The notes under the pieces were generated by a model. The model worked only from the letters and a program-made list of their open reading frames with translations, did not search any database and had not been told where the DNA came from. This document shows, piece after piece, positions 1-64,000 of a DNA stretch of 64,000 nucleotides; the stretch's first letter is position 1; the number at the start of each line of letters is the position of its first letter. The stretch is from the NCBI GenBank assembly GCA_910576345.1, contig CAJTIT010000013.1:1-64000 (forward strand). The letters run 5' to 3'. The stretch is from Erysipelotrichales bacterium. GTDB lineage: Bacteria > Bacillota_I > Bacilli_A > Erysipelotrichales > Erysipelotrichaceae. Both the position numbers and the translations under genes were made by a program.

Positions 1-81
1 AGATTTACGTGAGGATGAGTTATCAAGACCTCTTTGAATCATAATACGATCTTCAAATGTTAAATGTTTATGAGCAGACAT
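1..81 (-). CDS. IS30-family transposase, N-terminal fragment cut by window edge
   Basis: The minus strand from 81 down to 1 reads 27 codons without a stop, beginning MSAHKHLTFEDRIMIQRG. This resembles the N-terminal helix-turn-helix of IS30-family transposases, which bind the element's terminal repeats. An AAAGGAG ribosome site lies 6-7 bases before the ATG at 81. The rest of the protein, including the DDE catalytic core, is outside the window, so I cannot tell whether the copy is intact. The family call rests on only 27 residues. Confidence 0.6.
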   Translation of the reverse strand, partial: MSAHKHLTFEDRIMIQRGLDNSSSRKS

Positions 82-310
82 AAGAATTCTCCTTTCGCCG
101 CCATGACAGGAGATACAAAAAGAGAACCATAATGTAAGAGTAAAGTCAACTAAAACAGAAGTGGAAATTGATGTAAGACTGATTTCCACTTGCATCACAT
201 TGAAGTGGAAGTTACTTTTGCACTTCATCACAAACGTAAAATGCACAGTTTATTTGATGAATTACTTTGTTTCAATCTCTGTTTATGATAAAATATTACA
301 CGGTGATGTT
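82..310. other. Intergenic region: IS leader and end, then rlmN promoter area
   Basis: This stretch holds the transposase ribosome site, the alternating repeats at 159-211 and an AT-rich segment. A weak promoter-like pair, TTGTTT (267-272) and TAAAAT (289-294) with a 16-base spacer, could drive rlmN. An open frame runs in from 161 in phase with rlmN, but it crosses the repeats and is not conserved-looking protein. Confidence 0.4.
159..211. repeat. Repeated inverted 9-mers, probable terminal region of the IS30-like element
   Basis: AAGTGGAAA (159-167), TTTCCACTT (183-191) and AAGTGGAAG (203-211) form alternating inverted copies of one word. They lie between the transposase start and rlmN, where the element's terminal repeat should be. 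The exact boundary and any target duplication cannot be fixed because the other end is outside the window. Confidence 0.4.
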
Positions 311-1360
311 ATGAGAAGTTTATATGAATTCAACTATGAACAAATACAAGAATTTGCATTGTCCAAAGGATGGAAAAAATTTCGCGGACATCAGATTTTT
401 CAATGGCTGTATCGTAAGCGCGTCACAATGATTGACGACATGAGTGATCTTTCTAAAGAGACAAGAAACATTCTAAAAGAAGAATTCATAATTTCACCTT
501 TGACTTTAAAAGACTTGCAGATTTCACAAGACGGCACCACAAAATTTTTATTTGCTTTAGAAGATGGCGCCTTGATAGAAAGTGTAATGATGCAGTTTGA
601 CTATGGCAAAAGCATTTGTGTAACCACCCAAGTAGGTTGTAATATGGCCTGTGCCTTTTGTGCCAGTGGTTTAACAAAAAAACAAAGAAATTTAACCGAT
701 GGAGAGATTGTGGCACAAATTATGTATGTACAGAAATACTTAGATGAAAAAGAAGATCGTTTAAGTCATATCGTCGTCATGGGAACCGGAGAACCCTTTG
801 ATAATTATGAACATGTCATGAATGCTTTATCTACTGTCAACCACGATAGGGGACTTGGCATTGGCGCAAGACATATCACTTTATCAACTTGTGGAATTGT
901 ACCGAAAATATATGAATTCTCCAAAGCGCATCTGCAATATAATTTGGCCATTTCACTTCATGCTCCTAACGATGAATTGAGAAATAAACTGATGCCGATC
1001 AATCATGCGTATCCTTTAAAAGAATTATTTCAGGCAATACAGACTTATACCACCGAAAACAATCGTCGTTTGACATTTGAATATATCTTATTGAAAGGAA
1101 TCAATGATACAATGACTTGTGCAAAACAACTGGCTAAACTGGTCAAAGGCTTGAATGCCTATGTGAATTTGATTCCTTATAATGCAGTGGATGAAAACGG
1201 ATTTCAAGGCGTAAATCATGAACAAGCCATGATATTTTACGATGCTTTAATGAAACTGGGCGTAAGGTGTACGATTCGCAAGGAACACGGTGGAGACATT
1301 GATGCGGCATGCGGGCAGCTACGCATCAAGCATCTGAAAAAGGAGGCAAAATTTGGATGA
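311..1360 (+). CDS. rlmN: Dual-specificity 23S rRNA/tRNA adenine-C2 methyltransferase RlmN
   Basis: Radical-SAM enzyme that methylates C2 of A2503 in 23S rRNA and A37 in some tRNAs. The CNMACAFC cluster (C-x3-C-x2-C) binds the 4Fe-4S centre. The tail DIDAACGQLR carries the conserved cysteine used to form the methyl-enzyme intermediate. I start at the ATG at 311 (MRSLYEFNYEQIQEF), giving 349 residues, the usual family length. The frame is open back to 161, but those 50 codons run through IS-like DNA. The final TGA overlaps the ATG of the phosphatase gene, so the two are translationally coupled. It is the first gene of the prpC-prkC-rsgA-rpe-thiN operon, as in Bacillus. Confidence 0.95.
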   Translation: MRSLYEFNYEQIQEFALSKGWKKFRGHQIFQWLYRKRVTMIDDMSDLSKETRNILKEEFIISPLTLKDLQISQDGTTKFLFALEDGALIESVMMQFDYGKSICVTTQVGCNMACAFCASGLTKKQRNLTDGEIVAQIMYVQKYLDEKEDRLSHIVVMGTGEPFDNYEHVMNALSTVNHDRGLGIGARHITLSTCGIVPKIYEFSKAHLQYNLAISLHAPNDELRNKLMPINHAYPLKELFQAIQTYTTENNRRLTFEYILLKGINDTMTCAKQLAKLVKGLNAYVNLIPYNAVDENGFQGVNHEQAMIFYDALMKLGVRCTIRKEHGGDIDAACGQLRIKHLKKEAKFG

Positions 1361-2100
1361 AAGCATTTGGAGCGAGTGACATTGGATTAAGAAGGAAGCA
1401 GAATCAAGACAGCTATGTGATTGTGGAAAGTGATGAGGGAAGTTTATTGGCTGTCGTATGTGATGGCATTGGCGGTGGATTGGCAGGCGATGTCGCATCC
1501 CATATGGCAGTCACCCACTTAAAAGAACGCTTTTTACAAAAACGAGTTTTTCAAGATGATATTGATGTTAAGCATTGGCTGAAAGATACCATTCAGGAGG
1601 CAAATGATTTAATTTTTATGCAGTCTACGAAATCCAGTGAACAAAAGGGTATGGGTACTACATGTGTGGGGGTCATCCATACGATGAATCAAACCTATAT
1701 TTTCAATATTGGAGATTCACGCATTTATGGAATATACGACCATGCATTCATTTGTCTAACCGAAGATCACTCCTTTGTGCAAGATCTTGTCAAAGCAGGT
1801 GAATTAACGAAAGAACAAGCAAAATATCATCCCAATCGCAATATGTTGACCAATGCTCTTGGCATTTGGGACAATGTAAAAATCGATATGAATAAAATTA
1901 AAGAAGGTTATGATATTTTGCTCATATGCAGCGATGGCTTGCATGGTTATGTAAGCGAAGAGCAGATTTTTCAGATTTTGACTTCCCAATATGATATGAG
2001 ACATCGTGTGTATGAATTGATTGATGCTTCCAAAAATGCCGGGGGATATGACAATGTCAGCGTTATTGTCTTAAGTGGGGAGGATTCCTCACATGAATAA
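1357..2100 (+). CDS. prpC: PP2C-family protein serine/threonine phosphatase PrpC
   Basis: Metal-dependent phosphatase that reverses the action of the PASTA kinase encoded next. The PP2C metal-binding motifs are visible in order: RKQNQDSY near the N-terminus, VVCDGIGGG, FNIGDSR, LLICSDGLHG, and GGYDNVSVIVL at the end. The protein is 247 residues, typical for the family. The ATG at 1357 overlaps the rlmN stop and has AAGGAGG about 10 bases upstream; the frame is open further back, but only inside rlmN. Its own stop overlaps the start of the kinase gene, so phosphatase and kinase are probably made together. Confidence 0.94.
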   Translation: MKAFGASDIGLRRKQNQDSYVIVESDEGSLLAVVCDGIGGGLAGDVASHMAVTHLKERFLQKRVFQDDIDVKHWLKDTIQEANDLIFMQSTKSSEQKGMGTTCVGVIHTMNQTYIFNIGDSRIYGIYDHAFICLTEDHSFVQDLVKAGELTKEQAKYHPNRNMLTNALGIWDNVKIDMNKIKEGYDILLICSDGLHGYVSEEQIFQILTSQYDMRHRVYELIDASKNAGGYDNVSVIVLSGEDSSHE

Positions 2101-3787
2101 GATGAACAAAATGATATCCAATCGCTACATGATTGTGACATCTCTTGGCGAAGGCGGTATGGCAGATGTATATCTTGCGGTTGATACTATATTAAATCGT
2201 GAAGTCGCAATCAAAGTTTTACGTGGAGAATTATCCAGTGACCCTGTCACACTGCTTCGGTTTCAGCGGGAAGCGAATGCTGCCAGCAAGCTGAATCACC
2301 CCAATGTTGTTGATGTATATGATGTTGGCGAACATGAAAATCGTCACTATATCGTAATGGAATATGTACGCGGAAGAACGCTGAAACAATTGATTTCACA
2401 ACGTGGTGCGCTCGACAAAAAAGAAGCAGTCGATATTATGATTCAACTTACATCGGCAGTAGAGCATGCGCATGAAAATAATATTATTCATCGTGATATC
2501 AAACCGCAAAATGTGTTGGTAAAAGATGACGGAACGATTAAAATAACAGATTTCGGTATTGCTTTGGCACATGATGCGGTGCAATTAACACAAAGTGATG
2601 CCGTATTGGGCAGTGCACATTATCTAGCACCTGAAACAACAAGAGGAGAACCGCCCACCAATCAGATTGATATTTATGCATTGGGAATTGTATTTTATGA
2701 ATTGTTGAGTGGATCCGTTCCGTTTAAAGGAGATAACCCTGTACAAATTGCCATGAAGCATTTACGTGAAGAAGTTCCTGGCATACGTGCGTTCAATCCA
2801 ACGCTGCCGCAATCCATTGAAAATATTATAACAAAAGCAACTATTAAAAATCGCAGACTGCGTTATCAAACAGCCAAAGATATGTTGGTAGACTTGCAAA
2901 ATTGTCTTTTGGACGAGTATGCCAATGAAGAAAAACTGGTTTTTGAAGAACAGGAAAACATACCAACCGTTGTCATGGATGAAGTAAAACAAAAGGAATC
3001 GGAACAAAACAAGGAAAGTGATACAATCAAATCAATGCCTCAAAAAAACAACTCAAAAATGTTTTTTGGTGTAACGATTGGCGTAGTTATTGGCGCATTG
3101 CTATTGGTTTTACTGTACTTCTTAAATGTACAAAGCAATCCGCAGATCATCGTGCCGGATATTTTGAATCATACAAAAGAAGACGCATTGGATTTATTGA
3201 AAAATGCCGGGTTTGAAGAAAGTGATATCACATTTATTGAAAAAACAAGTGAAGATACCAAAAGTGGACTGGTATTTGAATGTTCGCCTGCTGTTGGTCA
3301 AAGTGTTACGAAAAACAATGGAATTCAAGTGAGTGTTTCCAAGGGACAGTTTTTTATCATTGAAAATTATGAAGGCCGCATCTATACAGATGTGGAAAAA
3401 GAAATCAAGGATGCATTGCCTCATGCTGTACTGACTTCAGAATTTGTTATTTCTAATGAAAAAGAACCGGGAACCATCCTTTCCCAAAGTGGTGCAGAAA
3501 TCAATGAAAAGTGTGAACCGGATACAGAAGTAACTCTCCACTTTCAAGTTGCCAAAGCACCGTCGTTAACAATCGAACACGTGATCGGTATGCCAATCGA
3601 TAGTGCGAAAGCGTTGCTGGAAACTTCAAAGGTCGCTGTTGTCTGTGTACAGAAACAGACGATTGGAATGAGCGAAGAAGAAATCAATGCACTGGAAAAA
3701 GGCGTCGTGGTAGAAGTGGATCCGCCAGAAGGCACATTCTATACACAAAATGGTTCTGAAAATTACATTACTTTGTACTATTATTAA
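2093..3787 (+). CDS. prkC: PASTA-domain serine/threonine protein kinase PrkC
   Basis: Membrane kinase that senses muropeptides or lipid II outside the cell and phosphorylates proteins inside. Residues 1-270 form a Hanks-type kinase: glycine loop LGEGGMADVYL, catalytic lysine in VAIKVLRGEL (about K40), HRDIKPQN (Asp about 135) and DFGIA. A charged linker is followed by one membrane span at about 323-345. Three PASTA repeats then fill the extracellular part to residue 564. The start at 2093 has GGGGAGG 6-7 bases upstream and overlaps the prpC stop. PASTA number and length match Bacillus PrkC. Substrates cannot be inferred from the sequence. Confidence 0.95.
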   Translation: MNKMNKMISNRYMIVTSLGEGGMADVYLAVDTILNREVAIKVLRGELSSDPVTLLRFQREANAASKLNHPNVVDVYDVGEHENRHYIVMEYVRGRTLKQLISQRGALDKKEAVDIMIQLTSAVEHAHENNIIHRDIKPQNVLVKDDGTIKITDFGIALAHDAVQLTQSDAVLGSAHYLAPETTRGEPPTNQIDIYALGIVFYELLSGSVPFKGDNPVQIAMKHLREEVPGIRAFNPTLPQSIENIITKATIKNRRLRYQTAKDMLVDLQNCLLDEYANEEKLVFEEQENIPTVVMDEVKQKESEQNKESDTIKSMPQKNNSKMFFGVTIGVVIGALLLVLLYFLNVQSNPQIIVPDILNHTKEDALDLLKNAGFEESDITFIEKTSEDTKSGLVFECSPAVGQSVTKNNGIQVSVSKGQFFIIENYEGRIYTDVEKEIKDALPHAVLTSEFVISNEKEPGTILSQSGAEINEKCEPDTEVTLHFQVAKAPSLTIEHVIGMPIDSAKALLETSKVAVVCVQKQTIGMSEEEINALEKGVVVEVDPPEGTFYTQNGSENYITLYYY

Positions 3788-3802
3788 TGAAGGATGTTTA
3801 TT

Positions 3803-4678
3803 ATGAAAATAGGAAAAGTAATGAAAATTATCTCCAATCAGTATGAAGTGTTGTGTGATCAAAAACGTTATCCATGTGTTGCTATGGGAAAACTGCGAAA
3901 AGGCGCTTCTCCGCTTGTCGGTGACAAGGTGCAGATTGAACAATTCCAAGATCGATACGGCATTCAGAAAATTTTTCCGCGTATCAATGAATTAAAACGA
4001 CCTTCCGTTGCCAATGTTGATCAGGCATTGATTGTCATGTCTTGTAAGGATCCTAATTTTTCTACAACGTTGATTGATCGATTGATTTTTCAAATCACAT
4101 ATGCCAATATCGAGCCCATTATTATGGTAACGAAAATGGATTTGTTGGATGATAAGAGTGATGTTCATCAAGCGATTGCGGAATACAAGCATAGCGGTTA
4201 TCGTATTTTCACCAGTGATGTAAAAACTGTTTCTCCTGATTTTTTACAAGTTCTTGGCAATAAAATTACCGTATTGACCGGTCAAAGCGGCGCCGGAAAA
4301 AGCTCGCTTTTAAATCGCTTGGATCCTTCCTTTCATTTACAGACGCAAGAGATTTCCAAAGCATTGGGGAGAGGAAAGCATACAACACGCCATTGTGAAC
4401 TGCATTGTATAGCCAATGGTTATGTTGCGGACACTCCCGGTTTTTCTTCTATGGATTTTTCACATATGCATATTTTGGAACTGGCTGATCGTATTTTGGA
4501 TTTTCAGCCGTTCATTGGTAAATGTCAATTTCGTGATTGCAAGCATATAAATGAACCCAACTGTGCCATTCGACAAGCTGTGAATGAAGGTAAGGTTTGT
4601 GCATATCGTTATCACCATTATGAGGAAGTCGTGAGAATGATTGAGCAGGTAAAACCTCGATATGAAAGGGGATCATAG
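3803..4678 (+). CDS. rsgA: Ribosome small-subunit GTPase RsgA
   Basis: Circularly permuted GTPase that acts late in 30S maturation. The N-terminal ~65 residues look like the OB fold that contacts rRNA. The G motifs appear in the permuted order typical of the family: TKMD (G4) first, then GQSGAGKSS (G1, about 159-167), then DTPGFSS (G3). The C-terminus has the zinc site CQFRDCKH followed by a further Cys. I choose the ATG at 3803 (MKIGKVMKI, 291 residues) because AAGGATG sits 6-7 bases upstream. An in-phase ATG at 3794 would put the ribosome site too close. Confidence 0.94.
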   Translation: MKIGKVMKIISNQYEVLCDQKRYPCVAMGKLRKGASPLVGDKVQIEQFQDRYGIQKIFPRINELKRPSVANVDQALIVMSCKDPNFSTTLIDRLIFQITYANIEPIIMVTKMDLLDDKSDVHQAIAEYKHSGYRIFTSDVKTVSPDFLQVLGNKITVLTGQSGAGKSSLLNRLDPSFHLQTQEISKALGRGKHTTRHCELHCIANGYVADTPGFSSMDFSHMHILELADRILDFQPFIGKCQFRDCKHINEPNCAIRQAVNEGKVCAYRYHHYEEVVRMIEQVKPRYERGS

Positions 4679-4679
4679 T

Positions 4680-5345
4680 ATGAATCCATTAATTATTTCG
4701 CCATCCATTCTTTCAATGGATTATGCTCATGTAAATGAGCAATTAAAGGAATTACAGGAAAGTGGCGCAAAGTGGCTGCATTTTGATGTAATGGATGGAC
4801 ACTTCGTTCCTAATCTTACGTTTGGTCCGGATATTCTGTCTGGATTTCGCAAGGCTGTAGATTTATTTATGGATGTTCATTTAATGGTAGAGCATCCCAA
4901 GCAAGTCGCTCAGTGGTTTCTGTCTGCCGGCGCTGATCTTATCACTTTTCATATTGAAGCGATGAAAGATATGGAAGATTGTCTTGCTTTATGCGATGAT
5001 ATACATGCTTTTGGTAAACAAGCAGGCATCAGTGTAAAGCCGCATACAGATGTAAAGCCATTATTGCCGTATCTTGATCGATTTGATCTTGTTTTAATCA
5101 TGAGTGTGGAACCTGGGTTTGGCGGTCAATCTTTTATGGAAGATGTATTAACAAAAGTAAAGTTACTACGCAAAGAGATGGATAAAAAACAATTATCTAC
5201 ACGATTACAAATTGATGGCGGCATTCATGAAACGACAGGAAAATTGGCTGTGGAAGCAGGGTGCGATACGCTTGTGGCAGGCAGTTATGTATTTAAAAAC
5301 GGAATAAAGGATGCCGTAGAAACACTTTTATGTCTGAAAAAGTAA
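4680..5345 (+). CDS. rpe: Ribulose-phosphate 3-epimerase
   Basis: Cytosolic TIM-barrel enzyme of the pentose phosphate pathway that interconverts ribulose 5-phosphate and xylulose 5-phosphate. Family signatures are clear: SPSILSMDY at the N-terminus, HFDVMDGHFVPNLTFG with the metal-binding His and Asp, DVHLMVEHP, MSVEPGFGGQ, LQIDGGI and VAGSYVF for phosphate binding. The length is 221 residues, as expected. The ATG at 4680 has AAAGGGG about 8 bases upstream; an earlier in-phase ATG at 4662 lies inside rsgA. The last codons overlap the thiN start. Confidence 0.95.
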   Translation: MNPLIISPSILSMDYAHVNEQLKELQESGAKWLHFDVMDGHFVPNLTFGPDILSGFRKAVDLFMDVHLMVEHPKQVAQWFLSAGADLITFHIEAMKDMEDCLALCDDIHAFGKQAGISVKPHTDVKPLLPYLDRFDLVLIMSVEPGFGGQSFMEDVLTKVKLLRKEMDKKQLSTRLQIDGGIHETTGKLAVEAGCDTLVAGSYVFKNGIKDAVETLLCLKK

Positions 5346-5938
5346 TGCTGATTGCTGGAATGGCACATCATATACCACAAATGGAAGATTGTGATTACAT
5401 TGGTATCGATCGCGGCGCATGGATCGCCATGCAAGAAAATATAACGCTGAAATGTGCCATTGGAGATTTTGATTCAATTTCAGAAAAGGAAAAAAATAGA
5501 ATAGAATCCCACTATCCCATCATGCAGCTGCCACAGCACAAGGATGAAACAGATACGGAGCAGGCACTTCTTTATGCGATGGAACAAGGGTATAAAGAAA
5601 TCATATTATACGGTGGTTTGGGTGGACGTATGGATCATACGTTGGCCAATTTACATCTTTTGATGCATCGCGATCTTCCTTTGGTTTTGATGGATGAACA
5701 TCATGAGATACGCAAATTAAAAAAAGGGAATTATACAATTATACCCAAATTTAAATATTTATCTTTTCTTGCTTTGGAAAAGACGATCATTACAGAAAAA
5801 AAAGTCGCATATCCATTACAGAAACGTTTGATTTCCCAAAAGGATATTTATACCATCTCCAATGAGATTTTAAATGATTATGCGGAAATTATCATACATG
5901 AAGGTAGTGTATTGATGATTCAATGCGAAGATTGTTAA
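5330..5938 (+). CDS. thiN: Thiamine pyrophosphokinase
   Basis: Transfers pyrophosphate from ATP to thiamine to make thiamine diphosphate. Diagnostic segments are IGDFDSIS, KDETDTEQAL and GGLGGRMDHTLANL. The C-terminal third is less conserved. The start is ambiguous: the ATG at 5330 gives 202 residues, and the ATG at 5345, overlapping the rpe stop, gives 197. Neither has a strong ribosome site, so translation is probably coupled to rpe. It is the last gene of the operon; a terminator follows directly. Bacillus has spoVM in the next interval, but here the interval is too short and none is present. Confidence 0.9.
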   Translation: MSEKVMLIAGMAHHIPQMEDCDYIGIDRGAWIAMQENITLKCAIGDFDSISEKEKNRIESHYPIMQLPQHKDETDTEQALLYAMEQGYKEIILYGGLGGRMDHTLANLHLLMHRDLPLVLMDEHHEIRKLKKGNYTIIPKFKYLSFLALEKTIITEKKVAYPLQKRLISQKDIYTISNEILNDYAEIIIHEGSVLMIQCEDC

Positions 5939-5962
5939 GCATCGAGCAACAGATGCTTTTTT
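5937..5962 (+). terminator. Intrinsic terminator of the rlmN-thiN operon
   Basis: AAGCATC (5937-5943) pairs with GATGCTT (5952-5958) around an 8-base loop, followed by a run of T to 5962. It begins within the thiN stop codon. Confidence 0.75.
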
Positions 5963-5970
5963 ACATACGA

Positions 5971-5991
5971 AAAGCAGGCAACGCCTGCTTT
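5971..5991 (-). terminator. Hairpin between thiN and rpmB, probable rpmB terminator
   Basis: AAAGCAGGC (5971-5979) and GCCTGCTTT (5983-5991) form a perfect 9-bp stem with a 3-base loop. It lies just past the rpmB stop on the minus strand and may work in both directions. Confidence 0.6.
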
Positions 5992-6003
5992 CATAGTTTT
6001 TTG

Positions 6004-6195
6004 TTAGATTGCTTTTTTTGCTTTCAGTGTTTTTAATGCACGGGCACTGATGCGCAATGTTTGTGGCTTTCCATCGACAATGACTTTTACTTTTTGTAAG
6101 TTTACATTCCATTTACGACGAGTCGCACGCATTGAGTGAGAGCGTTTATTTCCAGCCATAGGACCTTTTCCCGTTATCTGACATACTTTAGACAT
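6004..6195 (-). CDS. rpmB: 50S ribosomal protein L28
   Basis: Small basic protein of the large subunit, 63 residues, starting MSKVCQITGKGPMAGNKRSH, an L28 signature, and ending with a lysine/alanine-rich helix. The ATG at 6195 has AAGGAGGT upstream on the minus strand. It converges with the rlmN-thiN operon and is divergent from the secreted glucosaminidase. The early Cys in SKVCQITGK is present, but the rest of a four-cysteine zinc site is not. Confidence 0.95.
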   Translation of the reverse strand: MSKVCQITGKGPMAGNKRSHSMRATRRKWNVNLQKVKVIVDGKPQTLRISARALKTLKAKKAI

Positions 6196-6386
6196 CGCAT
6201 ATACCTCCTTCATCATCATAAAAAGCACATTTGCCTATATATGATACCATTCAAACTATAAAAACACAAGGAAAAATTCAAATTTCTAAAATGGTCTGCT
6301 TTTATTTGTGTTTCTTGTCAAGGAAACTTTGTATGATTTATTCTACATTAAATATTAAAAAAACCGCATAAATAAAGGGCAAACGT

Positions 6387-6415
6387 TTGCTTTTTGTAAT
6401 TGAATGCATTATAAT
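6387..6415 (+). promoter_or_regulatory. Sigma-A promoter of the glucosaminidase gene
   Basis: TTGCTT (6387-6392) and TATAAT (6410-6415) are separated by 17 bases, upstream of the ATG at 6458. The rest of the 262-base divergent gap to rpmB is AT-rich with no other gene seen. Confidence 0.7.
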
Positions 6416-6457
6416 TATATTGCGTAAAAGCAATTTTACAAAAAAAGAGGGATTGAT

Positions 6458-8362
6458 ATGAACAAAGCAAAGATTTGGAAACAACTGAATATTTGTTTTA
6501 CCGCATTCTGTATGTTGATTGTCGGTGTTTTATCTGTCCATGCCAGTGATGAATATCAATATGTTCATGTCACTGACATTCCCGAAAGTGACGGAGAAAC
6601 ATATGAAGTTGCAAGTATGGACGAAAACGGAAACATTACAATGATCCGACAACCGGAAATTGATACACAACAAGTGGAAGAAGATCGAGAGCCTTACATT
6701 TCTTCTTATGATGTCATTTTGAAATGGGGAAATGAAGAACAGGTGATTGATTCTTTTGAAAAGGAATCTGATGCACAAAACAAAGTTATGAAAAGAAATC
6801 GTATGCGCAGTGTGGGAACAACTGAAGTTCGTGCCGTTCACGATTATTCCGGTATCAAGTATGGTGTTGTGGATTTCCATACGAAACCTAGCAATACCAA
6901 TACAAATTATACGGAGACTCAGACCAATGCCAAAGGTTATTTAAACGGCTCTTATGCATCTGATGGAGCATTCTTAGGTTATTGTTCTGTGGATAAAAGT
7001 AAAATTAAATTCCGTCAAGCAGGTGTGGAAGGCTGCGTGAGCGCCAACGATGTAATTGTTCGTGATTATGAAGATGAATCGATGGTTAAATCGGTGAATT
7101 TTTATAAGGTAGTGAATGGCTCCATTCTGCATTATATTACGTTGGATGTTACACAATCCATTTATGCCAGTACGATTAATATTGGTCCGGCACAAAGTTA
7201 TATGAAAAACAATGGTATTTATTATAGTTATGACGGTCATTATTTTTATACCACATACAAAAAAATGATCGATGATTATAAGAATGGAACGTATAAGAAT
7301 TCCATTAATCCCAATCAGCCCTATTACAATTATTTTCAATATATAACGCATCGCACCAAAACATCCATAACGGCAAATCAACTGAATGCTTATCTAAATA
7401 CGAAAATAGGAAACAGACAATCGATCATGAAAAATCTTGGAAAATATTTTATCCAATATCAAGATAAGTATGGCGCTAATGGTCTGTTGATGTTTGCGCT
7501 TGCTTGCAATGAGTCTGCATATGGTACAAGCAGTATTGCGTTAACAAAAAATAATTTGTTCGGTCATAATGCAACGGATACAGATCCGGGAGGAAATGCG
7601 GACCGATACAGTTCACCGCAAGCAAGTATAGAAGTGCATGCAAAAGACTATGTATCGAATGGTTATTTGGATCCAAAAGATTATGCCGGAAGATATCATG
7701 GCGGACATTTAGGAGACAAGGGCAGTGGAATGAATGTGTCTTATGCATCTGATTCTTATTGGGGCGAAAAAGCAGCTTCCATTGCATGGGCTGTAACAAA
7801 AGCAAATGGCAATAAGGAATTTGGGAAATATCAAATTGGTATCATAGATAAAATGACGGATTTGAATGTGCGAAAAGAAGCAAATACAGTGTCAAATTCA
7901 TTATATAAAACAGGGAACAGCGATCATTATTCTGTCATGATCTTATCACAGACAAACGGACAGGATGTGAATGGAAACAAAACCTGGTATAAGATCCAAA
8001 CGGATCCGACCTTGAATGCGGATCGCACAGCAATGACACAAGATGTATCCGTTTATGATTATAACAAATACTATGGATATGTATCTGCGGAATATGTAGA
8101 TGTTGTCAAATATTCCAATATGAATACACAAATTCCAAATGAAAATCAGCCTCCTGTTACACAGATTATGATAGGAGATGTGAATGGTGATAAAAGAATT
8201 TCAGCCGCAGATTATGTAATGGTAAAAAATCATATTTTAAAAATTAAATTATTAAATGGAGACAGTGCCAAAGCAGCTGATGTAAATAAAGATGGAAAAA
8301 TATCTTCTGCAGATTATGTTATGATCAAAAATCATATTTTAGGTATCCAGCTTTTGAAATAG
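6458..8362 (+). CDS. Secreted glucosaminidase with SH3-like and C-terminal dockerin domains
   Basis: Exported 634-residue protein, likely a peptidoglycan hydrolase. An N-terminal signal peptide (basic start, hydrophobic core, cut near VHASDE) leads to about 300 residues with no domain I recognise. From about 337 comes a glucosaminidase-like domain with the catalytic-type ALACNESAYGTS, followed by NNLFGHNA. An SH3-like segment follows (DLNVRKEANTVSNSLYKTG). Residues about 570-634 form a type I dockerin: two calcium loops, DVNGDKRISAADYV and DVNKDGKISSADYV, each with a KNHIL helix. The dockerin implies docking to a cohesin. The gene lies 16 bases upstream of a membrane-anchored surface protein, with AGAGGG before its own start. 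Confidence 0.85.
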   Translation: MNKAKIWKQLNICFTAFCMLIVGVLSVHASDEYQYVHVTDIPESDGETYEVASMDENGNITMIRQPEIDTQQVEEDREPYISSYDVILKWGNEEQVIDSFEKESDAQNKVMKRNRMRSVGTTEVRAVHDYSGIKYGVVDFHTKPSNTNTNYTETQTNAKGYLNGSYASDGAFLGYCSVDKSKIKFRQAGVEGCVSANDVIVRDYEDESMVKSVNFYKVVNGSILHYITLDVTQSIYASTINIGPAQSYMKNNGIYYSYDGHYFYTTYKKMIDDYKNGTYKNSINPNQPYYNYFQYITHRTKTSITANQLNAYLNTKIGNRQSIMKNLGKYFIQYQDKYGANGLLMFALACNESAYGTSSIALTKNNLFGHNATDTDPGGNADRYSSPQASIEVHAKDYVSNGYLDPKDYAGRYHGGHLGDKGSGMNVSYASDSYWGEKAASIAWAVTKANGNKEFGKYQIGIIDKMTDLNVRKEANTVSNSLYKTGNSDHYSVMILSQTNGQDVNGNKTWYKIQTDPTLNADRTAMTQDVSVYDYNKYYGYVSAEYVDVVKYSNMNTQIPNENQPPVTQIMIGDVNGDKRISAADYVMVKNHILKIKLLNGDSAKAADVNKDGKISSADYVMIKNHILGIQLLK

Positions 8363-8378
8363 AAAAGGAGCAAAATGA

Positions 8379-9866
8379 ATGAAAAAACGATTGTATCAGT
8401 TTTGTTTCATCTTATTGGGAATACTTTTATCTTGCCCCTTGACCATCAAGGCAGTTAGTGTAGAACCTGGAGGTACATTTACCGCCAGTGCGATATGTGG
8501 AAATATCGAAGGAAGCGTGCAGATTTATACAGATAATGCGACTTTGGTTAGTGGAGACAATTGGTGTGATCGAGGAAAAACGTTGCATGCAACAGCAAAA
8601 GCAACGAGTGCCGGAACGGCATCTGTTACTTTTGTGACTGTAGATGCAGTATATGTGGATTCACTGGAAGATGCCAGCGGCATTACTTTAGGAAGAATAA
8701 GTGCCAGTGTTGTAAATCCAACTCCGCCTAACAATGGTGGTAATACTGGAAATAGTGGTAATTCTTCACAATATCCTGATAATTATACAAAGCCAGATGA
8801 ACCAGTGAATCCACAGCCGCAAGTAAAAAAATCAAGTGAGACTGGACTGAGTGAATTAAACCTTTCTAAAGGTGTATTAAATCCAAAATTTGACACGGAG
8901 ATTTCGAATTACACAGTAGTTTTAGAAAAAGACGTTACCAGTATTTCGATTAATGCTAAGGCAAAGGATAGTAAAGCATCGATTGAAGGCAATGGAAAAG
9001 TGGCTCTAAAACCAGGAGAAAATATTATTTATGTTGTAGTTACCGCAGAAGATGGAACTACACGAACTTATGAAATCAAAGCCAGTGTTGATGAGACACC
9101 GGATGTATTTGTTCAGTACAACAATCAAAAATTAGGAGTTGTAAAAAATCTAAGTAATGTGACAATTCCGGAATCTTTTGAAAAAGTAACAGTGAATGTA
9201 AGCGGAAAAGACGTAGATGCTTATAAAAGCAATTTAAGAAATTTAACAATTATTTATATGATTGATGATGCTGAAGAAAAGAACTGGTATTTGTATGATG
9301 AAAATACGAAGACGATTACTTCTGTTTATAAGCCATTCGCAATTTTAGGAAGAAATTTGGCAATTATTGATATACCGCAGGAATTACAAAATCGTGCAGG
9401 TATGAAATATCAAGAAGTGGAAATAGAAACAGTCAAACTTATGGGATGGGCATTTGAAAATCCAGAATTTGAAAATTATATTCTGGTTTATCTAATGGAT
9501 GAACAGGGAGAAATGAAATATTATTTGTATGAGAAAACAGAAGATTCCATCATGCTGTACTCTAATCAAGCTGCTGTTACACAAAAAGATTATGATAAAT
9601 TGAGCGATGATTTTAATCTAAGAATGATTATGATATTGGCATTGGCAGCGACAAATGTTTTAACAATTATATTGTTGATCATTGTGATGCTTACAAAGAA
9701 AAAGAAAAGCAAAAAACACAAAGAAAAGAAACATAAAGAAAATAAAGAGCTAATGGAAGAAACACCTGTTACAGAAGAAATTGAAGAAGTGATTGAACCG
9801 TTTGATTCATGGAAATATGAATCCATGCCAGAACAAAATGATCCTTACGATGACTCTTATATGTAA
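8379..9866 (+). CDS. Membrane-anchored surface protein with Cadherin-like domain
   Basis: A 495-residue protein I cannot name. It has an N-terminal signal peptide, then an Ig/cohesin-like beta-rich region to about residue 110 with two cysteines. A Gly/Asn/Pro linker follows. At about 154-232 there is a Cadherin-like beta-sandwich segment (LSELNLSKGVLNP to YEIKAS). A single membrane span lies near 415-437, followed by a very lysine-rich cytosolic stretch and an acidic tail. An AAAAGGAG site precedes the ATG at 8379. It is co-transcribed with the dockerin hydrolase, so it could be the hydrolase's anchor; whether the N-terminal region is a cohesin is not certain. Confidence 0.75.
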   Translation: MKKRLYQFCFILLGILLSCPLTIKAVSVEPGGTFTASAICGNIEGSVQIYTDNATLVSGDNWCDRGKTLHATAKATSAGTASVTFVTVDAVYVDSLEDASGITLGRISASVVNPTPPNNGGNTGNSGNSSQYPDNYTKPDEPVNPQPQVKKSSETGLSELNLSKGVLNPKFDTEISNYTVVLEKDVTSISINAKAKDSKASIEGNGKVALKPGENIIYVVVTAEDGTTRTYEIKASVDETPDVFVQYNNQKLGVVKNLSNVTIPESFEKVTVNVSGKDVDAYKSNLRNLTIIYMIDDAEEKNWYLYDENTKTITSVYKPFAILGRNLAIIDIPQELQNRAGMKYQEVEIETVKLMGWAFENPEFENYILVYLMDEQGEMKYYLYEKTEDSIMLYSNQAAVTQKDYDKLSDDFNLRMIMILALAATNVLTIILLIIVMLTKKKKSKKHKEKKHKENKELMEETPVTEEIEEVIEPFDSWKYESMPEQNDPYDDSYM

Positions 9867-9903
9867 AAAAGCGATGCATCTTTTTTGAAAGATCATCGCT
9901 TTT
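9867..9903. terminator. Bidirectional terminator between the surface protein and ispH
   Basis: AAAAGCGATG (9867-9876) pairs with CATCGCTTTT (9894-9903), and an inner ATCTTT/AAAGAT pairing extends the stem. It lies between two convergent genes. Confidence 0.75.
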
Positions 9904-9910
9904 CAAAAGA

Positions 9911-10816
9911 CTAAAGTATCTTCGATATGACAATTTCCGGCTTCTGTTTTTGAGTAGCATAGTTATTTAAATACGAAATCACTTGATTTGTAAGATAAGT
10001 TGGCGTAGATGCTCCGGCAGTTACCGCTACACGCTGACAATTTAGTAATTGTTCATCTTGTATATCTTGCACGGAATCAATCAAATAAACACGTTTAATG
10101 CCTTGCTCTAAAGCAATCTGCGCCAAGCGATTGGAATTATTACTTGTAATATCACCAACCACAAACAATACGTCAACACCTTCATTTGCCGCATTTGCGA
10201 CAGCTTCTTGACGAATCCGTGTCGCATTACAGATTTCCTCACAAAATACAGCGTTAGGATAAAGTACTTTGATTTGATCAAACAAGCGTTTTAAATCAAA
10301 TATGGACATAGTCGTTTGATTAGTCACAAATACAGGATTTTGTATATGAAGGGGTATATGATCACTTGATTCAATCAAATGGATGTGATTGCTTATGGCG
10401 CATACAGCTTCCGCTTCCGGATGATGCGCTTTACCAACATACAAGATTTCATAGCCTTTCGATAAATGCGCTTGAACGATTTCCTGCGTTTTTAATACGT
10501 CAGGACAAGTCGCATCAATAATAATCAATCCTTTTTCTTTGGCTTTCGCAAATACGGAAGGCGCAATACCATGCGCAGTAAATATGACGATGCCCTCCGA
10601 AATATCATCCAAAAGTTCAACGCGTGTTTTGTTTGGATCATCGATCATTTGGATGTGATAAAGTTTCAACGCTTCCATGACATAGCGATTATGTACCAAC
10701 ATGCCCAGTACGGTAATAGGAACATCAGGATATTTCATAGCGCATTCCTTCGCAATTTGTATGGCACGTACAACGCCTTTACAATAACCTCGTGGTGTGA
10801 CTTTTACGACTTCCAT
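9911..10816 (-). CDS. ispH: 4-hydroxy-3-methylbut-2-enyl diphosphate reductase
   Basis: Last enzyme of the MEP isoprenoid pathway, making IPP and DMAPP with a 4Fe-4S cluster. The three cluster cysteines are visible in RGYCKGV near the N-terminus, DATCPDV near residue 96 and EICNATRIRQEA near 190. Substrate-binding motifs TAHGIAPS and TAGASTP are present. I start at the ATG at 10816 (MEVVKVTPRGYCKG, 301 residues) with AGAGGTG upstream; an in-phase ATG at 10864 is upstream of the ribosome site. With ispG at 13967-15022 it shows the MEP route is used. Confidence 0.94.
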   Translation of the reverse strand: MEVVKVTPRGYCKGVVRAIQIAKECAMKYPDVPITVLGMLVHNRYVMEALKLYHIQMIDDPNKTRVELLDDISEGIVIFTAHGIAPSVFAKAKEKGLIIIDATCPDVLKTQEIVQAHLSKGYEILYVGKAHHPEAEAVCAISNHIHLIESSDHIPLHIQNPVFVTNQTTMSIFDLKRLFDQIKVLYPNAVFCEEICNATRIRQEAVANAANEGVDVLFVVGDITSNNSNRLAQIALEQGIKRVYLIDSVQDIQDEQLLNCQRVAVTAGASTPTYLTNQVISYLNNYATQKQKPEIVISKIL

Positions 10817-10873
10817 TCGATTCACCTCTGGCTCTATTATACCGTATTCAATGGAAAAGCGCATTTATTTTTA

Positions 10874-10901
10874 TTTACATTCGCGACAAAATCAGTATAA
10901 T
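10874..10901 (+). promoter_or_regulatory. Sigma-A promoter of the DEAD-box helicase operon
   Basis: TTTACA (10874-10879) and TATAAT (10896-10901) with a 16-base spacer, 67 bases before the helicase ATG. Confidence 0.6.
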
Positions 10902-10968
10902 TAAAAGGAATATGAACAAGATGTATCCAAATCCTACGGAATTTTTCTATATAAAGAGGTGAGTGCCC

Positions 10969-12333
10969 ATGGAAGAGACACAATATCGCGATTATCAATT
11001 CAAAACAACAACAAAAGAATTTCTTAAAATCAATCATTTTGTATCACCGACACCAATTCAAAAAGCTGTTATTCCGTTGGTGATGAGACATCATGACATT
11101 ATTGGAATATCGGCGACCGGAACCGGAAAAACGCATGCGTTTTTAATTCCCATCATGGAAATGATCGATACGAATCAAGCGCAAGTACAAGCAGTGATCA
11201 CAGCGCCAACCAGAGAATTGGCTATCCAATTGTATGAGCGTGCCAAAATCATGCAGGTCGTTGATCCCCATCTACAAATCAAACTGATAACCGGTGGCAT
11301 TGAAAAATCAAGAATGAATGAGCGTTTAAAAACGCAGCCGCATATTATTATTGGTACACCCGGAAGAATTCGTGATTTGTTTTTAAATGATCAGACGCTG
11401 TTTTTGCAGCATGTAAAGATTTTGGTTGTGGATGAAGCGGATATGACATTGGAATTCGGCTTTTTGGAGGATATTGATTTGGTCGCAAGCAGAATGCGAA
11501 AAGATCTTCAAATGCTCAGCTTTTCCGCAACCATTCCCAATGGCTTGAAACCATTTTTAAAAAAATATATGCACAATCCTAAAATTGTACAAATTGAAAA
11601 GGAGCATAAGAACGATCCTAAAATTGAGCATGTCTTAATTCCTTGTCGACATTTTAGCTATGAAGAAAAAGTCTTGGAACTGTTACCGGCTTTTCAGCCC
11701 TACGTATGTCTGATATTTGCCAATACGCGTGAAGAAGCCGCATATTTATCAAACATGATGCGTGAACATGAATACGATATTATTGAACTGCATGGTGATT
11801 TAACGCCACGTGAGCGTACCAAAGCAATGAAGCAGCTAATGAATCTGACACATTCTTATATTGTTGCGACAGATATTGCGGCACGAGGTATTGATATTGA
11901 CGGAGTGTCTCATGTTATATCGATGGGATTTCCAAAAGAACTCGATTACTATATCCATCGTAGTGGAAGAACCGGAAGAGCGGGGAAAGATGGCATCTGC
12001 TATGCCTTGTATCAAGAACAGGATGAACAGATGATCAAGGCTTTGCAAAAAAGAGGCATCGGATTTCATCATCGACAATACAAAAATGGCATGTGGCAGG
12101 AATTGAAACCCAAAAATCAGAAAAAACAAAAAAAAGATGATCCACTGGAAAAAGAAATTGGTAAGATCGTCCATCGAAAAAAGATGAAAGTAAAGCCTGG
12201 GTACAAGGCGAAGCGAAAAAGAGAAATTGAACAGCTGAAACGAAAAGCAAAAAGAAATATGATACAAGAAGAAATAAAAAAACAGAAAAAAGAACGCGCA
12301 AAAGCAAAACAGTTAGAGAAAAGAGGAGAATAA
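10969..12333 (+). CDS. cshB: DEAD-box RNA helicase, CshB-like
   Basis: ATP-dependent RNA helicase of 454 residues. Motifs run in order: Q motif TPIQKAVIP, Walker A ATGTGKTHA, APTRELA, TPGRIRD, DEAD, SAT, ATDIAARGIDI and HRSGRTGRAG. The last ~80 residues are extremely lysine/arginine rich, typical of RNA-binding tails. I start at the ATG at 10969, after AGAGGTGA; an in-phase GTG two codons earlier is possible. Directly followed by nfo, with ispH on the other side, which matches the Bacillus ispH...cshB-nfo order and supports the CshB name. Its particular RNA targets are unknown. Confidence 0.9.
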   Translation: MEETQYRDYQFKTTTKEFLKINHFVSPTPIQKAVIPLVMRHHDIIGISATGTGKTHAFLIPIMEMIDTNQAQVQAVITAPTRELAIQLYERAKIMQVVDPHLQIKLITGGIEKSRMNERLKTQPHIIIGTPGRIRDLFLNDQTLFLQHVKILVVDEADMTLEFGFLEDIDLVASRMRKDLQMLSFSATIPNGLKPFLKKYMHNPKIVQIEKEHKNDPKIEHVLIPCRHFSYEEKVLELLPAFQPYVCLIFANTREEAAYLSNMMREHEYDIIELHGDLTPRERTKAMKQLMNLTHSYIVATDIAARGIDIDGVSHVISMGFPKELDYYIHRSGRTGRAGKDGICYALYQEQDEQMIKALQKRGIGFHHRQYKNGMWQELKPKNQKKQKKDDPLEKEIGKIVHRKKMKVKPGYKAKRKREIEQLKRKAKRNMIQEEIKKQKKERAKAKQLEKRGE

Positions 12334-12334
12334 T

Positions 12335-13219
12335 ATGATCATTGGTTCTCATGTATCCATGTCGGCACCTGATTATTTATTAGGAGCAGTAAAAGAAGCA
12401 TTGTCTTATCACGCCAATGCGCTTATGGTCTATACCGGACCACCGCAGAATACAAGAAGAAAAGATATCAAAGATTTAAAAGTGGAAGAAGCACATACAT
12501 TGATGAAAGAAAACGGCATCGATCTAAGATCAATGATCGTTCATGCACCTTATATCATCAATCTAGCTAACTGTGCAAAAAAAGAAACATTTGAATTGGC
12601 AACAGAATTTTTAAGCAAAGAAATTGAACGTGTGAATGCGATCGGCGCATCCATTCTTGTTTTGCATCCAGGCTCACATGTCGGTGCGGGAGAACAAGCC
12701 GGATTGGATAAAATTGTGTCCGGTTTGGATATTGCCATGCAGAATATGGGGAATGTAGAACTGGCCATAGAAACGATGAGTGGTAAAGGCTCTGAACTTG
12801 GTTATCAATTTGAACAGATTCGCTATTTGATCGATCATGCTCAATATGCGGATCATATCAAAGTATGTTTGGATACTTGTCACATTCATGATGCGGGTTA
12901 CGATTTACAAGCGTTTGATGAAGTGCTTGCACACTTTGATGATGTAATTGGATTGGATCGACTTGTCTGTCTGCATATCAATGATTCTAAGAATGTTCGC
13001 GGAGCGAAGAAGGATCGTCATGCGAATATTGGATTTGGTGAAATCGGATTTCAAACATTGGCAAATGTTGTACATCATCCAAAATTAGCCAATGTGGTGA
13101 AAATTTTAGAAACGCCCTATGTGGAGGATCATCCGCCTTATCAATTTGAAATTGAAATGCTAAGAAACCATCAATTCGATGAACGAGTAATGGATAAGAT
13201 AAAAGGAGATACAAAATGA
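12335..13219 (+). CDS. nfo: Endonuclease IV (AP endonuclease)
   Basis: Zinc-dependent apurinic/apyrimidinic endonuclease of base-excision repair, a TIM barrel of 294 residues. It begins MIIGSHVSM and contains the metal-ligand motifs ETMSGKGSELG, CLDTCHIHDAGYD and HINDSKNVRGAKKDRH followed by IGFGEIGF. GAGGAG lies just upstream of the ATG at 12335, one base after the helicase stop. Its 3' end overlaps the next gene by four bases. Confidence 0.95.
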   Translation: MIIGSHVSMSAPDYLLGAVKEALSYHANALMVYTGPPQNTRRKDIKDLKVEEAHTLMKENGIDLRSMIVHAPYIINLANCAKKETFELATEFLSKEIERVNAIGASILVLHPGSHVGAGEQAGLDKIVSGLDIAMQNMGNVELAIETMSGKGSELGYQFEQIRYLIDHAQYADHIKVCLDTCHIHDAGYDLQAFDEVLAHFDDVIGLDRLVCLHINDSKNVRGAKKDRHANIGFGEIGFQTLANVVHHPKLANVVKILETPYVEDHPPYQFEIEMLRNHQFDERVMDKIKGDTK

Positions 13220-13947
13220 AAAAGCTACTGTTTTGTTTCATGACATTGTTGTTATTCACAGGCTGTGATTCAACTACCAATGAAGAAGAAAAAAAGGAAG
13301 TTGTACAAAATGTGGAACTGATACAGTTCCAAGAGCCGCAAAGCGGTGATTATATTGCGACTTTGAATACCTCTATGGGATATATCAAAATACATTTGTT
13401 TACCAAAGAAGCGCCAAAAGCTGTAGAAAATTTTGTGACACATGCGAAAAATGGCTATTACAATAATGTGATTTTTCATCGCGTTATTCAAGACTTTATG
13501 ATTCAAAGTGGTGATCCACAAGGTACCGGTTATGGTGGAGAAAGTATTTGGCAGGAACCTTTTGAAGATGAATTCAGTGATCAACTGTATAATTTCCGCG
13601 GTGCGCTTTCTATGGCAAATTCAGGCGTCAATTCCAATGGATCACAATTCTTTATTGTGCAAAACAGCGACGGTGCTTCTTTAACGGATGATATGTTCAA
13701 AAGCATTTATCAAAATGCCAAAGCAAGAGGGCAGGCAAATGCGGATTTCATACATCCAAACAATGTCATTAAAAAATATCAGGAAATTGGCGGTGCGCCG
13801 CATTTGGATCATATGCACACCGTATTTGGGCAAGTAATAGAAGGCATGGATGTTGTAGATCAGATTGCCAATTCCTATACCAATACGGATGATAAGCCAA
13901 TTGTCGATGTTTTGATTTATCGTATTACCATCGAAGAAGTAAACTAA
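13216..13947 (+). CDS. Cyclophilin-type peptidyl-prolyl isomerase lipoprotein
   Basis: Predicted exported foldase of 243 residues. The N-terminus MKKLLFCFMTLLLFTGCDS is a lipoprotein signal with lipobox FTGC, so it should be anchored on the outer face of the membrane. The cyclophilin domain runs from about residue 45: VENFVTHAKNGYYNN, FHRVIQDFMIQSGDP, and AMANSG-like LSMANSGVNSNGSQFFI. The start has AAAGGAG 6 bases upstream and overlaps the nfo stop. Confidence 0.92.
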   Translation: MKKLLFCFMTLLLFTGCDSTTNEEEKKEVVQNVELIQFQEPQSGDYIATLNTSMGYIKIHLFTKEAPKAVENFVTHAKNGYYNNVIFHRVIQDFMIQSGDPQGTGYGGESIWQEPFEDEFSDQLYNFRGALSMANSGVNSNGSQFFIVQNSDGASLTDDMFKSIYQNAKARGQANADFIHPNNVIKKYQEIGGAPHLDHMHTVFGQVIEGMDVVDQIANSYTNTDDKPIVDVLIYRITIEEVN

Positions 13948-13968
13948 AAAGGGCATCGCCCTTTTTTT
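13947..13968. terminator. Bidirectional terminator between cyclophilin and ispG
   Basis: AAAAGGGC (13947-13954) pairs with GCCCTTTT (13958-13965) around a 3-base loop, continuing into T. It touches the stops of both convergent genes. Confidence 0.8.
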
Positions 13969-15022
13969 ATTTGCACATTGCTAAAATTTCCTGTTTTAAT
14001 CGTGCCACAATTTGATCTTGCGGCAATTTTTCTATGATTTCACCTTTTTTGATCAGTAAGCCTTCCTTATACCCACCGGCGATCGCAATATCCGCATGCT
14101 TTGCTTCACCGGGTCCATTCACTGCGCATCCCATAATTGCAACGGTAATATCGCTGTGAATCGTTTGCAAAAACATTTCAATTTCGTCAACAACACGGGA
14201 TATATCCCATTGGGTTCTTCCACAAGTTGGACAGGCAATCAGATTTGGCATCGATTTTAAAAGTCCACAGCACTTTAACAGCTGTTTTGCAATCAAAATT
14301 TCTTTGCAAGGATCCCCATTCACAGAAATACGAATGGTATTGCCAATACCTTCGTTTAACAATGTTCCTAATGCCATACTGCTTTTAATGGCACTCCCAA
14401 TATACGTGCCAGCTTCTGTAACTCCCAAATGTAATGGATAAGGGAATGTTTCCGCAGCCAATCGATAAGCATCAATACATAACAGCGGATTACTGGATTT
14501 AAAGGAAAGACAGATATCATGAAAATCGAGATCTTCTAAAATTTTGACATGACGTTTCGCACTTTCCATCATGCCGGCTGCATTCACAACGCCATATGCA
14601 TTATGAATATCTTTTTCCAAAGAACCGGAATTGATACCGATCCGAATCGGAATATGTTTTTCCTTACAAATGTTGACCACAGATTCTACATTTTCACGTT
14701 TGCCGATGTTGCCTGGATTGATACGTATTTTATCAATACCGTTTTCTGCGGCCAATAGCGCAATGCGATAATCAAAATGGATGTCCGCCACCAAAGGAAT
14801 GTGCGTTCTTTCTTTAATCGTGCGAATCGCCGATGCATCGTCCTCGTCTATTACAGCTAGCCGCACCAATTCACACCCTGCTTGTTCCAACGCTTGGATT
14901 TGATTCACGGTTGCTTCGATATCACTTGTTCGTGTATTGCACATCGATTGAATGATCACATGATCATCTCCACCCATGAAAAGAGAACCAATTTTGATTT
15001 GTTTTGTTTCTGTTCGTTTCAT
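13967..15022 (-). CDS. ispG: 4-hydroxy-3-methylbut-2-enyl diphosphate synthase
   Basis: Iron-sulfur enzyme that converts MEcPP to HMBPP, the step before IspH. The N-terminal half is a TIM barrel (PLVADIHFDYRIAL, KIRINPGNIG, RIGINSGSLE). The C-terminal part carries the cluster cysteines in ACPTCGRTQ and MGCAVNGPGEAKHADI. I choose the ATG at 15022 (MKRTETKQIKIG, 351 residues), 7 bases after GAGGTG; a GTG at 15031 is in phase but sits on the ribosome site. Confidence 0.95.
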   Translation of the reverse strand: MKRTETKQIKIGSLFMGGDDHVIIQSMCNTRTSDIEATVNQIQALEQAGCELVRLAVIDEDDASAIRTIKERTHIPLVADIHFDYRIALLAAENGIDKIRINPGNIGKRENVESVVNICKEKHIPIRIGINSGSLEKDIHNAYGVVNAAGMMESAKRHVKILEDLDFHDICLSFKSSNPLLCIDAYRLAAETFPYPLHLGVTEAGTYIGSAIKSSMALGTLLNEGIGNTIRISVNGDPCKEILIAKQLLKCCGLLKSMPNLIACPTCGRTQWDISRVVDEIEMFLQTIHSDITVAIMGCAVNGPGEAKHADIAIAGGYKEGLLIKKGEIIEKLPQDQIVARLKQEILAMCK

Positions 15023-15167
15023 ATGTTTCACCTCATAACTACATCATAGCCCAATCCGACCAAAAAATCAAAGATTTTCAAGTGAAATCAAATTAAAACC
15101 TACCATAAGACTGGTAATTGTTCCACTAGTTGTATTATAATAAAGGCAGTTTGAAGGAGGGATGTGC

Positions 15168-17243
15168 ATGATCCGTAACCCTTTTCGTGAATTAGATGCC
15201 AAAAATATGCTTCACAGCAGTGATTTGTTAAAAAAACAAAACGATTATCAAAAAATCGTCAATAAACGACTGAATATAACAACAGCGATTATCGTTTTTG
15301 TATTTATTTGTATCAGTGCACGTTTGATTGATATACAGGTGCGTCAAAAAGATGACTATGCGAATAAACTGGAAAATTATACGTTGAAGAAACAAGTCAT
15401 TTCCACACCACGAGGACAGATGCTCGATCGCAATCATAAACTGGTTGCACAAACGGTGAGTTCCATGAGCATTGTTTATTATCCAACCGAAGATATCAGC
15501 GCAGATGAACAATGGAAACTGGCGGAAAAATTTGCCAAACAGTTTGATGTTTCCAGTGAGGATTTAACATTTCGTGATTTGCAAGATGCTTATATCACGC
15601 TTCATACGGATGAACAAGGAATCAATGATCATGCGAATCATTTGATTAAGGACAATGAGCGCAGTTTGGGAGATGATCAAATTTATCAGTTGAAACTGGA
15701 ACGCATTACACAGGACATGATTGATACAGAACTCAACAATCTGACACGATCTTCTTGGGTCGTATATAACTCTATGGAAGTTCATTCACAGAGTTCCCAT
15801 TCACGTGTGATTTTAGAAAATGTAGATGAAGATAAAGTTGCTTATTTAATTGAACATAAATCAGATTTTCCTGGCTTCGACGTTGATTTCAGTTCTTGGA
15901 GAAGGGAATATCCTTATGGAGCTACGTTTCGTGATGTGTTGGGACAAGTGACCACAAGCAAGCAAGGTTTGCCTTCGGAACTCATGCAGTATTATACAGC
16001 CAAAGGGTATGAGATGAATGCACGTGTCGGCAAATCGGGATTGGAACAGCAATATGAATCCTTGTTGTCCGGCACATCCAAAGTGAGTACAATCAAATAT
16101 GATGAAAGCGGAACGGCAATATTCAGTGAAGTGAATGCCGGCAAAAAAGGTTATGATCTGCAGTTAACGATTGATATTGATCTTCAACAAAAAATTGACA
16201 ATATTTTAAAATCAACATTAGAAAAAAATGCCGACAATAAGAACAGACCGGAAATGGACAAATTATTCGTTTCTTTGATGAACCCAAACACCGGAGAGAT
16301 TTACGCAATGAGCGGCATGTTAAGAAGCGAAGGAGAAATTATCAACTATGCCAGCGGTAATTATTTAGAAGGCTATGTTCCCGGCTCCATTGTCAAAGGC
16401 GCTACTGTATATATGGGATTAAACGAAGGCGTTGTTACGAAAAATGAATATATTACCGATGCGCCGATGAAGATACAAGGGACCCCACAGATTGCTTCCT
16501 ATCACAATTATGGAGCGGTCAATGCCGTTACAGCTTTACAAAAATCCAGCAACGTCTACATGGTACATATCGCTATGCGTTTGGCAGGTTCCAAATACGT
16601 TGCGAATGCGCCATTTTACATCAATGATGCCAGTGCCGTATTTAAAAAAATGAGAAATTATTATTCTATGTTCGGTCTTGGTGTATTGACCGGATTGGAT
16701 GTACCAAATGAACAACTCGCATACACGGGTTCTACCGAAAACGCAGGTAATCTTTTATATTTTTCATTTGGACAGTATGATCAATATACGCCTATCCAAA
16801 TCCTGCAATATGCATCAACGGTAGCTACACGCGGAAAAAAAGTACAGCCAAGACTTGTATCTGGCGCATATGGCGTGAATTCCAATTCTTTGGTCTATAC
16901 GAATGAAACCAATGTATTGTCGACCGTATCCGGAGATCTTACCAATTTGGATACCGTACGGGAAGGATTTCGCACATGTGTCAACGGCGCAGGTAGTTAT
17001 TGCGGATCTAAAATTGCTGCTGCCGGTCATAATATCGCAGCCAAAACCGGAACAGCCGAAGTAACCGGTAAAGATGGTAAAGCATCCACGAATGCGTCTT
17101 TGATAGGGTTTTGGCCATATGAAAAACCGGAAGTTTCTTTTGTTTGTTCGGCACCCACATCATCCAATGCATCCGGCCTGCAGGCAAACATCTGTTCTGA
17201 GGAAATCATGCCGGCGGTTATCCAAGCGTACTATGGAAAATAA
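15168..17243 (+). CDS. Class B penicillin-binding protein (transpeptidase)
   Basis: Membrane D,D-transpeptidase of 691 residues that cross-links peptidoglycan. One N-terminal span (about 38-58) follows a basic cytosolic segment, then a dimerisation-type domain with YPYGATFRDVLGQV. The penicillin-binding triad is present: SIVK (Ser about 407), SSN (460-462) and KTG (626-628). There is no transglycosylase domain, so it is class B. The ATG at 15168 lies 7 bases after GGAGG; an ATG at 15162 is too close. Promoter-like TATAAT sits at 15136-15141 without a clear -35. It could serve elongation or division; no neighbour decides. Confidence 0.9.
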   Translation: MIRNPFRELDAKNMLHSSDLLKKQNDYQKIVNKRLNITTAIIVFVFICISARLIDIQVRQKDDYANKLENYTLKKQVISTPRGQMLDRNHKLVAQTVSSMSIVYYPTEDISADEQWKLAEKFAKQFDVSSEDLTFRDLQDAYITLHTDEQGINDHANHLIKDNERSLGDDQIYQLKLERITQDMIDTELNNLTRSSWVVYNSMEVHSQSSHSRVILENVDEDKVAYLIEHKSDFPGFDVDFSSWRREYPYGATFRDVLGQVTTSKQGLPSELMQYYTAKGYEMNARVGKSGLEQQYESLLSGTSKVSTIKYDESGTAIFSEVNAGKKGYDLQLTIDIDLQQKIDNILKSTLEKNADNKNRPEMDKLFVSLMNPNTGEIYAMSGMLRSEGEIINYASGNYLEGYVPGSIVKGATVYMGLNEGVVTKNEYITDAPMKIQGTPQIASYHNYGAVNAVTALQKSSNVYMVHIAMRLAGSKYVANAPFYINDASAVFKKMRNYYSMFGLGVLTGLDVPNEQLAYTGSTENAGNLLYFSFGQYDQYTPIQILQYASTVATRGKKVQPRLVSGAYGVNSNSLVYTNETNVLSTVSGDLTNLDTVREGFRTCVNGAGSYCGSKIAAAGHNIAAKTGTAEVTGKDGKASTNASLIGFWPYEKPEVSFVCSAPTSSNASGLQANICSEEIMPAVIQAYYGK

Positions 17244-17299
17244 CAAAATACCGACTTCTTTTGTTTCATGAAAAAGTATTAGCAATTTTAACTTTTGTA

Positions 17300-17308
17300 T
17301 GGTATAAT
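17300..17308 (+). promoter_or_regulatory. Extended -10 promoter of rpmG
   Basis: TGGTATAAT at 17300-17308 is an extended -10 element 32 bases before rpmG. No convincing -35 is visible. Confidence 0.5.
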
Positions 17309-17339
17309 CTTAACGCAAGTAAGGACGAGGAGGTATAAC

Positions 17340-17489
17340 ATGAGAGATCGTATTACTTTCAAGTGCTCTGCATGTGGAGAAGAAAACTACATCGGAACAC
17401 GTAACAAACGTAAAAATCCGGAACGTATGCAGATCAATAAATTTTGCCCGCGTTGTAACAAGAAAACTTTACATAAGGAGAAAAAATAA
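17340..17489 (+). CDS. rpmG: 50S ribosomal protein L33
   Basis: Ribosomal protein of 49 residues, starting MRDRITFKCSACGEENY. Two Cys pairs, CSAC and CPRC, make it the zinc-binding form of L33. GAGGAGG lies just before the ATG at 17340. A short hairpin (GACC 17494-17497, GGTC 17504-17507) followed by T lies between it and the next gene and may be a weak terminator. Confidence 0.95.
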   Translation: MRDRITFKCSACGEENYIGTRNKRKNPERMQINKFCPRCNKKTLHKEKK

Positions 17490-17531
17490 AAATGACCCTA
17501 CGTGGTCTTTTTTATTGAGGAGGATGCACAA

Positions 17532-18140
17532 ATGATAAAGGTAGAAACATTGGTACTGGGCATGTATGCAGCAAATTGTTATCTGCTTTGGAAAGATGAT
17601 CATGTGCTGATCGTTGACCCGGGCAGCCGCAATCCCAAGATAAAAGAGCGCATCATGCAGGAACATGCCATCATAGACGGTATTTATTTAACCCATGGAC
17701 ATTTTGACCATATTCAAGGTGTGGATGTGTTGGTGGAAGCTTTTCAAGTACCGGTATATATCAATGCGTTGGAAACATCGTTTCTAAAAGATCCAAGACG
17801 CAATGTTTCTTATGGGGCAAATGAAGTTAAACTGCAGACAGAAGCCATTGGATTACAGCCAGGTGTTCAAAGTATTGGCGTATTTTCATTTGAATTGATC
17901 GATGCGCCGGGGCACAGTATCGGCAGTTCCATAATGTTGCTTGAAAACTATATGATTTGCGGTGATGTTTTATTCAAAGGAAGCATTGGAAGATGCGATT
18001 TATTGACAGGTTCCAATACGCAGATGAGACAGACACTACAAATGATCAAGCGGTTGGATCCTTCCTATATCGTACTTCCGGGTCATGGAGAGCCTACAAC
18101 ATTACTCGATGAATTAAAAACCAATCCATATTTAATTTAA
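17532..18140 (+). CDS. MBL-fold metallohydrolase, glyoxalase II-like
   Basis: A 202-residue metallo-beta-lactamase-fold hydrolase. The metal-binding THGHFDHIQG motif is at about 57-66, DAPGHSIGS and GDVLF come later, and LPGHGEPT is near the end. Such short proteins (YqgX-like) are usually called hydroxyacylglutathione hydrolase, but the natural substrate is not known in most Firmicutes. GAGGAGG at 17516-17522 supports the ATG at 17532. It lies immediately upstream of the comG operon; the same neighbour (yqgX) precedes comG in Bacillus. Confidence 0.88.
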   Translation: MIKVETLVLGMYAANCYLLWKDDHVLIVDPGSRNPKIKERIMQEHAIIDGIYLTHGHFDHIQGVDVLVEAFQVPVYINALETSFLKDPRRNVSYGANEVKLQTEAIGLQPGVQSIGVFSFELIDAPGHSIGSSIMLLENYMICGDVLFKGSIGRCDLLTGSNTQMRQTLQMIKRLDPSYIVLPGHGEPTTLLDELKTNPYLI

Positions 18141-18168
18141 AGAAAAATGATTATAAAATACAGAAGAT

Positions 18169-18203
18169 GAAATAAGAACGCAATGTTTTTATTTCTTTTT
18201 TTT
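18169..18203 (+). terminator. Terminator after the MBL hydrolase
   Basis: GAAATAAGAAC (18169-18179) pairs with GTTTTTATTTC (18185-18195), with one G-T pair, followed by eight T. It separates the hydrolase from comG. The rest of the 123-base gap is poly-T and poly-A; a TTGAAA/TATATA pair at 18220-18247 is too close to the comGA ribosome site to be trusted. Confidence 0.75.
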
Positions 18204-18263
18204 AAATTTTTTTGTAATTTTGAAAAAAAAAGCAAACAGTATATATAGAAGGAGGTGAAACAA

Positions 18264-19244
18264 ATGAAGACACACTTGATACAACTGATACAATTCGCAC
18301 TCCAAAACCAAGCAACGGATTTGCATTTCCTGTATCAAAACGATCAGCTTTCCGTAAAACTGAGAGGAATGCATGGAATGGAAGAAATCCACAGCGCAAT
18401 GATTGACCATAAGCTGTTCCATTATCTCAAATACATCGCCAATTTAGATTTGGGAAAAAATGATGAACCACAATCCGGATCATTTACACTGAAGATCCAT
18501 CACAAAGATTATTACTTTCGCTTTTCTGTACTTGCATCCCTGCATCTTCAAACCGGTGTGTTACGTATTTTAAACAACCATACGCATCTAACATTGAAAG
18601 ATATGGTGCTATCACAAAAGCAATATGCGGCGTTTTGTCGATTCACAAAGTTAAAAAGTGGATTGATATTGCTATCCGGTCCTACCGGAAGTGGGAAGAC
18701 AACGACACTGCATGCGATTTTAGATGCCATAGCACAAGATGGAAAGCGGAAAATCATGACGCTGGAAGATCCGATTGAAATTGTGAATGAGCGATTGATA
18801 CAGCTACATGTCAGTGAACATGGCACATTGACATATGAAGAAGGCATCCGTCAACTGATGCGCCACGATCCGGATGTCATCATGATTGGAGAAATACGCG
18901 ATCCGTATACTGCAAAAATGGCTTATCGTTGTGCTTTGACCGGACATCTTGTATTGTCTTCGATTCATGCCAAAAGCACGCTGGAAACCATCAAGCGCAT
19001 GGAAGAATTGGGCGTCACAAGACAAGACTTAAAGGATACGCTGTTTGCGGCTTGTACACAGCGCTTATTCACGCGAAAAGACAAAGAAAGGGAGCGAATC
19101 TGTATTTATGAAATCTTGGAAGGAACACAGCTACAAAATGCCTTGGCAGGAAAAAACATCCATATGGCAGCGTCTTTACAGAAATGTGTGCGGCAAGCCG
19201 TGGAAGATGGCATCATTGAAGAAGAACAAGCAATGTACGCATAA
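18264..19244 (+). CDS. comGA: Competence pseudopilus assembly ATPase ComGA
   Basis: Secretion-type ATPase of 326 residues that drives assembly of the DNA-uptake pseudopilus at the inner face of the membrane. Walker A is GPTGSGKTT (about 139-147). TLEDPIE, GEIRDPYTAKMA and LSSIHAKST are the Asp box, Walker B region and His box of GspE/PilB ATPases. AAGGAGGTG lies before the ATG at 18264; a GTG at 18255 is part of that ribosome site. It is the first gene of a seven-gene comG operon, all in Bacillus order. Confidence 0.94.
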   Translation: MKTHLIQLIQFALQNQATDLHFLYQNDQLSVKLRGMHGMEEIHSAMIDHKLFHYLKYIANLDLGKNDEPQSGSFTLKIHHKDYYFRFSVLASLHLQTGVLRILNNHTHLTLKDMVLSQKQYAAFCRFTKLKSGLILLSGPTGSGKTTTLHAILDAIAQDGKRKIMTLEDPIEIVNERLIQLHVSEHGTLTYEEGIRQLMRHDPDVIMIGEIRDPYTAKMAYRCALTGHLVLSSIHAKSTLETIKRMEELGVTRQDLKDTLFAACTQRLFTRKDKERERICIYEILEGTQLQNALAGKNIHMAASLQKCVRQAVEDGIIEEEQAMYA

Positions 19245-20193
19245 ATTTAAAACGTATGAGTGGACATATTTGGTACATTTATTGAAACAGGGATTTTCTG
19301 TAAAAGAAGCGATTCTATTGTTGGATGAACATACAAATATTCCATCCTTATTGGAACAAGGGAAATCAATCGAACAAATTTTGTGTGAAAACAAACACGG
19401 TTCTTTTTACACGCACCTTTATTTCTTTTTATCCATTACATCATTGCCCAATGCCATTGTATCCGCTTTGGATATGGAAGCATTTGAAAAAAACATGATC
19501 AAAAAATTAACAAAACAAATCAGTTATCCGCTGTTCATCCTTGTTTTTTCTTTTGTGATTCTATATCTGTTCACTTCCATGGTTTTACCACAGCTCATCA
19601 TGAGCTTTGATTTACAAGATGAAAATCAAACATTGATGTTTACAGTGGTTTTATTAAAATGGATCATTCAGCTTTGGTTTTTCACAATGTTGATGACTTT
19701 GATCATTGTACTGGCTGCCAAAAACAATGAACGATTGCGCATGAAGATTTACGCGCATACACCATGGCTGCATTTACCCAAGGATCTTACAAGTTATCGA
19801 ATGGCAGGATATTTCATTCCATTGATACAGCACGATATTTCTACCAAAGATGCATTCTCATTTCTAAGCAAACGCAAAAAATGTGATTTGATTACCCATT
19901 GTGCCACAGAAATAAAAAATCAATTGGAACAGGGAATGGATCTATTGGATGCATTGAAGCAAAATGTGTGGATCAATACAGCATTTTACGATACATGGCG
20001 GATTGGTATTCATACAAAAGATATGAAAGAAGCGCTTGTTTCAATGATGCGGCGACAAGAAGATACATGGACTTGTCAAATCAAGTATCTCACGATAGGA
20101 ATTCAAGTATTTGCCTATGGATTTGTTGGTGTCATGGTATTGATCATGTATCAGATTATGTTAATACCACTACAATTAATGGAAACAATGTAA
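19207..20193 (+). CDS. comGB: Competence pseudopilus membrane platform protein ComGB
   Basis: GspF/PilC-type inner-membrane protein, 328 residues from the ATG at 19207, with three strong membrane spans (around YPLFILVFSFVILYLF, WFFTMLMTLIIVLA and the C-terminal FAYGFVGVMVLIMY). The N-terminal segment YLVHLLKQGFSVKEAILLL matches the GspF repeat. The start is uncertain: the frame stays open back to 19045 inside comGA, with candidate ATGs at 19108 and 19138. None has a good ribosome site, so coupling to comGA is likely. Confidence 0.88.
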   Translation: MASLKKNKQCTHKFKTYEWTYLVHLLKQGFSVKEAILLLDEHTNIPSLLEQGKSIEQILCENKHGSFYTHLYFFLSITSLPNAIVSALDMEAFEKNMIKKLTKQISYPLFILVFSFVILYLFTSMVLPQLIMSFDLQDENQTLMFTVVLLKWIIQLWFFTMLMTLIIVLAAKNNERLRMKIYAHTPWLHLPKDLTSYRMAGYFIPLIQHDISTKDAFSFLSKRKKCDLITHCATEIKNQLEQGMDLLDALKQNVWINTAFYDTWRIGIHTKDMKEALVSMMRRQEDTWTCQIKYLTIGIQVFAYGFVGVMVLIMYQIMLIPLQLMETM

Positions 20194-20204
20194 GGAGGAT
20201 TTAT

Positions 20205-20510
20205 ATGAAACAAAGAAAGCAAAACGGCTTTACAATTTTGGAAATGATCATTGTTTTGTCAATCATTGCCTTGATTTTTTTACTGACGCTACCCAATATT
20301 CAACAAAAACAGGAGATCATTCATAATAAAGGATGTGAAGCATTGGTGGAAGTAGTCAATGCACAAGTATTGCTCTATGAAGTAGAACATTTGGTACCGC
20401 CAACATCTATTTCGCAACTTATTGCGGAAGGTTATCTGAAAGAAGAACAGCGTCGCTGTCCTGCGGGTGAAATGATTGAAATCGTTAATGGTGAAGCATA
20501 TGCGAAATAA
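20205..20510 (+). CDS. comGC: Major pseudopilin ComGC
   Basis: Prepilin-like protein of 101 residues. A short basic leader, MKQRKQNG, precedes FTILEMIIVLSIIALIFL, the type IV prepilin cleavage and assembly motif with Glu at +5. The mature part has two cysteines (about C42 and C87) that could form the disulfide known in ComGC. AAGGAGG lies 7 bases before the ATG at 20205. The frame is open to 19899, but that part overlaps comGB. A prepilin peptidase is not in this window. Confidence 0.92.
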   Translation: MKQRKQNGFTILEMIIVLSIIALIFLLTLPNIQQKQEIIHNKGCEALVEVVNAQVLLYEVEHLVPPTSISQLIAEGYLKEEQRRCPAGEMIEIVNGEAYAK

Positions 20511-20871
20511 TGGTTTCACACTAATTGAAATGCTGGTAGTACTCTTGATGATGTGCATCTTGTTATTGTGGTTGCCAAAACTAGCAAAACATCCCCATGC
20601 AATGCATTATCATATGGAAGCGCTTCGATATCGTTTAATCGAAATACAAGAACAAGCACAGACAGAAAAAAAAGTGCATAAAGTGACATTTCATTCTACA
20701 AGCATGCGTAACAATGACAGACAAATGCATTTACCCATCCAATGTAACGGCACAATCGTTTTTCATGAAAACGGTAATGTGGATCAGGCAAAAACAATTA
20801 CATGTACGTATCAAGGCGTCCAAGGAGAACTTGTCATATTGTTAGGGAATGGCAGAATGTATGTTAAATAA
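20500..20871 (+). CDS. comGD: Minor pseudopilin ComGD
   Basis: A 123-residue pseudopilin starting MRNNGFTLIEMLVVLLMMC, with the prepilin cleavage site after Gly and the Glu5. The start overlaps the end of comGC by 11 bases, with GGTGAAG upstream; an ATG at 20491 is also in phase. Position in the operon supports ComGD. The rest of the sequence has no strong family signature. Confidence 0.85.
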   Translation: MRNNGFTLIEMLVVLLMMCILLLWLPKLAKHPHAMHYHMEALRYRLIEIQEQAQTEKKVHKVTFHSTSMRNNDRQMHLPIQCNGTIVFHENGNVDQAKTITCTYQGVQGELVILLGNGRMYVK

Positions 20872-21049
20872 TGAAGGAAATTTTGTCATTGATGGGATTT
20901 TGGCTTTGAGTCTTATCGCATGCATGATCATTTTATGTGAGCGATCGCTGCATCTTTTCATTATGATAGAAAGAAATACACAAAAGGAGGAATTCTATGA
21001 AACGCTTCCTGAATTGTTTGAAGCGGCAAGCAGGCTTTACGATGATTGA
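20861..21049 (+). CDS. comGE: Small minor pseudopilin, ComGE position
   Basis: A 62-residue protein starting MLNNEGNFVIDGILALSLIA. The leader ends in EGNFVIDG and the hydrophobic helix follows, resembling a degenerate prepilin site without the usual Gly-Phe-Thr. It overlaps comGD upstream and comGF downstream. Its identity rests mostly on position between comGD and comGF. It is shorter than Bacillus ComGE (about 115 residues). Confidence 0.7.
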   Translation: MLNNEGNFVIDGILALSLIACMIILCERSLHLFIMIERNTQKEEFYETLPELFEAASRLYDD

Positions 21050-21410
21050 AATGTTGTTGGCACTCATGATTGGTTCCTTATGTATTGTACTATGCACAAA
21101 ACTGCTGGGCATTATCCGCATAAAGAACATTCAAAATTATCAAAGCGAGGATGCGATCGCCATTCGACAGCTGCAGCTATTATTTGCGATTGGAAAAAAC
21201 TATGAGATTCAGGGCTCTACACTTTATATGGATTATGAAGGAAAACAAATACGACTGGAACATTATGAACATGCATTGGTCAGACGCTCTGGCTTTGTGG
21301 TATTTCTGCAAGATGTTGATCAAATACAGTGGTCATATCAAGGAAGATGCATCCTATTACAATGGAAACGAAAACAAGTAATGACAAAAGCGGTGGTTGG
21401 TTGTGAATAA
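20997..21410 (+). CDS. comGF: Minor pseudopilin ComGF
   Basis: A 137-residue pseudopilin. MKRFLNCLKRQAGFTMIEMLLALMIG carries a clear prepilin site (Gly then Phe, Glu5). The C-terminal half (GKNYEIQGSTLYMDYEGKQIRLE onward) resembles the ComGF domain. AAAGGAGG precedes the ATG at 20997. The gene starts 53 bases inside comGE in another frame, so the overlap is larger than usual but supported by the ribosome site. Confidence 0.85.
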   Translation: MKRFLNCLKRQAGFTMIEMLLALMIGSLCIVLCTKLLGIIRIKNIQNYQSEDAIAIRQLQLLFAIGKNYEIQGSTLYMDYEGKQIRLEHYEHALVRRSGFVVFLQDVDQIQWSYQGRCILLQWKRKQVMTKAVVGCE

Positions 21411-21849
21411 TCGTGGTTTCAGCAGTGTTTTTGTACTCGTGATTTTATCGGTAGTGCTGGCATTTTGTCTTTTGGTTATTCAGTTGGCAAAAACATTATC
21501 TTCGCATCATCACAGTGATTCCTCCATGCATGAGGCGCAGTTGTTTGCCATCTATCATGTAAAAGCACATTTTACTTATCATACGGAAGAACAAAACAAA
21601 GAAAATGAATCTTCAGAAACTGAAGAAAATGATGATGATTTGCAGGATGAACAAGAATTTTTGCAATATCGGTCCCATCACATCGATATCACATATTATG
21701 GCAATCAAGCTATGATTACCATTGAACATCTTCAATTTTACATTACTTATGATGAAACAGGGAATTTCATCACAGCGCCTGTATATCAAACATACCAATG
21801 GGGTATGATATATAAAAAGGAGCGAAAACGATGTTCATCAACTGTATGA
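21403..21849 (+). CDS. ComGG-position pseudopilus protein
   Basis: A 148-residue protein beginning NNRGFSSVFVLVILSVVLAFCLL, a leader plus a hydrophobic helix lacking the Glu5 of prepilins, as in ComGG. A very acidic stretch (Glu/Asp/Asn, about residues 60-80) follows. The start is a GTG at 21403 overlapping the comGF stop; a TTG at 21397 is the alternative. The name is by position only. Confidence 0.65.
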   Translation: MNNRGFSSVFVLVILSVVLAFCLLVIQLAKTLSSHHHSDSSMHEAQLFAIYHVKAHFTYHTEEQNKENESSETEENDDDLQDEQEFLQYRSHHIDITYYGNQAMITIEHLQFYITYDETGNFITAPVYQTYQWGMIYKKERKRCSSTV

Positions 21850-22160
21850 TCAGTACGATTTTTTTTACGATTATGTTGGCATTTGGACATATAATGATGT
21901 TTGTGGATGATTTTTCTTACTGGCTGATTCCATTATACGTTATTTTACTTATTGTCACTTATCCATGTTATCATGAAACATGCAAACCTTTGGATAAGAA
22001 AGATTTTCTTTTTTCAGGATTGTTTTGTGTCTTAGCGTCATTGATCTATATGTGGAATAAAAAAAATGTCAATTTTGATATACTGATGTTTTTATATCTT
22101 GCAGTATTTATCCCTTATGTATCATTTACATCCAGCATTCGTTATAAAAGTTTGATTTAA
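21831..22160 (+). CDS. Small multi-span membrane protein of unknown function
   Basis: A 109-residue hydrophobic protein with about four predicted membrane segments (ISTIFFTIMLAFGHIMM, YWLIPLYVILLIVTYP, FLFSGLFCVLASLIYMW, ILMFLYLAVFIPYV). I do not recognise it. AAAAGGAG precedes the ATG at 21831, and it overlaps the ComGG-position gene by 19 bases, so it is translated from the comG transcript. It is followed by a strong terminator and so closes the operon; a role in DNA uptake is possible only by association. Confidence 0.7.
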   Translation: MFINCMISTIFFTIMLAFGHIMMFVDDFSYWLIPLYVILLIVTYPCYHETCKPLDKKDFLFSGLFCVLASLIYMWNKKNVNFDILMFLYLAVFIPYVSFTSSIRYKSLI

Positions 22161-22162
22161 AG

Positions 22163-22192
22163 AACAGAAAGAGCGATTCTTTCTGTTTTTTT
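22163..22192 (+). terminator. Terminator of the comG operon
   Basis: AACAGAAAG (22163-22171) pairs with CTTTCTGTT (22179-22187), followed by a T run to 22192. Confidence 0.85.
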
Positions 22193-22247
22193 AACGCTTT
22201 TTCCTATGATGAAAAGCATAACATACGAATAAAAAGGCATAAATAAA

Positions 22248-22276
22248 TTGACGTAATATATAAAATGCTTTAAAAT
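22248..22276 (+). promoter_or_regulatory. Sigma-A promoter of efp
   Basis: TTGACG (22248-22253) and TAAAAT (22271-22276) with a 17-base spacer, 32 bases before efp. Confidence 0.65.
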
Positions 22277-22308
22277 AATAAAGGAATTACAAAGAAAGGT
22301 GAACGTAT

Positions 22309-22872
22309 ATGATATCTTCAAATGATTTAAAACCGGGAATGACGATTCAACAGGATGGAAATATTTTCGTTGTACTGGAACAAAGCCAAAATAAAACAGC
22401 CAGATCTGCAATGGTCGTGAAAGCAAAGGTAAGAAATCTTCGTACCGGAGCGAATGTAGAATTGTCCTGGGGCGGCGGTGATAAAATACAGCCTGCACAT
22501 ATTGATAAAAAAGAGATGCAATACTTATATGATACAGATGAAGATCTGGTTTTTATGGATAATGAAACGTATGAACAGATCGAAATCCCAAAAGAGCGTC
22601 TGACTTGGGAAATGAATTTTATCAAACCAAATGACAATGTGATGATTTCCATGTTTGAAGGTGAAATACTTGGTGTGATTTTACCAGACAAAGCAACATT
22701 GCAAGTGGTAGAATGTGAGCCGGCTGTCAAAGGTGACACAGCGACATCTGCCAGCAAGAACGCCAAGCTGGAAAGTGGATTGGAAATCAAAGTACCGCTG
22801 TTCATTGAACAGGATGAAATGATTGTCGTTAATACGGCTGATGGCAAATATTCCGGCCGTGCAAAAGACTAA
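22309..22872 (+). CDS. efp: Translation elongation factor P
   Basis: Relieves ribosome stalling at polyproline by entering near the E site. The 187-residue protein has the three beta-barrel domains, with LRNL-like KVRNLRTGA, MQYLYDTDEDLVFMD and the end GLEIKVPLFIEQDEMIVVNT matching the family. The domain I loop tip is unusual: where Bacillus has the modified Lys32 within PGKG, this protein reads KTARSA with Arg at 32. AAAGAAAGGTG precedes the ATG at 22309. No modification enzyme is seen nearby. Confidence 0.95.
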   Translation: MISSNDLKPGMTIQQDGNIFVVLEQSQNKTARSAMVVKAKVRNLRTGANVELSWGGGDKIQPAHIDKKEMQYLYDTDEDLVFMDNETYEQIEIPKERLTWEMNFIKPNDNVMISMFEGEILGVILPDKATLQVVECEPAVKGDTATSASKNAKLESGLEIKVPLFIEQDEMIVVNTADGKYSGRAKD

Positions 22873-22873
22873 G

Positions 22874-22896
22874 ACCGCGAACTGCGGTTTTATTTT
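22874..22896 (+). terminator. Terminator after efp
   Basis: ACCGC (22874-22878) pairs with GCGGT (22884-22888), followed by a T-rich tract. The stem is short. Confidence 0.6.
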
Positions 22897-22983
22897 GTGA
22901 AAATGCGATGAAAAAAACTGTGGTTATCATACCAAATCCGATAGAAGTTTGGTATAATAGTATCCAAGTAGGAGGAATTGCAC

Positions 22984-24003
22984 ATGGAAACATTGTCCAG
23001 GGTCAAAAAATATGAAGATTTGCGTAAACAAATTGAAGATGACGGTTTGGGAATGGAAACATTGCCAGATGAAAAACTGCAAGATTATGCCCAGCGTCTG
23101 AATGAAATCGATCCTACGATATTCAAAAAAGTCGCCTTGAGCGAAGAAGAACCCTATACGCCGGAACGAGAGCGAGTGGTACCAAAACCGGATTACAAAG
23201 ATGAAACCAATACAGATGAATTTCATAATGAATATCTGGATGACTTTATCAACGAAGTCCGTGAATATAACATCAAAAAAGGCACACGTGAAAATGAAGA
23301 CACACAAATCGATATCTTAAACCAACTTAATGCGGTGTCACGCGCAAAACGCAGCGATTATCTGCAGAATATTGAAGAAGTCAAGCCACAGCCTTACGTA
23401 GAAAATAAAACTGCAGTTTCCAAAGAAGAAATTGCTGAACAAGTCAAAAATCTAATTGTGGAAGAACAGGCCAAAGAAGAGAAACAGCCTGTGATGGAAA
23501 AAGAAAGTGCACCAGTTGTGAAACAGTTAAAAGAGCCTGAGGCGACTAAAGCGTTCATACGTCCAATTTCAGAAGATCGGCAGAAAAAGCAGATGGAAGC
23601 CACAGCGGAAATGAAACAGCTGGCCAAACAAAGCGAAGATGATACGATGCAGATGCAGAAAATGAAACAGGAAGCATCTTTGGAACAGCTTGCACAAGAG
23701 GCTATCAAGCCCAATAAGCGTCATCCTTTTGTCAATCGTAAGGAAAAACCAACCACCGTACCAACAAAAGAAGAACAGGCGGAAACGGAAAGAGAAAAAC
23801 GCCTTCAACAAAAATTGGTGGAAGAAACTCAACAATTACGTGTGCAGCTGAATGAATACGAAGACGATCTCAATGATTTAAGCGAAGGTGTCGAAAAGAC
23901 CAATAAGTTGTTAAATATCATCTTAGGCTGTTTGATTTTGGCACTGCTTGTCATCATTGGAATTATCGTGTACTGGATCGTGGAAGCAGGAGGTATAATC
24001 TAG
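22984..24003 (+). CDS. Coiled-coil protein with C-terminal membrane anchor, unknown
   Basis: A 339-residue protein I do not recognise. It is highly charged and rich in Glu, Lys and Gln, with long stretches expected to form coiled coil (about 130-300). One membrane span sits near the C-terminus (about 309-334, ILGCLILALLVIIGIIVYW), so it is tail-anchored with the bulk probably in the cytosol. An extended -10, TGGTATAAT (22950-22958), and GTAGGAGG precede the ATG at 22984. It lies one base from cmk and so probably shares its transcript. A cell-division or envelope scaffold would fit the architecture, but this is a guess. Confidence 0.8.
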   Translation: METLSRVKKYEDLRKQIEDDGLGMETLPDEKLQDYAQRLNEIDPTIFKKVALSEEEPYTPERERVVPKPDYKDETNTDEFHNEYLDDFINEVREYNIKKGTRENEDTQIDILNQLNAVSRAKRSDYLQNIEEVKPQPYVENKTAVSKEEIAEQVKNLIVEEQAKEEKQPVMEKESAPVVKQLKEPEATKAFIRPISEDRQKKQMEATAEMKQLAKQSEDDTMQMQKMKQEASLEQLAQEAIKPNKRHPFVNRKEKPTTVPTKEEQAETEREKRLQQKLVEETQQLRVQLNEYEDDLNDLSEGVEKTNKLLNIILGCLILALLVIIGIIVYWIVEAGGII

Positions 24004-24004
24004 C

Positions 24005-24658
24005 ATGAAAATGAATATTGCGATTGATGGACCAAGCGCAGCCGGCAAAAGCACCATCGCGAAAATCCTGGCGAAACAATTACAGTATGCACATCTGGAT
24101 ACCGGTGCCATGTATCGCTGTGTGGCTTATGGCGCAAAATTATTGGGTGTGGATGAACATGATGAAGACGCGCTTGTAAAAATGATCGATGCATTGGATA
24201 TTGAATTTCGTGGAGAAGGGAGCGTTTATATCAAGGGGACGGATGTATCAAAGGAAATCAGAACCAACGATATTTCCATGTCTGCATCAAAAGTCTCTGC
24301 ATTTCCTAAAGTAAGAGCACGATTGGTGGAAAAACAAAGAGAGATTGCAAAAGACAAGGGATATATATTAGATGGTAGAGATATTGGCACTGTTGTATTA
24401 CCGGATGCGGAAATCAAGATTTATATGGTGGCCAGCAGTGTTGCACGAGCTAAACGGCGATATAAGGAGTATCTGGAAAAACAGATTCCTGCCGTTTATG
24501 ATGAAATCTATAAAGACATTGAACAGCGCGATTATCAAGATTCACATCGTGCAGTTTCACCATTGAAAAAGGCAGAGGATGCCGTCGAAATCGATACAAG
24601 TGATATGACGATTGATGAAGTTGTCAATCGCATTCTGTCAATCATTCAAAGCGTTTAA
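24005..24658 (+). CDS. cmk: Cytidylate kinase
   Basis: Phosphorylates CMP and dCMP with ATP. The P-loop [14 protein letters not shown] is at the N-terminus; [11 protein letters not shown] and [14 protein letters not shown] bind the nucleotide; the end has the [17 protein letters not shown] segment. The length, 217 residues, is typical. The ATG at 24005 is 11 bases from GGAGG, a rather long gap. The order cmk-der-gpsA is that of Bacillus, without the intervening rpsA-like gene. Confidence 0.95.
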
Positions 24659-24675
24659 AGAACAGGAGGTGTACT

Positions 24676-26013
24676 GTGCAGAATGCAATACTGCACAGGG
24701 TGAATATGATCAAAGGAGTTGCCGCAATCGTCGGACGCCCTAATGTTGGGAAATCGACGATTTTTAACCGTATGATCGGAGAGCGAAAGAGCATTGTCGA
24801 AGATACGCCGGGTGTAACAAGAGATCGAATTTATGGCAAAGCGCAGTGGCTGACCCAAGAATTTCGAGTCATTGATACTGGCGGTATTCAGTTAGCGATG
24901 CAGCCATTCCAAGAGGAAATTCGCATGCAGGTCGAGATTGCCATGGATGAAGCAGATCTCATTGTTTTTGTGGTCAATGGCAAAGAAGGCATAACAAATG
25001 ACGATGAATATATCGCAAAAATGCTTCAAAAAAGTCAAAAACCGGTTTTATTGGCAGTCAATAAGATTGACAATCAAGAAATGAAAGACAATATTTATGA
25101 ATTTTATAATCTTGGATTAAGTGATCCAATGCCTGTATCCGGTGTTCATGGTATTGGAATTGGTGATCTTTTGGATGAAATTATTCAAAATTTTCCTAAA
25201 AAGGAACGAAATGATTATGACGGAATGACCAAATTTTGTTTGATTGGACGTCCCAATGTTGGTAAGTCCTCTTTGGTCAATGCACTTTTGAATCAAGAGC
25301 GTTCCATTGTCAGCGATATAGAAGGTACGACCAGAGATGCGATTGATACGCCGTTTAAGTATGATGGCACAGAATATGTCGTGATTGATACAGCCGGTAT
25401 TCGAAAACGCGGAAAAGTGTATGAAAGCGTTGAAAAATATAGCGTATTACGTGCGATGAGCGCCATAGAACGTAGCGATGTCGTGCTTGTAGTCATTGAT
25501 GGAGAAAGCGGCATTCGTGAACAGGACAAGCATGTGGCAGGATATGCGCATGAAGCGGGAAAAGGCGTCATTCTTGTTTATAACAAATGGGATACGGTAG
25601 AAAAAGATGAACAGACCCTTCAGCAAATGGAAAAGAAACTACGGCAGGAATTTATCTATTTGGATTATGCGCCGATTATCTTTGTTTCAGCAATCACCAG
25701 ACAGCGTGTGAATCAGCTGCTGCCGCTGATAGATGAAGTGCATGATGCATCACTACTTAGAATTCAGACAAATGTTTTAAACGAAGTCATTATGGATGCA
25801 CAACTGATGACACCGCCGCCAACGCATAAAGGTCAGCGCTTAAAAATCTATTATGCATCACAAGTAACCGTTGCTCCACCCACCATTGTTTTGTTTGTCA
25901 ATGATCCAAAACTGCTGCATTTTTCTTATGAACGGTATTTAGAAAATAGAATGCGAGAAGCATTTGGATTTGTGGGCACTACAATAAGAATCATTGCGCG
26001 TGAAAGAAAGTAG
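24676..26013 (+). CDS. der: Ribosome-associated GTPase Der
   Basis: Double GTPase needed for 50S assembly. Two complete G domains are visible: [12 protein letters not shown] with DTGG and NKID, then [12 protein letters not shown] with DTAGI and NKWD. A KH-like domain completes the C-terminus. The start is debatable. AGGAGGT at 24665-24671 points to a GTG at 24676 (445 residues). The ATG at 24706 ([13 protein letters not shown]) would give the usual length of about 435 but has a weak site. A 7-bp inverted repeat spans the first start. Confidence 0.93.
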
Positions 26014-26021
26014 GTCAGAAT

Positions 26022-27017
26022 ATGAAAACTGTGATTATCGGAAGCGGTAGCTGGGGGAGCGGGCTTGCCCAAGTTCTTGCGGATAAACAGGAGGCTGTGA
26101 CAATCTATGGATTGGATGAACAAGAAATTGATGATATCAATGAACATCATCAAAACAAGAAATATTTTGGCGATATAGAATTAAATCCATCCATTCATGC
26201 CACAACCAATATAGAAGTGGTAAAAGATGCGGATGTGGTCGTATTAAGTGTGCCAAGTATTGCGATTGAAAGTGTTTGTAAACAAGTCGCAGAATTGGTG
26301 ACAAAAAAAATCATCGTTGTGAATACCGCAAAAGGTTTTCATCCAATTACCAATGGACGCATGTCAGATGTGATTCGTAGTGCAATGCCAAAAGATAAAT
26401 TAAGCAGCGTTGTTTCCTTGATTGGCCCTTCTCATGCAGAGGAAGTCGTTGCCAGAATGATCACGACCGTTTGTGCAATTTCACAAAATGAAGAAGATGC
26501 GCACATCATTCAACATTTATTTTCCAATGATTATTTAAGAGTATATCGTGGATATGATGAAATTGGCAGTGAAATCGGTGTAGCGATTAAAAATGCGATT
26601 GCGCTTGCTAGTGGTATGTTGTCAGGTCTTGGATATGGGGATAATACAAGAGCGGCTTTAATGACCAGAGGATTAAGAGAAATGATTCGATTTGGGATCG
26701 CCATGGGTGGACAAAGAGAAACTTTTATCGGTTTGACCGGTATCGGTGATTTGATTGTTACTTGTACAAGCCGTCATTCACGCAATTTTCAGGCCGGATA
26801 TACGATTGGAAAAGAAGGGAATGCCAAACATTTTCTTGAAACGAATACAAAGACAGTGGAAGGAATACGTACTGCCAAGATCGTTCATGAGATTGCTTTA
26901 GAAAAGGGAATTGAAATGCCAATCGTTTCTGAGATTTATAAGGTTTTATATGAAGACAAGGATCCAAAACAATCTGCCAAAGATTTGATGTTAAGAGATT
27001 TGAAGGCAGAGAGTTAG
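26022..27017 (+). CDS. gpsA: Glycerol-3-phosphate dehydrogenase [NAD(P)+]
   Basis: Reduces dihydroxyacetone phosphate to sn-glycerol 3-phosphate for phospholipid synthesis. The Rossmann motif GSGSWGSGLA is at residues 7-16. LIGPSHAEEV, IGVAIKNAIALASGM and GLTGIGDLIVTC are family signatures, including the catalytic Lys in KNAIA. The length is 331 residues. It starts 8 bases after der and is followed by a terminator. Confidence 0.95.
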   Translation: MKTVIIGSGSWGSGLAQVLADKQEAVTIYGLDEQEIDDINEHHQNKKYFGDIELNPSIHATTNIEVVKDADVVVLSVPSIAIESVCKQVAELVTKKIIVVNTAKGFHPITNGRMSDVIRSAMPKDKLSSVVSLIGPSHAEEVVARMITTVCAISQNEEDAHIIQHLFSNDYLRVYRGYDEIGSEIGVAIKNAIALASGMLSGLGYGDNTRAALMTRGLREMIRFGIAMGGQRETFIGLTGIGDLIVTCTSRHSRNFQAGYTIGKEGNAKHFLETNTKTVEGIRTAKIVHEIALEKGIEMPIVSEIYKVLYEDKDPKQSAKDLMLRDLKAES

Positions 27018-27028
27018 TTTCACCAATA

Positions 27029-27055
27029 AGATGCAGGAAACTGTGTCTTTTTTTG
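27029..27055 (+). terminator. Terminator after gpsA
   Basis: AGATGCAG (27029-27036), GAAA loop, CTGTGTCT (27041-27048) with two G-T pairs, then a T run. Confidence 0.7.
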
Positions 27056-27084
27056 TGAATTGGCTAGATTGCATCGTTCACTCA

Positions 27085-27093
27085 TGATATAAT
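27085..27093 (+). promoter_or_regulatory. Extended -10 promoter of prfC
   Basis: TGATATAAT at 27085-27093, 47 bases before prfC; no strong -35. Confidence 0.45.
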
Positions 27094-27140
27094 AGAACAC
27101 GTTTTATAAAGGTTTGTGCATATTGTCATAGGAGGTTATT

Positions 27141-28733
27141 ATGGCAGAGTATAGAAAAGAAATCGAACGCAGAAGGACGTTTGCGATCATATCACACCCG
27201 GATGCCGGTAAAACGACATTAACAGAAAAGCTCTTGTTATATGGAGGCGCCATCAATCAGGCAGGCAGCGTGAAAGGCAAAAAAGCAAATAAGCATGCCG
27301 TATCCGATTGGATGGAGATTGAGAAACAACGTGGTATTTCTGTAACATCTTCCGTTTTGCAGTTTGAATACAAAAATTATTGTATCAATATATTGGATAC
27401 GCCCGGTCATCAGGATTTCAGTGAAGATACCTATCGCACTTTGATGGCGGCAGACAGTGCCGTCATGGTCATTGATGCATCAAAAGGTGTGGAGGCGCAA
27501 ACGAAAAAACTTTTCAAGGTATGCCTGTTGCGCCATATTCCAATCTTTACATTTATTAATAAAATGGATCGTGCTGCTATGGATCCGTTTGAATTGATGG
27601 AGCATATTGAAAAGGAATTGGGAATTTCCACGTATGCGATGAATTGGCCCATTGGTTCCGGCAAGGACTTTAAAGGCGTTTATGAGCGTGATCATCATCG
27701 CATCATCGCTTTTCATGGTGGTGATCATGGACAAAAGGAAGCTGAAAAGATCGAAGGCACTTTGGATGATGATACATTTGAACCCATTTTGGGGACACAT
27801 TTTTTTCAACAGCTGAAAGAAGACAGTGAATTGTTGGATGGCGCAAGTAGCGAATTTGACGCTGATCAAGTTGCGCACGGCACATTGACACCTGTTTTCT
27901 TTGGTAGCGCCTTAACGAATTTTGGTGTGGAGCCATTCTTGTCACATTTTTTGGAAATGACGACAGCGCCCTTACCAAGAGAATCTGACACAGGCGATAT
28001 TGATCCTTTTTCAGACGATTTCAGCGCATTCGTTTTTAAAATACAAGCCAATATGAATAAAGCACACAGAGATCGTATCGCCTTTATGCGTATTTGTAGC
28101 GGAAGATTTGAAAAAGGCATGGAAGTCTATCATATGCAGACGCAGAAAAAAATCAAGCTGTCACAGCCGCAACAATTTATGGCGCAAGATCGAGAAATCA
28201 TTGAGGAAGCATATGCAGGAGATGTCATAGGCGTTTTTGATCCCGGAATATTTTCCATTGGTGATACCTTATGTTGTGCCAATCACAAATTTTCGTTTAA
28301 AAAAATCCCAACCTTTGCCCCGGAGCACTTCGCAAGAGTGGCACAAAAAGATACCATGAAGCGAAAAGCATTCACAAAGGGCATTACCCAGATTGCACAA
28401 GAAGGTGCTATCCAGGTTTTTCAAGAAATCAATCTTGGGATGGAGGAGATCATTGTGGGGGGTGTCGGTGTTTTGCAATTTGATGTTTTAAAACAGCGAT
28501 TAAAAAGTGAATACAATGTAGATATTCAACTGGATATACTTCCATATCAATGTGTGCGTTGGATTGAAGACCAATCCTTAGATCCCAATACATTAAACTT
28601 AAACAGCGATACAAAGCGTGTCAAAGACTTAAAGGGAAGAAATCTTTTGATCTTTATGAATACTTGGGGCATCAAATGGGCATTGGATCAAAACAAACAG
28701 TTGGTGTTGAACGAGGTCAAAACCCAAGAATAG
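27141..28733 (+). CDS. prfC: Peptide chain release factor 3
   Basis: Translational GTPase of 530 residues that recycles RF1/RF2 after termination. G1 is SHPDAGKTTLTEKLL, the switch region is EKQRGISVTSSV, G3 is DTPGHQDFSEDTYRTL and G4 is NKMD. The RF3-specific FSEDTYRTL separates it from EF-G. AGGAGG precedes the ATG at 27141. It stands alone between two promoters. Confidence 0.95.
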   Translation: MAEYRKEIERRRTFAIISHPDAGKTTLTEKLLLYGGAINQAGSVKGKKANKHAVSDWMEIEKQRGISVTSSVLQFEYKNYCINILDTPGHQDFSEDTYRTLMAADSAVMVIDASKGVEAQTKKLFKVCLLRHIPIFTFINKMDRAAMDPFELMEHIEKELGISTYAMNWPIGSGKDFKGVYERDHHRIIAFHGGDHGQKEAEKIEGTLDDDTFEPILGTHFFQQLKEDSELLDGASSEFDADQVAHGTLTPVFFGSALTNFGVEPFLSHFLEMTTAPLPRESDTGDIDPFSDDFSAFVFKIQANMNKAHRDRIAFMRICSGRFEKGMEVYHMQTQKKIKLSQPQQFMAQDREIIEEAYAGDVIGVFDPGIFSIGDTLCCANHKFSFKKIPTFAPEHFARVAQKDTMKRKAFTKGITQIAQEGAIQVFQEINLGMEEIIVGGVGVLQFDVLKQRLKSEYNVDIQLDILPYQCVRWIEDQSLDPNTLNLNSDTKRVKDLKGRNLLIFMNTWGIKWALDQNKQLVLNEVKTQE

Positions 28734-28743
28734 AAATTCATTG

Positions 28744-28772
28744 TTTACACAAAGATCAAATTGATTTAAAAT
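28744..28772 (+). promoter_or_regulatory. Sigma-A promoter of the Lrp-type regulator/aminotransferase operon
   Basis: TTTACA (28744-28749) and TAAAAT (28767-28772), spacer 17 bases, 36 bases before the regulator ATG. Confidence 0.65.
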
Positions 28773-28807
28773 ATATGCAATATAAAAAATCATAGTGAGG
28801 AGAATGG

Positions 28808-29299
28808 ATGATGGATGAAACTGCATTATTAAAATTGCTGGAAAAACATGCGGATATGAATACATGTGATCTAGCATCTGCATTAAATGAAACACAAGAA
28901 AATATCTTAAGCAAACTGAATGAATTAGAACAAAACAAAATCATTCTCGGACATCATACGCTGATCAATTGGGACAAGACGAATACAAATCGTGTTATGG
29001 CTTTAATTGAAGTCAGTGTAATGCCAGAGCGTGAGTATGGATACGATCGCATTGCCAAGCTGATTTATCGCTATCCGGAAGTGGACACGATGTATCTGAT
29101 GAGTGGAAAAAGCGAATTCATTGTGACTGTTTATGGAAAAACGATGCAGGAAATTGCCAATTTTGTTGGTAGTAAACTTGCATGTATTGATAAAGTAACC
29201 GGAACTTGTACCTTGTTCGTGCTGAAACAATACAAAAGAAGCGGCATTGTTTTTGAAGCAGAGGAAGATAGTGCAGAAAGATTGTTGGTGACACCATGA
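28808..29299 (+). CDS. Lrp/AsnC-family transcription regulator, AlaR-like
   Basis: A 163-residue regulator with an N-terminal winged helix-turn-helix (residues about 5-55) and a C-terminal RAM ligand-binding domain (from about 65, MALIEVSVMPE, onward). Members usually sense amino acids. GAGGAG lies 6 bases before the ATG at 28808; a second ATG follows at once. Its stop overlaps the aminotransferase start, so the two are coupled. Bacillus has the same pairing, alaR-alaT, which suggests alanine as effector. This is inference from context. Confidence 0.85.
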   Translation: MMDETALLKLLEKHADMNTCDLASALNETQENILSKLNELEQNKIILGHHTLINWDKTNTNRVMALIEVSVMPEREYGYDRIAKLIYRYPEVDTMYLMSGKSEFIVTVYGKTMQEIANFVGSKLACIDKVTGTCTLFVLKQYKRSGIVFEAEEDSAERLLVTP

Positions 29300-30468
29300 T
29301 TGATGAGCGCTTTTTAAGCAAAAAGGTACAACAAGTCAAACCAAGCGGTATACGTAAGTTTTTTGACTTGGCATCTGAATTGGAAGATGTGATTTCACTT
29401 GGTGTCGGTGAGCCGGATTTCAATACGCCATGGCATATCCGCGAAGCGGCCATTTATTCTATTGAACAGGGCAAGACTTTCTATACTGCCAATCAAGGAC
29501 TTTTGGAATTAAGAAAAGAGATATGCAGCTATTTAAAACGCCGTTTTTCTTTGGCATATGATCCAACAAAAGACGTTATTGTGACCGTCGGCGGAAGTGA
29601 GGCCATCGATATCACGATGCGGGCTTTGATTGATCCAGGGGATGAAGTTATCGTATTGTCTCCCGGATATGTCGCATATGAACCAAGCGTTACTTTGACA
29701 GGAGCAGTTCCAATCATCGTTGAATTGAATGAAGAAAATCAATTTAAATTGACACCAGAGCAGTTGAAACAGGCAATCAGTGATAAAACAAAGGCATTGT
29801 TAATTAATTTTCCAAGTAATCCAACCGGCGGTGTTATGACTCATGAAGATTATGAAAAATTGGTACCCATTATCAAAGAACATGATTTGTTGGTGATCAG
29901 TGATGAAATTTATGCAGAACTTTCTTATGATGTAGAACATAGTTCTTTGGCAAATTTTGAAGAAATTAAAGATCATGTAATATTGATTTCCGGTTTTTCT
30001 AAAGCGTTTGCGATGACTGGATGGCGCTTAGGTTATGTATGTGCTGATCCTGTGCTAATTAAACAGATGAACAAAATTCATCAGTATATCATTATGAGTG
30101 CCCCGACAGCTGCTCAGTATGGCGCCATTGAAGGATTGCGTCATGGTATGGATCATGTTTCAGAAATGCGTGATTCTTATCATACACGCAGAAATTTCAT
30201 TGTGAGTGGTTTCAATCGTTTGGGTTTAAAAACACATATGCCACAAGGCGCGTTTTATATTTTTCCATGCATCAAGCATACGAAGATGACATCAGAAGAA
30301 TTTTGCCAGGCGTTATTGGAAGATCAAAAGGTTGCTTGTGTACCGGGCACTGCTTTTGGAGAAGCGGGTGAAGGGTATATTCGTGTTTCTTATGCATATA
30401 GTATTGATGAAATCAAAATTGCTTTGGGAAGGATAGAACAATTCTTAAAAAACAAAGGATTTTTATAG
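29296..30468 (+). CDS. PLP-dependent aminotransferase, class I/II, AlaT-like
   Basis: A 390-residue fold-type I aminotransferase. The PLP lysine is in SGFSKAFAMTGWRLGY, the Asn/Pro signature is FPSNPTGGVM, and GEAGEGYIRVSYA holds the carboxylate-binding Arg. The substrate cannot be read from sequence: alanine, aspartate or aromatic amino acids are possible. The neighbour Lrp-type regulator favours an alanine transaminase as in Bacillus alaT. A strong terminator follows. Confidence 0.88.
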   Translation: MIDERFLSKKVQQVKPSGIRKFFDLASELEDVISLGVGEPDFNTPWHIREAAIYSIEQGKTFYTANQGLLELRKEICSYLKRRFSLAYDPTKDVIVTVGGSEAIDITMRALIDPGDEVIVLSPGYVAYEPSVTLTGAVPIIVELNEENQFKLTPEQLKQAISDKTKALLINFPSNPTGGVMTHEDYEKLVPIIKEHDLLVISDEIYAELSYDVEHSSLANFEEIKDHVILISGFSKAFAMTGWRLGYVCADPVLIKQMNKIHQYIIMSAPTAAQYGAIEGLRHGMDHVSEMRDSYHTRRNFIVSGFNRLGLKTHMPQGAFYIFPCIKHTKMTSEEFCQALLEDQKVACVPGTAFGEAGEGYIRVSYAYSIDEIKIALGRIEQFLKNKGFL

Positions 30469-30472
30469 TCTT

Positions 30473-30507
30473 AAAAAGTGTCTTTTTATCGGACACTTTT
30501 TCTGTTT
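30473..30507 (+). terminator. Terminator after the aminotransferase
   Basis: AAAAAGTGTC (30473-30482) pairs with GACACTTTTT (30492-30501), followed by more T. Confidence 0.85.
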
Positions 30508-30555
30508 TCTATATAAACCTGTATTTTAACAGTTAGATAAAAAAGGAGTGTCTTC

Positions 30556-31470
30556 ATGATCTATACACTAACATTGAATCCGGCGCTTGATTATGTCATT
30601 GATGTGCCTGATTTACAAATCGGTAAGCTGAATCGAATCCAGAGTGAACATATCTTATACGGAGGTAAAGGTATCAATGTATCTGTGATGTTAAAGGAAC
30701 TGGGCTTAGAAAGTATTTGTCTAGGATTTATCGCCGGTTTTACCGGAAAAGAGTTTCAAAAAGGCATACGAGATCACTTACAAATAAAGGAAAAATTCAT
30801 TGAATTAAAACAGGGAAGAACACGTATCAATTTGAAATTGCTAGGCAAAGAAGAAACTGAAATCAATGGAATTGGTCCTATCATACATACCAAAGATTTC
30901 AAGCAATTACAACAACAGCTGTGTGGTTTAGAAAACAAGGATATTTTGATTTTATCCGGCAGTATTCCATCTTCACTTTCAAGTGACGCTTATGCAAAAC
31001 TGCTTGCTTCTATAAAAGAAAAAGACATTTGTATCGTTGTGGATGCGAGTGGAGATGCGCTCTTGCAAACATTGCCATACCGTCCTTATTTGATCAAGCC
31101 CAATTTAAACGAATTGGAAGAATTGTTCCATCAATCATTACAAAGCGAACAGGAAATCATCGCATGTGCAAAATTGCTTCAAAAACAAGGTGCGAAGAAT
31201 ATATTGGTTTCTTTGGGAAAAGACGGTGCGATTTTGTTAAATGAACATCATCGGTTTTTTACGCAAAAAGCAAATAAAGGCATTGTTAAAAATTCTGCCG
31301 GAGCCGGAGATTCCATGGTGGCTGGTTTTATCGCAGGAGTATGCAGTGGAATGAAGGATGAAGATCGACTTGCATTGGCTGTCGCAGCCGGAAGCGCCAC
31401 TGCTTTTGCATATGGTATCGCTGCCATCAAGGAAGTTGAAAAGCAACGGAAGCAACTTCCATCGTGTTGA
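30556..31470 (+). CDS. fruK: PfkB-family hexose-phosphate kinase, probable 1-phosphofructokinase
   Basis: Ribokinase-fold kinase of 304 residues. TLNPALDYVIDV, GGKGINVSVML and the catalytic NSAGAGDSMVAGF (Asp as base) match 1-phosphofructokinase and tagatose-6-phosphate kinase. AAAAAGGAG precedes the ATG at 30556. No fructose PTS gene or FruR regulator adjoins it, which is unusual for fruK, so tagatose 6-phosphate is a live alternative. The name is tentative. Confidence 0.75.
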   Translation: MIYTLTLNPALDYVIDVPDLQIGKLNRIQSEHILYGGKGINVSVMLKELGLESICLGFIAGFTGKEFQKGIRDHLQIKEKFIELKQGRTRINLKLLGKEETEINGIGPIIHTKDFKQLQQQLCGLENKDILILSGSIPSSLSSDAYAKLLASIKEKDICIVVDASGDALLQTLPYRPYLIKPNLNELEELFHQSLQSEQEIIACAKLLQKQGAKNILVSLGKDGAILLNEHHRFFTQKANKGIVKNSAGAGDSMVAGFIAGVCSGMKDEDRLALAVAAGSATAFAYGIAAIKEVEKQRKQLPSC

Positions 31471-31539
31471 ATCAGCTAAGAATCACATGCGCATTCGATA
31501 AACAAGAAATTATACACATGGAAGAAATCGACATTTTTA

Positions 31540-31568
31540 TTGACAAATTGAACCGTATTCTGTATGAT
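31540..31568 (+). promoter_or_regulatory. Consensus sigma-A promoter of purA
   Basis: TTGACA (31540-31545) and TATGAT (31563-31568), spacer 17 bases. It starts a leader of about 90 bases before purA. Confidence 0.8.
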
Positions 31569-31578
31569 AGTACAGGAC

Positions 31579-31636
31579 AAAGACGTGCCTAGAAAGGACA
31601 ATGGATTCATGTAATTTCAAGCAACGTCTTTTTATA
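31579..31636 (+). promoter_or_regulatory. Terminator-like hairpin in the purA leader
   Basis: AAAGACGT (31579-31586) pairs with ACGTCTTT (31624-31631), closing a 37-base internal segment, followed by TTTTTATATTTTT. It lies between the promoter and the purA ribosome site, so it could act as an attenuator. The loop holds a start codon (31601) with AAAGGA just before it, opening a frame that runs past the hairpin into purA. I match it to no known riboswitch. Confidence 0.5.
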
Positions 31637-31664
31637 TTTTTGAGAACACGGAGGTATTTCTTAT

Positions 31665-32948
31665 ATGTCTGGATATGTTGTAGTCGGTACACAATGGGGA
31701 GACGAAGGAAAAGGAAAAATCGTCGATGTATTAAGCGAAAAGGCGGATATGATCGTTCGTTTCCAAGGTGGAAACAATGCGGGTCATACAGTTGTCGTCA
31801 ATGGAGAAAAACATATTTTGCATCTATTGCCAAGCGGATGCCTTCATGAACATGCAAAATGCATCATTGGTCCCGGTGTGGTTGTGGATCCGTTTGTATT
31901 GCTGGATGAATTGGAAATATTAAGATCAAAAGGCATGAATACCGAGCATATCTATATAAGTGAGCGTGCACATTTGATTATGCCGTATCATATATTATTG
32001 GATCAGCTACAGGAAGAAAAAGCCGGCAATAGAAAAATCGGTACAACAAAACGAGGAATCGGACCTTGTTATGCTGACAAATATACAAGAACCGGTTTGC
32101 GCGTTCATGATTTAATTCATTTTGACACTTTCAAGGAAAAGCTGCGTTATACATTGGAAATCAAAAATGAACAAATCGTAAAACTGTATCATGGAACACC
32201 GTTTGACTATGATGAAATGGTGCAGAAATTTTCGGACATTAAAGATGCATTGTTGCCAAGAATTGTAGAATCGCTTTATGAAGTCAATCATGCATTGGAT
32301 GAAGATCAAATGGTTTTGTTTGAAGGCGCTCAGGCTGCGATGTTGGATATCAATTATGGCACCTATCCGTATGTGACTTCCTCATCTCCAACAACTGCCG
32401 GTGTATTAAGCGGCGTCGGTATTGCTCCACAAAAACTGGATCACATGATTGGTGTGGTTAAAGCATACAGCACAAGAGTGGGGGAAGGTCCTTTTGTAAC
32501 GGAATTAATGGATGAAACAGGCGCAAGCATTCGTGAAAAAGGAAAAGAGTTCGGCGCAACAACGGGCAGACCGCGCAGATGTGGATGGCTGGATCTCAAT
32601 GTGGTGAAACATGCGTGTACCATCAATGGTCTTACCGATCTTGTCATTACAAAAATTGATGTGTTGAGCGGTCTAAAAGAATTGCAGGTATGTGTTGCAT
32701 ATGAAGTCAATGGCAAACGTTTGGATTATATACCGTCGGCTGTGGAAGATGTAGAATGTGCTAAACCGATCTATCAATCATTTACCGGATGGGATGAAGA
32801 CATAACCAAATGTAAGACGTATGATGAATTGCCTGAAAACTGTAAAGCGTATTTATCATTCATTGAAGATTTCACCAAAACAAGAATTTCTCTTATTTCC
32901 GTAGGTCCCGATCGTGTAAACAATATCATTACACATGCTTTGATTTAA
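31665..32948 (+). CDS. purA: Adenylosuccinate synthetase
   Basis: Joins IMP and aspartate with GTP, the first committed step to AMP. GTQWGDEGKGKIVD at the N-terminus is the P-loop and catalytic Asp; NAGHTVV, IGTTKRGIGPCYADK, GPFVTEL and TGRPRRCGWLD follow. The length is 427 residues. CGGAGG lies before the ATG at 31665. It works with purB at 47799-49232, which acts next on its product. Confidence 0.96.
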   Translation: MSGYVVVGTQWGDEGKGKIVDVLSEKADMIVRFQGGNNAGHTVVVNGEKHILHLLPSGCLHEHAKCIIGPGVVVDPFVLLDELEILRSKGMNTEHIYISERAHLIMPYHILLDQLQEEKAGNRKIGTTKRGIGPCYADKYTRTGLRVHDLIHFDTFKEKLRYTLEIKNEQIVKLYHGTPFDYDEMVQKFSDIKDALLPRIVESLYEVNHALDEDQMVLFEGAQAAMLDINYGTYPYVTSSSPTTAGVLSGVGIAPQKLDHMIGVVKAYSTRVGEGPFVTELMDETGASIREKGKEFGATTGRPRRCGWLDLNVVKHACTINGLTDLVITKIDVLSGLKELQVCVAYEVNGKRLDYIPSAVEDVECAKPIYQSFTGWDEDITKCKTYDELPENCKAYLSFIEDFTKTRISLISVGPDRVNNIITHALI

Positions 32949-32964
32949 TGTTTCGTGATCAATT

Positions 32965-32997
32965 AAAGCGCCTTATACAAATTTTGGCGCTTTTTTT
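32965..32997 (+). terminator. Terminator after purA
   Basis: AAAGCGCC (32965-32972) pairs with GGCGCTTT (32986-32993), then T to 32997. Confidence 0.85.
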
Positions 32998-33012
32998 CAT
33001 TGTAATTTTAAC

Positions 33013-33041
33013 TTGCATTTTATTTTGAAAACTTGTATAAT
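33013..33041 (+). promoter_or_regulatory. Sigma-A promoter of the MATE exporter
   Basis: TTGCAT (33013-33018) and TATAAT (33036-33041), spacer 17 bases. The ~100-base leader after it contains a 4-bp GAAC/GTTC hairpin with a T run near 33108-33126, weak but attenuator-like. Confidence 0.7.
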
Positions 33042-33150
33042 ACACAGGAATTATGAATGAAGAATCATCTTTGTTTATAAATGTTGAAATTGATATTGTA
33101 ACATATTGAACGAAAGGTTCTTTTTTATTTACAAAGAAGGGATGGATTGG

Positions 33151-34560
33151 ATGAATCAGAATACTTCAAACATAGGAAATCCATTGGGATATGAACCGAT
33201 TGGAAAGTTACTGAAAATGTTTGCGCTGCCATCTGTGATATCCATGTTGGTCAATGCAATTTACAATATTGTGGATCAAATCTTTATTGGTCAAGGCGTC
33301 GGCTATCTTGGTAATGCGGCAACGACGGTCTCATTTCCCATCGTATCCATTATTTTGGCAATTGCGACCTTGATTGGTGCAGGCGGCAGTGCTTATGCGG
33401 CAATCAAATTAGGAGAAAAAAGAGAAGAGGAAGCACAGAAAACATTGGGAAATGTGTTTATGTTATCGCTGTTTTCCGGCGTTGTGATAGCGATCATTGG
33501 ATTGGTCTTCTTGGATCCGATTCTGAATTTATTTGGCGCAACGCCCAGCAATTTAGAATATTCCAGACAGTATGCGTCTATTATTTTGATCGGATTGCCA
33601 TTTAACGTCTTGAGTATTTCTTTATCAAATATGGCAAGAACAGATGGTAGTCCCAGTCTGTCCATGTATGCAATCGTGATTGGCGCCATTTTAAATTGTG
33701 TACTGGATCCATTATATATCTTTGTCTTTCATTGGGGTGTGGCAGGAGCTGCGATCGCTACCATTTCTTCACAGATTTTATCCGCAGTCGTATTGATGTA
33801 TTATTTCTGGAAAAAAGGAAAATCCATGCATTTGCATAAAAGTGCAATGAAATTGGAGCCTTATATCATACAAAGGATATTGTCTTTGGGTATTTCCAGT
33901 TGTATTACACAGTCTGCGGCTGCGATCATGCAGATCATTTTGAACAATTCGCTTGTTTACTATGGCAATCAGTCTTCCGTTGGCGGTGATGTCGCACTCA
34001 GCGCTATGGGCATTGTTTTAAAAATCAGTATGATCATTGTAGCTGTTTGTATTGGCATTGGTGTTGGATCACAACCGATTATGGGTTTCAATCGCGGTGC
34101 AAATCTACCAAAGCGAATTAAAAAGACATATCTTTTGGCAGTGGGATGTGCAACCTTCGTTGTATTGTTGGGCTGGCTTTTATGTGAATTAATTCCGGAT
34201 TTAATTTTGAAAGTGTTTGGGAATGCGGATGATGCATTTACAGATTTTGCGCTAAAAGCAATGCGCATTTATTTATTTGGCATCTTTACATCAGGCTTCC
34301 AGATTGTGACGACCAATTATTTTCAAGCGACCGGTCAGCCAATGAAGGCCAGTATTTTATCAACGTTACGACAGCTGTTGTTGCTGATTCCGTTGATTGT
34401 CATTTTGCCAATGTTCTTTGGACTTGACGGTATTCTTTATGCAGGGCCTTTGGCAGATATTTCCAGCGGCATCATCGTGTTATGTTTTGCATATCACGAG
34501 ATTAAGAAATTAAACGCATGGATTCATAAAGCATCCAAAGAAAGTGTTTCCGCAGCATAA
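33151..34560 (+). CDS. MATE-family multidrug/metabolite exporter
   Basis: Inner-membrane antiporter of 469 residues with about twelve hydrophobic segments. The MATE pattern is visible: ALPSVISMLVNAIYNIVDQIFIG in the first helix, then ISLSNMARTDGSPSLSMYAIVIGAILN, and a pseudo-repeat half with NYFQATGQPMKASILSTLRQ. The substrate is unknown. I start at the ATG at 33151, about 9 bases after AAGAAGG; earlier in-phase ATGs at 33106 and 33142 are poorly placed. The next gene has its own promoter. Confidence 0.88.
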   Translation: MNQNTSNIGNPLGYEPIGKLLKMFALPSVISMLVNAIYNIVDQIFIGQGVGYLGNAATTVSFPIVSIILAIATLIGAGGSAYAAIKLGEKREEEAQKTLGNVFMLSLFSGVVIAIIGLVFLDPILNLFGATPSNLEYSRQYASIILIGLPFNVLSISLSNMARTDGSPSLSMYAIVIGAILNCVLDPLYIFVFHWGVAGAAIATISSQILSAVVLMYYFWKKGKSMHLHKSAMKLEPYIIQRILSLGISSCITQSAAAIMQIILNNSLVYYGNQSSVGGDVALSAMGIVLKISMIIVAVCIGIGVGSQPIMGFNRGANLPKRIKKTYLLAVGCATFVVLLGWLLCELIPDLILKVFGNADDAFTDFALKAMRIYLFGIFTSGFQIVTTNYFQATGQPMKASILSTLRQLLLLIPLIVILPMFFGLDGILYAGPLADISSGIIVLCFAYHEIKKLNAWIHKASKESVSAA

Positions 34561-34573
34561 ATAATGTTGTGGA

Positions 34574-34602
34574 TTGTCACATTTTTGAACTCCTTGTATC
34601 TA
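34574..34602 (+). promoter_or_regulatory. Promoter of the ECF-type sigma factor gene
   Basis: TTGTCA (34574-34579) and TATCTA (34597-34602), spacer 17 bases. It may instead be an autoregulated ECF promoter; I see no clear AAC-type -35. Confidence 0.45.
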
Positions 34603-34627
34603 ATCATTGAAAGAGGAGGTTATACAT

Positions 34628-35431
34628 ATGGAAGAAACCATTATCAAACAAGCAGTTGAAAAAAACATGGATGCACAGGAACAGGTTGTGCGCTCTGTCA
34701 GCGACCTTGTCTACAACTTATCTTTGCGCATGTTGGGTAATCTTGCAGATGCACAAGATGCCAGTCAGGAAATTTGTTTGCGCATTTTGGATAAGCTGTC
34801 CACGTTTCGATTTGAAAGCGAATTTTCAACTTGGGTCTATCGGTTGAGCGTGAATTACCTGCTTCGTGAAAGGGAAAAACGTTCACGTTTTCAAGGTTTG
34901 AACTTTGAAATTTATGCAAATGATTTGGTAGAAGAGCATTTTGATGTTCCTTATGTCAGCAATGTAGCCGCTGAGCAATTAGCAGAAGAATTGAAATATT
35001 CTTGTAGCAATGTCATGTTGCAATGTTTGGATGCACGCGCAAGATGTGTGTATGTGCTTGGTGCCATGTTTCATATCGATGCGAAACACGGCGCTGCAAT
35101 TATGGAAATGACACCGGAAAATTTTAGACAAATTTTATCAAGAAGCAGGCAAAAAGTGAAAGGATTTTTGGACAATTACTGCATGGTGAATGGACATTGT
35201 GACTGTATGCGAAGATTGGGTCATGCCATTCAAACGCATCGTCTTTATCCGCAGGCATGTGAATATCTTTCGTTAAAACAGCTTCCAAAAGAACAGATAC
35301 AGTTGTATACAAAACAAATGGAAGCTTTCGAAGCACAAAGCGATCTATTTGATACACTACCTTATTACCAGGCAGAACATGTACTTGCACAAGTAATTCA
35401 AAAATTACGTTCAAAAGAGCATGCATCTTAA
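34628..35431 (+). CDS. ECF-like RNA polymerase sigma factor with Cys-rich C-terminal extension
   Basis: A 267-residue sigma-70-family protein. Region 2 is residues about 20-85 (DLVYNLSLRMLGNLADAQDA, FSTWVYRLSVNYLLRE) and region 4 about 130-182. The C-terminal 85 residues are extra and include C185-x4-H190-C191-x-C193 (NYCMVNGHCDC), resembling the Cys motif of some ECF sigmas; metal binding is plausible. No anti-sigma gene adjoins. GAGGAGG precedes the ATG at 34628. The regulon is unknown. Confidence 0.8.
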   Translation: MEETIIKQAVEKNMDAQEQVVRSVSDLVYNLSLRMLGNLADAQDASQEICLRILDKLSTFRFESEFSTWVYRLSVNYLLREREKRSRFQGLNFEIYANDLVEEHFDVPYVSNVAAEQLAEELKYSCSNVMLQCLDARARCVYVLGAMFHIDAKHGAAIMEMTPENFRQILSRSRQKVKGFLDNYCMVNGHCDCMRRLGHAIQTHRLYPQACEYLSLKQLPKEQIQLYTKQMEAFEAQSDLFDTLPYYQAEHVLAQVIQKLRSKEHAS

Positions 35432-35443
35432 CCGGTATAAAAG

Positions 35444-35484
35444 AACCTTATACTTCTTTATAAGATAGAAGTATAAGGTTTTTT
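35444..35484. terminator. Strong bidirectional terminator between the sigma factor and glnN
   Basis: AACCTTATACTTCT (35444-35457) and AGAAGTATAAGGTT (35467-35480) form a perfect 14-bp stem, loop 9, with T after it and A before it. It serves both convergent genes. Confidence 0.9.
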
Positions 35485-35486
35485 GT

Positions 35487-37565
35487 TTATGAGCGATAAA
35501 GCAAATCAAAGTAATCCGGATATGGCCAGTAGCTTTTCGCTGTTATTTCTTCTAATTGATCTGTATAATGCCGCACAATGTCCATTTGTGGAAGAATCGA
35601 TTCCTTACATGACATCGCAGCTGCTTTCATATCATGTTCATCCATTTGTTTTAATTTTTCTTTTAATGTTTGCGTGGATTCATATAAAGCATTGGTTAAT
35701 TCATCCAATTTCTGAATCAATGTTGTATGCTTTTCCTGTTTGAAAAGTAATTGTTTTTTTTCAGCATTCATTAATAACATGTTTTCATAATCAATGACAG
35801 CCGGTAATATATCCTGTTCTACCATGCGTACCATTGTCAAGGCTTCAATGTTGCATTTTTTATAGTAGGTTTCATAGAGAATCGCATCTCTTGCTTTCAG
35901 CTCGTTTTCATTGAAGATCCCGTGTTTTGTAAATAAGGCAATATTATTGGAAGTAATATAGTAAGGAATGGCGTCAGCGGTGGTTGGTAAATTCAAAAGA
36001 CCACGCTGTTTTGCTTCTTTCAGCCATTCTTCTGTATATCCATTGCCATTGAATATAATACGCTTATGTTTTTGAATGGTTTCTTTGATCAATGTATGCA
36101 GTGCTTTTTCAAAGTCATTTGCATTTTCTAAAACATCCGCAAATTTACTTAATTCTTCCGCAACGATCGTATTGAGGATATAATTGGGACAAGAAATGGA
36201 TAGGGAGGATCCCAGCATGCGGAATTCAAATTTGTTTCCGGTAAACGCAAATGGAGAGGTACGGTTACGATCGGTCGTGTCTTTTGGAAATTTTGGCAGT
36301 GCATCTACACCAATTTTCATGGATCGTTCATAAGTTTGATCGTAAACATGATCGTTCTCGATTGCATCCAATACGGCTTCCAATTCATCTCCCAAAAATA
36401 TTGAAATGATCGCAGGTGGCGCTTCATTGGCGCCAAGACGATGATCATTGCCAGCTGTAGCAACGCATACACGAAGTAATCCCTGATATTCATCTACGGC
36501 TTTCACAACAGCTAATAAAAATAGTAAAAAGCGCGCATTTTTCTGTGGTGTTTGACCAGGTTCTAACAAATTGATGCCGTTATTCGTTGTCAAGGACCAG
36601 TTGTTATGTTTACCACTGCCATTGATATGCGCAAACGGTTTCTCATGTAACAGACAGGCAAATCCATGACGTTCTGCGACTTTTTGTAAAATTTCCATCG
36701 TTAACTGATTTTGATCGGATGCAATATTCGCAGTTGTAAAAACAGGGGCTAACTCAAATTGTGCCGGGGCAACTTCTTTATGTTCCGTTTTTGCAAAAAT
36801 ACCAAGTTTCCATAATTCTTGATCGACGTCTTGCATAAAGGCAGAAACACGCTGTGAAATCATCCCAAAATAGTGATCTTCCATTTCTTGTCCACGTGTT
36901 ACTTTGGCTCCAAACAAGGTACGACCAGTCAATATGAGATCCGGTCGTTGTTCATACAGCGCTTTGTCGATTAAGAAGTATTCCTGTTCCGGCCCTACAG
37001 TGGTCGAAACATGTGTGATTCCTTCATTCGGAAATAAAGAAATAATACGCATTGCTTGTCGGTTGATGACTTCCATGGATCTTAACAACGGCGTTTTTTT
37101 ATCCAATGCAGAGCCATCAAAGGAACAAAACACAGTAGGGATGCATAAGGTATGATCTTTGATGAAGGCAAAAGAGGTAGGATCCCAATTTGTATACCCT
37201 CGTGCTTCAAAAGTAGCGCGCAGCCCGCCGTTTGGAAAACTGGAAGCATCCGGTTCTCCTTTGATCAATTCTTTTCCTGAAAATTCAAGAATGACATGAG
37301 ATGCGTCTTGCGGGCAAATAAAACTTTCATGTTTCTCTGCTGTAATACCGGTCATCGGTTGAAACCAATGGGTATAATGGGTTGCCTGTTTTTCAATGGC
37401 CCAGTCCTTCATTGCATTTGCGACAACATTGGCCACGCTCAAATCCAAAGATGTACCTTGTTCCATTGTTGCTTTCATTTTGTGGTAAATATCTTTTGGA
37501 AGTCGCTGGCGCATGATCGTATCGTTAAATACATATTCACCAAAATATTCAGGTATCGTATTCAT
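35487..37565 (-). CDS. glnN: Type III glutamine synthetase
   Basis: Makes glutamine from glutamate, ammonia and ATP. At 692 residues it is the large GSIII form, found in Bacteroidetes, cyanobacteria and some Firmicutes. GSIII features include NGGLRATFEARGY, GPEQEYFLID with catalytic Glu residues, HINGSGKHNNWSL, LGANEAPPAI, and DRNRTSPFAFTGNKFEFRMLG. I start at the ATG at 37565 (MNTIPEYFGEYVFND) after AAGGATGG; the frame is open to 37670 but that is promoter and leader. Transcription begins about 70 bases upstream and passes through a terminator with a hexaloop hairpin. A type I enzyme lies at 42836. Confidence 0.94.
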   Translation of the reverse strand: MNTIPEYFGEYVFNDTIMRQRLPKDIYHKMKATMEQGTSLDLSVANVVANAMKDWAIEKQATHYTHWFQPMTGITAEKHESFICPQDASHVILEFSGKELIKGEPDASSFPNGGLRATFEARGYTNWDPTSFAFIKDHTLCIPTVFCSFDGSALDKKTPLLRSMEVINRQAMRIISLFPNEGITHVSTTVGPEQEYFLIDKALYEQRPDLILTGRTLFGAKVTRGQEMEDHYFGMISQRVSAFMQDVDQELWKLGIFAKTEHKEVAPAQFELAPVFTTANIASDQNQLTMEILQKVAERHGFACLLHEKPFAHINGSGKHNNWSLTTNNGINLLEPGQTPQKNARFLLFLLAVVKAVDEYQGLLRVCVATAGNDHRLGANEAPPAIISIFLGDELEAVLDAIENDHVYDQTYERSMKIGVDALPKFPKDTTDRNRTSPFAFTGNKFEFRMLGSSLSISCPNYILNTIVAEELSKFADVLENANDFEKALHTLIKETIQKHKRIIFNGNGYTEEWLKEAKQRGLLNLPTTADAIPYYITSNNIALFTKHGIFNENELKARDAILYETYYKKCNIEALTMVRMVEQDILPAVIDYENMLLMNAEKKQLLFKQEKHTTLIQKLDELTNALYESTQTLKEKLKQMDEHDMKAAAMSCKESILPQMDIVRHYTDQLEEITAKSYWPYPDYFDLLYRS

Positions 37566-37590
37566 AAATATCCATCCTTTCTTCAAATAC

Positions 37591-37633
37591 AAAAAAAGAC
37601 ACTGTACCTTTCGATTACAGCGCCTTTGCTTGT
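37591..37633 (-). promoter_or_regulatory. glnN leader: hexaloop hairpin overlapping an intrinsic terminator
   Basis: On the minus strand AGC[AAAGGC]GCT (37630-37619) forms a small hairpin, extended by AC/GT past one bulged A. The same bases supply the 5' arm of a terminator, GGCGCTGTA (37624-37616) with TACAGTGTC (37606-37598) and two G-T pairs, then seven T (37597-37591). The loop has A at 1 and G at 4, the rule for ANTAR-protein targets. This is the weakest of the three similar leaders. Confidence 0.6.
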
Positions 37634-37641
37634 TTGCGGTA

Positions 37642-37670
37642 ATTATAAACATGTGAAAAGCAGTTGTCAA
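37642..37670 (-). promoter_or_regulatory. Consensus sigma-A promoter of glnN
   Basis: On the minus strand TTGACA (37670-37665) and TATAAT (37647-37642) are separated by 17 bases. Both hexamers are perfect matches. The start site should be near 37635. Confidence 0.85.
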
Positions 37671-37697
37671 TCCTTTTTTTTATTTTTAAAATTTTAC

Positions 37698-37726
37698 TTG
37701 ACAAAAAGTAGCGAAGTGATTAAGAT
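37698..37726 (+). promoter_or_regulatory. Sigma-A promoter of the glutamate synthase operon
   Basis: TTGACA (37698-37703) and TAAGAT (37721-37726), spacer 17 bases. It is divergent from the glnN promoter, 28 bases away. Confidence 0.8.
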
Positions 37727-37735
37727 AAAACACGT

Positions 37736-37790
37736 TAAGCAAAGAGGCTTATGCACATTGCATTTTTGTGCAGCGCTCTTTGTTTTTTTT
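37736..37790 (+). promoter_or_regulatory. Glutamate synthase operon leader: hexaloop hairpin overlapping a terminator
   Basis: TAAGC[AAAGAG]GCTTA (37736-37751) is a 5-bp hairpin with a six-base loop, A at 1 and G at 4, starting about 3 bases after the expected start site. The competing terminator pairs CAAAGAG (37740-37746) plus GC with GC and CTCTTTG (37776-37782), encloses an inner TGCACA/TGTGCA stem, and ends in eight T (37783-37790). The two folds share 37740-37748, so they exclude each other. This is the expected form of an ANTAR antitermination site. Confidence 0.7.
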
Positions 37791-37811
37791 ATTTTGAGAG
37801 GAGCGATCACT

Positions 37812-38876
37812 ATGAAAGAAGGAGAATTTCGCATACCATCCGGATGTGCGATTGCGGCTTTGATCCATAAAGATAAACACCGTGAGAACGGAGAGCGCAT
37901 TACGCAGGCGATGCGGATGATGCATGAGCGCTCCAATGGTCTTGGCGGCGGTTTTGCGGCGTATGGCATCTATCCGGAACATAAAAACGAGTATGCTTTG
38001 CATCTTTTTTATGATACTTTACAATGCAAGGATGCATGTGAAGCGTATTTGTCTCATCATTGGAACATCCTACATGAAGAAGAAATACCCACCAAACCAC
38101 ATTCCCAAATCAAGGACGCCCCGCTAATTTGGCGATATTTTATCGAGAGTGTAGAACATGATGAAAATAAAATGACAGAAACAATGTTTTATGTCAATAC
38201 ATCCATAACAGGCGCTTATATATTTTCCTGTGGAAAGAACATGGGAGTTTTCAAAGGTGTTGGCTATCCGGAAGATTTGGCAGAGTTTTATTGTTTGAAT
38301 CAGTATCAAGCATATACATGGATTGCGCATGGCCGTTATCCGACGAATACGCCTGGCTGGTGGGCAGGCGCACATCCTTTTGGTATGCTGGATTTTGCTT
38401 TGGTACATAATGGAGAGATATCCAGCTACGATGCCAACCGGCGTTATATAGAAATGTTTGATTATCCATGTTCCTTATTGACAGATACAGAAGTTATCAC
38501 ATATGAATTGGATTTTCTGATGCGGAAACACCAACTGTCTTTTGTAGAATGCGCGGATATTTTGGCAGCGCCTTTTTGGGATGAAATCGATCAAATGAGA
38601 CCGGATAAAAAACGCTATTATACAATGCTTCGAAGAAACTTGGGATCGATGCTGATCAATGGTCCGTTCAGTATTATCTTAGGTTTTCAAGATGGTGTCG
38701 GCGCCATGAATGATCGTTTAAAACTTCGATCTTTGATGATTGGCGAACAAGCATCCTGTGTCTATATGGCCAGTGAAGAAAGTGCCATTCGCAAAATGAG
38801 TCCGCAACTGAATCGATTGTTTTCGCTGAAAGCACAAGAAGCATATGTTGTTACTTATGAGGAGGACGCAAAATGA
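37812..38876 (+). CDS. Glutamate synthase glutamine-amidotransferase subunit (GltB1-like)
   Basis: Class II (Ntn-type) glutaminase of 354 residues that would release ammonia from glutamine. The likely nucleophile is Cys12 in PSGCAIAALI, so the first 11 residues must be removed, as in PurF. Family segments are MHERSNGLGGGFAAYGIYPE, AHGRYPTNTPGWWAGAHPFG and LVHNGEIS. It corresponds to the N-terminal domain of bacterial GltB made as a separate protein, the archaeal-type arrangement. GAGGAG precedes the ATG at 37812. The next gene starts inside its stop. Confidence 0.85.
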   Translation: MKEGEFRIPSGCAIAALIHKDKHRENGERITQAMRMMHERSNGLGGGFAAYGIYPEHKNEYALHLFYDTLQCKDACEAYLSHHWNILHEEEIPTKPHSQIKDAPLIWRYFIESVEHDENKMTETMFYVNTSITGAYIFSCGKNMGVFKGVGYPEDLAEFYCLNQYQAYTWIAHGRYPTNTPGWWAGAHPFGMLDFALVHNGEISSYDANRRYIEMFDYPCSLLTDTEVITYELDFLMRKHQLSFVECADILAAPFWDEIDQMRPDKKRYYTMLRRNLGSMLINGPFSIILGFQDGVGAMNDRLKLRSLMIGEQASCVYMASEESAIRKMSPQLNRLFSLKAQEAYVVTYEEDAK

Positions 38877-40369
38877 AAAAGCAGCCAAAATATGAAATTA
38901 TCAAGGATCAAGATCGATGTGATACATGTCGTGCATGTGAATTTCAATGTGCCAATGGTGTATATCATTATGATGCAGAAAAAAAGAAGATGATAATCGA
39001 TTCTCTATCTTGTGTAAATTGCCAGCGATGCGTGGAATATTGTCATCAGAATGCATTGAAAATTATTGCCAATCGAAATGAATATCATCATGGATATTGG
39101 CAAATGGAAGATATGCAGGAAATTTATCAACAAGCAGAACATGGTGGAATGTTACTGTCTTCCATGGGAAATGACAAAGCATATCCTAAATACTTCGATC
39201 ATCTGTTGATCAATGCATCACAAGTGACTAATCCCAGTATCGATCCATTACGTGAACCGATGGAAGTACGAACGTTTTTAGGAAAACGAACCCACCATAT
39301 CACTAGAGATACAAATGGAAACATTCAAATCAAAGTACATCCGCATCTGCATTTAAAAACCCCGATTCTTTTTGCGGGCATGTCTTTAGGGGCTATTTCT
39401 TATCCGGCGCATCAAGCGCTTTTGGAGGCGGCGAAAGCACTTGGCACATTTTATAACTGTGGGGAAGGCGGTCTTCCTAAAACATTCTATTCGGATAAGG
39501 ATTCCATCATTGTACAGGTTGCCAGTGGAAGGTTCGGAGTCGATCCAACGTATCTAAAACATTCTGCTGCGATCGAAATTAAAATTGGGCAAGGCGCAAA
39601 ACCAGGAATTGGCGGTCATTTACCAAGTAGTAAAAATTCTGCTTTGATCGCTGATACAAGAATGATAGAAGAGGGAAGTGAGGCAATTTCTCCAGCACCG
39701 CATCATGATATTTATTCCATTGAAGATCTTCGACAGCTGGTAAACTCTTTGAAAGAAGCCACCCAATATGAAAAACCTATCATCGTGAAAGTAGCGGCTG
39801 TACATAATATTGCGGCCATATGCAGCGGTATCGCCAGAAGTGGCGCAGATATCATTTATATAGACGGTATGCGCGGAGGTAGCGGTGCGGTGCCTACCAG
39901 AATTCGCGATCATGTTGGTATACCATTGGAATTGGCATTAGCCAGTGTGGATCAGACTCTACGAGAGGAAGGCATACGTGAAGACGTCTCCATAATTGCG
40001 GCTGGCGGTATTCGCAATAGTGCGGATGTGCTGAAAGCCATTGCTCTTGGTGCGGATGCGGTTGCGATTGGAACGGCGGCACTCATAGCGATGGGATGTC
40101 ATATGTGCTGTGATTGCACAAAAGGAAATTGTAATTGGGGCATTGCGACACAAAAAGATGCGCTTGTAAAGCGTCTCCATGTCGAACAGGCAAAACGACA
40201 GCTCATTCATTTGATTCAAGCATGGACGTTGGAATTAAAAGAAATGATGGGCGGTATGGGTATTTGTTCTATAGAAGCGTTAAGAGGCAATCGCATGATG
40301 TTGAGAGGGATACATTTACAAGAAGAAGAACTGCGTATTTTGCAGGTCAAACATGCAGGAAGCAGGTGA
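38873..40369 (+). CDS. FMN-binding glutamate synthase subunit with N-terminal ferredoxin domain (GltB2-like)
   Basis: Synthase subunit of 498 residues that would use the released ammonia to aminate 2-oxoglutarate. Residues about 10-66 hold two 4Fe-4S motifs, CDTCRACEFQC and CVNCQRCVEYC. From about 95 the FMN barrel follows: GIGGHLPSSKNS, IIVKVAAVHN, IYIDGMRGGSGAVPT, IIAAGGIRNSADV and AIGTAALIAMG. A cluster of cysteines near 408-419 (CHMCCDCTKGNC) probably binds another Fe-S centre. No NADPH subunit (gltD) is present, so electrons likely come from ferredoxin. GAGGAGG precedes the ATG at 38873, which overlaps the previous stop. Confidence 0.88.
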   Translation: MKKQPKYEIIKDQDRCDTCRACEFQCANGVYHYDAEKKKMIIDSLSCVNCQRCVEYCHQNALKIIANRNEYHHGYWQMEDMQEIYQQAEHGGMLLSSMGNDKAYPKYFDHLLINASQVTNPSIDPLREPMEVRTFLGKRTHHITRDTNGNIQIKVHPHLHLKTPILFAGMSLGAISYPAHQALLEAAKALGTFYNCGEGGLPKTFYSDKDSIIVQVASGRFGVDPTYLKHSAAIEIKIGQGAKPGIGGHLPSSKNSALIADTRMIEEGSEAISPAPHHDIYSIEDLRQLVNSLKEATQYEKPIIVKVAAVHNIAAICSGIARSGADIIYIDGMRGGSGAVPTRIRDHVGIPLELALASVDQTLREEGIREDVSIIAAGGIRNSADVLKAIALGADAVAIGTAALIAMGCHMCCDCTKGNCNWGIATQKDALVKRLHVEQAKRQLIHLIQAWTLELKEMMGGMGICSIEALRGNRMMLRGIHLQEEELRILQVKHAGSR

Positions 40370-40373
40370 TCAC

Positions 40374-41084
40374 ATGATTGACGCAAAAAATCTTACTGCG
40401 AGCGAACTGAATACAAAAATTCGTGAAAGCGATGCAGATGTCATAGAAATTCAAAATATTTTGGGACAGCGATACATTGCGAATGCCTCCAATGGAAAAA
40501 AAATTAAGTTGTTTGGCACTTGTGGGAACAATTTGGGCAGTTTTCTGGATGGCAGTGAAATAGAAGTGTTTGGAAATGTGCAGGACGCATGTGCCAATAC
40601 GATGAATGATGGCAAGATAATTCTACATGGCATGTGTGGAGATGCGCTTGGATACGGCATGCGCGGTGGTAAAATCTTTGTTGAAAAGGACTGTGGAAGC
40701 CGATGTGGGATTCATATGAAAGCGACGAAAACCAAACAGCCGCTGATGATCATAGGTGGTGTCGTACAGGATTTTTTCGGTGAATATTTATCAGGAGGAA
40801 CCTTGATTGTTTTGAATTTGCAAAATGAAGCAAGCTGCTGTGGCAGATATTGCGGCTGCGGCGCTCATGGCGGATCGATTATTTTACGGCTGTCCGACTT
40901 ATCACAAGCTTGCCATCTAACTTCACAATTAAAAAAAGTAGATGATAAAAAGAAAGCGTATATTGATCAAGCTTTGAATGAATATGCGAATGATCTTCAT
41001 ATCACACTTCCCAAAACAATGGATTTTTATGAAGTGATTATGCAAAATAAAAATCCATATGAAAGACTCTATGTAGAGAATTAA
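40374..41084 (+). CDS. Glutamate synthase GXGXG-domain subunit (GltB3-like)
   Basis: A 236-residue protein forming the GXGXG beta-helix of glutamate synthase, with repeated Gly-Asp-rich turns (GNNLGSFLDGSEIEVFG, GDALGYGMRGGKIFVE, GEYLSGGTLIVLN). In the fused enzyme this domain shapes the ammonia tunnel and contacts the synthase domain. A Cys-rich stretch (ASCCGRYCGCGAHGG) is notable. The ATG at 40374 has AGGTGATC upstream; an in-phase ATG at 40353 lies inside the previous gene. With the two genes before it, it completes the synthase. Confidence 0.85.
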   Translation: MIDAKNLTASELNTKIRESDADVIEIQNILGQRYIANASNGKKIKLFGTCGNNLGSFLDGSEIEVFGNVQDACANTMNDGKIILHGMCGDALGYGMRGGKIFVEKDCGSRCGIHMKATKTKQPLMIIGGVVQDFFGEYLSGGTLIVLNLQNEASCCGRYCGCGAHGGSIILRLSDLSQACHLTSQLKKVDDKKKAYIDQALNEYANDLHITLPKTMDFYEVIMQNKNPYERLYVEN

Positions 41085-41096
41085 GGAGGAAAGATT

Positions 41097-42677
41097 ATGT
41101 GTGGATTTATGAGTGTTTGCGGAACTGATTTACCGTTATCTGTTTTTAAGTCTTCGTTTCACTCCATCGCACATCGCGGTCCGGATGCGAGCAAATGCGT
41201 AGTGCTAAACGATGGTATCATGGGTTTTCATCGTCTGGCCATTATGGGATTAAGTGAAAAAGGAATGCAGCCGATGGAATGGAATGGAAATGTCTGTATA
41301 TGCAATGGCGAAATCTATAATTATCGCTTCTTGGCAAAAGAAAAATTAAATCTTTCTTTGCATACCGGAAGTGATTGTGAAGTCCTGTTGCCTTTATATT
41401 GCAAATATAAAACGCAGATGTTTGATATGCTGGATGGAGAATTTGCGATGGTCTGTTATATCAAAGAAAGTGACGAATGGATCGCGGCCAGAGATTCCAT
41501 GGGAATACGTCCGATGTTTTATGGTTTTCAAAAAGGCAACGGACGCATTGCCTTTGCCTCAGAAGCAAAAGCACTGTTGCCCTTCTGTGATGTCATCCAT
41601 CCTTTTCCGATAGGCACATATTATAAAGATGGAGAATTTCACTGTTATCATGATTGTTCCAATATAACAAGCATACAAGCTAACCATAATTTGGAGACAT
41701 TGTGCAAAGGCATTCGTTCCCGTTTAGAAAGTGCAGTATTGAAACGATTACACAGTGATGCGCCGATTGGTTTTCTGCTCAGCGGCGGATTGGATTCCTC
41801 TTTGGTTTGTTCTATTGCCGCAAAACACATCACTCAGCCAATCAAAACGTTTGCGATTGGTATGGATAAGGATGCGATTGATTTATCCTATGCACGTGAA
41901 GTAGCGGATTTTATTGGCAGTGAACATCATGAATTTCTCATCACCAAGGATGATGTTTTAAAAGTACTGCCGGAAGTGATCTATCATCTGGAATCTTATG
42001 ATATTACAACGATTCGTGCTTCTGTCGGCATGTATTTGTTATGTAAAAAAATATCAGAAGAGAAGGATGTCAAAGTATTGCTAAGCGGTGAGATTAGTGA
42101 TGAATTGTTCGGTTATAAATATACGGATTATGCGCCATCCGCTAAAGAATTTCAGAAAGAATCGGAAAAGCGGATTCGTGAATTATATCAATATGATGTG
42201 CTACGTGCGGATCGATGCATTGCAGCACATGCCATGGAAGCACGCGTACCTTTCAGTGATAAAGAATTGATCGCATATATCATGCGGATTGATCCTGAAT
42301 TAAAGCGTAATCATTATGGGATTGGAAAATATTTATTGCGTCATGCATTTACAGACATGGACTTGCCCAAACATATACGAATGCGTGAAAAAGCTGCTTT
42401 TTCAGACGCTGTTGGTCATTCTTTGGTAGATGACATTCAGGCATATGCCAATCAGTATTATGATGATGCAACATATGAAGCAAAACGAAAATGCTATACA
42501 CATGCGCAACCATTCACAAAAGAATCCTTATATTATCGGGAATTGTTCGAATCTTTTTTTCCTAATCGCTCTCATTGGATCAAGGGTTTCTGGATGCCCA
42601 ATGCCACATGGCCAAATTGCGATGTGAATGATCCCAGTGCCAGAGTATTGAAAAATTATGGAAACAGCGGACAATAG
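41097..42677 (+). CDS. Asparagine synthetase (glutamine-hydrolysing)-like, AsnB family
   Basis: A 526-residue amidotransferase. Cys2 of MCGFMSVCG is the glutaminase nucleophile, with AHRGPDAS, FHRLAIMG and CNGEIYNYR following. The synthetase domain has the PP-loop LSGGLDSSLV (Ser about 229) and a later SGEISDELFGYKY. AsnB makes asparagine from aspartate and glutamine. It sits 12 bases after the GXGXG gene with AGGAGG upstream. Why it lies in a glutamate synthase operon is unclear; asparagine as nitrogen store is one reading, another substrate is possible. Confidence 0.82.
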   Translation: MCGFMSVCGTDLPLSVFKSSFHSIAHRGPDASKCVVLNDGIMGFHRLAIMGLSEKGMQPMEWNGNVCICNGEIYNYRFLAKEKLNLSLHTGSDCEVLLPLYCKYKTQMFDMLDGEFAMVCYIKESDEWIAARDSMGIRPMFYGFQKGNGRIAFASEAKALLPFCDVIHPFPIGTYYKDGEFHCYHDCSNITSIQANHNLETLCKGIRSRLESAVLKRLHSDAPIGFLLSGGLDSSLVCSIAAKHITQPIKTFAIGMDKDAIDLSYAREVADFIGSEHHEFLITKDDVLKVLPEVIYHLESYDITTIRASVGMYLLCKKISEEKDVKVLLSGEISDELFGYKYTDYAPSAKEFQKESEKRIRELYQYDVLRADRCIAAHAMEARVPFSDKELIAYIMRIDPELKRNHYGIGKYLLRHAFTDMDLPKHIRMREKAAFSDAVGHSLVDDIQAYANQYYDDATYEAKRKCYTHAQPFTKESLYYRELFESFFPNRSHWIKGFWMPNATWPNCDVNDPSARVLKNYGNSGQ

Positions 42678-42725
42678 AGGATTGATTAAGGATTTAAAAT
42701 CAAGATAGAAATTCTTTGTTTTTGA

Positions 42726-42754
42726 TTGACAAATATCATACTTTTCGCTATCAT
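42726..42754 (+). promoter_or_regulatory. Sigma-A promoter of glnA
   Basis: TTGACA (42726-42731) and TATCAT (42749-42754), spacer 17 bases. Transcription should begin near 42761. Confidence 0.8.
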
Positions 42755-42760
42755 ATACAT

Positions 42761-42815
42761 ATGAACAAAGGTGTTCATCAAGAGGGAATGGTTTCTTTTG
42801 ATGACCACTTTTTTT
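42761..42815 (+). promoter_or_regulatory. glnA leader: hexaloop hairpin overlapping a terminator
   Basis: ATGAAC[AAAGGT]GTTCAT (42761-42778) is a perfect 6-bp hairpin with a six-base loop, A at 1 and G at 4. It begins at the expected start site. Bases 42767-42781 also form the 5' arm of a terminator with 42798-42812: TCATCAA/TTGATGA, one mismatch, GTG/CAC, then G-T and A-T pairs into seven T (42809-42815). The hairpin and terminator cannot form together. It is the clearest of the three leaders. Confidence 0.78.
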
Positions 42816-42835
42816 CTTAATTTTGGAGGATAATT

Positions 42836-44053
42836 ATGGAAAGTACAATTCAAGAAGTATGTTCATTCATCAAAGAAAATGATGTGAAATTCATTCGTTT
42901 GGCATTTTGTGATTTACTAGGCAATCAAAAAAATATTTCCGTGATGCCTTCACAGTTGGATCGTGTTTTCAAACATGGAATTTCATTTGATGCTAGCGCA
43001 ATACCAGGCTTTCAAAATGTGGATCAGTCTGATTTGTTTCTTTATCCCGATGTTGCCACCTTGGATATTCTTCCATGGCGACCTTCACAAGGAAGGGTGA
43101 TTCGTTTTTTTTGTGAAATTCGCTATCCGGACGGCCGTCTTTATGAAAAAGATACTCGGTCGTTGTTGAAACAAAAATGCGGTGAAATACAGACCATGGG
43201 ATGGCATGTGATGAGCGGTTTGGAATGTGAGTTTTATGCGATGGAATCTATCGATCAGTCTTGTCAGCCGATCGATCACGGCTCTTATTTGGATATTTTT
43301 CCAAAAGATAAAGGAGAGGATTTGCGCCGTGACATTTGTTTGACATTGGAATCGATGGGAATTACACCGGAAAGCTCACATCATGAACAAGGTCCCGGAC
43401 AAAATGAAATTGATTTTCATTTTGATGATGCGCTGATATCCTGCGATCATTATATGACCTTTCGCTGGATTGTGGATAGTGTGGCTCATACACATGGCGT
43501 CATTGCAAATTTCATGCCAAAACCGATGAAAGATGCAAGCGGCAATGGTCTGCATATCAATTTATCTTTGTCTAAAAATAATCTGAATGCATTTTCTTTA
43601 GAAGATCCTACTTACATATATCCATTTTTGGCTGGAATATTGGCACATATCAGAGAGATTACTGCATTTTTAAATCCTTGTGAAAACTCTTATGAGCGAC
43701 TAGGTGAATTTGAGGCGCCTAAGTATGTTAGCTGGAGCCATTCTAATCGCTCTGCGCTGGTACGCATTCCTTCTGCCAGTAAATCGTATGTACGCTTAGA
43801 AGTACGAAGCGCTGACCCTACTTGCAATCCATATCTGGCCAGCTATTTGTTGATTTGCGCAGGAATGGATGGCATCAAACATCATCGATCCTTGCAAAAA
43901 GAAAGCAAAACCGATGTAATGTTTGAAAGCAATCTGGAAATGCTGCCGCATTCTTTAAATGAAGCTAAGGAAATCGCACGCAACAGCGAATTTGTAAAAC
44001 AAATACTCCATCCTGCTATCCGTTCTTTTTATCTGGATTCAAACAATCAGTAA
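42836..44053 (+). CDS. glnA: Type I glutamine synthetase, C-terminally short
   Basis: ATP-dependent glutamine synthetase of 405 residues. Active-site signatures are SGLECEFYAM, SSHHEQGPGQNEIDF, KPMKDASGNGLHIN, NSYERLGEFEAPKYVSWS, NRSALVRIP and RLEVRSADPTCNPYLA. Most type I enzymes have about 440-470 residues. This one ends soon after FVKQILHPAIRSFYLD and lacks the last ~30 residues seen in Bacillus GlnA. The flap segment reads RLGEFEAP rather than the usual RLVPGYEAP. GGAGG precedes the ATG at 42836. It leads a transcript with the ANTAR regulator and pyrG. Confidence 0.92.
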   Translation: MESTIQEVCSFIKENDVKFIRLAFCDLLGNQKNISVMPSQLDRVFKHGISFDASAIPGFQNVDQSDLFLYPDVATLDILPWRPSQGRVIRFFCEIRYPDGRLYEKDTRSLLKQKCGEIQTMGWHVMSGLECEFYAMESIDQSCQPIDHGSYLDIFPKDKGEDLRRDICLTLESMGITPESSHHEQGPGQNEIDFHFDDALISCDHYMTFRWIVDSVAHTHGVIANFMPKPMKDASGNGLHINLSLSKNNLNAFSLEDPTYIYPFLAGILAHIREITAFLNPCENSYERLGEFEAPKYVSWSHSNRSALVRIPSASKSYVRLEVRSADPTCNPYLASYLLICAGMDGIKHHRSLQKESKTDVMFESNLEMLPHSLNEAKEIARNSEFVKQILHPAIRSFYLDSNNQ

Positions 44054-44079
44054 ATATAACCTAAAGGAGAAGTCTAACT

Positions 44080-44655
44080 ATGCCATCCATTCTTATTTGT
44101 GCTCATCAACAAAAAAACATTGATATTTTAAGTGAATATTTTATCGCACATGGATATCATGATTTTGTTGTAGCCTTTACAAGTGATCAGGCAATCGAAC
44201 TTATAAAAAAACAGGTATTCACGATGGTTTTTGTGGACCTTCCTTTTACACAAGATACACATGAATTTACAAGTCTGTGCGCAATGGCGCAGTTGAGTCA
44301 TGCGACATTTATTGTCATGGTAAAAAGAAATCATTATGATTTGGTTCGTGCCAAAGTGGAAGAATATGGTATTTTTACAATCATGAAACCCATTGATAAG
44401 GATGTATTGATACAGTTGATGGCCTTTGCACAAGCTGCCTTGCATCGTTATCATCACGCAATGAAAAAGCAAGCGCAAATGGTAAAGAAGATCAAAGAGA
44501 TCAAATTGATTGATCGTGCCAAATGTCTGCTGATTCAAAATGAGTACATCACAGAAGAAGAAGCACATAAACGCTTGGAAAAAGAAGCAATGAATCAACG
44601 AAAAACACGTTTGGAAATCGCAAATGCGATTATTAGAGAATACGAGGAGGGATGA
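44080..44655 (+). CDS. ANTAR-domain RNA-binding antiterminator with degenerate receiver
   Basis: A 191-residue regulator. Residues 1-120 have a response-regulator fold: Asp53 (FVDLPF) and Lys103 (IMKPID) are kept, but the acidic pair that binds Mg2+ is replaced by ILICAHQ (Ala8-His9). After a helical linker, residues about 138-188 form an ANTAR domain (IDRAKCLLIQNEYITEEEAHKRLEKEAM, in segments), which binds RNA hairpins with A1/G4 hexaloops. AAAGGAG precedes the ATG at 44080. It lies between glnA and pyrG, and three nitrogen leaders nearby carry matching hairpins. A similar glnA-nitR order is, as I recall, described in Clostridium saccharobutylicum. Confidence 0.85.
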   Translation: MPSILICAHQQKNIDILSEYFIAHGYHDFVVAFTSDQAIELIKKQVFTMVFVDLPFTQDTHEFTSLCAMAQLSHATFIVMVKRNHYDLVRAKVEEYGIFTIMKPIDKDVLIQLMAFAQAALHRYHHAMKKQAQMVKKIKEIKLIDRAKCLLIQNEYITEEEAHKRLEKEAMNQRKTRLEIANAIIREYEEG

Positions 44656-44658
44656 TCA

Positions 44659-46260
44659 ATGAAAAAGTTTATCTTTGTTACCGGAGGGGTTGTCTCCGGA
44701 CTTGGCAAAGGCATCAGTGCCGCATCCATCGGAAGGCTGTTAAAAGATCGGGGTATACGCATCAGCGCGCAGAAAATGGATCCATATATCAACGTGGATC
44801 CTGGAACAATGAGTCCCATCCAACACGGAGAAGTATTTGTGACGGAAGACGGCGCCGAGACAGATTTGGATCTTGGGCATTATGAGCGTTTCATGGATGA
44901 AAATCTGAATATGTATTCCAATGTGACAACGGGAAAAGTCTATTGGAATGTGTTGCATAAAGAAAGGGAAGGGCAGTATCTTGGAGAAACTGTACAAGTG
45001 ATCCCGCATATTACAGATGAAATCAAACAATTTATATATTCTGCACAGAAAAAAAGCAAGGCGGATGTGTTAATTTGTGAAATTGGCGGCACCGTTGGCG
45101 ATATGGAAAGTCAACCCTATCTGGAAGCCATTCGACAGATTGCACAAGAGCAAGGGAAAGATAATTGTCTGTTCGTACATGTAACATTGGTACCATTATT
45201 AAAAAGCAGCGACGAATTCAAAACAAAACCTACGCAGCATTCCGTGAAGGAGTTACAGTCATATGGTATTATACCAGACATAATTATACTTCGATGCGAG
45301 CAGGAACTGCCCGTATCCATCATTGAAAAAATATCATCCTTTTGCCATATTGATACACGCAGCGTAATTGAAAATGTGAATTGCGCTTCGTTATATGAAG
45401 TACCCTTGATGTTGGAAAAGCAGCAAATTGCGGATATCATATGCGAAAAACTTTTATTATCGCAACAACACGTTTCCAGTTTGCAGTGGCAATCAATGGT
45501 GGCGCGGATCAAGAGTATTCAGCGAACAATACGTATTGCCATCGTTGGTAAATATGTTACGCTTCATGATGCATATTTATCTGTGGTTGAAGCACTTCAT
45601 CATGGTGGTTATGTCAATGAGCGCAATATCGATATTGTATGGATGGATTCGGAATGTGTGAGAGAAGATACTGTTCATACTATGATGAAGGATGTGGATG
45701 GAATTTTAATTCCCGGTGGTTTTGGAAACAGAGGTATCGAAGGAATGATTCTAGCAGCCAATTATGCAAGGGTTCATAACATTCCGTATCTAGGTATCTG
45801 TCTGGGCATGCAGGTTGCGGCCATTGCCTTTGCGCGTGATGTGTTGCATTATGAAGATGCCAATTCTTATGAATTTGATTCTGAAAGCCATCATTTGATT
45901 ATTGATTTTATGGAAGATCAAAAAACAGTAAGGAAGAAAGGTGGAACGATGCGACTGGGCGCATATGCATGTGATGTGAAAGCAGGCAGTCGATTTGCGC
46001 AAGCATACACATGTAACAGCATAACAGAGCGACATCGTCACCGTTATGAATTTAATAACGCATATCGCAAGTTATTTGAAGAACATGGAATGGATATAGT
46101 TGGAACAAGTATGCAGGACTCACTCGTAGAAGCGATCGAATATATCCATCATCCGTTTTATATCGGTGTTCAATTTCATCCGGAATTGAAAAGCAGACCC
46201 AATCGACCACATCCTTTGTTTGTGAAATTTATTGAATCAGCATGTTTACATCAGAAATAA
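44659..46260 (+). CDS. pyrG: CTP synthase
   Basis: Converts UTP to CTP using glutamine and ATP; 533 residues. The N-terminal synthase domain begins [18 protein letters not shown], with [13 protein letters not shown] and [11 protein letters not shown]. The C-terminal class I amidotransferase has GICLGMQ (nucleophile Cys), and the catalytic His/Glu lie in [18 protein letters not shown] precedes the ATG at 44659, three bases after the ANTAR gene. As a glutamine user, it would be co-expressed with glutamine synthetase. Confidence 0.96.
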
Positions 46261-46273
46261 AAAACAGTATAAT
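46245..46273 (+). promoter_or_regulatory. Sigma-A promoter of purF
   Basis: TTTACA (46245-46250) inside the pyrG end and TATAAT (46268-46273), spacer 17 bases. It allows purF to be expressed apart from glnA-pyrG. Confidence 0.6.
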
Positions 46274-46314
46274 AACAAACGAAAAAAGAATGCTATTGGA
46301 AAAGGATCGATAAT

Positions 46315-47727
46315 ATGAGCGAAGTATTGGAAGAATTACATGAAGAATGCGGCGTATTTGGCGTCTGTCATGTGGAAGATGCGGCTTCTTTATCTTATTA
46401 TGGTTTGCATGCCTTGCAGCATCGCGGACAGGAAGGCTGTGGTATTGCATCTATGGATCATGGCGTTTTACAAGCGCATAAAGGCAAAGGATTGGTCAGT
46501 GAAGTATTCTATCCATCTGTCATGGGTCAGTTGAAAGGCGACTGTGCAATTGGACATGTACGATACTCTACTGCCGGTGGCAATGAAATTGAAAATGTGC
46601 AGCCATTGCTTGCGAATTTAACAAAGCATAAATTTGCAGTCGCACATAACGGTCAAATTGTCAACGCAAAAGAAATGCGCGTCTATTTAGAAGCGCAGGG
46701 AAGTATATTTCAAGGCAGCAGCGACAGTGAAATCATTCTTCATTTGATTCAAAGAGCAAAAGGTACGTTTTTGGAACGAATCAAACAGGCTTTTTCACTA
46801 TTAGAAGGGGCTTATGCCTGCTTGATTTTATCAGAAGAAGGTGTTTTTGCGATTCGTGATCATAATGGACTGCGTCCGCTTTCTTATGCACAATTTCATG
46901 ATGGATATTTGATCAGTTCGGAAAGCTGTGCATTTGATGTATTGAGCGGGACTTTGGACAAGGATGTAGAACCAGGAGAAATTGTTTGGTTTCATCCAAA
47001 TGGCGTTACGCATGATCGTTATCGAAATGCATGTGAAACACATATGTGCGCTATGGAATATATCTATTTTGCACGTCCCGACAGTGTAATAGATGGAATC
47101 AATGTACATGAAGCACGTGTCGCTACCGGTGTTTGTATGGCTAAGAAAGATAAGATGGCGCATTTACAAGCAGATATTGTGATCGGTGTACCAGATTCTT
47201 CTACGTCTGCGGCCATCGGCTATGCCAAAGAAAGCGGCTTACCATTTGAAATGGGCTTGATCAAAAATCGTTACGTAGGAAGAACCTTTATTCAGCCAAC
47301 ACAGAAACAGCGTGAACGCGGCGTTCGGATGAAGTTATCTGCGATTGAACCAATTGTTTCGGGAAAGCGAATCGTCATGATCGATGATTCCATTGTAAGA
47401 GGAACGACTTCAAGAAGAATCGTACAGCTGTTAAAGGAGGCCGGTGCTTTAGAAGTCCATGTACGAATTGCATCTCCGGCAATTACATATCCTTGTTTTT
47501 ATGGCGTAGATACCTCCAGTTTTGAAGAATTGATTTCAGCGAGAATGAACGAACAAGAACTTTGTGCGTATTTAAAAGCTGATTCTTTATCTTTTATGGA
47601 AATCTCTGATTTGGTTTCTTCTTATCAAACAGAGCGTTTATGTACGGCTTGTTTTAATGGAGCATATACAACCGGTTTATTCAGTTATGGAGATATTATA
47701 AAAACGTTTCTTTCTCATAAAGAATGA
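46315..47727 (+). CDS. purF: Amidophosphoribosyltransferase
   Basis: First committed step of purine synthesis: glutamine and PRPP to phosphoribosylamine. The class II glutaminase nucleophile is Cys12 after an 11-residue propeptide (ELHEECGVFGV). ALQHRGQEGCGIAS and AHNGQIVNA follow. The phosphoribosyl domain has VIGVPDSS, GRTFIQPTQ and the PRPP loop MIDDSIVRGTTS. The length is 470. The cysteines of the Bacillus-type Fe-S centre appear to be present in part (Cys near CMAKK-like and TACFNGAY segments). It converges with purC-purB. Confidence 0.95.
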   Translation: MSEVLEELHEECGVFGVCHVEDAASLSYYGLHALQHRGQEGCGIASMDHGVLQAHKGKGLVSEVFYPSVMGQLKGDCAIGHVRYSTAGGNEIENVQPLLANLTKHKFAVAHNGQIVNAKEMRVYLEAQGSIFQGSSDSEIILHLIQRAKGTFLERIKQAFSLLEGAYACLILSEEGVFAIRDHNGLRPLSYAQFHDGYLISSESCAFDVLSGTLDKDVEPGEIVWFHPNGVTHDRYRNACETHMCAMEYIYFARPDSVIDGINVHEARVATGVCMAKKDKMAHLQADIVIGVPDSSTSAAIGYAKESGLPFEMGLIKNRYVGRTFIQPTQKQRERGVRMKLSAIEPIVSGKRIVMIDDSIVRGTTSRRIVQLLKEAGALEVHVRIASPAITYPCFYGVDTSSFEELISARMNEQELCAYLKADSLSFMEISDLVSSYQTERLCTACFNGAYTTGLFSYGDIIKTFLSHKE

Positions 47728-47733
47728 TCATTC

Positions 47734-47760
47734 AACAGGTTTTCTACCTGTTTTTTTTTA
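47734..47760 (+). terminator. Terminator after purF
   Basis: AACAGGT (47734-47740) pairs with ACCTGTT (47746-47752), then a long T run. Confidence 0.8.
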
Positions 47761-47768
47761 TGAAAACC

Positions 47769-47797
47769 AAAAAAAGAAGATGCATGATACATCTTCT
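47769..47797 (-). terminator. Terminator after purB
   Basis: AGAAGATG (47775-47782) and CATCTTCT (47790-47797) form an 8-bp stem; on the minus strand a T run follows. Confidence 0.8.
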
Positions 47798-47798
47798 G

Positions 47799-49232
47799 TT
47801 AAACGTTGATTTCCGCCTGCATTCCCAGTGCATCTTTTTCCTTGTCCAGCATCGGCTGAATGATGTTCTGATTATATTCCTCCACTTGTTGGACGCTTCT
47901 TCCAACAAATTTAACCGGATCCATCAAAGCATTCAGTTCTTCCTTATCCATAGGGAAGATAGGATCACTTGCAATACGTTCCAACAAATCATTGTCCTTT
48001 CCTTCTTCTTTCACCAGTTTGGCAGCTTCCATGCTGTGCACGCGAATTGCCTCATGCAACACCTGACGATCTCCGCCCAATTTTACACAATCCATAAGGA
48101 TGGTCTCTGTTGCCATAAATGGCAATTCTTTCATTAAATGCGCTTTGATTGCATTTGGATATACCACCATGTTTTCACTAATGTTTAAATATAGATCCAA
48201 AATTCCATCCACAGCCAAGAATGCTTCCGGTATCGCAATGCGCTTATTTGCGGAATCATCCAGAGTGCGTTCAAACCATTGTGTTGCCGCTGTTATAGCC
48301 GGATTGATCGTATCAGAGATCACATAGTTGGCCAAAGATGCAATACGCTCACTTCGCATTGGATTGCGTTTATATGCCATTGCACTGGATCCAATCTGAT
48401 GCTTTTCAAATGGCTCTTCCACTTCTTTCAAATGCTGAAGCAAACGTACATCATTGGAGAATTTATGTGCACTTTGTGCAATGGAGGAGAGGACATTTAA
48501 AATTCTGGAATCAATTTTTCTTGAATATGTCTGACCGGATACAGGATAGCACGCATCATATCCTAGTTTTTTCGCAATCCTACGATCCAATTCTTTTACT
48601 TTGTTCGTGTCTTGATTGAACAGTTCCATAAAGCTAGCTTGTGTACCGGTCGTACCTTTACAACCTAAAAGTTTTTTATTTGCTAACAGAAAATCTATTT
48701 CTTCTAAATCCAACATAAGATCATTCATCCACAAAGTTGCTCGCTTTCCCAACGTCGTAGGCTGTGCAGGCTGAAAATGCGTAAATGCCAACGTAGGAAG
48801 TTCTTTGTGTTGCATCGAAAAAGATGACAAACGACTGATGACATTGATCAGTTTTTTACGAATCAATTCCAAGCCTTCGTGCATGATAATCAAATCGGTA
48901 TTATCACCAACATAACAGGAGGTAGCGCCTAGATGAATAATGCCTTTTGCATTTGGACATTGGCATCCATAAGCATATACATGACTCATAACATCATGAC
49001 GTACTTCTTTTTCACGCTGTGTGGCAACTTCATAATTGATATTATCTTTATGCGCTAACAATTCATCAATTTGTTCCTGCGTGATATCCAAACCTAATTC
49101 TTTCTCGCTTTCGGCGAGCGCAATCCATAATTTTCTCCATGTTTTAAATTTCTTATCCGGAGAAAATATGTACTGCATTTCTTTGCTTGCATAACGTTTC
49201 GCAAGCGGACTTTCGTATATATCGTGATTCAT
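47799..49232 (-). CDS. purB: Adenylosuccinate lyase
   Basis: Cleaves SAICAR to AICAR and adenylosuccinate to AMP, each releasing fumarate. The 477-residue protein has the superfamily motifs HLGATSCYVGDN, TFQPAQ-like THFQPAQPTTLGKR, and the signature SSAMAYKRNPMRSE with the catalytic Ser loop. AAGGGATC lies about 11 bases before the ATG at 49232. It is downstream of purC on the same strand, 22 bases apart. Confidence 0.95.
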   Translation of the reverse strand: MNHDIYESPLAKRYASKEMQYIFSPDKKFKTWRKLWIALAESEKELGLDITQEQIDELLAHKDNINYEVATQREKEVRHDVMSHVYAYGCQCPNAKGIIHLGATSCYVGDNTDLIIMHEGLELIRKKLINVISRLSSFSMQHKELPTLAFTHFQPAQPTTLGKRATLWMNDLMLDLEEIDFLLANKKLLGCKGTTGTQASFMELFNQDTNKVKELDRRIAKKLGYDACYPVSGQTYSRKIDSRILNVLSSIAQSAHKFSNDVRLLQHLKEVEEPFEKHQIGSSAMAYKRNPMRSERIASLANYVISDTINPAITAATQWFERTLDDSANKRIAIPEAFLAVDGILDLYLNISENMVVYPNAIKAHLMKELPFMATETILMDCVKLGGDRQVLHEAIRVHSMEAAKLVKEEGKDNDLLERIASDPIFPMDKEELNALMDPVKFVGRSVQQVEEYNQNIIQPMLDKEKDALGMQAEINV

Positions 49233-49254
49233 GTTTGTTTACGATCCCTTCTAA

Positions 49255-49959
49255 TTAGATGCCTAAGCGTTTGAAAACTTCCAAATATGCTTCTTCCACA
49301 TCCCCCATATCACGACGGAACCGATCTTTATCCAAACGCGCATGCGTGTGAATATCCCATAAACGGCAGGTATCTGGAGAGATTTCATCTGCTAAGACGA
49401 TTTGATTCTGATAGCGTCCAAATTCCAATTTAAAATCCACCAGTTCGATTTCTATTGTTTTGAAATACGCAATCAGAACATCATTGACTTTATAAGCAAG
49501 GCGTTTGATTTCATCGATTTCTTCTTGTGTTGCCAAGTTTAATGCCAAAGCATGCGAATCATTGATGAGCGGATCTCCCAGATCATCATTTTTATATGAA
49601 AATTCAATGGTTGGTATGGATAATTCAGTTCCTTCTGCGACACCATAACGTTTGGAAAAACTTCCGCAGGCCTTATTTCGGATAATGACTTCCAGTGGCA
49701 CGATTTCTACTTTCTTCACCAATGTGTCACGTTCATTGCATTCTTCCACATAATGTGTGGGTACCCCTTGTTCTTCTAATTTCTGCATAAGGAAATTACT
49801 CATGCGGTTATTTACGACACCTTTGCCAAGAATCGTGCCTTTCTTTTCTCCATTGAATGCGGTCGCATCATCTTTGTACGATACCAATACGATATCATCC
49901 TGATCGGTAGCAAATACTTTTTTTGCCTTGCCCTCATAAATCATTGATTTTATTTCCAT
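49255..49959 (-). CDS. purC: SAICAR synthetase (phosphoribosylaminoimidazole-succinocarboxamide synthase)
   Basis: Ligates aspartate to CAIR with ATP, just before Pur[12 protein letters not shown] is the N-terminal signature; [36 protein letters not shown] and [10 protein letters not shown] follow. The length is 234 residues. GGAAGGAG precedes the ATG at 49959; an in-phase ATG at 49944 is an alternative. The other purine genes (purE/K/D/L/N/M/H) are not in the window. Confidence 0.95.
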
Positions 49960-49978
49960 ATTTGTTTGCTCCTTCCAT

Positions 49979-49999
49979 TTGAAATCCAGCAGATTTCAA
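49979..49999 (-). promoter_or_regulatory. Perfect hairpin at the 5' end of the purC leader
   Basis: TTGAAATC and GATTTCAA (49979-49986, 49992-49999) form an 8-bp stem with a 5-base loop, starting about three bases after the expected start site. There is no T run, so it is not a terminator. It could be an operator or a transcript-stabilising 5' stem. Confidence 0.4.
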
Positions 50000-50008
50000 T
50001 ACCCGCTA

Positions 50009-50037
50009 ATTATAGCATAGTATCCATGAAATGTTAA
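50009..50037 (-). promoter_or_regulatory. Promoter of purC-purB
   Basis: On the minus strand TTAACA (50037-50032) and TATAAT (50014-50009) with a 17-base spacer. The start site should be near 50002. Confidence 0.65.
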
Positions 50038-50240
50038 GATAAGCGCATGTTTTATTCACTGCCTAAAAATAGATGTTTACCATCATTTGCATAAAGATAA
50101 GATATCGGTGCACACTATAAATACATGAAGAATATTGCGATTGTTTTTTATGTACAAAATATAAGAAACAAGTTGTATCAAAAACAGTTTTCATGTAATT
50201 TTTCAGCAATCACATGCGACTGGTTTTTTTACAGTACAAA

Positions 50241-50249
50241 TGCTATAAT
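50241..50249 (+). promoter_or_regulatory. Extended -10 promoter of galE
   Basis: TGCTATAAT at 50241-50249, 35 bases before galE. No good -35 at standard spacing. Confidence 0.5.
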
Positions 50250-50284
50250 GGTTAGTGTTGTAAAGATAGGAGGATGTCAATCTT

Positions 50285-51301
50285 ATGAAAGTATTCGTTA
50301 CTGGTGGATGTGGTTATATTGGATCCCATACCGTTGTTGAATTATTAAACCATGGAGATGAAGTCATTGTTATTGATGACTTCTCCAATTCTAAACCAGA
50401 TGTTTTGGATAAAATCCAAACGATTTGTGGAAAAAAACCGATTTGCTACGAAGGAAATGTCTGTGATAAAGTGCTTTTAAGGAGCATATTTGAAAAACAT
50501 GATATTGATGCAGCTATTGATTTCGCAGCTTTTAAAGCAGTAGGAGAGAGTGTTGAGCAGCCGTTAAAATATTATCAAAACAATATGAATTGTTTAATGA
50601 CACTATGTGAAATCATGCAGGAATACAGCTGTAAAAACCTTGTGTTTTCCTCAAGCGCAACTGTATATGGTGGGGTAGAAACAATGCCGATTGTGGAAGA
50701 TTCACCACTTTCTACGACCAATCCGTATGGAACGACAAAACTTTGGGGAGAGCAAGTGCTACAGGATCTTCACCATGCAGATCCTTCATGGAGCATAGCC
50801 ATTTTACGCTACTTCAATCCGATTGGCGCACATGTCAGTGGTCTCATTGGCGAAAGCCCCAATGGCATCCCAAACAATATCATGCCGTATATCTGCAAGG
50901 TCGCAATGAAAGAATTGCCACAAGTCAATGTTTTTGGCAATGATTATCCAACCATTGATGGCACCGGTGTTCGTGATTATATCCATGTGGTTGATTTGGC
51001 AGTTGGACATATTGCGGCTTTAAACGCTATATGCAATACACAGACGATCGATGTATTTAATCTTGGTACCGGTAAAGGTTACAGTGTTTTAGAACTCATA
51101 CAAACGTTTGCCAAAGTAAACAATATTGATGTACCCTATACAATCGTTGATCGCCGTCCCGGTGATATTGCGGAATGCTACGCAAATACGGATAAAGCAA
51201 ACAGAGAACTGCACTGGAAAGCAGAGAAAGGAATTACAGAAATGTGTGAAGACGCCTATCGTTTTGTAAAACAGTCGTCTTCATCAACATTTGGGATGTA
51301 A
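50285..51301 (+). CDS. galE: UDP-glucose 4-epimerase
   Basis: Interconverts UDP-glucose and UDP-galactose, supplying galactose metabolism and surface polysaccharides. Short-chain dehydrogenase fold of 338 residues: GGCGYIGSHT binds NAD, SSSATVYG and NPYGTTK give the Ser-Tyr-Lys catalytic set, and VRDYIHVVDLA and GTGKGYSVLEL are family signatures. AGGAGG precedes the ATG at 50285. No other Leloir genes adjoin it. Confidence 0.94.
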   Translation: MKVFVTGGCGYIGSHTVVELLNHGDEVIVIDDFSNSKPDVLDKIQTICGKKPICYEGNVCDKVLLRSIFEKHDIDAAIDFAAFKAVGESVEQPLKYYQNNMNCLMTLCEIMQEYSCKNLVFSSSATVYGGVETMPIVEDSPLSTTNPYGTTKLWGEQVLQDLHHADPSWSIAILRYFNPIGAHVSGLIGESPNGIPNNIMPYICKVAMKELPQVNVFGNDYPTIDGTGVRDYIHVVDLAVGHIAALNAICNTQTIDVFNLGTGKGYSVLELIQTFAKVNNIDVPYTIVDRRPGDIAECYANTDKANRELHWKAEKGITEMCEDAYRFVKQSSSSTFGM

Positions 51302-51315
51302 GATTCGACAAAACT

Positions 51316-51624
51316 ATGCATGCAATCCATGATCCTTATCATGGGAAGATGGATGAGCAAAGATACAGAGATTGGAATGCGTGGCCCGTGGATACACATC
51401 AAATGTCCTGGGAGGAACGCAAAACGGTATTAGAAGCATTACAAACGATTTTTCAACATCAGGAAGAGTCGTTTGAGCAGTTGTACATGCAGATGAATGA
51501 AGAAGTCATAGAGGAAGATTTTTTTGAAGATCTGTTTGATATATTATATGATTTTGCATATGATGAAGTAAAGCTGCTCGCCAGAGTGTTAAAACTGATG
51601 GATCATATGATTTTAAAAAACTAA
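51316..51624 (+). CDS. Small acidic protein of unknown function
   Basis: A 102-residue acidic, helix-rich protein that I do not recognise, with several Met/Trp/His near the N-terminus (DEQRYRDWNAWPVDTHQMSWEE). It starts 14 bases after galE without a clear ribosome site, so it may be coupled to galE or the start may be wrong. Codon use looks like its neighbours, and the frame is not a shadow of another gene. A sigma-E promoter for spoIVA follows. Confidence 0.5.
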   Translation: MHAIHDPYHGKMDEQRYRDWNAWPVDTHQMSWEERKTVLEALQTIFQHQEESFEQLYMQMNEEVIEEDFFEDLFDILYDFAYDEVKLLARVLKLMDHMILKN

Positions 51625-51645
51625 ATAAAAATTCATGATACAAAG

Positions 51646-51674
51646 ACATATTTCCTTTCTGTATCACATACATT
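51646..51674 (+). promoter_or_regulatory. Sigma-E promoter of spoIVA
   Basis: ACATATT (51646-51652) and CATACATT (51667-51674) with a 14-base gap match the mother-cell sigma-E consensus (ATA-type -35, CATACA-T -10). The ATG of spoIVA is 24 bases beyond. Confidence 0.75.
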
Positions 51675-51698
51675 AGGAGTGACTAAGGGAGGATTTAT

Positions 51699-53177
51699 AT
51701 GAATACACCTGAGATTTTGAAAAATATAGCACAACGGTGCGGCGGAGACATTTACTTAGGTATCGTAGGTCCTGTTCGTGTTGGTAAATCTACGTTCATC
51801 AAAGGCTTTATGGAAAAAGCTGTCATTCCTTATGTAAATGATGAATATGAGAAAGCGCGCATGGTGGATGAATTGCCACAAGCCGGCGTAGGTAAAACCA
51901 TCATGACAACCGAACCTAAATTTGTACCTAATAACGCGGCCAGTATTGAATTTGACGACGGTTTTACAGTCAATGTTCGTTTGGTAGACTGTGTTGGCTA
52001 TGTCATTCCGGAAGCAAAAGGTTATAAGGATGAAGATGGCATTCGTTTGGTCAGAACACCTTGGAATGAAGAAGCAATGCCGTTTAATGAAGCCGCAAAA
52101 ATCGGAACACAGAAAGTGATTCAAGATCATTCTACCATTGGTATCGTCGTGACAACGGATGGAACCATTACCGATTTGTCACGGGAAGCTTATATTGAAG
52201 CAGAAGCAGAAGTAATTGATGAATTAAAGCAAATCGGCAAGCCATTTATAGTTATTGTGAATTCGCAGGATACGTCGAGCGCTGCCTGTATGAGCGTTGT
52301 CGATAAGTTAAAGGAAAAGTATGAAGTTCCTGTACTTCCAATCGCTGTCAATAAAATGAGCGAAGAAGATGTGCATGAAATCTTGCGAGAAGCGCTATAC
52401 GAATTCCCGGTTTCTGAAATTAATATCAATATGCCGCAATGGATTGCTGTTCTAAACGATGATCATTGGCTGAAAAAGAGTTTTAACGAAACCATCCAAG
52501 AGAGTATGTCTTCCGTGGAAAAACTGCGTGAAGTTGCCAACATTACGGATGTGTTGGATGTAAATGAATATATAGAATCCAGCAATATCGCTACGATTGA
52601 TGCAGGTAGTGGGGTTGTCAATGTAGATATAACCGTAGCCGGAGGCTTGTACAATGAAATTTTGAAAGAAATCATTGGTGTTGAAATACAAGATAAGGCA
52701 CAACTGATTTCATTAATGCAGGAATTTACCAAGGCAAAAAAGGAATACGATGCAGTTTCCAGCGCTTTGAAAATGGTGAAACAAACAGGATATGGATTTG
52801 CGAGTGCCTCACTTTCCGATATCGAGCTTAGCAAACCGGAAATCATTAAGCAGGGAAGCCGTTATGGTGTGAAACTGAAAGCTATTGCGCCAAGTATTCA
52901 TATGATCAAGGTGGATGTAGAAAGCTCTTTTGAACCGATTATTGGCAGTAAGGAACAAAGTGAAGAATTGATCAGTTACCTGCTTCGTGATGAAGGTGCC
53001 AATGATGAATCTATATGGGATTCTGATATTTTTGGTAGGAAATTAAGTGATCTGATCCGTGATGGATTGAATGCAAAACTTTCAATGATTCCGGAAGCTG
53101 CCAGAGTACGTCTACAGGATATCTTGACCAAATTGGTAAATAAAGGAAAAGGAAATGTAATAGCGATAGTACTGTAA
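51699..53177 (+). CDS. spoIVA: Stage IV sporulation protein A
   Basis: ATPase that polymerises on the forespore surface to form the base of the spore coat. The 492-residue protein starts with the TRAFAC-type P-loop GIVGPVRVGKSTF (about 21-33), with GVGKTIMTTEPKFVP, VDCVGYVIPEA and the conserved LVRTPWNEEAMPF after it. The C-terminal domain needed for assembly is present. GGGAGG precedes the ATG. spoIVA next to hup is the Bacillus order, and its presence indicates a real endospore pathway. Confidence 0.95.
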   Translation: MNTPEILKNIAQRCGGDIYLGIVGPVRVGKSTFIKGFMEKAVIPYVNDEYEKARMVDELPQAGVGKTIMTTEPKFVPNNAASIEFDDGFTVNVRLVDCVGYVIPEAKGYKDEDGIRLVRTPWNEEAMPFNEAAKIGTQKVIQDHSTIGIVVTTDGTITDLSREAYIEAEAEVIDELKQIGKPFIVIVNSQDTSSAACMSVVDKLKEKYEVPVLPIAVNKMSEEDVHEILREALYEFPVSEININMPQWIAVLNDDHWLKKSFNETIQESMSSVEKLREVANITDVLDVNEYIESSNIATIDAGSGVVNVDITVAGGLYNEILKEIIGVEIQDKAQLISLMQEFTKAKKEYDAVSSALKMVKQTGYGFASASLSDIELSKPEIIKQGSRYGVKLKAIAPSIHMIKVDVESSFEPIIGSKEQSEELISYLLRDEGANDESIWDSDIFGRKLSDLIRDGLNAKLSMIPEAARVRLQDILTKLVNKGKGNVIAIVL

Positions 53178-53219
53178 TAGAAAAACTGGTTGTTTTTGTA
53201 GTTAATTACTAAAAAAGTA

Positions 53220-53248
53220 TTGAAATAATGCCTTTTGGATGGTATGAT
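53220..53248 (+). promoter_or_regulatory. Sigma-A promoter of hup
   Basis: TTGAAA (53220-53225) and TATGAT (53243-53248), spacer 17 bases, with TGG giving an extended -10. Confidence 0.75.
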
Positions 53249-53273
53249 ATAGCCATGTTGGAGGTAAAAAAAC

Positions 53274-53558
53274 ATGAGCGAAATTTTAAATAAAAAAGCA
53301 TTGACAGAAGTCGTTGCAGAAAAATTGGAATCTACAAAAAAAGATGCATCAGCGGCTATTGATGCAGTATGCGAAGCAATCGCAGATGAATTGAAAAAAG
53401 GAAACAAAATTGACATCAGCGGATTTGGTAAATTTGAAGTAAAAGAGCGTGCAGCTCGTCAAGGTATCAATCCGGCAACAAAAGAACCAATTCAGATTCC
53501 AGCAACAAAAGTTCCTGCATTTAAAGCAGCGAAAGCATTTAAAGAATCTGTAAAATAA
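53274..53558 (+). CDS. hup: HU-family DNA-binding protein
   Basis: Nucleoid protein of 94 residues that bends and compacts DNA. GFGKFEVKERAARQGINPATK is the HU signature in the beta arm, followed by AFKAAKAFKESVK. GGAGG precedes the ATG at 53274. It has its own strong promoter and terminator, as expected for an abundant protein. Confidence 0.96.
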   Translation: MSEILNKKALTEVVAEKLESTKKDASAAIDAVCEAIADELKKGNKIDISGFGKFEVKERAARQGINPATKEPIQIPATKVPAFKAAKAFKESVK

Positions 53559-53574
53559 GGGAAACGAATGATGA

Positions 53575-53604
53575 GGGTATATCGAATGGTATATCCTTTT
53601 TTAT
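53575..53604 (+). terminator. Terminator after hup
   Basis: GGGTATAT (53575-53582) pairs with the GTATATCC-type arm ending at 53596, with G-T pairs, followed by six T. The rest of the gap to 53808 is AT-rich; an extended -10 TGGTATAAT lies near 53771-53779. Confidence 0.65.
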
Positions 53605-53808
53605 AACCATCTACTGCTTTGCAAATTAAAAGTTACAATGAAAATCTGCATAAAATATGTTACTTGTATATTATTGTGCAATACCAATATTTTGCCAGTG
53701 TCTTACATTGAAAAATATTCATAGCTTTATCGATTGTTTTAAAAATAATAGGAATCCGTTGAAATAATCGTGGTATAATAATGTAATAAAAACAAGAGGT
53801 GAATGTAT

Positions 53809-54492
53809 ATGTATGAACAATATTATTTATATTTGATTGCCATTTTCATTGTATTTATGGCACAAGCAAAAGTCCAAAATGCGTATCATAAATATAAACA
53901 AATTAGAAACAAAAGGGGACTTAGCGGTGCGGAAGTGGCTAGACGCATACTGGATCTGAATGATTTACAAAACGTAAGCGTTGAAGTTTCCAATCGCGGC
54001 ATCCTGTCGGATCATTATGATCCCGTTGCGCACGTGGTACGATTATCTCCTGATATTTTTTACCAAAACTCCATCGCATCCATATCCGTGGCTGCACATG
54101 AAGTAGGACATGCGATACAGCATAAAGAACATTATGGTTTTATTGCATTGCGCAATCGATTATTACCATATGCGAATATTGCCAGCAATTTTGGATGGAT
54201 TACCATTGTGATAGGATTATTGTTTTTCTATTCATCGCCGATCATCTTATATATTGGTATCTGCATGTTATTGGTTGTCGCATTGTTTCAACTTGTAACA
54301 TTGCCGGTAGAACTTAATGCATCGTCACGTGCATTAAAACAATTGGATAACGCCAATTTCATAACCAAAGATGAATATACATCTTGTCGTACTATGTTGA
54401 AAGCTGCAGCATATACATATTTAGCTGCTTTGGTATCTACCATATTACAAGTACTGCGCGTGATATTGATTGCAAGACGCAGAGATGATTAA
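53809..54492 (+). CDS. Membrane zinc metallopeptidase, YugP-like
   Basis: A 227-residue membrane protein with an N-terminal span, a soluble part carrying AAHEVGHAIQH (HExxH zinc site), and two or three later spans. It matches the DUF/peptidase family of Bacillus YugP. The substrate is not known. I start at the ATG at 53809, 8 bases after AAGAGGTG; an ATG at 53803 is in phase but too close. It stands alone, with a terminator after it. Confidence 0.85.
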   Translation: MYEQYYLYLIAIFIVFMAQAKVQNAYHKYKQIRNKRGLSGAEVARRILDLNDLQNVSVEVSNRGILSDHYDPVAHVVRLSPDIFYQNSIASISVAAHEVGHAIQHKEHYGFIALRNRLLPYANIASNFGWITIVIGLLFFYSSPIILYIGICMLLVVALFQLVTLPVELNASSRALKQLDNANFITKDEYTSCRTMLKAAAYTYLAALVSTILQVLRVILIARRRDD

Positions 54493-54501
54493 ATATCTAT
54501 A

Positions 54502-54534
54502 ATAGATTCCATAAAATGGAATCTATGCTTTTCT
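54502..54534 (+). terminator. Terminator after the metallopeptidase
   Basis: ATAGATTCCAT (54502-54512) and ATGGAATCTAT (54516-54526), an 11-bp perfect stem with a 3-base loop, then a T-rich tail. I see nothing further in the 155 bases before gatD. Confidence 0.8.
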
Positions 54535-54689
54535 GTTTATTACTTCGCATAATGTATCTTATGTAAAATAATTGTGATTTGCATATATTGGTAGATAGAG
54601 GCATAATCCCGCAGCATCGGTATTCTTAGTGAACGCATTTTGTCTGATGATCCAATTCACATACATTGCCATGAATATCTCCAATGCAA

Positions 54690-55442
54690 TCATACAGAGA
54701 TTTTTAAACGTCGCAAAATAACGTCTCTTGCTTTTCTTTCTAATTCATCATTTAGAGGTACTAAATCATGAAATTGAAATGTAGGATCTTGTTTATGCAA
54801 ACACTTATAAATTACAAAATCAGCAACTTTTGGATTTTTTGGAAATAAAGGTCCGTGCATATACGTTGCCAACACTTGTCCGTTATAAAATCCTTCCATG
54901 TGATCTTCCATGTTGTTGCCAAATCCAGATAATACACTGCCTAGTGGTTGATCCACATTTCGTGTCTGTCCGCCATGGTTTTCAAAGCCGACAATGATCG
55001 TTTCCAAGTCATCCAATTTTGATGATATTGCAATATCACCGATACAACGCTGTAAATTCTTGCTGGCTTCTGTATAGTAGTCGAAAAATTTCAAACCATT
55101 GATTTTTGTTCCATCTGCCGCTATGTAATATTGGCCAAATAATTGATAGCCGCCGCAAATTAAAACAACAAATGTCCCCTGCTCCATCGCTTTTGCAATT
55201 TCTTGTTTTCTTTTTAAAAGATCATCCATTAACAAAATCTGTTCTTTATCTGCACCGCCGCCAAGAAACAATAGATCATAGGAGGTAAGATCCACATCAT
55301 CGCCAATTTCCATTGTTTCAATTTGACATTGAATATTACGCTGTTCACAACGATTTTTTAATACCATCATATTTCCTTTGTCACCATATAGATCCATAAT
55401 ATTATGGTACATCCAACAAACACGGATTACTCTAGTTTCCAT
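54690..55442 (-). CDS. gatD: Lipid II isoglutaminyl synthase, glutamine amidotransferase subunit GatD
   Basis: With MurT it amidates the D-Glu of the lipid II stem peptide to D-isoglutamine, using ammonia from glutamine. The class I-type nucleophile Cys is in VVLICGGYQLFG and the catalytic His in YMHGPLFPKNP. DLYGDKGN at the N-terminus is a CobB/CobQ-like family mark. I start at 55442 (METRVIRVC, 250 residues), 8 bases after AAAGG; an in-phase ATG at 55451 sits on the ribosome site. It overlaps the end of murT by 11 bases. Confidence 0.92.
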   Translation of the reverse strand: METRVIRVCWMYHNIMDLYGDKGNMMVLKNRCEQRNIQCQIETMEIGDDVDLTSYDLLFLGGGADKEQILLMDDLLKRKQEIAKAMEQGTFVVLICGGYQLFGQYYIAADGTKINGLKFFDYYTEASKNLQRCIGDIAISSKLDDLETIIVGFENHGGQTRNVDQPLGSVLSGFGNNMEDHMEGFYNGQVLATYMHGPLFPKNPKVADFVIYKCLHKQDPTFQFHDLVPLNDELERKARDVILRRLKISV

Positions 55443-56754
55443 GTATCTCATCCTTTCTCATGGCGCTGCGAACCGGTGCTAAGGCAGTGTAGGTTGCGAT
55501 AATATAACTGCGCATTTGCAGATCATATAAGGCGTCCAATGCGTGCTTTTCATCTTCCGTCACAATGACTTTTCCTTGATAATGCGCATATTTGATTCTT
55601 AGAGCCATATCGTAGGCTCTTGTTCCGGAACATATGATAGTTTCTGTAGAAAGCTGAAGCACACGCTCAAAGCATGCGTCATAAATCCAGGAAACATCTC
55701 TGCCGTCTTGGGCATGATCATTTAAAACAATCATCAATGCTTTCTTTTCTTTATCCAATGCGATTGTCTTTAAAACTTCATTGGCACCTGTAGGATTTTT
55801 GACTAGATTCAGTGTATATGCATGATTTTGCCAATAAAAGGTTTCATTGCGCCCAGGCGGTCGTTTTGTATGAGTAAATACATATTCACATACATCGCTA
55901 TCAATATGATATAGCGATGCGACAGATAAAACCGCCATACAGTTGTAAATGGAATACAGCGAAGATAGCGGAGAATGGAATTTCTTTTTCTGATAATGAA
56001 GAATCCCCTGCTCAATTTGTACGTCATTTGCGAAAACATCAATGCTTGGTGTCTGAAAGTCACAATGTGTACAGTGAAATTTTCCAATATGAGAATACTG
56101 ATAAAATGAATATTGTAAAAGATGGCTACAACGAGGACAGAATCGTCCTTCACTGGCTTCATTTGTTTGCTCCATGGAAGCACTGCAGCGATCCACACCA
56201 AAATAGATGCTCTTTACCTTAGGTGCATGATCTGCGATGCGAACAACATTGGGATCATTTCCATTCAATATAAGCGTTCCTTGAAAATCTTGAACGGCTC
56301 GTTCTATTTTTTGAATCAGTTGTTCCATTTCTTGCGAGCGGTCCAATTGATCTCTGAAAAAATTGGTTATGACAAGTGTAGAAACACGCAGATGCTTCAT
56401 GATATAAGGAATATTTAGTTCATCCACTTCCAAAACCATAGCATCCGCATGGATGTTTCCGGTAACGGAAGAGGCATGGATGAGTGCAGTGGTGATTCCT
56501 TCCTTTAAATTATCTCCTTTTCGATTATTGACGACTTGTTTTTTCGACTTTAAAAAAATATCCGCAATCATATTGCTTGTGGATGTTTTTCCATTCGTTC
56601 CGCTGATTAAAATCACGGGGCAATCGTAATGAAAACATGTGAGTATATCTTTTTTTAATTTCAATGCGATCTGTCCCGGAAAGGATCCGCCCCGATGAAA
56701 TAGTCGTAGTATCCATGAGATGCATTTGGTTATGATCAATATTGGCAGTTTCAT
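55432..56754 (-). CDS. murT: Lipid II isoglutaminyl synthase, Mur-ligase-like subunit MurT
   Basis: Catalytic partner of GatD, 440 residues. The Mur ligase P-loop is ISGTNGKTSTSNM, with ITNFFRDQLDR in the central domain. An inserted zinc ribbon has two Cys pairs, CPRC and CTHC, a MurT hallmark. The C-terminal DUF-type domain includes NPTGANEVL. AGGAGG precedes the ATG at 56754. Amidated stem peptides are needed for efficient cross-linking. Confidence 0.93.
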   Translation of the reverse strand: MKLPILIITKCISWILRLFHRGGSFPGQIALKLKKDILTCFHYDCPVILISGTNGKTSTSNMIADIFLKSKKQVVNNRKGDNLKEGITTALIHASSVTGNIHADAMVLEVDELNIPYIMKHLRVSTLVITNFFRDQLDRSQEMEQLIQKIERAVQDFQGTLILNGNDPNVVRIADHAPKVKSIYFGVDRCSASMEQTNEASEGRFCPRCSHLLQYSFYQYSHIGKFHCTHCDFQTPSIDVFANDVQIEQGILHYQKKKFHSPLSSLYSIYNCMAVLSVASLYHIDSDVCEYVFTHTKRPPGRNETFYWQNHAYTLNLVKNPTGANEVLKTIALDKEKKALMIVLNDHAQDGRDVSWIYDACFERVLQLSTETIICSGTRAYDMALRIKYAHYQGKVIVTEDEKHALDALYDLQMRSYIIATYTALAPVRSAMRKDEIHGN

Positions 56755-56770
56755 TGGTACCTCCTATGAA

Positions 56771-56807
56771 AAAAGAAAAGGAAAAAACGATTGGAAACTT
56801 TCCTTTT
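56771..56807 (-). terminator. Terminator after mrp
   Basis: AAAAGGAAA (56776-56784) pairs with TTTCCTTTT (56799-56807). On the minus strand a T-rich tract follows, between mrp and murT. Confidence 0.6.
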
Positions 56808-57640
56808 TATTTCAGCAATTCCAGCAGATGATCAACACATGGAGCGATCAATGAATGGATGCTTTCTTGTTTTTCTGTATCAAAATCATCATCTCGATGA
56901 ATCATTGCTATACTTTCCATCATCGGAAGTTCACATAATAAAGGAAGATTGTTTTGTTTCAAAAAATGTTTTGTATCATTGGTATGATACATATCAATTT
57001 TTTTGCCGCAGTCAGGACATAGAATATAGCTCATATTCTCAATTACGCCCAATACCTCAACATTCATTTGTTTGCACATATTGACTGCTTTGGAAACAAT
57101 CATGGATACCATAGGCTGTGGTGTTGATACCATGATTACACCACTTACCGGCATACTTTGCATAATGGTCAATGCCACATCTCCGGTTCCCGGTGGCATA
57201 TCAATTAACAAAACATCTAGTTCACCCCAAAGGACATCAGTCCAAAATTGTTTGACCGCATTACCGATAATAGGACCACGCCATACGACTGGCTGATTTT
57301 CATCATCCATCAAAAAGTTCAAAGACATCAATTTTATGCCATCTTTATCAATGACAGGCTCTATGGCGTCATTGGACCCATACGCCTTTTCTTTGGACAC
57401 GTTCATAAGACGCGGAATACTTGGACCGGTGATATCCGCATCCATAATGCCAACGGATAATCCGCATGAACGCAATTCTTTGGCGAGCAGTACCGTACAG
57501 CTGGATTTTCCTACGCCGCCCTTCCCACTCATGATCGCTATGACATGTTGAATATGATTGTTTGGATTATTGATAATTCCACAGGATTCTTCTTTTTTGC
57601 CACATGTGCCTTTGCTGGGGCAAGTATTACAATTACTCAT
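56807..57640 (-). CDS. Mrp/NBP35-type Fe-S cluster carrier ATPase
   Basis: P-loop ATPase of 277 residues thought to carry or deliver Fe-S clusters. The deviant Walker A is MSGKGGVGKSS; DADITGPSIPRLM and LLIDMPPGTGD follow. N-terminal cysteines (CNTCPSKGTCGKKEESC) resemble the NBP35 cluster site, and a CPDC pair lies near residue 216. I start at the ATG at 57640, 7 bases after GAGGTG; a GTG at 57649 is in phase. It may serve the many Fe-S enzymes here (IspG, IspH, GltB2). Confidence 0.88.
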   Translation of the reverse strand: MSNCNTCPSKGTCGKKEESCGIINNPNNHIQHVIAIMSGKGGVGKSSCTVLLAKELRSCGLSVGIMDADITGPSIPRLMNVSKEKAYGSNDAIEPVIDKDGIKLMSLNFLMDDENQPVVWRGPIIGNAVKQFWTDVLWGELDVLLIDMPPGTGDVALTIMQSMPVSGVIMVSTPQPMVSMIVSKAVNMCKQMNVEVLGVIENMSYILCPDCGKKIDMYHTNDTKHFLKQNNLPLLCELPMMESIAMIHRDDDFDTEKQESIHSLIAPCVDHLLELLK

Positions 57641-57669
57641 TTTTTTCACCTCATTATTATTCGCATTAC

Positions 57670-57699
57670 ATCATATCGTAATCACTTATATATTGTCAA
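57670..57699 (-). promoter_or_regulatory. Sigma-A promoter of mrp
   Basis: On the minus strand TTGACA (57699-57694) and TATGAT (57675-57670), spacer 18 bases, just beyond the deoB stop. Confidence 0.65.
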
Positions 57700-57703
57700 T
57701 GTA

Positions 57704-58885
57704 TTATTTTAATAGATGCAAAAGAGATCTTCCAATAACCGGTTGTTTTACATGAAAGTTATCTGCGATTGTTTTACCAACAGATGCAAAGCTGTCTTGG
57801 ATAGGTAATAATCCAAAACCTTTCATACTAGGAGAATAAGCCAATAGAGGAACCATTTCACGTGTATGGTCATTTCCTGCATACGTTGGATCATTGCCAT
57901 GATCTGCGGTAATCATCAAAAGATCATCTTGTTTTAATTTACGCAAAACAGTGCTTAGTTTTTGATCGAAACGTTCCAATTCTTCTCCATAGCCAATTGG
58001 ATTTCTTCGATGCCCCCATTGTGCGTCAAAATCCACTAGATTCACAAAACATAAACCTTTAAAATCTTGATCCATACATGCAATGGTTTGATCCATCCCA
58101 TGAACGCTGCTTTGTGAGCGATAGGTTATGTGAATTCCTTCCCCATCGAAAATATCATGAATTTTACCAATGCCAATCACTTCCAAATCTTTTGCACGAA
58201 GATGATTTAGTACTGTTTGATCAAATGGTTTCAGCGCATAATCATGACGATTTGCGGTACGTATGAATTCGCCTGCTTTTAGACCTGTATAAGGTCGTGC
58301 AATCACCCTGCCGACTTTCCATTCATCCTTCATGGTAAGTTCACGTGCAATTTCACAACAGCGATATAATTCTTCCAATCCCATTGTTTCTTCATTTCCA
58401 CAAATTTGTAACACGGAATCTGCGGAAGTATAAACGATGAGTGCATTGGTTTTGATTTGTTCTTCTCCAAGTTCATTGATGATTTCTGTGCCACTGGCAG
58501 CTTTATTACCAATACAGCGATGACCGGTTCGATGTTCCAGTTTTTGTATGAATGATTTTGGAAAACCTGTTTTTGTAAATGTAGGAAATGCATGCTTCAC
58601 ATGTAACCCCATTAATTCATAGTGACCGCTCATCGTATCTTTTCCGACGCCTTTCTCTATGAGTTTGGTATAATAACCCAATGGTGTTTGGCATGGTTGG
58701 ATAGATGATAGTGGATGCAGATTGGCGATTCCCAAAGATACAAGTGTTGGAATTTGTAAGGGTTGCTTTGCTTTTGCAATATGGCCAAGTGTATCAGCGC
58801 CCTCATCATTGTAATCCATCGCATCAAAAGAATTTCCTACCCCCAGCGAATCAATGACGATCAAAAAAATTCGGCGGTATTTCAT
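57704..58885 (-). CDS. deoB: Phosphopentomutase
   Basis: Interconverts ribose 1-phosphate and ribose 5-phosphate (and the deoxy forms) in nucleoside salvage. Alkaline-phosphatase-fold protein of 393 residues: [10 protein letters not shown] with a metal Asp, KDTMSGHYE with the phosphoacceptor Thr, [13 protein letters not shown] and [18 protein letters not shown] with metal ligands. GAGGT precedes the ATG at 58885. It lies 10 bases after xerD, as in Bacillus (ripX-drm). Confidence 0.95.
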
Positions 58886-58895
58886 GGTATGTACC

Positions 58896-59798
58896 TCATT
58901 TCATTTTTTTGCATTTAGAACGAGGATGGAAGGAAGCATATGCATCTTTCAATCGTTTATTTTGTACATGTGTATAGATTTGTGTTGTCTTGATATCGCT
59001 ATGCCCCAATAATTCCTGTACAACACGCAAATCTGCTCCACCATCCAATAAGTGCGTCGCAAAACTATGTCGAAAACTATGTGCAGATAATTGTTCATTC
59101 AATCCTTGTTCTTTCAGCTTTTGTTTGATCATTCGATGTACATATTGGCGACTGACTGGATGTCCCAAATGATTGATAAATACCTCATTTGTTCGCTTGA
59201 TTAGCCATTTTGACCGCACTTGTTCCATATATTGTCGTATGACTGAAACACAGCGCTTATGGATGGGAATCATGCGTTCTTTATCGCCTTTGCCAACGAC
59301 ACGAAGAAATCCTTGTTCCAAATGAATTTGATTCATTGTTAAGCCGCATAGTTCACTGACACGCAAACCACAGCTATATAAAAGCTCCAGCATTGCATGA
59401 TGGAAAATATCATTGTCATGATCTGAAAAACTATCCAAAAGGGTTTCTATATCATGCACATTAAAGTATTTTGGCAGTTTATTGCCATCTTTTTTTGATC
59501 GAATAAAAATGCTTGGATCGGGGATATTTGGATATGTGAAAGTAATATATCGATGAAACGTATGAAGTGTTGAAATCATACGATTGATGGAATTTGGTTT
59601 TTTGGTACGTCTTTGTTCATGGATGAATTCTTGTAAATCGTTATATGTAAGTTCTTCCATTTGAAAACGCTGCTTTTGCATCAAATATTCTTTATACATA
59701 AAAAGATCACGTTGATAGGAAAGAATACTTGTGATTGCTTTTTGATCCACTACTTGAATATAGTGCAGATAATCTTCAATTGCATCTTTTATCAACAT
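58896..59798 (-). CDS. xerD: Site-specific tyrosine recombinase XerD
   Basis: Resolves chromosome dimers at dif. The 300-residue protein has the N-terminal core-binding domain and the catalytic set: Arg in [11 protein letters not shown], His-x-x-Arg in [12 protein letters not shown], His in [11 protein letters not shown], and Tyr in IYTHV. I start at the ATG at 59798 ([11 protein letters not shown]), after GGTGATG; the frame is open to 59921 but those residues are unlike the family. Adjacent deoB supports XerD rather than XerC. Confidence 0.92.
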
Positions 59799-59813
59799 AT
59801 CATCACCGTTATC

Positions 59814-59822
59814 ATTATACCA
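59814..59822 (-). promoter_or_regulatory. Extended -10 promoter of xerD-deoB
   Basis: TGGTATAAT on the minus strand (59822-59814), 16 bases before the xerD ATG. The leader would be very short. Confidence 0.45.
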
Positions 59823-59899
59823 CATTTCACAACTCTTTAATCGTTTTTTTGATATACCAAAAAGAGACGCACGGTCAATGTCATTAAGATAAAAAGATA

Positions 59900-59939
59900 T
59901 AAATAAAAGAAGGTAAATCAAAAATAAGAATTACCTTCT
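59900..59939 (-). terminator. Minus-strand terminator-like hairpin
   Basis: AGAAGGTAA (59908-59916) and TTACCTTCT (59931-59939), 9-bp stem, followed on the minus strand by TTTTATTT. It begins 18 bases after the stop of the candidate micro-ORF. Confidence 0.6.
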
Positions 59940-59957
59940 ATTCATTAGGTGAAAGCA

Positions 59958-60047
59958 TTATGAAAACTGTAGTTCAAAACTACAAGAATTTATATTATAA
60001 TAAACCAACAGCATCCCCAATCCAATCCCCAATCTCTTTCTCACCAT
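59958..60047 (-). CDS. Candidate micro-ORF, 29 residues
   Basis: On the minus strand an ATG at 60047 opens MVRKRLGIGLGMLLVYYNIN and nine more residues. AAAGGG lies 9 bases upstream and a terminator 18 bases after the stop. The basic start and hydrophobic Gly-rich middle suggest a membrane-active or exported peptide, but I recognise no family. Two further in-phase ATGs lie just upstream (60056, 60053). It may be chance. Confidence 0.25.
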   Translation of the reverse strand: MVRKRLGIGLGMLLVYYNINSCSFELQFS

Positions 60048-60132
60048 TACCATCATCCCTTTCTCTTACTTATCCATAAAAGTAGACTTACTTAGATAAA
60101 AGAAGAAGAAAGTAAAATGTATGTTTTCACAA

Positions 60133-60166
60133 TAAAAAACAGGAATTTTAAATAATGGATTCCTGT
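60133..60166 (-). terminator. Terminator downstream of the methyltransferase gene
   Basis: ACAGGAAT (60139-60146) and ATTCCTGT (60159-60166) form an 8-bp stem; on the minus strand six T follow. It lies about 145 bases past the stop at 60309. Confidence 0.65.
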
Positions 60167-60308
60167 CTAAGAATGTCTACCTTTTGAGACAATTTCTTTT
60201 CGTATGATTGTTTATTTGCATATTGAAAACGAAGAAAAAAATATACGTATCCATATACTAGTTCCCTATCTATATCAAAAGGTTCTGTTCAATGAAAAAA
60301 ACATAAAA

Positions 60309-60980
60309 TTATGTACGATCCACAACGATAGGAGTCAATATTTGACAATGCGGTCTTCCTTGTTTCATTGCCTCAATCAAAACACTTTTTGCATCATCTT
60401 TATCCGCATCATATACAAATTGCAGTTTCTTTATCTCCATATGCGCCTCTCTACAAAAAAGCGCCAAATCGATGATACGATCTGCTCGATGAATCATATA
60501 AAGTCTTCCCTTATCATGAAGCAATGAAGATATTTTATGTAAAAGTGATTGTAAATCCAAATGCATTTCATGCCTTGCACTGGAAAGATACGCATTATCG
60601 TTCAAATTTTTTTCATTTGCAACTTGAAAATACGGTGGATTACATACAATACAAGATACTGGCGGATGTGTCAGATCCAAAATATTTGCATGAATAATCT
60701 GTGCGTCAAATTGTTGATGATGATCTAGGTTATAACGTGCCAAAGCACAGGCATCTTCATTGATTTCTACTCCGATCAGCTGTTTTGGCTCATAGCGCAT
60801 CGCATACAACAACAGTGCGCCATTATTACAACCGATATCCATTACCACATCTTTTTTGCGAATGGTCATGAAATTTCCCAATAAGGCTGTATCTGTATTT
60901 ACATGAAACATTTGCGGATGCTGGTAATAATAAATATCTGTACCGGGCAAAAAATCATACGTATAATTGCTTATATCCAT
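60309..60980 (-). CDS. tRNA1(Val) adenine-N6 methyltransferase-like protein (TrmN6 family)
   Basis: SAM-dependent methyltransferase of 223 residues. The SAM motif is VVMDIGCNNGALLLY and the amino-methyltransferase motif is CNPPYFQV. It matches the YabB/TrmN6 family, which methylates A37 of tRNA1(Val) in E. coli; in Firmicutes the target is not firmly known. GAGGT lies just before the ATG at 60980. A few codons before spoIIM's end separate it from the next gene on the same strand. Confidence 0.85.
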   Translation of the reverse strand: MDISNYTYDFLPGTDIYYYQHPQMFHVNTDTALLGNFMTIRKKDVVMDIGCNNGALLLYAMRYEPKQLIGVEINEDACALARYNLDHHQQFDAQIIHANILDLTHPPVSCIVCNPPYFQVANEKNLNDNAYLSSARHEMHLDLQSLLHKISSLLHDKGRLYMIHRADRIIDLALFCREAHMEIKKLQFVYDADKDDAKSVLIEAMKQGRPHCQILTPIVVDRT

Positions 60981-61016
60981 AAATACCTCATTTCCATCAA
61001 GTATTATACAGTAAAT

Positions 61017-61619
61017 TCAAATCAAATTAAAGAGTTTTACCAATTCCACAATCAATGTGGATTTCACAAAAGCCGCAATCAAAACAATGACGAAACAGAT
61101 GCACAAATCGCTTAACACACTGTCTGCAAGTGATTGAAAATTTAACCGTTCTCGATTGCTGGAACTGTAAATCAAATACATGGATAGCTGAATGGCACTT
61201 GCGGAAATGAGACAGGCAGCCAACAGATCCAACAAAACTTGCGGTGCTAATGTCATCAAAATACCTGCAAAACCTTTTAAATGATAACTGGCCACAAACA
61301 AAGCACAGGAAAAACCAATCTGTAAACCCTTCGTAAAAATGATAAACGCAATCAGTGGAATCCCTATAATACTGGTGCCAAGAACAAAAACCAATAGAAT
61401 AAACAAAATACCGGTAAAAAACTGATTCGCAAATGATGCATATACTTCTCCTTCTTCATCAATAGCTGTTAAATAGGAAGATAAAGATGCAATATCCGAT
61501 CCATCAATATATTGAGAAAGAAATATTCCTGTAAGAAAACCCGCAATGATCAAGATCGCTATAAAAATATAAACATTTTGATATTTATGCAAAAAACCAT
61601 GATAACTTTTTCTTCTCAT
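61017..61619 (-). CDS. spoIIM: Stage II sporulation protein M
   Basis: Membrane protein of the SpoIIDMP engulfment complex, 200 residues with about five spans. The central GFAGILMTLAPQVLLDLLAA is the family's most typical segment, and the N-terminal FLTGIFLSQYI starts the first helix. GGAAGTG precedes the ATG at 61619. Its location near xerD-deoB resembles Bacillus. Partners spoIID and spoIIP are not in the window. Confidence 0.88.
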   Translation of the reverse strand: MRRKSYHGFLHKYQNVYIFIAILIIAGFLTGIFLSQYIDGSDIASLSSYLTAIDEEGEVYASFANQFFTGILFILLVFVLGTSIIGIPLIAFIIFTKGLQIGFSCALFVASYHLKGFAGILMTLAPQVLLDLLAACLISASAIQLSMYLIYSSSNRERLNFQSLADSVLSDLCICFVIVLIAAFVKSTLIVELVKLFNLI

Positions 61620-61644
61620 TTCATCACTTCCTGTAACATTCTAT

Positions 61645-61673
61645 GAAAAAAAGATGCACATTACGCATCTTTT
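61645..61673 (-). terminator. Terminator after dinB
   Basis: AAAAGATGC (61649-61657) and GCATCTTTT (61665-61673), 9-bp stem, T run on the minus strand. Confidence 0.8.
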
Positions 61674-61686
61674 CCATCGACAAAAA

Positions 61687-62856
61687 TCACTGTTTTTTTA
61701 ATTTTGCCGCCGTTGTTAAATGAATGCCAGGAATCTGTTTATTCAGATGATCCAGCACTTGATCAATCGATTCATGTCCTTTGACATCATCCAATGATAA
61801 TTTCATTTGGTCAATGGAATGTGTCTTGGAAAACAATGATCCAAGACCAATGCCCAAATGACGTACTGCCTTACCGTTTTGATTGCGATCGTACAATAGT
61901 AAAGCATGTTCAAATAATACGGATGCATCACTTGTATAATCTTGTATCGTAATAGAGCGTACCGCATTGGTAAAATCAAAATAGCGAATACTAATGGAAA
62001 TCAGAGAGCCTTTGATATCTTCGTTTTTTGCGCGTTGTGACAATGATAAGGCAAGACGACGCAACACTGTTTTGATTTCATCGTAGTCCTCCACATCACG
62101 ATCCAATGTCGTACCCTGTGATATGGATTGTACGGTCGTATTGTAAGTCAGCTTATTGGTATCATTGCCTCTGGCATTTTGGATATAAGTATAACCATGT
62201 TTTCCCAATAATGTTAAAATAAGCGATTCGTTTTTTTCATCCGCTAAATCACAGATGGTATGGATGCCATGTTCTTTTAATATCGGCTGACTTTTTTTTC
62301 CGATTCCCCACATTTCACTAATGGGAAGCGGCCACAGCTTTCGTGAAATTTCATGCTTGCGCAGTACGGTTATTCCCATCGGTTTACGCATATCACTGGC
62401 CATTTTTGCCAAAAATTTATTGGGTCCTACGCCAATACTGCAAGGCAGACCAATTTCCTCATAAAGTCGCTGTTGAATCATCCATGCAAAATCAAGAGGA
62501 CGTTTATAACGTAGAATCGGTTCTGTCACATCCATGTAACATTCATCAATGCTAGCTGGTTCTATATAGGGTGAGAACTGTCGCATGAATTGAAAAAAAC
62601 GCTCGCTTAATTCTTCATACCATGAATAATCCCCTTTTACAACCACCAACTGCGGACATTTCTCTTGCGCTATCAATAACGGCATTGCGCTATGTACGCC
62701 ATAAGCTCTTGCCTCATAACTGGCCGTAGAAACCACACTGCGTCGATGTAAGCCAGCTACAACAACCGGTAGACCTTCTAAAGCAGAATTTTTCAATATC
62801 TCTGCACTGGCAAAAAAAGAATTCAAATCAATATGAAAAATAACGCGTCCAGCCAT
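61687..62856 (-). CDS. dinB: DNA polymerase IV (Y family)
   Basis: Error-prone translesion polymerase of 389 residues. HIDLNSFFAS and SIDECYMDVT (about 103-112) hold the catalytic acids; VVSTASYEARAYGV is the nucleotide-binding finger. The little-finger domain is present. The C-terminus does not show a clear beta-clamp peptide. AAGGAG lies 8 bases before the ATG at 62856, inside a hairpin that ends the spo0A transcript. No LexA-type box was seen. Confidence 0.94.
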   Translation of the reverse strand: MAGRVIFHIDLNSFFASAEILKNSALEGLPVVVAGLHRRSVVSTASYEARAYGVHSAMPLLIAQEKCPQLVVVKGDYSWYEELSERFFQFMRQFSPYIEPASIDECYMDVTEPILRYKRPLDFAWMIQQRLYEEIGLPCSIGVGPNKFLAKMASDMRKPMGITVLRKHEISRKLWPLPISEMWGIGKKSQPILKEHGIHTICDLADEKNESLILTLLGKHGYTYIQNARGNDTNKLTYNTTVQSISQGTTLDRDVEDYDEIKTVLRRLALSLSQRAKNEDIKGSLISISIRYFDFTNAVRSITIQDYTSDASVLFEHALLLYDRNQNGKAVRHLGIGLGSLFSKTHSIDQMKLSLDDVKGHESIDQVLDHLNKQIPGIHLTTAAKLKKQ

Positions 62857-62901
62857 AAAAAAACTCCTTTTCCTTGTATAATTATAAAGGATAAGGAGTT
62901 T
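62857..62901 (-). terminator. spo0A terminator overlapping the dinB ribosome site
   Basis: AAACTCCTT (62861-62869) and AAGGAGTTT (62893-62901) form a 9-bp stem with an inner CCTT/AAGG pairing. On the minus strand the 3' arm is AAGGAGTTT plus T, so it is both terminator T-run and the dinB Shine-Dalgarno. Confidence 0.65.
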
Positions 62902-62911
62902 AGATTCCAGT

Positions 62912-63742
62912 CTAACGATAGGAATTTACTACATTTTTGTTTTTCAAGCGGTGTTCCAATCGTAGTTTATCAGAAATCATTGCGATAAATTCTGAATTGG
63001 TCGGTTTTGCTTTTGATGCTGATATCGTATATCCAAAAATATCATCGATGGCATCGATGTTGCCACGATTCCAAGCAACTTCTATCGCATGACGAATGGC
63101 TCGCTCTACCCTGGATGCTGTTGTCGCATACTTTCTGGCAATTTCAGGATACAAAACTTTGGTAATCTGTCCTAAGAAATCTACATTCAAATACGTTTCC
63201 AAAATTGCTGTGCGTAAGTACATGTATCCTTTGATATGTGCCGGTATTCCAATTTCATGCAGCAACGATGTGATTTCACTTTCCAATTCCAGTTTTAACA
63301 ATCGCTCTCTTTCTTGTTCATCCATATGTATATCAACCGCCCCAAGCAATCGATTGCTCATTGGTTTCAATCCCGTAATCACATTTAGTTTTTCAATCAG
63401 TTGTGGGATTTCAAATGGTTTCAACATTAGATAATCTACTTTATAATTTTGTACTTGAGAAACAATAAGATCGTTCACGAACGGAGTTGTACAAATGATA
63501 TGATCCGCATGAATTTGATGATCTTTCATTTCTTTCAAAACGGATATGCCATCTTTTTTCGGCATGATCAAATCCAACACCAATACATCCACATGTTTGC
63601 CATGCAGTTCTCTTAGTACCTGTTCCCCGTTTGATGCACTGCCGATTACATGATACATATTATTTTTGCGCAGCGTTTCCTTCATCTCGTGAATCATATC
63701 CAAACTGTCATCTACGATATAGATTTTTAAGCTCTCTTTCAT
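62912..63742 (-). CDS. spo0A: Sporulation master regulator Spo0A
   Basis: Response regulator of 276 residues that starts sporulation. The receiver keeps the acidic pair Asp11-Asp12 (IVDDS), Asp57 (VLVLDLIMP), and Lys near LKPFE. The C-terminal DNA-binding domain has the Spo0A-specific [19 protein letters not shown] and [21 protein letters not shown] segments. GAGGAGG lies about 10 bases before the ATG at 63742. It follows spoIVB, as in Bacillus. Confidence 0.97.
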
Positions 63743-63847
63743 GGTTCTCTTACCTCCTCTGCAATTTAATTATAAGTGATAAAGGTGCATAATTTGTCGT
63801 ATCTTGCGGAAATAAATGGGTGAATTTGTAAAAGATTGTGTAAATTT

Positions 63848-63883
63848 AAAAAGAAAGCAGATATCGCTATTTGCTTTCTTTTA
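63848..63883 (-). terminator. Terminator after spoIVB
   Basis: AAAGAAAGCA (63850-63859) and TGCTTTCTTT (63872-63881), 10-bp stem; T-rich on the minus strand. Confidence 0.75.
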
Positions 63884-63896
63884 CCTGTGTTTCGAT

Positions 63897-63903
63897 TGTC
63901 GAA
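63897..63903. promoter_or_regulatory. Possible Spo0A box
   Basis: TGTCGAA (63897-63903) equals the 0A-box core and lies within TTTCGA-TTG-TCGAAA (63890-63904). A one-mismatch copy, TGTCGTA, lies at 63795-63801 nearer spo0A. Confidence 0.35.
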
Positions 63904-63908
63904 ACCTG

Positions 63909-64000
63909 TCATTCATTGGCTTCTTTCAGCATCCATTCAATATAGACTCCATAACCGTTGATCGGCTTCGATGTAATGACATGTGTGATTGCTCCTACAA
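63909..64000 (-). CDS. spoIVB: SpoIVB peptidase, C-terminal fragment cut by window edge
   Basis: The last 29 codons on the minus strand read VGAITHVITSKPINGYGV and continue to IEWMLKEANE. This matches the end of SpoIVB, the forespore serine peptidase that activates pro-sigma-K processing. The catalytic region is outside the window. Position directly upstream of spo0A supports the call. Confidence 0.8.
   Translation of the reverse strand, partial: VGAITHVITSKPINGYGVYIEWMLKEANE

Follow-up and report, generated by a model that had tools for sequence, protein, structure and literature searches.

The leader of a glutamate synthase (gltS) operon in the window, by which we mean the whole stretch of 64,000 nucleotides that was analysed, raises the question of whether a single hexaloop hairpin can serve an ANTAR-type antiterminator. 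Approximately 400 Firmicute and proteobacterial ANTAR targets have been described as dual (PMC8164766), deletion of the first hairpin (P1) abolishes the induction of eutP by EutV (Ramesh 2012, PMC3369931), and both hexaloops were argued to be necessary during transcription (Walshe 2022, PMC8934654). The latter study allowed single-hexaloop sites as possible where the time limit imposed by the polymerase is absent, whereas the one-hexaloop leaders considered here are transcriptional. From its sequence, the gltS leader very probably attenuates transcription under the control of the NitR-like ANTAR protein encoded nearby, with one hexaloop per leader.

Architecture of the gltS leader

The features of the leader and of the genes that follow it are these:

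37698–37726, + strand: sigma-70 promoter of the gltS operon, TTGACA-17-TAAGAT (10/12 matches)
37736–37751, + strand: gltS hairpin TAAGC[AAAGAG]GCTTA, a single ANTAR-type hexaloop starting at about +4 of the RNA (+1 to +5)
37740–37790, + strand: gltS intrinsic terminator, whose 5' arm CAAAGAGGC overlaps the hexaloop hairpin; T8 at 37783–37790
37812–38876, + strand: glutamate synthase class-II amidotransferase subunit (Pfam GATase_2)
38873–40369, + strand: glutamate synthase FMN domain with ferredoxin domain (Pfam Glu_synthase)
40377–41084 (start approximate), + strand: glutamate synthase GXGXG subunit (Pfam GXGXG)
41097–42677, + strand: asparagine synthase-like gene in the gltS operon (Pfam Asn_synthase)

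The original prediction had placed a hairpin sharing nine bases with a two-part terminator and eight T residues in front of a glutamate synthase operon. This was borne out at 37736–37790, and the downstream Pfam domains correspond to split class-II amidotransferase, FMN domain and GXGXG subunits. The leader thus carries a short-stemmed hairpin whose six-nucleotide loop has A1 and G4, and this hairpin overlaps the 5' arm of the intrinsic terminator by exactly 9 bases (37740–37748). The terminator stem (CAAAGAGGC ... GCGCTCTTTG, 37740–37782) contains one bulged C and an inner TGCAC/GTGCA stem; it was absent from a simple terminator scan because its loop exceeds 8 nt and its stem is bulged.

Folding of the leader (37733–37792) yielded −20.4 kcal/mol (z −3.9), a value matched by none of 200 shuffles, compared to −4.5 kcal/mol for the hexaloop hairpin folded alone. 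This difference indicates that the terminator would be the default fold and that the hairpin would need help to persist. The expectation that the operon is mostly off without an antiterminator follows from these predicted energies. A short RNA of about 55 nt, as had also been proposed, fits a predicted start near 37733 and a predicted end in the T run near 37789.

The −10 element ends 9 nt before the gltS hairpin, so the latter should begin at around +4 of the RNA. A weaker second promoter-like site (TTGTCA-17-TAAAAT, 37664–37692, + strand) lies 34 bases upstream of the gltS promoter. An Rfam scan of the window returned no family at gathering score, and hence no described riboswitch or T-box.

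Sibling leaders and a NitR-like protein

The switch had been referred to as the same as one found elsewhere, and it does recur at glnA, glnN and purA within the window:

42726–42816, + strand: glnA leader with promoter TTGACA-17-TATCAT and terminator to about 42816, in the same layout as gltS
42761–42778, + strand: glnA hairpin ATGAAC[AAAGGT]GTTCAT
42836–44053, + strand: glnA, glutamine synthetase I (Pfam Gln-synt_C, Gln-synt_N)
44080–44655, + strand: NitR-like antiterminator with a degenerate receiver and an ANTAR domain (Pfam PF03861, 52.8 bits, above cut-off)
37573–37670, − strand: glnN leader with promoter TTGACA-17-TATAAT, hairpin AGC[AAAGGC]GCT (3 bp) and a terminator with T7, the terminator being supported by folding
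35487–37565, − strand: glnN, glutamine synthetase III (Pfam GSIII_N)
31540–31640, + strand: purA leader with promoter TTGACA-17-TATGAT, hairpin GGAC[AAAGAC]GTgCC with one bulge, and terminator ACGTCTTTTT
31665–32948, + strand: purA, adenylosuccinate synthase (NCBIfam TIGR00184)

The gltS genes are followed on their 3' side by the asparagine synthase-like gene, glnA (GSI), the receiver-like/ANTAR gene and CTP synthase, in this order, while glnN is oriented divergently from the gltS operon. The glnA terminator folded at −22.4 kcal/mol (z −4.7). A covariance model (R1) that combines promoter and hairpin was run on the whole 2.83 Mb genome; its top four matches were the window's own leaders of glnA, gltS, glnN and purA, in that order, with E-values of 2.5e-6, 4e-4, 0.013 and 0.10, respectively; two of these four leaders belonged to the training set, from which glnN and purA had been left out. 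The match in the glnN leader spans 37670–37616. Since the glnN hairpin has 3 pairs only and the purA stem is bulged, these two cases are weaker; a homologous purA leader is present in locus L063. A hexaloop in front of a 1-phosphofructokinase-like gene (30473, AAAA[AGTGTC]TTTT) was judged to be a chance occurrence with a weak A/T stem, and several coding-strand hexaloops in the window were discarded as they had no T run nearby.

Only one ANTAR gene was found in the genome, at 44080–44655, approximately 6 kb from the gltS leader. This nitR gene starts 26 nt after glnA and thus lies directly downstream of it, an arrangement in which glnA immediately precedes nitR in 74 of 80 loci that had been fetched by NitR alone. 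The RNA-contact residues of EutV, as taken from the structure in PMC8934654 (K147, K149, E160, Y164, M172 and R175), correspond to R/K, K, E, H, M and R in NitR, so that the ANTAR domain keeps its RNA-contact residues, as expected of a NitR-type regulator. The receiver scored 22.9 bits against Response_reg, below the cut-off of 30.2. It has no acidic pair, of 84 proteins, 45 have N and 31 have D in the phospho-aspartate column, and 78 retain the lysine; the combined acidic pair, phospho-aspartate and lysine of a phospho-activated response regulator of the EutV type was therefore not found.

These properties place the protein close to several known regulators. AmiR and NasT/NasS are pseudo-receiver ANTAR regulators of nitrogen genes that work without phosphorylation; AmiR and NasT have a dedicated sensor partner (AmiC and NasS, respectively) and dual-hexaloop leaders. 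Like AmiR and NasT, NitR is a pseudo-receiver ANTAR protein associated with nitrogen genes; unlike them, its gene has no adjacent AmiC/NasS-type partner gene, its neighbour being glnA. Glutamine synthetase, which is the partner of TnrA in Bacillus, is a reasonable candidate partner of NitR given the position of glnA directly upstream in most loci, and it might act as the sensor, because a pseudo-receiver of this kind cannot work as an ordinary phospho-switch; this assignment is speculative.

The nearest counterpart is the NitR of the Clostridium saccharobutylicum GS/GOGAT cluster treated by Stutz 2007 (Microbiology 153:3081), which is reported to antiterminate GS/GOGAT genes under nitrogen limitation (PMC6316151). 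Both proteins combine a receiver-like and an ANTAR domain and are encoded next to glnA, and both have glutamine synthetase and glutamate synthase targets, with antitermination presumed in our case. The present bacterium differs in belonging to another order and in adding GSIII and purA leaders. With EutV/EutW of the Enterococcus faecalis eut system (PMC3369931, PMC8934654), the system shares the A1/G4 hexaloop over a terminator arm, an ANTAR protein and the RNA-contact residues. However, the eut leaders depend on a pair of hexaloops and on phosphorylation of the receiver, whereas one hexaloop is present here and, unlike that of EutV, the NitR receiver is without the acidic pair and often without the phospho-aspartate.

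Recurrence in related genomes

The 80 named loci fetched by the NitR alignment scan came from Erysipelotrichales, Clostridia, one Acholeplasmatales record and Spirochaetes (mainly Treponema), and the one-hexaloop layout was seen dozens of times in leaders from Erysipelotrichales, Clostridia and Spirochaetes, with a covarying stem and a conserved C[AANGNN]G. Counting hairpins of at least 3 pairs, a hexaloop with terminator was detected upstream of 25/28 amidotransferase and 34/39 glnN orthologues, and at 18/90 glnA genes, where the lower rate possibly reflects an operon-internal position of glnA in many of these genomes. Further genes preceded by such leaders were, according to NCBIfam, purA, purC, amt, carA, gdhA, pyrG, guaA, asnA and the glutamate synthase large subunit. 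A class-wide covariance-model search was subject to strict filters and too insensitive for regulon counts.

An A1/G4 hexaloop overlapping a terminator occurred in 52 of 65 orthologous-gene leaders compared to 8 of 650 shuffled ones. With loop identity left free, A1 and G4 were found in 53 of 68 terminator-overlapping hexaloops; the AAAG identity of the loop is partly favoured also by its pairing with CUUU of the terminator. Stem pairing was assessed in 65 leaders for which promoter and C[AANGNN]G were the sole selection criteria, irrespective of any stem: positions 2 and 3 were paired in 65/65 and position 4 in 61/65, all above the maxima of 58, 56 and 39 reached for positions 2, 3 and 4 in 500 shuffles. 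Pairs of the types AT, GC and CG occur in relatives, and the covariation score was 0.740, versus 0.265 for shuffled and at most 0.220 for slid alignments, in a training alignment whose members had been selected for pairing. Of 66 homologous leaders, 58 have a TTGACA-17-TATAAT-like promoter at the matching distance. Shuffled sequences and genomes lacking ANTAR were used for comparison, because a control set of 610 upstream regions of other ORFs proved to contain further members of the regulon.

Within the family, 28 of 35 ANTAR-bearing genomes have a glnN hexaloop, compared to 2 of 23 that lack an ANTAR gene (Fisher p 4e-7, calculated on a table one genome weaker and ignoring shared ancestry). 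The two ANTAR-less genomes that carry it are 66% and 78% complete and have ANTAR-bearing sister species. Among the 7 ANTAR-bearing genomes without a clear glnN hexaloop, four belong to one genus and one has only 184 nt upstream.

Several individual leaders depart from or repeat the general layout. In one ANTAR-bearing genus (L208, L209), the glnN leader retains its promoter and terminator, but only about two pairs of the C[AAAGAC]G hairpin are left. In Treponema (L120, L123, L133), a common hairpin TACGGC[AAAGAG]GTCGTA, with the same loop as the gltS leader of the window, stands before gltB and pyrG. Tandem hexaloop/terminator modules, resembling stacked attenuators, lie upstream of glnN in a Treponema (L125, around 18200–18340, + strand) and in an uncultured Ruminococcus (L126, around 3323–3523, − strand).

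One hexaloop versus two

The feature on which the original prediction was silent, and which is unusual for this family, is the single hexaloop of the gltS leader. The pair of tandem hexaloops P1 and P2 that defines the dual-hexaloop leader (Ramesh 2012) was not found at gltS. Across the relatives, 58 of 66 leaders have a gap of 3–15 nt between the −10 element and the hairpin, too short for the RNA to accommodate P1.

It is improbable, although the least so among the alternatives, that these are ordinary dual-hexaloop leaders whose P1 escaped detection because transcription starts further upstream or because P1 is degenerate. P1 and P2 are present in all experimentally studied ANTAR antiterminators, dual leaders are known in related loci, and the second promoter-like site upstream of gltS would be compatible with a missed P1. 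However, the 60 nt preceding the gltS hairpin contain no A1/G4 hexaloop of at least 3 pairs, and there is none between the glnA promoter and its hairpin; moreover, the promoter spacing is the same in those 58 leaders. The same pipeline did recover dual leaders, at glnA or the amidotransferase gene (L157, L161, L156 and L138), where an A1/G4 P1 lies close behind the −10 element and P2 follows 25–36 nt later, overlapping the terminator. A real P1 is thus detected in dual leaders, while in one-hexaloop leaders it is the hairpin nearest to the promoter that overlaps the terminator.

We give still less weight to the idea that the hairpin is real and is bound by another factor, or acts as a protein-free kinetic attenuator. 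The ANTAR-bearing genomes without the motif at glnN would suit it; on the other side stand the A1/G4 hexaloop with its closing C-G pair, the adjacency of the only ANTAR gene, the disappearance of the motif from genomes that lack ANTAR and the empty Rfam scan. Very improbable is a 5'-terminal mRNA stabiliser next to an unrelated, constitutively attenuating terminator: a stem at the extreme 5' end can protect RNA, yet a stabiliser requires neither loop A1/G4 nor the exact overlap with the terminator arm, and both are conserved.

Under the preferred reading, attenuation controlled by NitR, polymerase would start near 37733 and transcribe the hexaloop hairpin first. Without active NitR, the loop and 3' strand of the hairpin would re-pair downstream to form the terminator, and an RNA of approximately 57 nt would be released. 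When nitrogen is short, active NitR would grip the emerging hexaloop through A1 and G4 before the 3' arm of the terminator exists, and the NitR-bound hairpin would lock away the 5' arm, so that the glutamate synthase operon is read through. The glnA, glnN and purA leaders may be served by the same NitR. The promoter-proximal hairpin would then be recruitment and antiterminator hairpin in one; a loop at the 5' end would allow NitR the most time to bind ahead of terminator formation, and could in this way replace a separate recruitment hairpin.

As judged from sequence features, the one-hexaloop leader would represent a variant of the ANTAR antiterminator that departs from the two-hexaloop pattern of the described family. 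We found no description of one-hexaloop antiterminators in the open literature, although the Stutz 2007 article may already draw a single hairpin. The predicted ANTAR regulons of Desulfotomaculum (PMC3369931) also include ANTAR RNAs in front of glutamate synthase and further nitrogen genes; those regulons, however, were obtained with a dual-hairpin model, by which leaders with a single hexaloop would be missed or misread.

Walshe 2022 (PMC8934654) left open why two hairpins should be needed when a single one is gripped by an ANTAR dimer, and called for further bioinformatic and experimental work on the role of single-hexaloop motifs. A natural and conserved set of one-hexaloop leaders makes the need for two hairpins directly testable, with the four dual leaders L157, L161, L156 and L138 as useful natural controls for the single-hexaloop class. 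Our results probably define a widespread ANTAR class with a single hexaloop at the 5' end, against the rule of P1 plus P2, and a large nitrogen regulon with purine and pyrimidine genes among its members, for which glutamine synthetase would, speculatively, be the sensor of NitR. They suggest that dual-hairpin search models have missed a large nitrogen regulon reaching into nucleotide synthesis in gut Firmicutes and Spirochaetes.
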